Below, piece by piece: positions 1 through 37,148 of a stretch of 37,148 nucleotides of DNA. Position numbers and translations under genes: made by a program. Under the pieces are notes generated by a model that saw nothing but the letters and a program-made list of their open reading frames with translations, searched no databases and was not told the origin of the DNA. How positions within the stretch are numbered: the first letter of the stretch is position 1; every line of letters begins with the position of its first letter. The stretch covers positions 1-37,148 of the forward strand of contig CAITND010000089.1 in assembly GCA_903893625.1 (NCBI GenBank). Direction: 5' to 3'. This DNA comes from an uncultured Oscillatoriales cyanobacterium (GTDB lineage Bacteria > Cyanobacteriota > Cyanobacteriia > Cyanobacteriales > Microcoleaceae).

Positions 1-16
1 AGAGTGTTAAAACACA

Positions 17-53
17 AAAGCCTGCTTCCGATTTATCACTGGAAGCAGGCTTT
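17..53 (-). terminator. Rho-independent terminator of the first 5S rRNA gene
   Basis: Thirteen-base-pair perfect stem (41-53 with 17-29) around an 11-nt loop, directly downstream of the minus-strand 5S gene. Read on the minus strand the stem ends in a short T run. The loop is identical to that of the terminator of the second 5S copy, while the stem sequence differs in both arms. Confidence 0.85.
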
Positions 54-65
54 AGTTTGATATTA

Positions 66-183
66 ACCTGGCACCGAGCTATTTTCCCAGGCGGCTACCC
101 GCCAAGTATCTTCGCCGTATCAGCGTTTCACAGCCGAGTCCGAGATGGATCGGAGTGGTTCCACTGAGCCATAGGCACCAGGA
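66..183 (-). rRNA. rrf: 5S ribosomal RNA (copy 1, solitary)
   Basis: A 118-nt sequence with the usual cyanobacterial 5S layout: a 5' TCCTGG pairing with a 3' CCAGGT to close helix I, and the conserved GGAACCACTC and GGGTAGCCG blocks. It matches the copy at 8381-8498 with a single difference (C at 140 on the plus strand, which is G in the gene, where the other copy has A). There is no 23S gene upstream. The gene has its own promoter at 261-289 and its own terminator, so it is transcribed as a single-gene unit. Confidence 0.95.
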
Positions 184-260
184 AAGCTTTATAAACTTTT
201 CGGTGATTGTTGAGGATTTAGCGGTTTTGCAGTTCGCTTGTCTTCCTCTCACAATTCACT

Positions 261-289
261 AATGTACTCCCTTTCTCTGGGAATGTCAA
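261..289 (-). promoter_or_regulatory. Promoter of 5S rRNA copy 1
   Basis: On the minus strand TTGACA (284-289) is followed after exactly 17 nt by TACATT (261-266), a good sigma-70/SigA-type promoter. The transcribed leader to the 5S start would be about 70 nt. The same promoter layout precedes the second 5S copy. Confidence 0.8.
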
Positions 290-363
290 CCCCTTTTTCA
301 AAAGATTTTTTTTGATCCTCTGATCCGGCTTGGGGTGGGAGTTTGGCAGTTCAAGCGGGTCAA

Positions 364-429
364 AGAAACCGGGTTTCTGTATCAAGTTTAGTTTTCCTAC
401 CCCAGATTATGACGAGAAACCCGGTTTCT
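364..429. repeat. Paired GAAACCGGGTTTC palindromic elements
   Basis: Two 15-bp near-palindromes, AGAAACCGGGTTTCT at 364-378 and its reverse complement AGAAACCCGGTTTCT at 415-429, separated by 36 bp. The same pair with almost the same spacing recurs at 33630-33693, so this is an interspersed repeat family and not a chance palindrome. Confidence 0.8.
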
Positions 430-481
430 GGGGCTAAAATACAATTTATTAGAATAATATTCTTATGCAGGAGATTTAATC

Positions 482-1009
482 ATGCCAATTGATTTACCTT
501 GGGCTTTAGCGTTTGTGATTATTGCAGGACTGATTCCTGCATTAAAAACGATTCCCAATGCTCCTGTTTCTTCCTCAAATTCATCCCAAAATTCTCCGTC
601 TGTGATCCTCTCTCAAAATTCAGGATTGACAGTCAGTGATGTTAAATTAGTGCGATTTGGAGAAGGAACAGTGATTCGCTATTCGATTCAGGGAAAAGTT
701 AAAAATAATAGCACAATAACGATGCGATCGCTGAAAGTTAATTATCGAGAATATCAGCAACAAAATGATCAATTAGTGGAATTAGAAGCAGGTGAAGCAA
801 CGGTTAATCCAACGGAACTAAAACCCGGAGAAACAGGGATATTTGGTCGAGTGGTTAATAGTCCATTGGAAGTCATACTCATTGAAAGTTTAGTTTCTCC
901 TGAACAGGGAGAAATTCCCGTTAATCAATGCTATGCGAATAATTTACAACGACGAGAACTGTGTCGTAGACAGTTGAATCCTCAAGCGGTTTATCCTTTA
1001 TTAACGTGA
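482..1009 (+). CDS. Hypothetical membrane-anchored or exported FxLYD-like protein
   Basis: 175 aa. Residues 5-21 are hydrophobic (LPWALAFVIIAGLIPAL) and would act as an uncleaved signal anchor. A Ser/Asn/Pro-rich linker of about 25 residues follows, then a beta-rich domain at about 50-140. The phrase GKVKNNS followed by PGETGIF resembles FxLYD-type immunoglobulin-like domains, which are usually extracytoplasmic and of unknown role. Four Cys sit near the C terminus or are scattered, with two in the last 30 residues. The ATG at 482 has an AGGAG ribosome-binding site at 469-473. The gene stands alone between the 5S promoter region and a convergent acyltransferase gene. The domain assignment is tentative; no enzymatic motif is visible. 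Confidence 0.7.
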   Translation: MPIDLPWALAFVIIAGLIPALKTIPNAPVSSSNSSQNSPSVILSQNSGLTVSDVKLVRFGEGTVIRYSIQGKVKNNSTITMRSLKVNYREYQQQNDQLVELEAGEATVNPTELKPGETGIFGRVVNSPLEVILIESLVSPEQGEIPVNQCYANNLQRRELCRRQLNPQAVYPLLT

Positions 1010-1056
1010 GTTCAATTGAGCTTATAAAAACTAATTTTCTTCAACAAACCCAGTTT

Positions 1057-2229
1057 CTATTGACTAAAGGGTAAATCCTGATTAATATAATCAATTTCCT
1101 GTTGTGACCTATCGTTAATTCTGCCAATATAAGATTGCAAAATTTTAGATAAACGTTGATCATAGAATCGATGTAAACTATAATTCGGGGTTGCTGGAAA
1201 ACCTCGACGTTTTTTATGTTGCCCTCCTGCACCCGGATCAAAAATAGAAATTCCGTTATTAATTGCCCATTCTATGGGAGAATAATAACAAGCATCAAAA
1301 TGTAAACAATCAATATCTTGAACACTTCCCCAATAACGACCATATAAACGATCGCCTTTCGTTAAACAAAAGGACATTCCCACAGGTTGATGTTGATTGG
1401 TATGATCAAAAGCGGCGACAAATACCACCCGATGCCGATAATTATGATGCAATTGTTCAAAAAAATTGCGAGTTAAATATTTACTGCCCCACCAACCAAA
1501 CTTATCACAAGTATTAGCATAAAAGTGATACATTTGCGAAAAAAATGGTTTAGGAATTTCATCTCCGGTTTGGGTTTGGAGTTGTAATCCCGCTTGATTG
1601 ACTGCTTTGCGTTCCCGTTTAATATTCCGGCGTTGATTAGCATTAAAACCCTTTAAATAATCATCAAAGCTTTGATATCCTTGATTTTGCCAAATATAAC
1701 TATGGTGTAACCAAGAAGCAAAACCCAACTTTTCTAACCTCGGTTTCCACTCTGGATCAACATAGAGAAAATTACAGCTAGAAATTTTATTCTCAATGCA
1801 AAATTGATCAATTGAATGCACCATTAAACCCGTAATTTCTGCTTCATCTTCTCCCGGTGCAATCAAAAATCGATAGCCTTCGGCGGGAGTAAAGGGCGAC
1901 ATTCCTAATAGTTTGGGATAATATTCAATTCCTAATTGATGGGCAACATCGGCCCATTGATTATCAAACACAAATTCCCCTCGACTATGCCCTTTAAGAT
2001 ATAAAGGTGCAATTCCCACTAACTGTTGATCTCGCCATACCGTTAAATGATGGGGTAACCAACCCGTGCGTCCAGTGGCACTTCCTGATGATTCAATATT
2101 ATGCAACCAATCCCACTCAAAAAAGGGTGTGATTAACGGCTGTGCAAGGGCATCCCACGCCGTCTGAGGGACTTCGGCAACCGTATTAATCCAACGGGTA
2201 GAATAAGAGGATGTTAAGGGTTTCACCAT
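1057..2229 (-). CDS. FemAB-like GNAT N-acyltransferase (COG3146/DUF482 family)
   Basis: 390 aa, the usual length for this family of predicted N-acyltransferases related to peptidoglycan bridge (FemAB) and GNAT enzymes. Hallmarks seen are the opening WNTVAEVPQTAWD-like segment, the NQRRNIKRERK basic stretch at about 195-205, LTKGDRLYGRYWGS, and the C-terminal block HFDACYYSPIEWAI followed by FDPGAGGQHKKRRGF, which is diagnostic. The natural substrate is not established for the family. It starts with ATG at 2229 and lies 45 bp downstream of the RibD-C gene on the same strand, so the two may be cotranscribed. No oddities are seen. Confidence 0.88.
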   Translation of the reverse strand: MVKPLTSSYSTRWINTVAEVPQTAWDALAQPLITPFFEWDWLHNIESSGSATGRTGWLPHHLTVWRDQQLVGIAPLYLKGHSRGEFVFDNQWADVAHQLGIEYYPKLLGMSPFTPAEGYRFLIAPGEDEAEITGLMVHSIDQFCIENKISSCNFLYVDPEWKPRLEKLGFASWLHHSYIWQNQGYQSFDDYLKGFNANQRRNIKRERKAVNQAGLQLQTQTGDEIPKPFFSQMYHFYANTCDKFGWWGSKYLTRNFFEQLHHNYRHRVVFVAAFDHTNQHQPVGMSFCLTKGDRLYGRYWGSVQDIDCLHFDACYYSPIEWAINNGISIFDPGAGGQHKKRRGFPATPNYSLHRFYDQRLSKILQSYIGRINDRSQQEIDYINQDLPFSQ

Positions 2230-2274
2230 GTTGTCTCAAAAATGATTAGGGACGCATTCTTCCTGTAGGGTAGT

Positions 2275-2967
2275 TTAACTCAATTGATAATGTAAAAACA
2301 CTTCCTGTCCAACAGTTTTAACTTCTAACAATTTTAAACGAGGGGCAACAGAGGATAAAAATCCTTCTCCATCGGCGGGAGTTGGGGAATTTATACCTGC
2401 TAAAATTAACGGACAAATTGTTAACCGTAATTCATCAATTAAATTCTGTTTTAATAAGGATGAAACTATTTGACCTCCTCCTAATATTCCTAACTTTTTT
2501 AATCCTAATTCTTGAAATTGTTCAAACGCTTTTATCCAGTCAATTTGATTATAACTATTTTCAGCAATGATAATTTTTTCAAAGCCTTCTGTTGTTTTTC
2601 CAACGTCTTGACCCCTAGTTGTTGTTAGTAACCAATGGGGAACAGGTTGTTGAAAAAAACGCAAATTTGGGTTAATTTTTCCTGACGCAGACACCACAAT
2701 TTGTACAGGTTGAGGTGGTTTTCCTTGTTGTTTTCGGGCTTGTAATAATTCGGGTTCGACAATTCTAACCGTTGTTTGATAGGCGTTTAAAGTTCCAGCA
2801 CCGAATAAAACCCCATCCATTTGTGCAACTTGTTGTTCTAAATGCAGTTTATCTTGTTCAGAACCAAAACGAGCGGGCGATCGCAATTCATCCGTAATTT
2901 TACCATCCGCACTCATCGCTAAAATCACGGTTGTATGGGGTCGGTTCACAACTTGTTGAGGATTCAT
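2275..2967 (-). CDS. RibD C-terminal-domain reductase (dihydrofolate reductase fold)
   Basis: 230 aa. The N terminus PHTTVILAMSADGKITD and the block QMDGVLFGAGTLNAYQTTVR are typical of the RibD C-terminal domain (pyrimidine/diaminouracil reductase family, NADPH-dependent). LGILGGGQIVSSLLKQNLIDELRLTICPLILAG is the C-terminal signature. The deaminase half of RibD is absent, so this is a stand-alone reductase. It could supply the 5-amino-6-ribosylamino-uracil reductase step of riboflavin synthesis, or act on a different pteridine or pyrimidine. The ATG at 2967 is followed by MNPQQVV. The acyltransferase gene follows 45 bp downstream on the same strand. The family is clear; the exact substrate is inferred. 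Confidence 0.85.
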   Translation of the reverse strand: MNPQQVVNRPHTTVILAMSADGKITDELRSPARFGSEQDKLHLEQQVAQMDGVLFGAGTLNAYQTTVRIVEPELLQARKQQGKPPQPVQIVVSASGKINPNLRFFQQPVPHWLLTTTRGQDVGKTTEGFEKIIIAENSYNQIDWIKAFEQFQELGLKKLGILGGGQIVSSLLKQNLIDELRLTICPLILAGINSPTPADGEGFLSSVAPRLKLLEVKTVGQEVFLHYQLS

Positions 2968-3408
2968 AAACTATAGCAATCCTACGCTAAAAAATGATTC
3001 AACCTTTGGCTCGAAGATCACCCCACTGCTTTAGAGTTTTTACCTAGACAAGCAATTCCTGTCCAGAACCTCATAACCCTAGTTTTCAAGGTGTGCTGTC
3101 TTCCGACGACTGGGTTTTGATTAAAGACAGGTTGATTACCCTAAACTGTCTGATCCAGATGCTAACACAGAAATAAAAAGTTGCCCTTCTAGGGCAAGAC
3201 TTTGTAAAGTTATGTAAATAATATCGGAATAACGAAATTTTAAGTTTAAATTAGAATTAATTTGACTTTGAGGGTTTTAAACTATGAATTAGACTGTAAA
3301 AAATCTTTTTAAGTTTTTTAGCTATTCCTTTAACTTTAGGATTAATTATGTTAACTAAGAAATGAAAAGATTCAGGCACAGAATATAAATCCATCAGGAA
3401 AGTTTATA
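2968..3408. other. Gene-free stretch with inverted repeats
   Basis: No convincing ORF is seen. There is a perfect 7-bp hairpin TTGCCCT-TCT-AGGGCAA at 3181-3197, which on the minus strand is followed by CTTTTTATTT and would work as a terminator there. CCTGTC at 3058-3063 can pair with GACAGG at 3126-3131, and the same GACAG can instead pair with CTGTCT at 3146-3151, giving two mutually exclusive folds. The last 25 nt may hold the guide portion of the IscB omega-RNA. No known riboswitch or RNA family is recognised. Confidence 0.4.
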
Positions 3409-3660
3409 GTCAACCACCCACCACTATATCGGTACTCCGATTAGTGGGGGCTTGAAATACAGCCTGAGTTGACCAGACTAAGTACCTTGGGTACTACGTT
3501 AGAAGCAAGCGTTAAAGTTCTTACCTACGGATGCGTAGCTAGTCTGTAGCTCTAAAACCCAAAAGTTAAACAGGTGATTAGGGTTAAGCCAGTGCTTTTG
3601 GGATGATACCGACTTCTAACATTGTCGAAGCTAACTTCACCCTAGAAATAGGAGAGGCAG
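3409..3660 (+). ncRNA. Candidate omega-RNA scaffold of IscB
   Basis: Dense nested base pairing directly upstream of iscB, as known for IscB guide RNAs. An outer helix GTCAAC 3409-3414 / GTTGAC 3468-3473 encloses a long hairpin (CCACTA plus ATCGG, 3421-3432, with CCGAT plus TAGTGG, 3437-3447) and a GGCT/AGCC hairpin (3449-3464). Then CAGACTA 3474-3480 pairs with TAGTCTG 3540-3546 and encloses AGTACC/GGTACT (3481-3495) and CTACG/CGTAG (3525-3538). CCCAAAAG 3558-3565 pairs with CTTTTGGG 3595-3602. AACCC 3556-3560 could also pair with GGGTT 3581-3585 as a pseudoknot. The 3' end near the iscB ribosome-binding site is inferred from known omega-RNAs; the guide would lie just 5' of 3409. Confidence 0.78.
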
Positions 3661-3662
3661 AA

Positions 3663-4937
3663 ATGTCAAATTACACATTAGTAATTGATGCCAACAATCA
3701 ACCATTAAGTCCCTGTCACCCCTCGGTAGCCAGAAAACTTTTAGCAAGCAAAAAAGCTGCGGTTTATAGGAGGTATCCCTTCACGATCATCTTAAATAAA
3801 ACAGTTGAAAATCCTCAGATTGAACCCATAGAACTGAAGTTAGATCCCGGTTCTAAAACCACAGGAGTAGCGTTAGTTCAGGGCAATAAAGTCCTCTGGG
3901 GTGCAGAATTAACTCATAGAGGACAGGCAATTAAAATGTCTTTAGAGTCCCGCCGTTCATTCCGCCGTTCTCGGAGAAATCGCCATACTCGCTATCGTCA
4001 GGCTCGATTTCTAAATCGCACACGCCAATCGAGTTTGTTGGCACCTTCCTTGCAACATCGGGTAGAAACAACCCTAACTTGGGTGAATAAATTGCTCCGA
4101 CTCGCTCCCATTAGTTCAATTGTTCAAGAGTTAGTAAGGTTTGACTTACAACAACTTGAGAATCCTGAAATCTCAGGCGTTGAATATCACGAAGGGGAAT
4201 TAGCAGAGTATGAAGTTCGGGAATATTTACTGAATAAATGGGATAGAAAATGTGCTTATTGTGGTATTGAAAATGTACCTTTACAAATAGATCATATTCA
4301 TTCCAAAGCCAAAGGAGGTTCTAATCGAATCAGCAATTTATGTTTAGCTTGTGAGCAGTGTAACATCAAGAAAGGAACTCAAAGTATTGAGCAATTCTTA
4401 GCGAAGAAATCGGACATTTTAAAACGCATTTTTTCTCAAGCCAAACGCCCACTTAAAGATGCGGCAACCGTCAATTCAACTCGCTGGGAATTGTTTAACC
4501 GACTTCAGGAAACTGGCTTACCTGTTGCTACTGGCAGTGGCGGTTTAACTAAGTTCAACCGCACTCGATTAAATCTGCCTAAAGCTCACTGGCTTGATGC
4601 GGCTTGTGTTGGTCTGGTTGAATCTCTGAAAGTTCTAACCAGCAAACCGTTATTAATTAAAGCTACTGGACATGGAACTCGCCAAATGTGTCGCCCTGAC
4701 AAGTTTGGATTCCCATCTCGTTATGTTCCCAGACTTAAATTTGTCAACGGTTTTCAGACGGGTGACATCGTGAAAGCGATAGTTACCTCTGGAAAAAAGA
4801 TTGGCATATATGTTGGTCGCGTCACAGTTAGATCAAGTGGTTCATTTAATATTTACACATCAGAATTAGTGTCGGGGATTAGTTACAAATATTGTTCAGT
4901 TATTCACAGAAAGGATGGTTATTCTTATGCAACATAA
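3663..4937 (+). CDS. iscB: IscB RNA-guided endonuclease (RuvC-HNH)
   Basis: 424 aa from ATG 3663, which has AGGAGAG at about 3649-3655; the in-frame ATG at 3603 falls at the end of the candidate omega-RNA and is unlikely. Domain order is that of IscB. A PLMP domain comes first (1-56, with QPLSPC). RuvC-I is LDPGSKTTGVA with D61. An arginine-rich bridge helix spans 97-120. RuvC-II is QELVRFD with E156. The HNH domain (194-240) has the zinc pairs C197/C200 and C230/C233 and the IDH motif with H211. RuvC-III is HWLDAA with H309 and D312. A C-terminal target-adjacent-motif-recognition region follows (335-400, GHGTRQMC...). All catalytic residues are present, so the enzyme looks active. IscB is the ancestor-like relative of Cas9 and cuts DNA matched by an omega-RNA guide. 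It converges on valS. No tnpA or CRISPR array is nearby. Confidence 0.95.
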   Translation: MSNYTLVIDANNQPLSPCHPSVARKLLASKKAAVYRRYPFTIILNKTVENPQIEPIELKLDPGSKTTGVALVQGNKVLWGAELTHRGQAIKMSLESRRSFRRSRRNRHTRYRQARFLNRTRQSSLLAPSLQHRVETTLTWVNKLLRLAPISSIVQELVRFDLQQLENPEISGVEYHEGELAEYEVREYLLNKWDRKCAYCGIENVPLQIDHIHSKAKGGSNRISNLCLACEQCNIKKGTQSIEQFLAKKSDILKRIFSQAKRPLKDAATVNSTRWELFNRLQETGLPVATGSGGLTKFNRTRLNLPKAHWLDAACVGLVESLKVLTSKPLLIKATGHGTRQMCRPDKFGFPSRYVPRLKFVNGFQTGDIVKAIVTSGKKIGIYVGRVTVRSSGSFNIYTSELVSGISYKYCSVIHRKDGYSYAT

Positions 4938-4938
4938 A

Positions 4939-4974
4939 CCCTACCCCCCGTTAGAAATAATTTCGGGGGTTAGG
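4939..4974. other. Hairpin at the iscB 3' end (right-end hairpin or bidirectional terminator)
   Basis: The arm at 4940-4950 (CCTACCCCCCG) pairs with 4964-4974 (CGGGGGTTAGG) with one mismatch and a 13-nt AT-rich loop. It starts two bases after the iscB stop and lies between the convergent iscB and valS genes. There is no good T run on either side, which favours the subterminal hairpin of an IS200/IS605-like right end over a classical terminator. Confidence 0.55.
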
Positions 4975-5005
4975 TCTTAGAATTTAGAAGACAGATGATC
5001 TAAAT

Positions 5006-8000
5006 TTATTCAGAAAATTGACTTAACCGTTCTCGAATAATTTCTGCCTGTTTTTCAGCTTCTGCTAAATTATTGCGGGTATTTTCCACAACTTCCGGTT
5101 CCGCACGGTTAACGAAATTCGGGTTATTCAAATTGCGTTGAAACCCTTGAATTTCCTTTTCTACCTTTGTCAATTTTTTCTGCAATTTCGTTTGGAATGC
5201 TACCAAATCTACCACACCCGCTAACGGCATTAACACCTGAACTGTTCCTACAACTCCCGCAATACTTTGACCTTCATTTCCAGTTAATTGTTCTGTAATG
5301 GTTAAGGCTTCGACTTTGCCTAACTCTTGAATATAAGCTTGTCCTTGCTTCAAGATTTGTTGTTCTTTGGTGCTTTCGGTTTGCAGAATTGCATTCACTT
5401 TCATTTTGGGTTTAATATCCGCTTCAGCGCGTAAATTTCTGACGGTACGAATCGCCCCAATAATTAACTCAAAATCCGCCTCTAATTTAGGATCAATAAT
5501 CCCGGTAATTTCACTAGCTTGCTCTTGACAAATTGCAGAATAAATGTTAGAATTCTCCAAGTTTTTATCTGCTTTTGCACTGCCGATAAATTCCGTTTTA
5601 AACTCTTGTAAAATCTTCCCAAGTTCTTCTCGTTGGGATGCTTTAAACAAATAGCGATACACAAACCAACCCGAATATCCCATCCCAATCAATTCAAAAA
5701 TATTGGGTAGTAATGGAATTTCATTAATAGCGTTCAATGCAGCCACAAAACATTTAACTGTTAAAAAGGCAATGAAAAACAGCCCTGTCAGAATTAGAGG
5801 TTTTTGATATTGTTTAAAGAAACCTCCTAAAACTTCCGGTAATTCAAACAAAATTCTAACGGATTGACCGACAATTGAATCAGGATCATTAACAAATTTT
5901 CCTAACCGTTGCACTTCTAATACATTATCTTCCACCACAACCGGATAGGATTGTAATGCTAAACAATCTTCTTCGACCGTTTGCGTTAAACTATGCCAAA
6001 TTTCTTCCGTAATATGGGGCATAAAGGGATGGAGAAGTTTTAAAATCCCTTCTAAAATATAGGCTAAGGTTTGTTGAGCAACGTGACGAGAATCAGTATT
6101 TTCTCCTTGTAAACGGGGTTTGACTAATTCAATATACCAATCACAAAAATCCCCCCAAATAAACTCATAAATGCCTTTTGCTGCTTCACCAATGCCGTAA
6201 TTATCCATATCCTCACGGGTTTGTTTTACGGTTTGGTTAAAGCGAGATAAAATCCATTTATCACTCAGTTCTAACTGATTAATATTAGGTTCTCCTAACT
6301 GTTTGGGAGATTTCCCGTCTAAATTCATCATCACAAACCGAGAGGCATTCCAGAGTTTATTGGCAAAATTTCGAGAGGCTTCAACAGATGCAGATTCGTC
6401 GGTTTCTCGATTATATTCTAAGCGAATATCCTGCCCTGCGCCGATGACTTCTTTCATTAACGTAAACCGCACGGCATCAGTTCCGTATTTATCAATTAGT
6501 AATAACGGATCAATCCCGTTTCCGGCGGATTTTGACATTTTCTTGCCATTTTCATCCCGAATTAACCCGTGAATATATACGGTTTTAAAGGGCATTTTAT
6601 CGGTAAAATATGCTCCCATCATCGTCATCCGGGCAACCCAGAAAAAGATAATATCAAACCCCGTTGATAGGGTACTGGTAGGATAATATTTGCTTAAATC
6701 TAAAGTTTGTTCCGGCCATCCCAAGGTCGAAAACGGCCATAAACCCGAAGAAAACCAAGTATCCAAAACATCAGGATCTTGTTCTAAAATTACTGTTTCT
6801 CCGAATTTGGCGATCGCTTTTTCCTGAGCTTCCGCTTCATTTCTGCCAACAACAAACGGCGTGTTATCGGTAATTTTACCGCCTGTTTCACTAATAGCAT
6901 ACCAAGCGGGAATTTGATGCCCCCACCACAATTGTCGAGAAATACACCAATCATCTAATTTGACTAACCAATCTCGATAAACCTTATTCCAACGTTCAGG
7001 AACAAAGACAGGAGAATCCTGATTATCTAAACAATCTAAGGCTTTATCCGCTAGGGGCCGAATCTTAACAAACCATTGCGTTGATAATAGCGGTTCTACG
7101 GGAACTTTACCGCGATCGCTATAGGGAACCGTATGTTTATAGTCTTCAACTTTAACTAAAAATCCCTGATCTTTGAGGCGTTGAACTACATTTTTTCGCG
7201 CTACAAATCGATCCTGTCCCACGAATAGCCCTGCATTTTCATTCAGAGATCCATCCTGATTCATAATATTAATCATCGGCAGGTGATGGCGATGACCCAT
7301 TTGAAAATCATTCGGATCATGAGCCGGAGTTACCTTAACACAACCCGTGCCAAAATTCGGATCAACAAAATCATCGCCAATAATCGGAATTTCCCGTTTA
7401 ATAATCGGTAAAATTACTGTTTTTCCGATTAAATCTTTATAGCGAATATCATTAGGATTAACCGCCACGGCCGTATCCCCTAACATTGTTTCTGGTCGAG
7501 TCGTTGCTACTTCTACATAACCCGTGCCATCAGTTAAAGGATAGCGAAAATGCCACAAATTGCCATTAACTTCTTTATTTTCAACTTCTAAATCCGATAC
7601 CGCCGATTGACTAGCTGGACACCAGTTAACCAGATATTTTCCCCGATAAATTAACCCATCTTCATATAATCTAATAAAGGCTTCTAATACCGCTTTTGAT
7701 AATCCTTCATCCAGGGTAAATCGTTCCCGCGTCCAGTCACAAGAAACCCCCAACCGTCGCAACTGATTAACAATTGTTCCCCCTGATTTTTCTTTCCATT
7801 CCCAAGCGCGTTCTAAAAATTTTTCTCGTCCTAAATCGTAGCGAGTTTTGCCTTCTGCTTTGAGTTGTTGTTCTAAAATCGTTTGCACTGCAATACTGGC
7901 GTGATCCATCCCCGGCAAATACAAAGCGTTGTCACCCTTCATGCGATGATACCGAATCAGAGCATCAATCAAGGAGTTATTAAAGGCATGACCGATATGC

Positions 8001-8164
8001 AGACTCCCCGTAACGTTGGGAGGGGGAATCATAATACAATAGGGTTCCCCATGTTGGTTGGGGTCAGCTTTAAACACCTGATGAGCTTCCCAATACTGTT
8101 GCCATTTGGCTTCGGTACTGAAGGGTTCGTATTTTGTGGCTTGGGTTGGGGTCGTTGCAGTCAT
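5006..8164 (-). CDS. valS: Valyl-tRNA synthetase with CAAD membrane domain
   Basis: 1052 aa. This class I synthetase charges tRNA-Val. HIGH is at 56-59 (SLHIGHA) and KMSKS at 542-546. The editing domain lies between them ([10 protein letters not shown] at 221-230, [15 protein letters not shown] at 272-286). The anticodon-binding region runs to about 740, and a C-terminal coiled-coil arm spans about 985-1050. Between the last two sits an insertion of about 105 residues (761-865) with two hydrophobic segments (788-812 and about 819-840). This is the CAAD domain, known in cyanobacteria to tether aminoacyl-tRNA synthetases, including ValRS of Anabaena, to thylakoid membranes. ValRS without it is about 100 residues shorter. 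It starts with ATG 8164, 132 bp from the divergent 5S promoter. Confidence 0.97.
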
Positions 8165-8296
8165 GTTTCGACAAGTTGGGCAATTTTAGACGATCTTTTC
8201 TATTCTGCCATATTTGGGTTTAAGGGCTGCGCTTTAATCCTGGAAACGCTGAACAGTCTGGGTTTGAGCGATCTAAAAAAAAGTTTTAAAAAGGGG

Positions 8297-8325
8297 TTGA
8301 CATTCCCAAAAAAAGCGAGTATATT
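8297..8325 (+). promoter_or_regulatory. Promoter of 5S rRNA copy 2
   Basis: TTGACA at 8297-8302 and TATATT at 8320-8325 with an optimal 17-nt spacer. The bases before the -35 (AAAAAGGGG) and after it (TTCCCA) match the promoter of the other 5S copy, and the leader ends with the same 15 nt (AAGTTTATAAAGCTT) just before the gene. Confidence 0.85.
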
Positions 8326-8380
8326 AGTAAATTGTGAGAGGCAAGCAAACCTCGATATCAGGAACAAGTTTATAAAGCTT

Positions 8381-8498
8381 TCCTGGTGCCTATGGCTCAG
8401 TGGAACCACTCCGATCCATCTCGAACTCGGCTGTGAAACGCTGATACGGCGAAGATACTTGGCGGGTAGCCGCCTGGGAAAATAGCTCGGTGCCAGGT
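8381..8498 (+). rRNA. rrf: 5S ribosomal RNA (copy 2, solitary)
   Basis: 118 nt, identical to the copy at 66-183 except for one base (A at 8424). The closing helix TCCTGG/CCAGGT, the GGAACCACTCCGATCC loop and the GGGTAGCCGCC arm are present. It is not linked to 16S or 23S genes in this window and has its own promoter and a strong terminator. It is oriented opposite to copy 1, so the two form an inverted repeat around an 8.2-kb segment that includes valS and iscB. Confidence 0.96.
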
Positions 8499-8506
8499 TA
8501 ATAATC

Positions 8507-8545
8507 AAAAACCCCCTTCCAGTGATAAATCGGAAGGGGGTTTTT
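8507..8545 (+). terminator. Rho-independent terminator of 5S copy 2
   Basis: Perfect 14-bp stem (8507-8520 with 8532-8545) ending in TTTTT, with an 11-nt loop AGTGATAAATC identical to the loop in the other 5S terminator. It lies 8 bp after the 5S gene. Confidence 0.93.
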
Positions 8546-8658
8546 GTAGGTATAATAGTTTCTGCATAGAGTGTAGAATTTGGGATGATCGCCAATATTA
8601 CTCACTTGCAATAATGCACATAGGTTGGGTACTTTGAAAAATAACAAACTTTTAAGTT

Positions 8659-9789
8659 ATGAAGATTATTTCACTTCGACTAAAAAATAATTTTTTGGGT
8701 TGGGATTTTGATGAAATCAAATTTTCCTCAAATTTAACCCTTTTTGTAGGCGTATCAGGTGCAGGAAAAACCCAAATCTTGCGTGCAATTATTGATTTAA
8801 GACGTATTGCAAATGGACAAGCTATAAATGGGTTGGAATGGAAAATCATATTTTCTACTGTAAATGGTACGGAATTTATTTGGGAAGGGAGTTTTGATAC
8901 GGTTGAAACCGATGAACTAAGTTTTGATGATGCTGAAAAAGAGAACCAAAAACCGTTATTGATTTATGAAAAATTGATCTCAAAAAATAAGACGTTAATC
9001 GAACGAAGTAAAGAAGAAATAAAGTTCAATAGTAACCAGATGCCTAAACTTCCTTCACATCAATCAATGATATATATATTGAGAGAAGAAAGTATTATTA
9101 AGGAAGCATTGGATGCTTTAAATAAAATAGAATATCGTGATCACACAAGGAACCCTGGTCTTCGCCTTAGAATACATGAAAAACCTTTATACTCTCTGAA
9201 AGGTAAATACAAAACTTTAGAGAGTATAGTCAATAGTGAGGAAGATATTAGAACTAAACTATATCTGACTTATGAAAATCAGCTAGATATTTTTGATCAA
9301 ATTAGAGAAAGATTTATTGATGTTTTTCCACAAATCGAAGATATAAAAGTTGAACCGCTTAAAACAGACGACTTTCTAAAAACAATTTCTAAAGAGGTTC
9401 TTGTTATCTTTATCAAAGAGAAATCTGTATCAAAATGGATCAGAGAAGATAGGATGTCTTCGGGTATGTTGCGTACAATTATTCATCTCGGCGAAATTTT
9501 TCTTTCAAATGAAGGTTCGGTAATATTGATTGATGAATTTGAGAATAGTTTAGGGATAAATTGTATTGATATATTGACTGAAGATCTGATTCACGAAAAT
9601 AAGACCTTACAATTTATTGCGACAAGTCATCACCCTTATATTATCAATAATATTCCTTATGAATACTGGAAAATTGTGACTCGACAGGGTGGACACATTA
9701 GTATTGGTAATGCTTCAGATTATCATTTCGGTAAATCTAAACAAGACGCATTTATTCAATTAACTAAAATTCTTGAAAAACAATCGTAA
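8659..9789 (+). CDS. ABC/OLD-type AAA ATPase, probable defence-system component
   Basis: 376 aa. Walker A is GVSGAGKTQ at 30-38. A long charged middle (about 75-240) replaces the coiled-coil region of SMC-like ATPases. The ABC-type signature appears as MSSGMLRT at about 264-271, Walker B as VILIDEFENS at about 285-294, and the switch His as TSHHPYI. This pattern fits AAA_15/AAA_21-type ATPases of the OLD/RloC/AriA kind, which usually work with a second nuclease or TOPRIM-like protein. The start of such a partner follows after one base but is broken. The DNA is more AT-rich than the surrounding core genes and has no HIP1 site, suggesting transfer. The function as anti-phage defence is inferred from family and context. 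Confidence 0.75.
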   Translation: MKIISLRLKNNFLGWDFDEIKFSSNLTLFVGVSGAGKTQILRAIIDLRRIANGQAINGLEWKIIFSTVNGTEFIWEGSFDTVETDELSFDDAEKENQKPLLIYEKLISKNKTLIERSKEEIKFNSNQMPKLPSHQSMIYILREESIIKEALDALNKIEYRDHTRNPGLRLRIHEKPLYSLKGKYKTLESIVNSEEDIRTKLYLTYENQLDIFDQIRERFIDVFPQIEDIKVEPLKTDDFLKTISKEVLVIFIKEKSVSKWIREDRMSSGMLRTIIHLGEIFLSNEGSVILIDEFENSLGINCIDILTEDLIHENKTLQFIATSHHPYIINNIPYEYWKIVTRQGGHISIGNASDYHFGKSKQDAFIQLTKILEKQS

Positions 9790-9790
9790 T

Positions 9791-9940
9791 ATGAACTTCT
9801 ATTTTGTATTTGAAGGCAAGACAGAACCGATTGTTTAAAAATCAAGAAGCAACAAAATTAATAAAGTTTCGTTTACTGTCACTGTAATTAAAGATGGTCG
9901 TAATTTTCTAGTAATAATATATAAATTTCAAAAAAATTAG
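9791..9940 (+). pseudogene. Truncated partner gene of the ATPase
   Basis: An ATG one base after the ATPase stop opens MNFYFVFEGKTEPIV and then a TAA at 9836-9838. The same frame continues another 33 codons to TAG 9938-9940 (KSRSNKINKVSFTV...KDGRNF...). The N terminus, a hydrophobic strand followed by a conserved-looking EGKTE, resembles the first beta-strand and acidic motif of TOPRIM-like effectors paired with such ATPases. What follows does not look like a complete domain. The tight coupling to the ATPase supports a two-gene operon in which the second gene has been lost by deletion and decay. Confidence 0.5.
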
Positions 9941-10000
9941 GATAGAAACTGAAGACTGAAACCTAGATAATAAAATGTTTTCCCTAAGTTAAGCTATTTC

Positions 10001-11422
10001 CTATTCCTGATTAAATTGGGGTTGAGAAACAAATTTTTGATTTTGATAAATAGAATAATTTGTAGCGGAATTCATCAGTTGATCTACTGTTTTATTGGGT
10101 TCTGAAACCGCCCTATCGAGAGTTGAAGATTGATTAATTATTGAGAGTGTAACCTGAGTTTTTTCAACGGCTTTCGCCAAAGGTTCTAATTGTTCAGACA
10201 TCGATTTTTGACGTTCTAAACGTTGAGTTGAGTTAAATAATCTCCCCAAACCATTAATTAAATTTTTGAGGTTATTTTGTAATTGTTCATCTCCGGTTAA
10301 TTGATTAACATCCTCACTAATTTTTTGCAGGGTTTGCAGGGTATTTCGAGTAGAATTTAAAGTTTCTTGAATTAGGATTAAATTTTCAGGATCACTAACT
10401 CCTTTTGATAAATCTCGGAGGTTAGCCGATGCTGCTTCTGCATTCACTGAGGCGGCTTCCAAATTTTCAATAATATTAGCCTGTTCTAACTTGGTCATAA
10501 TAGGAGTCAGACTTCCGACTAAAACACTCAATTCCTTGGTGGTTTGATTAATATTTTCTAAAGTAGAAACTAAACTAGAGCGATTATTCGCTAATAACCC
10601 ACTAAATTGATTACTAAGAGTGCTAACTTGATTTGCCGCCTGACTGATAGAATTGGCAGAATTAACAGTAGCTTCAGTGACTTCTTTTGTGTCTTTTTGA
10701 ACACCCGTTGAAAGATTAGTCATTTCTGAAGTCAAAGCATTAACTCCTTGACTGACTGATTGATTTAAACCAACAATCCCAGTATCTACAGACCCATTTA
10801 ATTGCTTAATTTCTGACTCGGTAGTGGCTAAAAAATCCGATATTTTCCCACTTAAATTTATAGCTTCTTGAGCCGCCTTAGCACTGCTTTGGGCGGCGTT
10901 ATTCAAATTAGCATATAATTGAGGATCGCCATAGATTTCCGCAAAGTTATATAAACTTGAAATTAGTTTCATCACATCAATTCCTAGTTCCCCAGAAATT
11001 CGAGTATTATTGCAAAGAATTGTTTCAGGACAATCGGGACTTAGAGGATCTGCATCTGCTATTTTTTGAGGTACATTTCCTTGAGGAATAATATCAACAT
11101 ATCCTTCATTTAATAAGCCGATTTGATTAGATTGAATAATCACATTGCGAGGAATAATAAAACTGCTGGGTGAAATTTCTAACGTCACATCGACAGAATT
11201 TAAGGTGGGTTTAAGTTGGGTAACTCGACCTATTTTAACCCCTCGATATCGCACGGGAGTTCCGATTTGTAATGCAGAAGCATCAGGAAATTCTGCAATC
11301 AGATTGTAGCTGCGAGTTCCTAAACTAATATTTTTGAGCCATAAAATTACGGCTCCCAGCAAACCCAATCCCAATAGAATTAACAAACCAACAGAACCTT
11401 CTCGAACTGCCCGCGATCGCAT
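10001..11422 (-). CDS. MCE/MlaD family lipid-transport protein
   Basis: 473 aa. One membrane helix at about 11-29 (VGLLILLGLGLLGAVILWL) precedes an MCE domain at about 37-115, marked by AEFPDASALQIGTPVRYRGV and KIGRV...NQIGLLNEGYVDI. The rest (about 150-440) is a long, polar, mostly helical region rich in Asn, Ser, Gln and Thr, as in periplasm-spanning MCE proteins. Homologues are the substrate-binding subunits of Mla/Tgd-type phospholipid ABC systems, anchored in the inner membrane and projecting into the periplasm. The ABC ATPase and permease are not in this window. It lies 58 bp downstream of the Hsp70-like gene on the same strand and probably ends a dtd-hsp70-MCE operon. A HIP1 site overlaps the start codon. 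Confidence 0.9.
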   Translation of the reverse strand: MRSRAVREGSVGLLILLGLGLLGAVILWLKNISLGTRSYNLIAEFPDASALQIGTPVRYRGVKIGRVTQLKPTLNSVDVTLEISPSSFIIPRNVIIQSNQIGLLNEGYVDIIPQGNVPQKIADADPLSPDCPETILCNNTRISGELGIDVMKLISSLYNFAEIYGDPQLYANLNNAAQSSAKAAQEAINLSGKISDFLATTESEIKQLNGSVDTGIVGLNQSVSQGVNALTSEMTNLSTGVQKDTKEVTEATVNSANSISQAANQVSTLSNQFSGLLANNRSSLVSTLENINQTTKELSVLVGSLTPIMTKLEQANIIENLEAASVNAEAASANLRDLSKGVSDPENLILIQETLNSTRNTLQTLQKISEDVNQLTGDEQLQNNLKNLINGLGRLFNSTQRLERQKSMSEQLEPLAKAVEKTQVTLSIINQSSTLDRAVSEPNKTVDQLMNSATNYSIYQNQKFVSQPQFNQE

Positions 11423-11480
11423 ATTTTTCCCCTCTTGAAATCAGGATGAACTTAAAACCTGATTAACAACTAATTTCACG

Positions 11481-13070
11481 TTAACTTAACTGTACAACAA
11501 CTTGATTATCTAAAAGCATTCTATTTGTCAATAAGTCTTCGACTGTTATGCGTAAAAACCGTTTTTCATCCACTTGGAATAAAACTTTAATCCGATCGCT
11601 TCCGGGGTTTCCTAGTGGGGTTAATTGAGCAATGGTTCGACCTCCTTGGGTATCATTCAATGATTGCACAATTTGACGTTGATCTAAACGACGAGTAATT
11701 AAGCGATCGCCATCAAAATAAACCTCTGTTCCTCCAATTTCGTCTCCCAATTCTCCTAAAATTAATTCAATACTCGGTTGATTGTCCATTGATGCACCCA
11801 ACACTAATTCTACAGGTGTTGTCATCGGGTAGGGTTGACCTGATTTGATAATCGGATGCCAATTGTGGCAATTATCCCGACGGTTCCAATACCGCACCCC
11901 ATAACTATGATATAAAAAATCTTCTATTTTTGTGCCTTGACTCAGTTGTAAAGCACCGTGAGAAATCGCCTCAAAGGGTTTTTCACAACGAATTTTATCC
12001 GGTTTAAAATATTGCTGAATCCAAGTTTGTACGGCTGGAATTTGAGCACTTCCCCCTACTAACAACACAGCATTAATATCAGACACTTCTATTCCCTGAC
12101 GACGTGCTTGTTGAAACACTTTACCGATGGAATCATCTAGGGTTTCAAAAAATTGAGCCTCTGTGAGAATCGTTTCAAACTGTTCTCTTGTTAAGGCTAA
12201 TTCATAACTGTCTAAAGTTTGATCATCAAAATAAACTTCACTGGCTTGAGTGTGTAAAGATAATTGAATTTTTAAGCGTTCAGCTAAACGATTAGTGAGG
12301 GCGGTTTTGGGTAAACCTTGGGTTTTAGTAAAATAATCCACTAACCAATTATCAATATCCGATCCGCCTAAATTTTGTCCGGCTTTGGCTAAAACTCTGG
12401 CAGTTTTTACCCTCTGTCCTGATGATTCTGCAAAGGATTTTTGACCCAATTTCAAAATAAACCCTAACGGCTTTTTATTGGCATTTCCTTCTAAACGAAC
12501 TAAAGAAAGATCTAACGTTCCTCCTCCTAAATCAATCACCAATAAAAGTTCTTGATCCGCCAGTCCATACCCTAAAGCTGCCGCCGTGGGTTCATCTAAC
12601 AGTTGTACCTGTTCCACATTAATAGACTGAGAGACTTTTCCTAACCAATGACGATAGGATTCAAAACTATCAACGGGAACGGTAAAAACTAAAGAATCAA
12701 CAGTCATGGGAATTTGACGAATTGCGTCAATAATTCCCCTTAAAAACAATTCCCCAACTCGTTCAAAACTAATCGTTTGACCATCAATTTCGGGTAAAAA
12801 ACCCTGAATATTGCTCCCAATTCCCCGTTTAAAATTTTTAAAAAAGCGAGAATCATTGCTAATATCATATCCTCCATCCCGCACTTGCTGACCTAATAAA
12901 ACATCTCCTTGACTGGCATCTTTGAGATAAACTAAACTAGGAATTAGGGGCGGATTTTGGCTGGAAATTTGAGATAAATTAGGCAATTTTAAAGTTTCCG
13001 CTTGTTGTGTGGCAGGATTCCAACGAGAAATAACCGTATTACTGGTTCCAAAATCAATTGCAATGGTCAT
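11481..13070 (-). CDS. Hsp70-family protein lacking the long lid
   Basis: 529 aa. The actin-type ATPase motifs of Hsp70 are all visible: phosphate-1 AIDFGTSNTV at 4-13, phosphate-2 LLVIDLGGGTLDLSLV at about 175-190, LDEPTAAALGYG at about 157-168, and the adenosine motif AVLLVGGSAQIPAVQ at about 333-347. The region after about 390 is beta-rich and short. The roughly 640-residue DnaK architecture, with its helical lid, is not complete, so this is a divergent Hsp70-like chaperone and not DnaK. It starts at ATG 13070, 27 bp after dtd, and is followed by the MCE gene. A link to envelope-protein folding is only a guess from that neighbour. Confidence 0.88.
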   Translation of the reverse strand: MTIAIDFGTSNTVISRWNPATQQAETLKLPNLSQISSQNPPLIPSLVYLKDASQGDVLLGQQVRDGGYDISNDSRFFKNFKRGIGSNIQGFLPEIDGQTISFERVGELFLRGIIDAIRQIPMTVDSLVFTVPVDSFESYRHWLGKVSQSINVEQVQLLDEPTAAALGYGLADQELLLVIDLGGGTLDLSLVRLEGNANKKPLGFILKLGQKSFAESSGQRVKTARVLAKAGQNLGGSDIDNWLVDYFTKTQGLPKTALTNRLAERLKIQLSLHTQASEVYFDDQTLDSYELALTREQFETILTEAQFFETLDDSIGKVFQQARRQGIEVSDINAVLLVGGSAQIPAVQTWIQQYFKPDKIRCEKPFEAISHGALQLSQGTKIEDFLYHSYGVRYWNRRDNCHNWHPIIKSGQPYPMTTPVELVLGASMDNQPSIELILGELGDEIGGTEVYFDGDRLITRRLDQRQIVQSLNDTQGGRTIAQLTPLGNPGSDRIKVLFQVDEKRFLRITVEDLLTNRMLLDNQVVVQLS

Positions 13071-13097
13071 TGTTCTGAATACTTTTAATTGAAAGAA

Positions 13098-13556
13098 TTA
13101 AGGGTTTGCTTCTTTTTCTAAGGTTAAGGTAACGGGGCCATCATTATCAATTAAAACTTGCATCATGGCTCCAAATTTCCCCGTTTCGACTTTTAAACCA
13201 CTCAAACGCAATTGTTCAACAAACCTTTGATAGAGGTTTTGAGCCTTTTCTGGAGGCGCTGAACGATCAAAGGACGGACGCCGACCTTTGCGACAGTCTC
13301 CATAGAGGGTAAATTGACTGATAACTAATAATTCACCTCCGATTTCTTGGACTGATTTTTCCCATTTTCCGGTATTCGTTTCAGGGTTAGGAAATAATCG
13401 TAATTCTAAACATTTTCGAGCCATCCAGTTCAATTCAATTTCGGTATCAGTTTCAGCAATTCCTACTAATAAATTCAGTCCGCGTCTAATTTGACCAATA
13501 ATTTCACCATCGACGCTCACTTGAGACGTATTGACCCGTTGAATTATCACCCGCAT
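13098..13556 (-). CDS. dtd: D-aminoacyl-tRNA deacylase
   Basis: 152 aa, the full length for bacterial DTD. The two cross-subunit motifs are present: SQFTLYG at about 80-86 and the Gly-cisPro motif DNDGPVT at about 136-142. The N terminus MRVIIQRV is typical. The enzyme hydrolyses D-amino acids (and mischarged glycine) from tRNA in the cytoplasm, acting as a proofreading step. It is the first gene of a likely operon with the Hsp70-like gene 27 bp downstream. No anomaly is seen. Confidence 0.96.
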
Positions 13557-13561
13557 ATCAA

Positions 13562-13596
13562 TAATCAGTTATCAGTTATCAGTTAACAGTTATCAG
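13562..13596. repeat. Heptanucleotide tandem repeat (TTATCAG)n
   Basis: Five consecutive 7-bp units, three exact TTATCAG and two with one change (TAATCAG, TTAACAG), immediately upstream of dtd. This fits the short tandemly repeated repetitive (STRR) sequences known in cyanobacteria. Confidence 0.85.
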
Positions 13597-13623
13597 TTTG
13601 TAGGAGCGGAGTTCCTCCCATCG

Positions 13624-13737
13624 GTGTCAACTTACCTTATTAAGGCAGGGATTAGGCTTAAAAGTCCCCCTTAGAAAGGGGGATTTAGGGGGATCTAATC
13701 TTGGCTATAGCTAGAGGTTTTCGGCTTAAGTTAACAC
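13624..13737. repeat. MITE-like element with 11-bp terminal inverted repeats
   Basis: GTGTCAACTTA at 13624-13634 and TAAGTTAACAC at 13727-13737 are inverted repeats with one mismatch, about 114 bp overall. Inside is a G/C-run module (13664-13696) with CCCCCTTAGAAAGGGGG and a further TTTAGGGGGATCT, of the kind scattered through cyanobacterial genomes. No ORF is present. Confidence 0.6.
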
Positions 13738-13778
13738 TAATAGATAACCCCACCCCTACCAACTAACAATTAATTAAC

Positions 13779-14930
13779 CTATTTTCCAAACCCTTTCCCT
13801 CGGCTTGTGGAAGGTAGACATAAACAATTGTTGAGTTGAGAATTTAAGGTTTCATGATCTAAACCTTGACCAATTAAAACTAATTGGGTTTTGGGTTCAC
13901 CTTTCCACTCATCATCATCAATAGAAAACCGTTTTCCACTGAGGTGAAAAATATGACGTTTGGGACTTTCATCAAACCATAAAATTCCTTTGGCGCGAAA
14001 CACACTCGCCGGGAGTTGATTATCTAAAAAGTATTGGAATTTTCTTAAAGAAAGGGGTTTATCACTTTGGAAGGAAAGGGAGGTAAAGCCATCATTTTCT
14101 AAGTGGTTAGAATGATGATGGTGTTCATGGTCATGGTCGTGATCATGGTGATGATGATGTTCATGATCATGGTCGTGATCGCAATGTTCATCACAGATAT
14201 GATCCTGATGTTCATGGTCGTGATCATGGTCATGATTATGGTCATGGGAATCAGATTCAGGATTAAAATATTTATCCGATTCAAATAATCCCACACTCAA
14301 AATTAAGGGGAGAGGAACTTGAGAGTTATGAGTGCGTAAAATTCGGGCATCTTTTTTCATATCCCGAATTCTGACTTCTAATAAATCCACATCCGCTTCA
14401 TCCACCAGATCGGTTTTATTCAAAACAATAATATCCCCGTAAACTATCTGGCTATTAGCAGCTTGACTGTTGAATAAATCTAAACTAAAATTAGCACAAT
14501 CCACTAACGTTACAATAGAATCCAAACGAGTCATATCCCGTAATTCTGTGCTTAAAAACGTTAGCGCAACGGGAAGCGGATCGGCGAGTCCGGTGGTTTC
14601 TACCACCATATAATCCACTTTTTCAGAACGTTCTAAAACCTTATAAACCGCATTCACTAAATCCTCATTAATAGTGCAACAAACGCAACCATTACTTAAC
14701 TCAACCATTGTATTATTTTCATCGGTATTGATAATCAATTCATTATCAATCCCAATTTCACCAAACTCATTCACCAGGACGGCGGTTTTAATTCCCTGTT
14801 GATTGGATAAAATATGATTCAGGAGGGTGGTTTTCCCACTGCCTAAGAACCCTGTAATAATGGTGACAGGCATTCCCCGCTTTGGGTCATCCATTGTTAA
14901 TTCTGTGCTAGGTGTCGCTGCGGATTGCAT
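13779..14930 (-). CDS. COG0523/CobW-family G3E GTPase with His-rich metal-binding region
   Basis: 383 aa. Walker A is GFLGSGKTT at about 27-35. The family metal-binding motif GCVCCT lies at about 81-86. Switch and Walker B regions appear as ETTGLADP and LVDCANFS, and the base-recognition motif as LNKTDL. At about 225-285 there is a long run of His and Asp with a few Glu and two Cys, followed by the CobW C-terminal domain (SLSFQSDKPLSLRKF). Such proteins are GTP-dependent metallochaperones. The His-rich stretch suggests zinc, but cobalt or nickel cannot be excluded. ATG 14930 gives a slightly extended N terminus, and later Met codons at 13 and 20 are possible. No Zur box was identified. Confidence 0.92.
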   Translation of the reverse strand: MQSAATPSTELTMDDPKRGMPVTIITGFLGSGKTTLLNHILSNQQGIKTAVLVNEFGEIGIDNELIINTDENNTMVELSNGCVCCTINEDLVNAVYKVLERSEKVDYMVVETTGLADPLPVALTFLSTELRDMTRLDSIVTLVDCANFSLDLFNSQAANSQIVYGDIIVLNKTDLVDEADVDLLEVRIRDMKKDARILRTHNSQVPLPLILSVGLFESDKYFNPESDSHDHNHDHDHDHEHQDHICDEHCDHDHDHEHHHHHDHDHDHEHHHHSNHLENDGFTSLSFQSDKPLSLRKFQYFLDNQLPASVFRAKGILWFDESPKRHIFHLSGKRFSIDDDEWKGEPKTQLVLIGQGLDHETLNSQLNNCLCLPSTSRGKGFGK

Positions 14931-15104
14931 AGGGGTACTACCAAAAACGTCAAAAACTCAAACTTGTAATTGTTAGTGTATCGTATTCTTCCGAAAATGA
15001 CTACATAAATGCAGTTTAAAGGAAAATAGTCAAGGACTCCTGACCCCGGAACCCAGAGGAGATTTCTGTGTTAAAGATCAGCATTTGCACTAAAAAATTC
15101 AGGG

Positions 15105-17474
15105 TTAAAGGTTTTGGAATAAAACCTTTAATAATTGCTCAACGATAATTTTCCAAGTGAATTTTTGGGCGACAAAATCAGGCCCGATTTTTTGTAAGGT
15201 TTGATAAAGATTTCCTTTTTCGATCACGGTTTCCATTAACTCCGATAAATGCTCTTGATCCGGTTCTAAAAAGAATCGAGTTTCACCTGTTTTTAAAGTC
15301 ATTTCCTCAAAGGTACTTCTAATTTTATAGACTAATGTTTCATCTGTAAAATCATCTGTTGGCCCTCCATCGGTACAAATCACTGGAACCCCGGTGGCGA
15401 TCGCTTCTAATACGGGAAGATTAAATCCTTCGGCGGAATAGGGAGACACATAAGCATCGGCGGCTTGATACAGTTGTGCCATTTCTAAGGAGGATAAATT
15501 GTTGCCAATATAACGCAATCTTGCAGAAACTCGTTGGATTTCGGCATCATTTAAGCTGTCTTTTGTGGCTTGTTTGAGATAATCTTTAGACGGAAAAATA
15601 GCGTCTCTTCCTTTTAAAATTAATCGCGCTTCGGGGTATTTTTCGGTAATGCGAGCAAAGGCTTTTAAAATCCGATCAATTCCTTGACGTTCATTCCACA
15701 TTACCCCAACATTTAGGAAAATAAAACACTCATTCCAGCCAAATAATTGACGAAGTTCCTGTCGTTTTTCTTCTGATATCGGGTGATAAATCTGAGTATC
15801 AACTCCTAAAGGAATAACGACCACTCGTTCAGGAACAGCACCACTGCGAATAAATCCTTCCCTCGACCAATGGGAAGAGGTAATAATTAAAGTATCAGAA
15901 TTGCGATGTGCTTCTCTAAAACAGTCAATTTTCATCCCATTTAAAATAGATCGAGGCACAATTCCCCATTCTGTACAGCCAAAAATTGCTGTTTTTTTAC
16001 TCGCAGAAGCCGTTAAATTAAAGGGACAATAAACCCGCAGGGTAACATCTGCCTTTTGATCCGCTTCAGGAACCGGAATTCTATCTAATAAATTCTGTGC
16101 TTCTACATTTAATAATTGTTTGCTGGGTTTCCAATCTGAGGTAACATAAGGAATATCTTTATGAAATACTTGTAAGGCTGGATATTTTAGCATTTCTAAC
16201 AGTTGATAACTGTTAATAAAGGAATAGGAATGAGGAAGATCTCGCCATCCTTCCACCAAAATACTATGGGGAGAAGATAAAGAAATGGGAATATTATTGA
16301 TCGGAGTTCCCCAGGATATCGGTGTTTCTTTTTGGCTAACTTCTAATATTTGATCAAGGGTATGTTTCCAGGTATAATGTTCAGCTATCCAGGTGGGAGC
16401 GATTTTTTTAGCTTGTTCTCGCCATTGGGAATTGTCTATCACTGTTTGCATTAATTCTACAAGATGTTCCCAACTGGGATGGAGAAAAAATCGACTTTGA
16501 TTTTGAATTATTCGGGTTTTAAATTTACTGTTGATTTTTAAAGTAAACTGCTCATTTGTGATTTCTTCTGTTGCGCCTCCAGAACTACAAATAATCGGTA
16601 ATCCTGATGCAGCAGCTTCCAATACTGATAAATTAAAAGCAGTAGCAACATCCGCCGCTAAATAAGCATCAGAAACTTGATATAATTGAGCTAGAGCGGT
16701 ACAAGATAAGGGTTGATTCAAATAAGCAATTTTAGGCTTAATATGAGCAATTTGTTCCTCGGTTAATACTTCTTGACTGGCATGGTTTAACCACTGATCT
16801 GAGTCCTGAAATAAGGCTGATCCTTTTAAGACTAATCGAGCCTGGGGATAACGGTCTAAAATCTGAGCAAAAGCTCTTAAAATCGGCTTAATTCCATCTT
16901 GATCTTGTAAACTTCCGACATGAAAAAAGATAAAATAATCGTCCCATCCCCATTGTTTTCTTAATGCTATTCGTTCCGTTTGATTCAAGGGATGATAAAT
17001 TGTTGAATCAACACCCCAAGGAATAACAATCACCTGTTGAGGATTTAAACCACTTCTGATTAAGCCTTCCCGTGACCATTGAGAGGGCGTAATTACCGTT
17101 ACATTGGGATTAATCGTCTGATTTTTTAAGTGAAATAACGGTTTAAGGGGTGAGGATGAATCAATTAAAATTCCCCAAGGTGCAGTAGCATAGACCAGGG
17201 TTTTTCGACTACGAGACGATTGAAAATTAAACGGTTGATAGACTCTGAGAGTAACATCAACAGCCGGGTTAATCGCTTGGGGAATTTGTTGTAAACAGGT
17301 TTCTAATTCCTGATTCAATAATCCGCTTAAAGGTTGCCATTCGGGTTTTAAACCAGGCATATCTTGATGGGTTACTTCTAAGGGCGATCTCTTTAGCATT
17401 TCCAAGAGTTGGAATTGATTCGTGATACTATAGGAATGGGGGATAAAACGCCAGCCTTCAACATGAATTCGCAT
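15105..17474 (-). CDS. Tandem double-domain GT4-type glycosyltransferase
   Basis: 789 aa from ATG 17474, which has AAGG 6 nt upstream; an in-frame TTG at 17498 would add eight residues. The protein is two homologous glycosyltransferase units in tandem, about 1-395 and 400-789. Each opens with a VEGWR..PHSYS..N..QLLEMLK block and contains TLRVY.PFN, T.S.WSREG.IRSG, VVIPWGVD or VVIPLGVD with YHP, a LKG strand, and the GT4 acceptor/donor region ending EA.A.G.P.IC..GG. The second copy keeps SPYSAEGFNLPVLEA, an EGFNLP active-site segment. The first has VATAFNLSVLEA instead, so it may have lost catalytic function. Donor and acceptor are unknown. Confidence 0.88.
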   Translation of the reverse strand: MRIHVEGWRFIPHSYSITNQFQLLEMLKRSPLEVTHQDMPGLKPEWQPLSGLLNQELETCLQQIPQAINPAVDVTLRVYQPFNFQSSRSRKTLVYATAPWGILIDSSSPLKPLFHLKNQTINPNVTVITPSQWSREGLIRSGLNPQQVIVIPWGVDSTIYHPLNQTERIALRKQWGWDDYFIFFHVGSLQDQDGIKPILRAFAQILDRYPQARLVLKGSALFQDSDQWLNHASQEVLTEEQIAHIKPKIAYLNQPLSCTALAQLYQVSDAYLAADVATAFNLSVLEAAASGLPIICSSGGATEEITNEQFTLKINSKFKTRIIQNQSRFFLHPSWEHLVELMQTVIDNSQWREQAKKIAPTWIAEHYTWKHTLDQILEVSQKETPISWGTPINNIPISLSSPHSILVEGWRDLPHSYSFINSYQLLEMLKYPALQVFHKDIPYVTSDWKPSKQLLNVEAQNLLDRIPVPEADQKADVTLRVYCPFNLTASASKKTAIFGCTEWGIVPRSILNGMKIDCFREAHRNSDTLIITSSHWSREGFIRSGAVPERVVVIPLGVDTQIYHPISEEKRQELRQLFGWNECFIFLNVGVMWNERQGIDRILKAFARITEKYPEARLILKGRDAIFPSKDYLKQATKDSLNDAEIQRVSARLRYIGNNLSSLEMAQLYQAADAYVSPYSAEGFNLPVLEAIATGVPVICTDGGPTDDFTDETLVYKIRSTFEEMTLKTGETRFFLEPDQEHLSELMETVIEKGNLYQTLQKIGPDFVAQKFTWKIIVEQLLKVLFQNL

Positions 17475-17694
17475 AGAGAACCTTCTACCCAGATACAAAC
17501 CGTTAGAACATTTTAAACTATCTTATTTATCAATTATAAAATAAATCAGAACATGAAAAATAGTTAATAATAAATTAATCAAAAATTCCTCTTGACCAAT
17601 GTTCCCGAAATGATTACACTAAAAAAGCAGGTGAATAGAATTAAAACGGGGTCTTTGATAGGTCTCCCCCCTTAGACTCACTCACAGCCATCCC

Positions 17695-18801
17695 ATGAAA
17701 TCTGAACGACGTATTTCATTTTCCCTCTCTAGTCTGCTTCTGATTCTAGCATCGGTCTTCCTGCTTGTCCTACTCTGGCAACTTCGAGGTTTAATCGTTC
17801 TATTAATGATTTCTGTTGTTTTAGCTGCTTCCATTGTCCCCATTGTCAATTGGGCAGAAAAAAAACAGGTTCCTCGATGGTTAGCCGTTGTTTTAGTCTA
17901 TCTCACCTTAATCGCAGGATTAATAGGATTTGGATTAGTGATTGGGCCGGCTGTTGTCGATCAAATTACATTATTAGTTCGTCAATCCCCAATTTTTGCC
18001 GAACAAATTATTAGGATAACAACGGATTTAGCGGGTCGCTTAGGAGAAGATACCTCCTCCTTCATTGAACAACTGGTAGATCCTCAATCTTTAACCAATT
18101 GGGTGATTCGTTCCAGTCAACAATTAATCTTACGTTCCTACGGAATTACCAGGGGAATTTTAGGCGGGGTTGCTAGTTTAATTTTAGCCTTATTTATTTC
18201 TGGCTATATGGTAGCTGATAGTAAAACCCTAATTCATAGTTTTATTCAATTTTTTCCCTATCCTTGGAATGAACGATTAGCGGCACAAGTTAATCCGATT
18301 AGTCAACGAATGGGAGGTTATATTCGCGGACGAATTCTAGTCTCTGGAATTTTAGGCGTGGCTACCACAACGGGGTTAGGATTTTTAGGATTAAAAGACT
18401 TTGCTATTGGTTTAGGAGCGATCGCTGGAGTCACCAATTTAATTCCATTTTTAGGCCCGATTTTAGGGGCGATTCCTGCCTTAATTGTTGCCATAGCCAA
18501 AGGGGGATTTTTAGTAATTTGGGTGTTATTATTGTATGGAATTATTCAAAATATAGAAACCTACGTTCTCGATCCCTTATTAGTCGGTTCGTCGGTGGGA
18601 ATTCACCCCTTATATCAACTTTTATCCGTCCTCGGTGGGGTACAAGTTTTAGGAATTATGGGCGCCTTAATTGTTCCGCCTTGGTTTGCCGGAGTAGCTG
18701 CATTAGTTGAAAATCTCTATCTGCAACCTAAATTAATTGCTGAACAACAAAATGAAATTTCCACCCCATCCGATGCGGTATCCGCTCCAAAATTTAACTA
18801 A
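17695..18801 (+). CDS. AI-2E family transporter (PerM-like)
   Basis: 368 aa with about seven or eight hydrophobic segments: two at 12-52 and one at about 63-88, a polar domain at about 95-150, then further helices at about 153-175 and 210-340. The C-terminal part contains GLKDFAIGLGAIAGVTNLIPFLGPILGAIPALIVA and ETYVLDPLLVGSSVGIHPL, both characteristic of this family. Members span the inner membrane; some export autoinducer-2-like compounds and others move sodium or have unknown substrates. It ends about 40 bp before the FIST gene and may be cotranscribed with it. Its substrate here is unknown. Confidence 0.92.
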   Translation: MKSERRISFSLSSLLLILASVFLLVLLWQLRGLIVLLMISVVLAASIVPIVNWAEKKQVPRWLAVVLVYLTLIAGLIGFGLVIGPAVVDQITLLVRQSPIFAEQIIRITTDLAGRLGEDTSSFIEQLVDPQSLTNWVIRSSQQLILRSYGITRGILGGVASLILALFISGYMVADSKTLIHSFIQFFPYPWNERLAAQVNPISQRMGGYIRGRILVSGILGVATTTGLGFLGLKDFAIGLGAIAGVTNLIPFLGPILGAIPALIVAIAKGGFLVIWVLLLYGIIQNIETYVLDPLLVGSSVGIHPLYQLLSVLGGVQVLGIMGALIVPPWFAGVAALVENLYLQPKLIAEQQNEISTPSDAVSAPKFN

Positions 18802-18840
18802 TCCTTCCCTGGATTAACTATTTTTAATTCTCGATGATTG

Positions 18841-20094
18841 ATGATGAAATTAGAAACCTTTTTTTGGAAAAAACCGACGGGATGGTCAGTGAGAAACTTT
18901 CCGCCTCTGGACTCACCCCAAACCCTCCTGATTGTATTTGGTGCGGTTCAATTTCAGGACGATCTTGATCCGCTTCAGACTTTAAAAGATGCTTATCCTC
19001 ATTCTCATTTTATCGGCTGTTCAACGGCGGGAGAAATTTTTGGATCAACCCTGATGGATGATAGTTTAACGGTCAGTGTTTTACAATTGCAAAATACCTC
19101 GTTAAAAACCGCCTTTTGTCCGCTTCAAGAAGATATTAACCCCTCAAATCTCCTTCAAGAACAACAAAATTCTTATCAAGCAGGTCGTTCTATTGCCCAA
19201 CAACTTACCGATCCTCAGTTAAAAGCCGTCTTGATTTTAGCAGATGGACTGCAAATGAATGGCAGTGAATTTTTGCGAGGTTTGAATTCGATTTTATATC
19301 AAAGTTCCGTGTTTAATTCCTCAGAACCCATCTTAATTGTCGGGGGATTAGCTGCTGATAATCATCAATTTAAACGCACTTGGATTTTACAGAATCATTT
19401 ACCCAGAAATGGTGCCGTTTCCGCCGTTGGATTTTATGGCAATGATATTATGATTAGCTATGGTTCCCAAGGTGGCTGGACAATATTCGGGCCAGAACGA
19501 CAAGTGACTCGTGCCCACCACAATATTTTGTATGAATTAGATCACAAACCTGTTTTACAACTCTATCAAGAATATTTAGGCAAATACGCCCGAAATTTAC
19601 CGACTAGCGCCTTATTTTTTCCCTTAGCATTAGGAACTCCATCGGCTCGAAAACGGACAGTCAGAACCCTTATAGGTATCGATGAAGATACAAAATCCCT
19701 AGTTTTTACTGGTGATATTCCCATCGGTTCTGTGGCTCAACTCATGCGAGGGAATTATGAACGACTGGTGGATGGTGCCTTAGCGGCGGCGTTAATTACT
19801 CGTAACAGTAATCAACGCAAAATGACAGAATCAGAACAGCACAAATTGAACTCCAGTGAGACAATGGTGCTAGAACCGACTTTAGCGATCGCCATTAGTG
19901 GTTCCGGTCGTCGATTAGTTCTTGGAGAACGAACAGAAGAAGAACTAGAAGCTACACTAGATGAGTTACCCCCAGGAACCCAACAAATGGGTTTTTATTC
20001 CTACGGGGAACTCGCTCCTTCTGGAGTCGCCTCCCTCTGCGAATTGCATAATCAAACGATGACTTTGATTACCATTCGAGAAAATAGTAGTTAA
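18841..20094 (+). CDS. FIST domain sensory protein
   Basis: 417 aa from ATG 18841 (ATG 18844 is also possible, and a TTG precedes at 18838). The N-terminal FIST domain has TLLIVFGAVQFQDD, SHFIGCSTAGEIFG and LILADGLQMNGSEFLRGLN, followed by VGGLAADN and VSAVGFYG. The C-terminal FIST_C domain ends with QQMGFYSYGELAP and CELHNQTMTL. FIST proteins are proposed small-ligand (perhaps amino acid) sensors coupled to signalling proteins. The gene sits 177 bp before a hybrid histidine kinase that itself lacks a clear extracytoplasmic sensor, so this protein may supply the input. The ligand is not known. Confidence 0.93.
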   Translation: MMKLETFFWKKPTGWSVRNFPPLDSPQTLLIVFGAVQFQDDLDPLQTLKDAYPHSHFIGCSTAGEIFGSTLMDDSLTVSVLQLQNTSLKTAFCPLQEDINPSNLLQEQQNSYQAGRSIAQQLTDPQLKAVLILADGLQMNGSEFLRGLNSILYQSSVFNSSEPILIVGGLAADNHQFKRTWILQNHLPRNGAVSAVGFYGNDIMISYGSQGGWTIFGPERQVTRAHHNILYELDHKPVLQLYQEYLGKYARNLPTSALFFPLALGTPSARKRTVRTLIGIDEDTKSLVFTGDIPIGSVAQLMRGNYERLVDGALAAALITRNSNQRKMTESEQHKLNSSETMVLEPTLAIAISGSGRRLVLGERTEEELEATLDELPPGTQQMGFYSYGELAPSGVASLCELHNQTMTLITIRENSS

Positions 20095-20271
20095 CGCCAG
20101 GGTTTCCTGTCGCTTAACATAGCTTGATCGCTGTCTTATAGCCGGGAACAGGGAACAGGAAAGAAACGGTTTCACAGTCTAGGTTTGCTGTATCAGTTTT
20201 TGTCCTAACTTCCTTGGCGGTTGCTCTATCTCCTAATTGCTGCATCCTGACTTCTTCACTCTTGAGATTCT

Positions 20272-23200
20272 ATGCACTATGCGCTCCAACGCCAACTCAG
20301 ACGCCTGGGTCTTGATCGACAGACTCCTCCAGTTGATATCGCTACATGGCAAGAATTTCTGGAACGAGTCAGCCGTAGCTACAAAGAAGCTGATCAAGAA
20401 CGATATTTGATGGAGCGATCGCTCACCCTGTCCTCCCGTGAACTGTTAGAGTTGTATAACCAGCAAAGTCAGGAATCAGAAGCCCGTTTACAAGCGGAAC
20501 GGGATCGACTGCGATCGGTGATTAGTTCCCTGGGGGCGGGATTGTGTATTTTAGATCCCCAAGGCTGTTTATTGTCCATGAACCCCGAAGCGGAACGGCT
20601 CTTAGGATGGTCAGAAGCTGAATTAGTCGGAAACCCGATTTTAGACTGGATTGGAGCGCGATCGCAATTATCCCTAGATACTTTTCAACGTCTGGGGACT
20701 TCCTCCGCCACCGGGTTAGCTTCCCTTCTCGAACCCATCGAATCCAGTGATGATCAATTTATCTGTGCCCAGGGCAGGATTTTAGCCGTCTCCTATGTGT
20801 TAACTCCGATTTTAGAACAAAACACTTTTGTCGGAGCCGCTTTAATCTTTTTAGATATTACTGAACGCAAACAAGCTCAATTAGACGCGGAACGCTCTAT
20901 TTCCTTATTACAAGCAACCTTTGATTCAACGGATGCGGGAATTTTAGCCGTTGATCGCACGGGAAAAGTCTTAAATTTTAATCAAAAATTTGTGGAAATG
21001 TGGCAAGTTCCCCCTGCATTATTCAAGCCTCCCCATGATCAATCAGTCTTAGCTTTTGTCTTAAGACAATTAAAAGATCCGCCTCGATTTCTCAAAACTG
21101 TAATGCAGTTGTCCTCCGAACCCCATACCCCGACTTATGATGTGGTGGATTTCAAAGATGGCAGAATTTTTGAACTCTATTCCCATCCGTCCCGCATGGG
21201 GGAAAAATTAGTCGGCAGAGTTTGGAGTTTTCGAGATATTACCCAACGTAAACGAGTCGAAAAAGCCCTGCAATATCGGGTTGAATTTGAACAATTAATT
21301 ACAAATTTATCTACCCATTTTATTAGTTTAACAACGGATGAAATTGAAAGCGGAATTCAACAAGCTTTACAACGAATTAGTACCTTTATTGGGGTAGAAC
21401 AGAGCTATTTGTATTTATTTGCCGATCACGAAATCCAGATGAATTCGATTTATCAATGGTTGGCGATGAAAACTCCACCGCCTCGAACACAACAAAACTC
21501 AAAATTAACGGATTTATTAAAGAAAATTTCCTCATCCAAACTTTATGTGGCTGATATTCCTTGGTTAGAACGACAACTGAATCGCTATGAAAATATTTAT
21601 CTTGCTATTCAAGATTTACCCCAAGAAGCTCGGCAGGATTTAGAGTATTTACAACAGTTTCATCCCGCCCCAGAGTTATCGTCCTATTCAGAAACCGAGA
21701 GTTTGCTTCAAATTCAATCGATTATTTTAGTTCCGTTAGTTTGTCGTCGCGCTATTGTCGGATTTCTGCGGTTTGATTCCATCCATTCCAGTTATACTTG
21801 GTCATCGGATAGTATTGCACTTTTGAAAATGGTGGGAGAAATGTTTTCTAATGCCATTGAACGCAAACAAACGGAAGAATTTTTACGACAAACTGAAGCT
21901 AAATATCGCAGTATTTTTGAAAATGCCGCCGAAGGAATTTGTCAAACCACCCTGGAAGGACGATATATCAGTGCCAACCCCGCCTTAGCCAAAATTTTAG
22001 GCTATGAATCCCCAGAGAATTTATTACAAACAATGACGGATATTAGTCATCAATTGTATGTCAATCCCAACCGTCGCGCCGAATTTATCGCAGCGATTCA
22101 AGCCAATCAGTCGGTATCGGGGTTTGAATCCCAAGTTTATCGCCAAGATAAAAGTATCATTTGGATCTCAGAAAACGCCCGTGTTGTTCGAGATCAAACC
22201 GGAAAATTGCTCTGTTTTGAAGGCACAATCGAAGATATTACCGACAGTAAACAAGCCGCAGAAGCTTTAAAACAAGCCAAAGAAGAAGCTGTTGCTGCCA
22301 ACCGGGCTAAAAGTACCTTTTTAGCCAATATGAGTCATGAACTCCGCACTCCCCTGAATGCCATTATTGGGTATAGTGAGATTTTAACAGAGGAAGCTGG
22401 GGATACGGGTTATAGCGATATTGTTCCCGATTTAGACCGGATTCGCACCGCCGGACGTAACTTATTAGCTCTGATTAACGATATTTTAGATATTTCTAAA
22501 ATTGAAGCGGGCAGAATGGATTTGTATTTAGAAACATTTCAGATTTCCATGTTAATTGAGAGCGTCGTCACAACGGCTCAACCTCTGGTGGATCAAAATA
22601 GAAATACATTAGACATTCACTATCACCCCGATGCGCCCAATACTATGCACGCCGATTTAACCAAAGTTCGACAGGTGTTGTTGAACTTACTCAGTAATGC
22701 TGCCAAATTTACCTCCGAGGGTCATATTACCCTCAATATTCGTCGTACCCAAACCCTGCCCTTGGAAGCGTTTCAGAACAGTGATCCCAGTCTCAATTCG
22801 GCATCGGGCTACATCGAATTTCAAGTACAAGATACCGGAATTGGGGTTACTCCCGAACAACAAAAACAACTGTTTCAACCCTTTACTCAAGGGGATGCTT
22901 CCACCACTCGTCGCTATGGGGGCACCGGGTTAGGACTTACCATCAGTCAGCGCTTTTGTCAAATGATGCAAGGGTACATTAGCGTAGAGAGTTCATTGGG
23001 AAGCGGTTCCACCTTTACCGTTTATTTGCCCCTGTCGGTTCAATCTTTATTCAAAGGGTCAGAAAACCATGACTTAGAAGATGACCAGGAAATGCTGGAA
23101 GAGTTGGAGAAAGCCGAGTTAATCCTCGGTGAATCCTCTGCAACCGATAACAGTCAATCGGCCACTATCTTAGTGATTGATGATGATCCCGATACCAGAG

Positions 23201-23937
23201 ATTTAATCGAGCGATCGCTAATTCGGGAAGGACTGCGGGTAGAAACCGCAGCCACGGGGGAAGAAGGACTCCAGCGAGTCCGAGAACTGCGTCCCGATGC
23301 CGTTGTCTTGGATATAATTTTACCAAAAATGGACGGTTGGACGGTATTATCGACATTAAAAGCCGATCCTGATCTCGCTGAGATTCCAGTAATCGTGCTA
23401 TCGTTCATCAGCAACAAAAATCGAGGCTTTGCTCTGGGTGCATCGGACTATCTGACCAAACCGTTTGATAGTAAGCGTCTGGCTGCTCTGCTGAGTAAGT
23501 ATCAACCGGATCGCAAACGGGATATCCTTCCCCTGGCGGATCATCTTCTCGTGGTTGAAGATGATCCCGCAACCCGACAAATGTTATGCGGATTATTACA
23601 GCGAAATGGTTGGACTGTCCAAGAAGCCGAAAATGGTGAGGAGGCATTGCAACTGATCCAACAGTCACCCCCCAGACTGATTTTGCTGGATTTAGTCCTT
23701 CCTGAAAAAAGTGGTTTTGAGTTGATTCATGACCTTCACAGGGTCGAGCAGTGGGCAAATATCCCAATTATCGTAATTACGGCGGCTGAATTAACCCCTA
23801 CAGAATGGATGCAATTGCGGAGCCATGTCGAACAGATTCTTCAGAAAGGCAGTTATAGCTGTGAAGATCTTTTACGAGAAATTCATAACCTGTTAAATGC
23901 TAGCCTGAAACAGTCTCCCTTAAGTTCTAAATTGTGA
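20272..23937 (+). CDS. Hybrid histidine kinase (PAS-PAS-GAF-PAS-HisKA-HATPase-REC-REC)
   Basis: 1221 aa, no membrane helices, so cytoplasmic. The order is a short coiled coil, PAS (about 80-200), PAS (about 205-335), GAF (about 345-535), PAS (about 545-660), HisKA with MSHELRTPLNAIIG (H689), then HATPase_c with N box LNLLSNAAKF, G1 DTGIGVTPEQQ and G2 YGGTGLGLTIS. Two receiver domains follow with phosphoacceptors D1014 (VLDIILP) and D1140 (LLDLVLP). REC1 has the KPF lysine; REC2 ends QKGS, a weaker match to the lysine position. Having two receivers suggests phosphorelay with branching output. A separate response regulator starts 38 bp downstream, and a receiver-cyclase follows. Confidence 0.95.
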   Translation: MHYALQRQLRRLGLDRQTPPVDIATWQEFLERVSRSYKEADQERYLMERSLTLSSRELLELYNQQSQESEARLQAERDRLRSVISSLGAGLCILDPQGCLLSMNPEAERLLGWSEAELVGNPILDWIGARSQLSLDTFQRLGTSSATGLASLLEPIESSDDQFICAQGRILAVSYVLTPILEQNTFVGAALIFLDITERKQAQLDAERSISLLQATFDSTDAGILAVDRTGKVLNFNQKFVEMWQVPPALFKPPHDQSVLAFVLRQLKDPPRFLKTVMQLSSEPHTPTYDVVDFKDGRIFELYSHPSRMGEKLVGRVWSFRDITQRKRVEKALQYRVEFEQLITNLSTHFISLTTDEIESGIQQALQRISTFIGVEQSYLYLFADHEIQMNSIYQWLAMKTPPPRTQQNSKLTDLLKKISSSKLYVADIPWLERQLNRYENIYLAIQDLPQEARQDLEYLQQFHPAPELSSYSETESLLQIQSIILVPLVCRRAIVGFLRFDSIHSSYTWSSDSIALLKMVGEMFSNAIERKQTEEFLRQTEAKYRSIFENAAEGICQTTLEGRYISANPALAKILGYESPENLLQTMTDISHQLYVNPNRRAEFIAAIQANQSVSGFESQVYRQDKSIIWISENARVVRDQTGKLLCFEGTIEDITDSKQAAEALKQAKEEAVAANRAKSTFLANMSHELRTPLNAIIGYSEILTEEAGDTGYSDIVPDLDRIRTAGRNLLALINDILDISKIEAGRMDLYLETFQISMLIESVVTTAQPLVDQNRNTLDIHYHPDAPNTMHADLTKVRQVLLNLLSNAAKFTSEGHITLNIRRTQTLPLEAFQNSDPSLNSASGYIEFQVQDTGIGVTPEQQKQLFQPFTQGDASTTRRYGGTGLGLTISQRFCQMMQGYISVESSLGSGSTFTVYLPLSVQSLFKGSENHDLEDDQEMLEELEKAELILGESSATDNSQSATILVIDDDPDTRDLIERSLIREGLRVETAATGEEGLQRVRELRPDAVVLDIILPKMDGWTVLSTLKADPDLAEIPVIVLSFISNKNRGFALGASDYLTKPFDSKRLAALLSKYQPDRKRDILPLADHLLVVEDDPATRQMLCGLLQRNGWTVQEAENGEEALQLIQQSPPRLILLDLVLPEKSGFELIHDLHRVEQWANIPIIVITAAELTPTEWMQLRSHVEQILQKGSYSCEDLLREIHNLLNASLKQSPLSSKL

Positions 23938-23975
23938 AAACTCTAACGCTAAACTATCAACGTTGAGATCGGATC

Positions 23976-24353
23976 ATGGTAAAGATTTTGTTAGTTGAAG
24001 ATAATGAAATGAATCGGGATATGCTCAAACGGCGTCTATCACGAAAAGGATATGAGGTATCTATTGCCGTCGATGGTGCCGAAGGTGTAGAAAAGACCCG
24101 TTCTATCATGCCCGATCTAATCCTGATGGATATGAGTTTACCTGTGATGGATGGATGGGAAGCCACCCGACAAATTAAAGCGGATGCTAAAACGGGAGCT
24201 ATTCCCGTGATTGCGCTAACGGCTCATGCGATGGCAGGCGATCGGGAAAAATGTTTAGCCGCTGGGTGTGATGATTATGATACCAAACCCGTAGAATTCC
24301 CCCGTCTATTGGAAAAAATAGAAATCTGTTTAAAGAAAGCACCTGCACCATAA
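23976..24353 (+). CDS. CheY-like single-domain response regulator
   Basis: 125 aa, one receiver domain only. The acidic pair is VEDNE at 8-12, the phosphoacceptor is D52 in LILMDMSLP, the switch Thr/Ser region is IALTAHA, and the Lys is K104 in TKPVEF. With no output domain it must act by protein contact or as a phosphate carrier. It begins 38 bp after the hybrid kinase and is likely cotranscribed with it. Receivers of this sequence type are common partners of multi-receiver cyanobacterial kinases. Confidence 0.95.
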   Translation: MVKILLVEDNEMNRDMLKRRLSRKGYEVSIAVDGAEGVEKTRSIMPDLILMDMSLPVMDGWEATRQIKADAKTGAIPVIALTAHAMAGDREKCLAAGCDDYDTKPVEFPRLLEKIEICLKKAPAP

Positions 24354-24657
24354 GCTTAAATTTTATAGGGTTAACGGTCGGGTTTCATCTGCTCCTGTAC
24401 CGTTTATTCCTATCTAGCAAGTCAATTAGTGAGTGTGTTATTATTTGTGCGCGATATGAACTCGTTTGATCACAGGCAAAGCAATCGTCCTGATGGGGGG
24501 GTTCCTAAACTGCAATGAATCACCCCCCACGTTTGGATGTCATCTACTTTGACTTCTTGCAAGTATTAACCGGGCTACTGATTGTATGAAAACCCTAGAT
24601 GGAAGCGTGGGACTCGTTGTTACTATCCCCAAACGAGCTTAGGAGCCAAGAATAGAG
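24354..24657 (+). other. Gene-free leader between the response regulator and the adenylate cyclase
   Basis: About 300 nt without a credible ORF. Two inverted repeats are visible: TGGGGGG at 24494-24500 with CCCCCCA at 24523-24529 (22-nt loop), and CTCGTT at 24613-24618 with AACGAG at 24632-24637, close to the cyclase start. Neither is followed by a T run. They could be part of a structured 5' leader of the cyclase mRNA. No known riboswitch is recognised. Confidence 0.35.
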
Positions 24658-25716
24658 ATGGACGCTGAACCGGATCGTGTACTAATTGTTGATGATAATG
24701 AAGTGAACCGTGACCTACTGGCCAAGCGACTCCAGCGTCAAGGGTATGAGGTAACGGTGGCTTCTAATGGCTTTGAAGCTTTGGAAATTCTGGGTTCGAT
24801 GTCCCTGGATTTGGTGTTACTGGATATTATGATGCCTCAAATGAATGGCTATCAGGTCTTAGAAACCTTGAAAGCTGATCCGGCTTTGCGTCATATTCCG
24901 GTGGTGATGATTTCGGCGGTTAATGATATTGATAGTGTTGTTCGTTGTATTGAATTAGGGGCTGAAGATTATTTATCAAAACCGTTTAATCCGGTTTTAT
25001 TAAAAGCTAGAATTAATGCCTGTTTAGAAAAAAAACGATTACGGGATCAAGAACAAGCCTATTTAAAAAAATTAGCAGAAGAACAGGAAAAATCGGAACG
25101 ACTATTATTAAATATTCTACCCGAAGCGATCGCCCAACGTCTAAAACGTGGTGAAAGCACGATTGCAGATAGTTTCGCCGATGTGACGGTTTTATTTGCA
25201 GATATTGTTAATTTTACAAAATTATCGGCTAATTTATCCCCGGCTCAATTAGTCGAAATTCTGAATGAAATTTTTTCGGCTTTTGATGAATTAGCAGAAA
25301 AATATGAATTAGAAAAAATTAAAACCATTGGGGATGCTTATATGGTTGTTGGGGGATTACCGACTCCACGAAATGATCATGCTGAAGCGATCGCTAATAT
25401 GGCTTTAGATATGCAAAATATTATCGGTCAATTTCATCTCCAAGGCAATGAACCTGTACAAATGCGAACCGGAATTAATACGGGTGCTGTGGAAGCCGGA
25501 GTCATTGGCACAAAAAAGTTTACTTATGATTTATGGGGAGATACGGTAAACACCGCTAACCGCATGGAATCTCATGGAATTGCTGGTAAAATTCAAGTCA
25601 CCGTCGCCACCTACGAACGTTTAAAAGATAAATACATTTTTGAAGAACGTGGCATTATTGATATCAAAGGAAAAGGCGAAATGTTGACTTATTTTCTCAC
25701 GGGTCAAAAAGATTAA
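24658..25716 (+). CDS. Receiver-domain class III adenylate cyclase
   Basis: 352 aa. The receiver domain (1-125) has D56 (VLLDIMMP) and K108 (SKPF). A helical linker (125-165) has the RLLLNILPEAIAQRLK signalling helix typical before class III cyclase domains. The catalytic domain (about 170-340) has metal-binding D182 (LFADIVNF) and D226 (IGDAYM), substrate residues K222 and D291 (the Lys-Asp pair expected for adenine, not guanine), and transition-state N298 and R302. A single chain would dimerise to form two active sites. Output is therefore cAMP under control of phosphorylation. AGGAG lies at 24641-24645. The upstream hybrid kinase and regulator are plausible partners. Confidence 0.95.
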   Translation: MDAEPDRVLIVDDNEVNRDLLAKRLQRQGYEVTVASNGFEALEILGSMSLDLVLLDIMMPQMNGYQVLETLKADPALRHIPVVMISAVNDIDSVVRCIELGAEDYLSKPFNPVLLKARINACLEKKRLRDQEQAYLKKLAEEQEKSERLLLNILPEAIAQRLKRGESTIADSFADVTVLFADIVNFTKLSANLSPAQLVEILNEIFSAFDELAEKYELEKIKTIGDAYMVVGGLPTPRNDHAEAIANMALDMQNIIGQFHLQGNEPVQMRTGINTGAVEAGVIGTKKFTYDLWGDTVNTANRMESHGIAGKIQVTVATYERLKDKYIFEERGIIDIKGKGEMLTYFLTGQKD

Positions 25717-25747
25717 GGAGGTTGTCGGTTAACTGTCAACATTCTAA

Positions 25748-27532
25748 TTAGTTACTCATACTCCGAGGTTCCTGATACAATGGAACAGTAAACGTCACCG
25801 TTGAGCCTAATCCTTCACCTAAACTATAAAATTTAACCATTCCCCCCATTGTTTGAACTAATTTTTGAGAAATTACTAATCCTAAACCCGTTCCTCCATA
25901 TTGACGAGTATAGCCTCCATCCACTTGAGAAAAAGCCTTAAACAGTCGATCTTGTTTTTCGATCGGAACCCCAATTCCCGTATCCGCCACCCGAAATTCC
26001 ACAACACCCGGAAATTCTTGATTTTGAAACATAACGGTTTGTTTAAGAATTCCTAAACTAATATTAATTCCGCCTTCATGGGTAAATTTAATCGCATTTC
26101 CCACTAAATTTAACATCACTTGTAGCAAGCGTTGATAATTCCCATAGATAATAATTTCATCCTCATAAGCAGCTTTTTGTACGGTAAACGTTAATCCTTT
26201 TTCTTGAACTTGCGCTCGCGTAAAATTTTCAACTTCCTGTAAAACTTCGCTCACCTTAATTAAAGCCAAGTCAATATCCATTCTCCCGGCTTCAATTTTA
26301 GCAATATCTAAAACATCATTAATTAAATTTAATAAATGTAATCCGGCTCGATGGGCTTCTTGAATAAATTCTTCTTGTTCTTTAGGATCATCAACCATCC
26401 CATCTAAAACTAACTTTAAAAACCCAATAATTCCATTTAGAGGAGTGCGTAATTCATGGGAGGTATTGGCTAAAAATTCACTCTTTAATCGGGAAAGAGC
26501 CACCGCTTCCATCCGAGCTTCTTCCAGTTCTTGATAGAGGGTCGCGTGAGCAATAGCAGTCCCGACATGAGTGGCTAATTCTCGGATAAATTCTACCTCA
26601 GCCGATGTCCATTGTCGGAAGCGATCGCACTGTTGTAAACTAATAATTGCATTCGGTTGATCTTGATAAGAAGTCGCTACGACTAAAATAGAATAGCGTT
26701 GATAAGGATCATGACCGGGAGAGGTACGTTCCACCACAACGGGTTCTAAAGTTGCTAAAGCTTGCGTCCATCCCAATTCATTAGCAATTGCCAGATCCAA
26801 ACCTAACATCATCGGAAATTCTTCGAGGCGATATTCCGCCACAACTTGGGTTTGTTGTAAGCTCCAATTATCCCCTTTTCCCCCTCGATAAGGGCATAAA
26901 ATACAACGACTCACCCCTAAAACTTGCCCTAAACTATTAACAGTTTGTTGCCAAATTTGCTTTAAATCCAAGGTGCGGCGAATTTTTTGAGCAATTTGAC
27001 TTAATAAAGTTTGATAAATATGAGAACTGGGAGACACGGTGCGACAGATCGTTCCGGCGATTTGAATCAGCATTTTTTGAGGAATATCTAAACTTGAAGG
27101 CAGGGAACGATAGGCAACAATCTCCGCCATAGTCATGTCTAAATTTTCTTCGGGTTGTTCGAGAACGCACCCCATAACTAATACCCTATCCGGCGTTCCA
27201 GTGGAGACTAAAATTGGACTCATAATCAGTTCCAATGGAATATATTGATCTTCGTAGGAAAACGAATAAACAAATCTTTCGGGAATTAAACTGGTTAAAA
27301 CCCGACTAATTCGATCTTGATAGGGAGAAATTACAACAGGTTTAAAGTAATCCCAAATCGATGAACCGACAATTTTATCCGTAGGTAAGGGATAGCGATC
27401 ATGCCGTTGCCAATAAAACGTTAAATACTGACCTGCGGCATTTTGAATAAAAACCAGATCCGTACCTAACTCTTGCCAGATCTGGTCAGCCGAAGTTGAA
27501 CTTGCAAACTGAGAGTTCGTGTCTAAGTTCAT
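25748..27532 (-). CDS. GAF-containing histidine kinase
   Basis: 594 aa from ATG 27532 (a GTG two codons upstream is an alternative). A PAS-like segment (about 20-125) with DRYPLPTDKIVGSSIWDYF is followed by a linker and a GAF domain (about 185-335). HisKA follows with NTSHELRTPLNGIIGF (H about 359), then HATPase_c with LNLVGNAIKFTHEGG, DTGIGVPIEKQ and YGGTGLGLVISQKLV. There is no receiver domain, so it needs a separate partner. It is transcribed convergently with the receiver-cyclase, ending 32 bp away, which makes that cyclase a candidate target. No membrane helices are seen, so it is cytoplasmic. Confidence 0.94.
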   Translation of the reverse strand: MNLDTNSQFASSTSADQIWQELGTDLVFIQNAAGQYLTFYWQRHDRYPLPTDKIVGSSIWDYFKPVVISPYQDRISRVLTSLIPERFVYSFSYEDQYIPLELIMSPILVSTGTPDRVLVMGCVLEQPEENLDMTMAEIVAYRSLPSSLDIPQKMLIQIAGTICRTVSPSSHIYQTLLSQIAQKIRRTLDLKQIWQQTVNSLGQVLGVSRCILCPYRGGKGDNWSLQQTQVVAEYRLEEFPMMLGLDLAIANELGWTQALATLEPVVVERTSPGHDPYQRYSILVVATSYQDQPNAIISLQQCDRFRQWTSAEVEFIRELATHVGTAIAHATLYQELEEARMEAVALSRLKSEFLANTSHELRTPLNGIIGFLKLVLDGMVDDPKEQEEFIQEAHRAGLHLLNLINDVLDIAKIEAGRMDIDLALIKVSEVLQEVENFTRAQVQEKGLTFTVQKAAYEDEIIIYGNYQRLLQVMLNLVGNAIKFTHEGGINISLGILKQTVMFQNQEFPGVVEFRVADTGIGVPIEKQDRLFKAFSQVDGGYTRQYGGTGLGLVISQKLVQTMGGMVKFYSLGEGLGSTVTFTVPLYQEPRSMSN

Positions 27533-27590
27533 TCGCACCCGCGACTACTGTGTTAACTTGATCACCAAACATTTTTTGACTGATTTGGCT

Positions 27591-27818
27591 TTAATCGTTC
27601 CATTCACCTCGAGGCGGGATCGGGGGATTACGCTGGAGGGTTAAGGCTAGTTCATCCTCTGGACGTTCGCCTCTAAGCCATTGGCGTAGAGCCGTTTCAA
27701 TCACCTTACTGGGGTCATTGGTAAGATGTTTAATTTGATTCAGTAACTCCGAGTCAATGTGGATTGAAACTTCCACTTTTTGAGTCGTATTGGGCGAAGA
27801 AAATGTATTCTTTTCCAT
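27591..27818 (-). CDS. Small ribbon-helix-helix-type protein (possible orphan antitoxin)
   Basis: 75 aa. Residues about 13-50 read KVEVSIHIDSELLNQIKHLT then SKVIETALRQWL, a short strand followed by two helices as in CopG/Arc-type RHH DNA-binding proteins. The C terminus is Pro-rich (NPPIPPRGEWND). RHH proteins of this size are usually autoregulating antitoxins, but no toxin gene lies next to it: the gene downstream is a histidine kinase and the one upstream is a penicillin-binding protein. A role as a stand-alone regulator is equally possible. ATG 27818. Confidence 0.65.
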   Translation of the reverse strand: MEKNTFSSPNTTQKVEVSIHIDSELLNQIKHLTNDPSKVIETALRQWLRGERPEDELALTLQRNPPIPPRGEWND

Positions 27819-28046
27819 AACAAATCCGATCCTAACGCATAAAAATTTTCAACCCCAGGAAATAGCTAGTACAGCCAATTCCTAGTCACTAATAGCTCAA
27901 ACAATTCCAGGAATAATGTTTCAGCCCATTCCCACAGAGCAAGACACGCGCTAACTAAGCTGGTGATGCTACCTTCATTCTACTCTCCTCACGGGAAAAA
28001 TTGTCTGCCTCTGTGGGCTTACTAGGGCATGAACCTGATTCTTAAA

Positions 28047-29975
28047 TTAAGGTTTGGTATAGGTTGAGGGCGGTTTAAAAGAAGTGGCTGGTTTCCCATC
28101 TAACGCTTGTAACATAAAGTCACGCCAGATCGGAGCCACAATTGTTCCTCCCGTTGACCCATAAGTTAGGGGAGTATAATCATCATTGCCCACCCAAACG
28201 GCCGTTGCTAAATCAGGAGTATATCCTGCAAACCAGATATCCCGTTCAGAAGACGTGGTTCCGGTTTTCCCGGCCGCCGGACGTCCGATTTGGGCGCGAG
28301 TAGCCGTTCCACTATTAATCACCCCTTGTAGGACGTTATTCAGGGATGCCACAGCCCATTGATCCAAGACTAATCGAGGTTTAGGGGTATTATCCAATAA
28401 AATATTGCCTTGACTATCGGTAACTTGGACAATAAACGTGGGGTCAGAGTGCCAACCATCATTGGCAAAGGTAGCATAAGCTCCGGCCATTTCCATCGGC
28501 GTTAAATCCACCGACCCCAAAGGTAGAGAAACAACAGGTTCAATCGGACTCTTAATCCCTAAAATTCGACAAACCTCAATCACCTGATTCAGTCCCACTT
28601 CTTGACCGAGTTTAACCGCCGGAACGTTCAAGGAGTGTTCTAAGGCTGTGCGAATACTCACCGCCCCGGAGAAACCCCCCCCATAGTTTTGAGGAGAATA
28701 GTAACCATAGCCATCGGGATAACTCACCGGGCTATCATAAACCGTTGAATCCGGCCCGTATTTGCCCGTAGCAAAGGCGGCATAATAAACAAAGGGTTTA
28801 AAGGCAGATCCGGGTTGACGCAGGGCTTGAATGGCTCGATTGTACTGGCTGGTTTTATAATCTGCCCCCCCCACCATTGCTTTGACAAAATGGGTACGGG
28901 GGTCAATAGCAACTAGGGCAATTTGGCCATTTTGTAAACTGTTATAAACCCCTTGATAGTACAAGTTCTCATGCCACTCCGTGATGGTTTTCTCGGCCAT
29001 CCGTTGGAAATTCATATCAATAGTGGTTTGAATCCGCATTCCCCCCTTGAGAACGGCATCCCGACCAAAGCGTTCGGAAAGTTCCTGAACAACAGCTTCC
29101 GTCACATAGGGAAGACGGCTACTGCTAAAGGAGGTAATTTTGCCCACCAGTAAGGTTTGTTTCTTGGCTTCCGCTTCTTCTTGAGGAGTAATCCACTGAA
29201 GTTCCCGCATCCGCTTCAAAACCGTTAACTGTCTTTGTTTGGCTTTTTTGTAATCCACAAATGGACTATAATCTTCTGGCGCTGGAATTAAACCCGCCAT
29301 CATCGCCGATTCCGCTAAGGTTAAATCCGCCGCCGATTTATTAAAATAACTCTGGGCTGCGGTTTCTACGCCATAGAGGTTATGACCCCAATAGACTTGA
29401 TTGAGATACAGTTCTAAAATCTCTTCTTTTGATAAAATCTGTTCCAAACGAATCGCCATCACCGCTTCTGCGGCTTTGCGACTAATAGTACGATTCGGGG
29501 ATAAAAACAGGTTTTTCACCAACTGCATCGTCAGGGTAGAACCCCCTTCAACGGTGTTACCCGTTTCTAGGTTAGCCAGAAACGCCCGGACAATCCCCGT
29601 CGGGTTAATTCCCTTGTGATAGTAAAAATTGCTATCTTCAATCGCAATTACAGCCCGTTTCAGATGGGGAGAAATCTGATTGAGGGAGACGACTTCCCGA
29701 TTGGCTTCATCGTGGAGGCTGGCGAGAGGAACCCCTTTAATATCATAGATATGGGTGGTTTCTGTAGGAACATAGTTCTGCAATACCCGGACATCGGGCA
29801 AATTGCGGAAACTGACTGCCAAGCCGACCAGCCCTCCAGCGACGACAGAACTGGTTAACATCGTAACACCGAGTAAGGTTCCGGCAGTTACTTTGCTAAC
29901 AGACTGAACAAAGTCGAACAACGTTGATGGGTTGTTGACCTGAACCTCCTGTGGGATTGTGTTAGTTGACGACAC
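28047..29975 (-). CDS. Class A penicillin-binding protein (PBP1A family)
   Basis: 642 aa. A membrane anchor spans about 30-55. The GT51 glycosyltransferase domain has EDSNFYYHKG (catalytic E113) and GGSTLTMQLVKN at 144-155. The transpeptidase domain has the SxxK motif at S390-K393 (GSAFKPF), SLN at 448-450 and KTG at 570-572. The enzyme polymerises glycan strands and cross-links peptides on the periplasmic side. All catalytic motifs are intact, and the C-terminal tail is short. The start is GTG 29975 with GGAG about 9 nt upstream. It is divergent from tyrS across a 270-bp intergenic region. Confidence 0.95.
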   Translation of the reverse strand: MSSTNTIPQEVQVNNPSTLFDFVQSVSKVTAGTLLGVTMLTSSVVAGGLVGLAVSFRNLPDVRVLQNYVPTETTHIYDIKGVPLASLHDEANREVVSLNQISPHLKRAVIAIEDSNFYYHKGINPTGIVRAFLANLETGNTVEGGSTLTMQLVKNLFLSPNRTISRKAAEAVMAIRLEQILSKEEILELYLNQVYWGHNLYGVETAAQSYFNKSAADLTLAESAMMAGLIPAPEDYSPFVDYKKAKQRQLTVLKRMRELQWITPQEEAEAKKQTLLVGKITSFSSSRLPYVTEAVVQELSERFGRDAVLKGGMRIQTTIDMNFQRMAEKTITEWHENLYYQGVYNSLQNGQIALVAIDPRTHFVKAMVGGADYKTSQYNRAIQALRQPGSAFKPFVYYAAFATGKYGPDSTVYDSPVSYPDGYGYYSPQNYGGGFSGAVSIRTALEHSLNVPAVKLGQEVGLNQVIEVCRILGIKSPIEPVVSLPLGSVDLTPMEMAGAYATFANDGWHSDPTFIVQVTDSQGNILLDNTPKPRLVLDQWAVASLNNVLQGVINSGTATRAQIGRPAAGKTGTTSSERDIWFAGYTPDLATAVWVGNDDYTPLTYGSTGGTIVAPIWRDFMLQALDGKPATSFKPPSTYTKP

Positions 29976-30245
29976 TTTTAATTTACTCCCTCAACGAAAA
30001 CAGGGCTACTTGACATTTATGGCTTGTAGATAGAAATATTAACTTTTTTTGAGCTTCCAGTGATAGCATATAACATTAACATTATGCAGTTAAACCCTAA
30101 AAACGGATTTCTTTAGGCTTTGGTCAAACAGATCTCCTCCTCGTTGGGCGGACAATGATAGAATCCCGAAATCACGGATCAAATTTTAATTCCGGGATCA
30201 AGGTTAACGAATTTTACCCTAAATTGGCAAAAGAATTTTAAGATC

Positions 30246-31496
30246 ATGGCTGTGAGTCAACCTTCTGTACAAATGGAATCGGCGGTGTCTCTACAAAATT
30301 TTCCCACCCTTCGCCGAGGGATTACTGAGATTTTCCCTGAAATTATAAGCTCTGAGAACCCGGATGAGAATTTAGGTCAACGATTGTTAACCACAAATCG
30401 ACCCCTAAGAGTTAAATTTGGCATTGATCCTACCGCCTCGGATATTCATTTGGGTCATAGTATTCCCATTCGCAAGTTACGCGCTTTTCAAGATGCGGGT
30501 CATATCGCGGTCTTAATTATTGGGGATTTTACCGCTAGAATTGGCGACCCCACAGGAAAATCCGAAGTCCGCCGTCAATTAACCCCGGAAGATGTGCAAA
30601 AAAATGCTCAAACCTATTTAGAACAACTGCGTCCGATTTTAGATTTTGATACCCCCGGACGGTTGGAAATTCGCTACAATTCCGAATGGTTATCGAAATT
30701 AGATTTACCTAAAATATTGGAATTATTGGCAACCATGACCGTCGGGCAAATGTTAGCAAAAGAGGGTTTTTCCCTGCGGTTTGAACAGGAAAATCCGATT
30801 TATTTGCATGAATTTCTCTATCCGTTAATGCAGGGTTATGATTCCGTTGCGGTGGAAGCAGATATTGAAATCGGCGGCACAGATCAGAAGTTTAATTTAG
30901 CAGTGGGACGGGATTTACAAAGGCATTTTGGACAAAAACCTCAATTTGGGTTATTAATGCCGATTTTAATTGGGACGGATGGGGTGCAAAAAATGTCAAA
31001 ATCCCTGGGAAATTATGTGGCGTTATCGGAAGATCCGTTAACCATGTATTCTAAATTAGAGAAGGTTCAAGATAATCTTTTAAATCAATATTTTGAACTG
31101 TTAACGAATCTTCCCCTGGATCAATTACCAGAAAATCCCAGAGACAAGCAAAAATTATTAGGGTTAGAAATCGCCTCTCAATTTCACGGAAAAGAAGCCG
31201 CGTTAGAGGCACAAAAAGCGTCTTTAACCTTAGTTCAAGGGGATGCAAAAACAGCAGAAGCAGTCCCAGAGTTTTCCTTGTCTGAGATTCAATTTCCCGC
31301 TAAGTTATTTTATATTCTCAGTGCGAGTAAGTTGTGTAAAAGCAGCAGTGAAGCGCGGCGAGAAATTCAAGGCGGTGCTGTTAAGTTAGATGGCGATCGC
31401 ATTTCGGAAGTTGATATAATATTTAATTCTATGGATGAATTAAAGGGTAAAGTTCTGCAAGTTGGGAAGAAGAAATTTATCCGTTTAATTCAATAG
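30246..31496 (+). CDS. tyrS: Tyrosyl-tRNA synthetase
   Basis: 416 aa. This class I enzyme charges tRNA-Tyr. [15 protein letters not shown] contains the HIGH-type motif at 68-71, and KMSKS is at 249-253 ([12 protein letters not shown]). The C-terminal S4-like RNA-binding domain spans about 350-416 ([25 protein letters not shown]). The KMSKS form and length place it in the TyrZ-like subgroup rather than the E. coli TyrS subgroup, whose motif is KFGKT. The N terminus has about 20 extra residues before [12 protein letters not shown]; the ATG at 30246 is the first in frame. No T-box is seen upstream, as expected outside Firmicutes. Confidence 0.96.
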
Positions 31497-31524
31497 GATA
31501 TCAATATTATGTCTTGTAGTAGTA

Positions 31525-31846
31525 GCGGGTTTATTTAGATTAATTATCATTAACAAAAATCCTGGCGAACCCGCCCCTACATTCGGTAAAAACCCGTAGG
31601 GGCGGGTTCTATACAATCTAACAAATCCCACAAATAATCTTTCTAAACCCGCCCCACCCCAGCCAGATTTAACGTTAATAAAACCGGGTTTATATTGATT
31701 CCTATTACGGGGTTGGGCGGGTTTATTTAGATTAATTATTATTAACAAAAATTGACTCGAACCCGCCCCTACATTTGTTAAGACCCGCAGGGTCGGGTTC
31801 TATACAATCTGACAAATCCCACAAATAATCTTTCTAAACTCACCCC
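31525..31846. repeat. Two direct copies of a 131-bp hairpin-bearing repeat
   Basis: Copy 1 (31525-31655) and copy 2 (31717-31846) share most of their sequence at an offset of 192 bp, from GCGGGTTTATTTAG to the CTTTCTAAAC end. Each holds an inverted repeat. In copy 1 it is a perfect 14-bp stem (31567-31580 with 31596-31609, GAACCCGCCCCTAC); in copy 2 the stem (31759-31772 with 31787-31800) has two mismatches. This fills the 352-bp gap between tyrS and the Uma2 gene; no real gene is present. Confidence 0.85.
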
Positions 31847-31848
31847 GC

Positions 31849-32430
31849 TTAATGAGTCAAAAAAGGATTTAAAATTTGTTCAACTGTTAATTTGAATTCG
31901 GGAAAAGTTATAGAATTTATAATATCTTTTTCTCTAAATTCTACCTCTTCATATAAACCCGAAACTAAGGTTAAAATTGATATTTTTAATGCTTGAGGAT
32001 CAATAATCCAATATTCAGAAATGCCTAATGCTGCATATTCTGAACGTTTATAACGATAATCATCATCGGGGTTATTGGGACTAACAATTTCAACCACGAA
32101 TAAAGGCGGGTCTTCGAGAATAGCTGAGGGTAATGTTCTCAGAAGTTGACGCTGAGTTTCTGTCATCACTAATACATCAGGAATGCGTGATTTTCTGATT
32201 CCTGTTCTCACTCCTACAGTTCCAGGTTGCACAACCCAATCTAACTGTAATCGTTGAATTTCTGCTTTTAAGATATCATAGATTAAACATAAAATTTCAG
32301 CGTGTAAACCACTTGCAGGTGGCATCTGAATTAGTTCTCCATTAAACAGTTCATATTTGAAATCCGTATCATCTCTATAATTGAGATAGTCTTCAAAGCT
32401 ATAGATTTTAGTAACGGTTTGCACTATCAT
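31849..32430 (-). CDS. Uma2 family (DUF820) putative restriction-like endonuclease
   Basis: 193 aa, typical length. SFEDYLNYRDDTDFKYELFNGELIQMPP-like opening, HAEILCLI, RIPDVLVM (the D of the PD-(D/E)xK core), PLFVVEIVSPNN with the E, and YKRSEYAALGISEYWIIDP, which together define the family. Uma2 proteins are greatly expanded in cyanobacteria; a DNase role is suspected from fold but their biological role is unknown. The gene lies between repeats and a toxin-antitoxin pair in an accessory zone. ATG 32430 is immediately preceded by a short intergenic region. Confidence 0.9.
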   Translation of the reverse strand: MIVQTVTKIYSFEDYLNYRDDTDFKYELFNGELIQMPPASGLHAEILCLIYDILKAEIQRLQLDWVVQPGTVGVRTGIRKSRIPDVLVMTETQRQLLRTLPSAILEDPPLFVVEIVSPNNPDDDYRYKRSEYAALGISEYWIIDPQALKISILTLVSGLYEEVEFREKDIINSITFPEFKLTVEQILNPFLTH

Positions 32431-32492
32431 CAGTCCTTAGCCTATAATCAGGGTGTTTAAATTGCCGATGACTTCCTTTAGTCCTTGCTAAA

Positions 32493-32915
32493 TTAGAGAA
32501 AATTTTCTATCCAGCAAAGATGGGAAGATAGTACATCTCTGGAAATTGCATTATAAAACCTTTCATCTGCTGTTACCATCTGGCATTGATTTATAACAGC
32601 TAAGGAGAGATAAACACAATCATAAACAGCTTGGTCAACTCTGACAGCAATTTCTAACGCCATTGGCATTAAAGAGTGTGAGGGATAAATTTGTAAATCC
32701 CCTGCCATTAAAACAGTTAAATCATTTTGAGCGAGTTCTAAAGTAGTTTCTCCTCGTCGAACTCGCTTCCATAAAATGTTACCAATTTCCGAAAAAAAGA
32801 AATCAGGGACTAATAATTCATGGGCATCATCTAAGAGACACTGAGCAATTTCCGAATGAACCTCAGACAATACCCATTTGATTGCTACATTGGCATCAAC
32901 AACGAATTTACTCAA
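32493..32915 (-). CDS. vapC: VapC-type PIN-domain toxin
   Basis: 140 aa. PIN-domain acidic residues are seen at D7 (FVVDANVAIKW), E43 (FFFSEIGNILWK), D98 (AVYDCVYLSLA) and D116 (TADERF). Toxins of this family are Mg-dependent RNases that cut tRNA or rRNA and are held inactive by a cognate VapB. The start is a TTG at 32915 overlapping the antitoxin stop by 4 bp (TTGA), giving translational coupling. All catalytic residues are kept, so the toxin appears functional. The exact RNA target cannot be told from sequence. Confidence 0.9.
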   Translation of the reverse strand: MSKFVVDANVAIKWVLSEVHSEIAQCLLDDAHELLVPDFFFSEIGNILWKRVRRGETTLELAQNDLTVLMAGDLQIYPSHSLMPMALEIAVRVDQAVYDCVYLSLAVINQCQMVTADERFYNAISRDVLSSHLCWIENFL

Positions 32916-33163
32916 CGATTTCTATCCTCTCTTAGCAATTCTACACTATCACTAAAAGTCTGATTGCCGTGTTTTTGACGTGCTGCTTCAAGTTGGGATC
33001 GAAAATTGGCTCTTTTAGAAACTTTAGGGGTTATTTCTGCTTCCACTGTTTGAGCGAGAATTGCTTTGATTTCATCCTCTAAACTGCGGTTGTGCTTTTG
33101 AGCTAAACTACGAATTTTATCAAAAACAACGGGGTTAAGATTATCGAGAACAATGGATTTCAT
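32912..33163 (-). CDS. vapB: VapB/FitA-type RHH antitoxin
   Basis: 83 aa. KSIVLDNLNPVVFDKIRSLA followed by SLEDEIKAILAQTV is an N-terminal ribbon-helix-helix as in FitA/Arc-type antitoxins; the C-terminal half (about 48-83) is polar and would wrap the toxin. It overlaps the vapC start by 4 bp. The ATG at 33163 has AGGT a few bases upstream. The RHH dimer is expected to repress its own operon; no operator was identified. Confidence 0.9.
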   Translation of the reverse strand: MKSIVLDNLNPVVFDKIRSLAQKHNRSLEDEIKAILAQTVEAEITPKVSKRANFRSQLEAARQKHGNQTFSDSVELLREDRNR

Positions 33164-33212
33164 ATTACCTCCAATATAGGGGTATTTTCTATTTTATACG
33201 CACTCTGAAAAT

Positions 33213-33296
33213 CTACCAACGCAGAATGTTAAGGAGTTCTAATTGTCCAATACTACTCAGAGCAATTAAAACTGATGAATTACTAACCGCTTTCAT
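33213..33296 (-). pseudogene. Truncated DUF3368 (PIN-like) toxin remnant
   Basis: 27 codons from ATG 33296 to TAG 33213-33215: MKAVSNSSVLIALSSIGQLE and then LLNILRW. This matches the N terminus of DUF3368 PIN-like toxins (consensus of the type VSNxSPLIxLxxIGxLdLL). It overlaps the stop of the UPF0175 gene by 4 bp (ATGA), exactly where the toxin of a UPF0175/DUF3368 pair is encoded. The remaining roughly 130 residues are missing, and vapB begins 50 bp further on, so the toxin was cut off. Confidence 0.75.
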
Positions 33297-33553
33297 TGCA
33301 ATTTCTCTAAATTATATAAATCAGTTTCTAATTCTTCTAAATCATAACTGCGTTCAATGTTTTCTTGACTTAGTAACTCATGAAATTCCCATTTACTTAA
33401 TTCGGCTAATTGTTGTGCTTTACCGAAAGATAAAATTCCTTTCTGATAAAGTCTGATCGCTAGTTCTCTTTTAACTCTTGAAAGTCTTTCCGATGGTGGC
33501 AAATGTAAAGTTTCTGCTAAATCTTCAGGAATTTCTAAGATGAGTTTGCTCAT
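33293..33553 (-). CDS. UPF0175 family antitoxin, orphaned
   Basis: 86 aa, full length. LILEIPEDLAETLHLP, then RVKRELAIRLYQKGILSFGKAQQLAELSKWEFHELL, is the family signature, with a helix-turn-helix-like segment at about 40-65. UPF0175 proteins are usually the first gene of a toxin-antitoxin pair with a DUF3368 PIN-domain partner. Here the partner is reduced to a stub overlapping the stop codon, so the protein is probably a solo antitoxin or DNA-binding protein. ATG 33553. Confidence 0.9.
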   Translation of the reverse strand: MSKLILEIPEDLAETLHLPPSERLSRVKRELAIRLYQKGILSFGKAQQLAELSKWEFHELLSQENIERSYDLEELETDLYNLEKLQ

Positions 33554-33629
33554 TGTTTTTTTAATGTGATTGAATTAATTGACTTGTTTATTTAGATTAA
33601 TTATTTTCTTATCCCCACCAGCACCTCCA

Positions 33630-33693
33630 AGAAACCGGGTTTCTGCGTTAACTTTGCTACTAACAAAAAGCCCAATTAAGAAACCCGGTTTCT
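33630..33693. repeat. Second paired GAAACCGGGTTTC element
   Basis: AGAAACCGGGTTTCT at 33630-33644 and the reverse complement AGAAACCCGGTTTCT at 33679-33693, with a 34-bp spacer. It has the same layout as 364-429, although the spacer sequence differs. A further partial copy (GGAAACCCGC) lies at 33702-33711. Confidence 0.8.
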
Positions 33694-33729
33694 GACCCTA
33701 TCGGAAACCCGCAACCCTATTAATCCTCT

Positions 33730-33756
33730 GTAGGGGACGGCGCACCTTGCCCCTAC
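33730..33756. repeat. GTAGGGG...CCCCTAC inverted repeat
   Basis: Seven-base arms 33730-33736 and 33750-33756 with a 13-nt loop, just beyond the kinase stop. The arm shares GTAGGGG with the hairpins of the 131-bp repeats near 31.6 kb, so it probably belongs to the same repeat family. It could also help end transcription of the kinase gene. Confidence 0.55.
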
Positions 33757-33774
33757 GCTGTCGGGTTAAAAGCC

Positions 33775-35166
33775 TTATATTTTACAGTCTACAAGTCTCG
33801 ATGCGAGAGAAGAGACTACCACCCACTTCCGTTTCCTCTTCTTGTATCTCGCCTCCAAACCCCAAACAACACCCACACCATCCCACCCTATTGAGACCGT
33901 TTTATCACCAACAGAAGGGAGGTGGCCCTCTGGTGCTGTCTGATTGAATTTTAGATCTGTGTGATACAACCAGCTACCTCCTACACGCCAACCCACCTGA
34001 TCACCAAACGCTGACCAAACTTTACGATCATAACTCCGGGTTCCTTTCAGACTTTGATAGATGTGCTTCTGTACCGAAAAGCCGAAGCGTCCATCACTAT
34101 ATTTTACCCAAAGTTGGTCAATGGTGCGTAAATCCTCACAGGGAAAATTATCAATATCTTCAACCCTTAACCATCCCTCTTTTGTTCTTCGGGCGACTTC
34201 TAGCATTTTATTAGTCGTTTCTTCGTCAGCTTCTTTCCACTTTCCAGCTTTTAAAAGTTGTTCTAATTGACCATAATTAACCCATGTAGCTGACGGTGTA
34301 AATTGTAAAGCCTCTAATACTTCTTGAGCAGTTTGAAAACGTTTTTTTGTTACCTGCTGTAAGAGTTTATCTAAGACTCGACCCAAAGTATTATTGACGT
34401 TAACCTTTAAATAATTTCGCCACACCCAATCCCCTTCATTGACATCAAATAAATCAAAGGGTTCAATATTAGTTAATAAATGAATACAAGTCACTCCTAA
34501 ACTATATAAATCACTGGCAAAAGTCGGTTTTCCTACCGCTTGTTCCGGTGCGACATATCCAGCCGAACCAATAACTGTTCCTGTCACCGCTAAGGCCGTT
34601 CTAGTGGCTGCTTTGGCTGCTCCAAAATCCACTAAAACTAATTTATTATCGCTCTTTCTTCTAATAATATTTTCGGGTTTAATATCTCGATGAATTACTG
34701 GTTTTTGGTGAATAAACGCTAAAACAGGCAATAAATCTCCCAACAAATTAATAATTTTAGCTTCTGAAAATGCCCCGGTTTCTGCTAATTCTTGAGCTAA
34801 ATTTTGTCCTTCAATATATTCTTGAACTAAATATTGACGATGATCTTGAATAAAATAGGCGAATAATTCAGGAATTTGTTGATGTTTGCCTAACTGTTCT
34901 AATTGTATGGCTTCTTGTTTAAACAGTTCTTCAGCTTTTTGTTGATTATTTGTACCTTGGGCTTGGGGTAAAAATTGTTTAATTACACAATAGGGTTGAG
35001 ACGGTTTATGCTCATCAACCGCTAGAAACGTGCGACCAAAACCCCCTTGTCCTAATATTTCTAAAGCCCGATATCGATCTGTTAACAGTAATTTAGAACC
35101 ACACTTTTGACAAAAGGTTGTTTTAGAGTTGAGTTGGAGGCAATCAGGGTTAAGGCATTGACTCAT
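33775..35166 (-). CDS. Zinc-ribbon Ser/Thr protein kinase with C-terminal GUN4 domain
   Basis: 463 aa. A four-Cys ribbon (C4, C9, C19, C22) precedes a Hanks-type kinase at about 32-285: glycine loop GQGGFGRTF, K63, catalytic HRDIKPEN at 159-166, DFG at 180-182, and APE in GYVAPEQAVG. A GUN4 domain follows at about 295-450 (WVNYGQLEQLLKAGKWKEAD, ATNKML-like region, IDQLWVKYSDGRFGFSVQK, VGWRVGG). GUN4 binds porphyrins and in its free form stimulates Mg-chelatase; in cyanobacterial kinase fusions it may sense a tetrapyrrole or another ligand. The kinase core looks active. The gene is divergent from pyrF. Confidence 0.94.
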   Translation of the reverse strand: MSQCLNPDCLQLNSKTTFCQKCGSKLLLTDRYRALEILGQGGFGRTFLAVDEHKPSQPYCVIKQFLPQAQGTNNQQKAEELFKQEAIQLEQLGKHQQIPELFAYFIQDHRQYLVQEYIEGQNLAQELAETGAFSEAKIINLLGDLLPVLAFIHQKPVIHRDIKPENIIRRKSDNKLVLVDFGAAKAATRTALAVTGTVIGSAGYVAPEQAVGKPTFASDLYSLGVTCIHLLTNIEPFDLFDVNEGDWVWRNYLKVNVNNTLGRVLDKLLQQVTKKRFQTAQEVLEALQFTPSATWVNYGQLEQLLKAGKWKEADEETTNKMLEVARRTKEGWLRVEDIDNFPCEDLRTIDQLWVKYSDGRFGFSVQKHIYQSLKGTRSYDRKVWSAFGDQVGWRVGGSWLYHTDLKFNQTAPEGHLPSVGDKTVSIGWDGVGVVWGLEARYKKRKRKWVVVSSLASRLVDCKI

Positions 35167-35290
35167 GGTTAAGGACTGGGGTGAGGATGGGACGATCCAA
35201 TAGATTCTATATTATCACAACTTCGGTTATAGAATTGGTATTACTACAATTTGATATCATTGAAAATGACTGTTAGAGTTAGCGAAGATA

Positions 35291-35998
35291 ATGAGCTTAG
35301 ACAAAATTATTGTTCCCTTGGATGTTCCCAGTAAAGAAGATGCGATCGCCCTCGTTGAAAAACTGCCTCAAGTTACATTCTGGAAAGTCGGTTTAGAATT
35401 ATTTGTTAGTTGTGGCCCAGAAATTTTAACCTTCCTCAAATCAAAAGAAAAACGCATTTTTCTGGATTTAAAATTCCATGATATTCCTAATACCGTTGCT
35501 GGCGCTTGTCGATCTGCATCTCGATATGGTGTGGATTTAATTACCCTTCATGCAACGGCCGGAAAAATAGCCCTGAAAGCCGCACAAATCGCCGCCGAAG
35601 CTGGTGCAAAGGAGGCAGGTTATCCCGTCCCTAAATTAATTGCTATTACCCTATTAACCAGTTTAAATTCCAGAGATTTAGCCTTTGATTTAAAAGTCCC
35701 TTTAGAATTACCTGAATATGCTTTAAATATGGCTTTATTAGCTCAAGAAAGTGGGTTAGCGGGCGCTGTTTGTTCTCCGCAGGAAGTCGCCCAACTGCGT
35801 CAAACCTGCGGGGATGAGTTTCTATTAGTTTGTCCGGGGGTGCGTCCGGTTTGGGCAGATAAAGGCGATCAACAACGGACTTTTACCCCGGTGGAAGCGC
35901 TCAAAGCTGGGGCAAATTATCTCGTTATTGGACGTCCGATCACCGCCTCGGATGATCCCGTTAAGGCCCTAGAACGTATTATTGAGGAAATTAGTTAA
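35291..35998 (+). CDS. pyrF: Orotidine 5'-phosphate decarboxylase
   Basis: 235 aa, the full length for bacterial PyrF. The catalytic charged network is seen in [13 protein letters not shown] (D-x-K-x-x-D at about 58-63), with KVGLELF and GVRP upstream and downstream, and the phosphate-binding GRPIT near the C terminus. It converts OMP to UMP in the last step of pyrimidine synthesis. The ATG is at 35291. It stops at 35998, 4 bp before a short ORF that runs into a group II intron. Confidence 0.96.
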
Positions 35999-36001
35999 CA
36001 G

Positions 36002-36063
36002 ATGTTCTCCCCCATCCCCTACCTCGGCGATTCCAAAACCATTGTGCTAGAATCCATCAGTAA
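36002..36063 (+). CDS. Possible 5' exon of a gene split by the group II intron
   Basis: ATG 36002, three bases after the pyrF stop, opens 20 codons (MFSPIPYLGDSKTIVLESIS) plus two bases, up to the intron 5' junction at 36064. The sequence does not match a protein I recognise, and it may be chance coding. If real, the intron sits after the second base of codon 21. The 3' exon is outside the window, so this cannot be settled here. Confidence 0.3.
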
Positions 36064-37148
36064 GTGCGAGACGTTCCTGTCAAAGTTTAGGAATAAACCC
36101 CGAAACGTAAGCAGGGAGATAGGCTCAGACAATTGTTACTGGGTATCAACCCAATAATAAATTCAATCAAGCCCGTTTTAACTTTGAAAATGTAGCCCTA
36201 AAGGAGGGTTAATCTCGGAGTCAATGGTGCGGCTTCCTGAACGGTAGCCCATTCCAAAGAGATTCGGCAATTCCCACAGTGTCAGACTGATTATCAAAAC
36301 ACTGAAGCTGGGAGTAACGGGAAAACGGATTTAAGTCAAAATCTAAGTAGTTCTCTAGCCAATTGCCCAAGAATAACGAAAGTGAACATCCGGCTTGAAC
36401 CGTCGTCATGATTAAGTAGCGAAATTGACTTGACCACGCTGCGTTCAAAAGAACAAGGGGAAAAGGTAGAGGATTTTACTGCTCTCTATAAGGTAAGGTT
36501 ATGTGTTTAACACTCACTAAGACTCCCAAAAGTACCCCGGCGGATAGGATGATTCTAAAGGCAATAAACCCATTTTCAAGGAACGTTAAAACCCCTCATA
36601 TACTCCTACAGTGGTCGAATACTGTTAGGTAGCCACAAATCTAAGGCGGATGTTATGAGGGCGAGAGATGGAGTCAGAAGCCAAAGCCTAGATGTAATGT
36701 CTAGGATACGCTGATAGATTCCGGTTTAGTTGTTAGGTAAGGTTTCAATTAGCAGTTAAAACGGTGAAAACGAGTATAACCAAGACTACGACTGCATGGA
36801 ATTCTATCAATTGGGCGAAAGTTCAAAGGGTAGTATTTAAGCTGCAAAAGAGAATTTACCAGGCATCCTTATCGGGACAAAATGCGAAAGCTCGGAAGCT
36901 CCAAAAACTTCTAGTCAAGTCATATTACGCCAAACTCTTATCAATAAGAAGGGTTACTCAAGATAATCAAGGCAAGAAAACAGCCGGGGTAGATGGGGTT
37001 AAATCCATCACACCCAAACAACGACTAGAACTTACCGAAAACTTGAGTATATACCAAAAGGCGAAACCACTTCGGAGGAAATGGATACCCAAACCCAACG
37101 GAGAAAAACGTCCTTTAGGAATCCCTACTATTCACGACAGAGTGAGGC
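36064..37148 (+). mobile_element. Group II intron, 5' part (runs off the window)
   Basis: It begins with GTGCGAG, the conserved group II 5' splice-site sequence. About 700 nt of structured domain I-III RNA follow, then the open reading frame of an intron-encoded reverse transcriptase in the domain IV position. The six bases before the junction (CAGTAA) can pair with TTACTG at 36476-36481, which lies in an AGAG/CTCT stem-loop as expected for EBS1; another TTACTG is at 36136-36141. The 3' half is not in the window. Confidence 0.85.
36764..37148 (+). CDS. ltrA: Group II intron-encoded reverse transcriptase/maturase (N-terminal part)
   Basis: 128 codons from GTG 36764, incomplete at the window end; no in-frame ATG precedes and a TAG lies in frame at 36734. 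The N terminus TAWNSINWAKVQRVVFKLQK is typical of intron RTs. RT0/RT1 motifs are seen as KTAGVDGV and then KWIPKPNGEKRPLGIP and IHDR. The protein reverse-transcribes the intron RNA and aids its splicing. Whether the remainder (RT3-7, domain X, endonuclease domain) is intact cannot be judged. The GTG start is inferred from the conserved N-terminal sequence. Confidence 0.9.
   Translation, partial: MKTSITKTTTAWNSINWAKVQRVVFKLQKRIYQASLSGQNAKARKLQKLLVKSYYAKLLSIRRVTQDNQGKKTAGVDGVKSITPKQRLELTENLSIYQKAKPLRRKWIPKPNGEKRPLGIPTIHDRVR

Follow-up and report, generated by a model that had tools for sequence, protein, structure and literature searches.

The window, meaning here the whole stretch of 37,148 nucleotides that was analysed, produced three matches above threshold in a cmscan search over its full length, namely one HEARO RNA (RF02033) and two 5S rRNAs. 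The HEARO match was found at 3409-3640 on the forward strand, as were all features of the element described below, and covered the full model with 136 bits (cut-off 83, E 2.4e-28). An open reading frame of 424 aa encoding IscB was identified at 3663-4937, and the gap of about 20 nt between the end of the RNA scaffold and the iscB start codon contained a purine-rich GGAGAGG. The initial annotation had suggested a candidate omega-RNA upstream of iscB at 3385-3660, to be checked with a covariance model and by covariation among homologues. Both checks came out clearly in its favour and the stretch is a genuine omega-RNA of an IscB mobile element of a known family, with the correction that the scaffold defined by Rfam is shorter (3409-3640) and the guide lies upstream of 3409. 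Promoter-like sites upstream of the omega-RNA were not in excess (3 against 4.7 expected from shuffling).

The frame at 3663-4937 matched the NCBIfam equivalog guided_IscB with 459 bits (cut-off 175), the Pfam families RRXRR and HNH and solved IscB structures, in agreement with the gene named in the initial annotation. The catalytic residues of OgeuIscB given in the excerpts of PMC9640706 are D61, E193, H340 and D343 for RuvC and H247 for HNH, and these aligned with D61, E156, H309 and D312 (RuvC) and H211 (HNH) of the window protein. The two proteins had a low overall similarity (E 2.9e-23), and the window IscB was shorter, with 424 aa compared to 496 in the solved chain. The iscB frame was uninterrupted, and judged by its sequence the nuclease gene looks intact.

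The helices that had been drawn by eye exist in the sequence and the stretch was more stable than chance, as 3409-3640 folded alone at -68.7 kcal/mol, whereas shuffled versions averaged -56.7 (z -2.9, with 2 of 200 shuffles equally stable). For covariation, the Rfam structure was mapped onto the window and checked against an alignment comprising 41 HEARO RNAs of the own genome and 12 relatives. These were drawn from 132 copies (32 from the own genome and 100 picked from 14 other genomes, which is not a random sample); 19 copies without a recognisable 3' end were dropped, 45 of the remaining 113 were kept at <90% identity, and 41 of the 45 aligned rows were used after omission of short rows and of copy L007. 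Over the 41 sequences, the Rfam fold with its pseudoknot showed 79.2% of cells paired compared to 67.8% after shuffling, 350 cells with double changes compared to 117, and a covariation score of 0.345 compared to 0.142. On each of five measures, none of 500 shuffles was as high. Pairing fell to 28-41% when the partners were slid by 1 to 3 columns. In addition, RNAalifold recovered the same core unprompted, with double changes in 28 of 42 pairs.

The scaffold begins with a guide-adaptor stem (3409-3414/3468-3473) which encloses a variable arm, the two together occupying 3409-3473. This stem had been proposed as an enclosing helix and held up well, since each of its six pairs was kept in at least 40 of the 41 sequences, and covariation was found for it. 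The 11-bp hairpin with one bulge was present in the window copy's fold (3421-3426/3442-3447 and 3428-3432/3437-3441) but its arm varies between copies, and helices 2 to 4 of the variable arm (3418-3462) were weak with 24 to 55% of cells paired. The core helix 3476-3480/3622-3626 was paired in 75.1% of cells with double changes in three of five pairs, and column 3479/3623 was mostly unpaired. The core stem 3498-3508/3610-3620 was found by covariation and by RNAalifold, with a strong outer part and weak innermost pairs. The hairpin 3525-3532/3542-3549, whose loop enters the pseudoknot, had 92.1% of cells paired and double changes in six of eight pairs. The 8-bp helix noted as ending at 3602 lies inside the hairpin 3558-3566/3594-3602 (89.8% of cells paired, double changes in seven of nine pairs), which is extended by 3570-3576/3587-3593; covariation was found for both (helices 11 and 12). 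The second enclosing helix of the initial annotation, 3474-3480/3540-3546, was rejected as a conserved helix because its pairing over the 41 sequences equalled that of shuffled letters (63.1% compared to 63.3%, 393 of 500 shuffles as high). It pairs perfectly in the window copy and is present in the minimum-energy fold of that copy, and it is incompatible with 3476-3480/3622-3626, with 3525-3532/3542-3549 and with the pseudoknot.

A pseudoknot had been suggested as a possibility and no location had been named for it. One does exist, a nexus-type pseudoknot at 3537-3540/3629-3632, with 98.1% of cells paired. Two of its four pairs had double changes (one occurs as A-U, C-G and U-A, the other as U-A and C-G) and the remaining two were invariant. 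It links a hairpin loop to the bases immediately 3' of the core stem, which is the arrangement described for the nexus pseudoknot of OgeuIscB in the excerpts of PMC9640706.

Among the 132 copies, the scaffold started with GTCA in 128, GTAA in two and ATCA in one, and was cut by a contig end in one. The 16 bases directly upstream were distinct in 129 of 131 copies and seven pairs of copies shared at least 12 of the 16, so that a variable guide lies directly 5' of a fixed scaffold start in these copies. Because of this fixed start and the distinct upstream 16-mers, the guide of the window copy ends at 3408, at the border that had been anticipated by eye. Its last 16 bases are 3393-3408, and since about 17 guide bases are ordered in the OgeuIscB structure it may begin one or more bases earlier. 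An RNA with the guide 3393-3408 is presumably made and used. Two sets of shared sites were also seen. Copies L018 (G000, the own genome) and L095 (G008) were alike at 15 of 16 upstream bases and their HEARO RNAs were only 61% alike, which suggests that one site was used by two different elements. Copies L012 (G000) and L124 (G002) occupied the same site in two species, with elements 97-98% identical and flanks 80-88% identical, as if the element had moved between species or had been inserted twice.

Right ends were placed where the similarity between copies stops. After 24 of the 132 copies were dropped (16 without a right end and 8 found ambiguous by hand), 108 right ends were left, 20 of them set by hand. 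In sister copies the right end was followed by ATGA or GTGA, a motif that is partly built in because the right-end script required [AG]TG[AG] at the similarity border. Weinberg and colleagues reportedly gave ATGA and GTGA as the integration neighbours. In the window copy the right end was misplaced by the script and was set by hand at 4994 from the sequence GAAGACAG followed by ATGA that is common to copies L020 and L120. The same 12 bases were thus found at 4987-4998, with GAAGACAG running to 4994 and the target motif ATGA at 4995-4998, and the element probably spans 3409-4994 directly before this motif. A right-end hairpin with a GC-rich stem at about 4940-4944/4970-4974 (4940-4974) was predicted for single-strand DNA (z -1.9), with weak support because 6 of 200 shuffles fold as well. 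The target motif of OgeuIscB is NNRR according to the excerpts of PMC9640706; ATGA is compatible with it, while GTCA, which comes after the guide in the occupied site, is not.

A search of 40 genomes, the own genome included, showed HEARO matches in 29 and matches above threshold in 26. The own genome had 32 matches, 21 of them above threshold, but unexpectedly three full-length IscB frames, which were those of the window, of C244 (78% identity) and of C69 (68%). Another IscB frame (G000:C187:38676-39425, copy L020) had 290 aa and an in-frame loss of the middle including the HNH domain, because only query residues 1-91 and 263-424 are present; the right end of L020 adjoins the start of a FabH-like gene. 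The window copy is one of the few IscB-bearing members in a large and mostly ORF-less family. Genomes with many ORF-less omega-RNAs exist, such as Ktedonobacter, which likewise has many HEAROs for few IscB genes; in the cyanobacteria examined here many ATGA-type copies adjoin host start codons, and the comparison with Ktedonobacter covers copy numbers alone. In G008 at least 41 HEARO matches were counted (44 of 69 candidates scored), and the IscB matches listed there were all partial, one lying within a 1028-aa open frame. Four matches to Y1 transposase were found in the own genome, none of them on the contig of the window, and therefore no Y1 gene shares the element as it would in an autonomous IS200/IS605-like transposon. 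Transposase neighbours are described as rare for HEARO nucleases in the excerpts of PMC9755519.

The 10 genomes of the genus were searched for the flanks of six sister copies, joined end to end. At pfkA and at leuB, 9 of 9 fetched loci ran through the junction with no element in between, some of them with small indels immediately upstream, and at acpP 4 of 4 fetched loci were likewise uninterrupted. The acpP locus of G008 had 16 bases and ATGA identical to guide and motif, and 14 of 16 bases agreed with the guide at pfkA and leuB in G008. By coordinates, the acpP junction was also matched in G002 and G003, and G004 matched the left flank only. Insertion was therefore seamless at the sites examined, as the loci of relatives cross the pfkA, leuB and acpP junctions without the element. 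Extra sequence was seen between the acpP flanks at G006:C102:65538-65892 and G007:C163:142863-143218, where G000 carries its HEARO. Both fetched folD loci were uninterrupted but had ACGA in place of ATGA, and folD (L007) was for this reason rejected as a conserved start. For the response regulator (L214), the locus compared was the own genome's flank and was uninformative. For the window copy, no empty site was found in the 40 genomes; in genomes of the same genus, matches to the ribD-like gene and to the end of valS lay apart from each other, and no joined site was found in the 40 genomes. With up to two mismatches the window guide matched in 40 of 40 genomes, which was uninformative. No other place in the own genome matched guide and motif with fewer than two mismatches. 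What IscB does for its element could be studied with the empty alleles of relatives, which offer ready-made natural targets.

Overall, we place high confidence in the reading of this stretch as an IscB mobile element's omega-RNA, which would guide IscB to uninterrupted ATGA-type sites. This reading is built on the identity, fold and pseudoknot of the RNA, the identity and key residues of IscB, the variable guide beside a fixed scaffold, and the seamless insertion of sister copies before ATGA. From the sequence we infer transcription, complex formation, cleavage and mobility, and also the right border of the window copy. A rightward transcript would begin with the guide, that is the host flank ending at 3408, and continue through the HEARO scaffold 3409-3640 into the iscB message. 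IscB would bind the scaffold and, with the guide, cut double-stranded DNA matching the guide just before an ATGA-type motif, as in an uninterrupted site; the predicted target of the window guide is ATCAGGAAAGTTTATA followed by ATGA. The element would spare itself because GTCA rather than the motif comes after the guide in the occupied site. Cutting of empty sites would favour retention and spread of the element, and the element was presumably moved by a Y1 transposase supplied in trans.

Chance pairing in an AT-rich intergenic stretch was considered as the origin of the helices, and one named helix (3474-3480/3540-3546) did turn out to be unsupported. With an Rfam E value of 2.4e-28 and none of 500 shuffles reaching the observed covariation, this explanation is already refuted and its probability is negligible. 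It is also very improbable that the RNA is mainly a cis-regulatory leader for iscB translation rather than a guide RNA. The RNA does end some 20 nt upstream of the iscB start codon, and the purine-rich GGAGAGG lies in the interval, but most HEAROs of the own genome have no IscB frame behind them, and a variable guide beside a fixed scaffold would be unexpected for a leader. Autoregulation of iscB may nevertheless be a second role of the RNA.

A third alternative, which we regard as fairly unlikely, is that the window copy is a remnant in which the RNA and the gene look intact but mobility or activity is gone, and whose hand-set right end has lost the purine-rich run of its closest relatives. 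The right end has just its last bases (GAAGACAG and then ATGA) in common with sister copies, transposase is absent from the neighbourhood, and the genome has further IscB copies that are defective, as on C187. However, the 424-aa frame is uninterrupted with its catalytic residues aligned, the HEARO score is that of a full match and the pseudoknot is kept. The locus offers a well-supported pair of IscB and omega-RNA with a named guide, motif and pseudoknot, on which cleavage could now be tested.

Less expected, and of more consequence than the window element itself, is the wider occurrence of ATGA-type copies at host start codons. In a strict test, which asked for the first in-frame ATG after a stop within 150 nt and an ORF of at least 60 aa, 39 of 64 ATGA-type insertions adjoined the first ATG of an ORF, compared to 16 of 328 for ATGA sites across the window and 40 of 883 for those of flanking DNA. 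GTGA-type insertions did so in 5 of 43 cases compared to 28 of 635 in flanks. A looser test gave 46 of 64 for ATGA-type and 8 of 43 for GTGA-type copies, and the strict test without hand-set ends gave 30 of 48 and 4 of 39, respectively. The excess was distributed over several genomes, as ATGA-type copies were at gene starts in 12 of 19 cases for G000, 6 of 8 for G002, 4 of 6 for G017 and 3 of 3 for G004, with lower shares for G008 (5 of 13) and G001 (2 of 5). Copies L004, L009, L013, L014 and L051 in G000 are examples lying directly before a first ATG, and further examples are L119 (G002), L140 (G017) and L182 (G025). The genes adjoined include leuB, acpP, pfkA and cphA. Ten host proteins, picked for looking familiar, were scanned against NCBIfam; for LeuB, AcpP, PfkA, CphA, Gnd, FabH and UDP-sulfoquinovose synthase the matching stretch started at residue 1 to 6, whereas for PurK, peptide deformylase and methionine aminopeptidase it started at residue 15 to 23.

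Part of this seating can be put down to avoidance of gene damage, because 10 of 43 harmless ATGA sites of the window (those at which an insertion disrupts no gene) coincide with gene starts. Damage avoidance was rejected as the whole explanation, since the 39 of 64 insertions exceeded the harmless sites (Fisher p 1.5e-4), as did 36 of 60 when second members of shared sites were removed (p 2.7e-4); the statistic counts related copies as independent, so that the excess beyond damage avoidance is indicative only. A general choice of start codons by HEAROs was rejected as well for GTGA-type copies, of which 5 of 43 were at gene starts in the strict test and, in G018, 4 of 28 in the looser one. In G018 a GGAG-type sequence precedes GTGA too, yet most copies lie away from gene starts, which disfavours a simple ribosome-site rule. 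One right-end family carries a purine-rich sequence of the GGAGGAAG or GGGGGAAG type, and 13 of its 14 members adjoined an ORF of at least 50 aa or an open frame of at least 40 aa running off the stretch. The window copy itself is not at a gene start, as ATGATCTAA is a two-codon frame near the valS end.

We tentatively propose, while holding the idea to be somewhat more doubtful than sure, that in these cyanobacteria ATGA-type HEARO/IscB elements are seated at start codons, inserted between a host leader and its ATG(A). The motif would then be the start codon, the guide would be the ribosome-binding region of the gene, and the omega-RNA would form part of the host 5' leader, be expressed from the host promoter and could serve IscB produced at another locus. 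Directly upstream of the ATG, one right-end family has a Shine-Dalgarno-like sequence that would maintain translation of acpP and similar genes. A more hypothetical step is that leader-bound IscB feeds back on the host genes. If true, seating at the start codons of housekeeping genes and travel in their leaders would explain how dozens of ORF-less guide RNAs are tolerated and expressed within a single genome. Such seating was not found in the literature searched, which did not include Weinberg 2009, Altae-Tran 2021, Kapitonov 2016 and Meers 2023, and no claim is made that it is unpublished. The excerpts of PMC8400943 mention HEARO RNAs of Limnospira alongside introns and call for a study of where they lie with respect to host genes.

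The role of HEARO as the guide RNA of IscB is established according to the excerpts of PMC9755519 and PMC9640706. The window RNA resembles HEARO RF02033 in its full-length match, its fold and its position directly before an IscB gene, and its scaffold has no notable difference apart from a longer hairpin in the variable arm. The window system also resembles HEARO nucleases such as MG35-1, which are compact RuvC/HNH enzymes that have a HEARO RNA in their 5' region and rarely a transposase as neighbour (PMC9755519, excerpts). Activity has been demonstrated for such nucleases in the same excerpts, whereas that of the window system is predicted.

Other features were identified in the window. A non-coding repeat of 176 bp at 3031-3206 was 89-94% alike at three other places of the genome and 90% alike in G008, with a common sharp start TTAGAG. 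It was rejected as a known RNA, as an Rfam search of 2968-3420 gave one snoRNA match below the cut-off (E 0.92) and elsewhere in that stretch. The two 5S rRNA genes lie in opposite orientation at 66-182 (-) and 8382-8498 (+), and no further rRNA and no tRNA was reported in the window. Finally, the start of a reverse transcriptase (Pfam RVT_N) was identified at 36764-37147 (+), cut by the contig end, and its product is possibly a group II intron protein.
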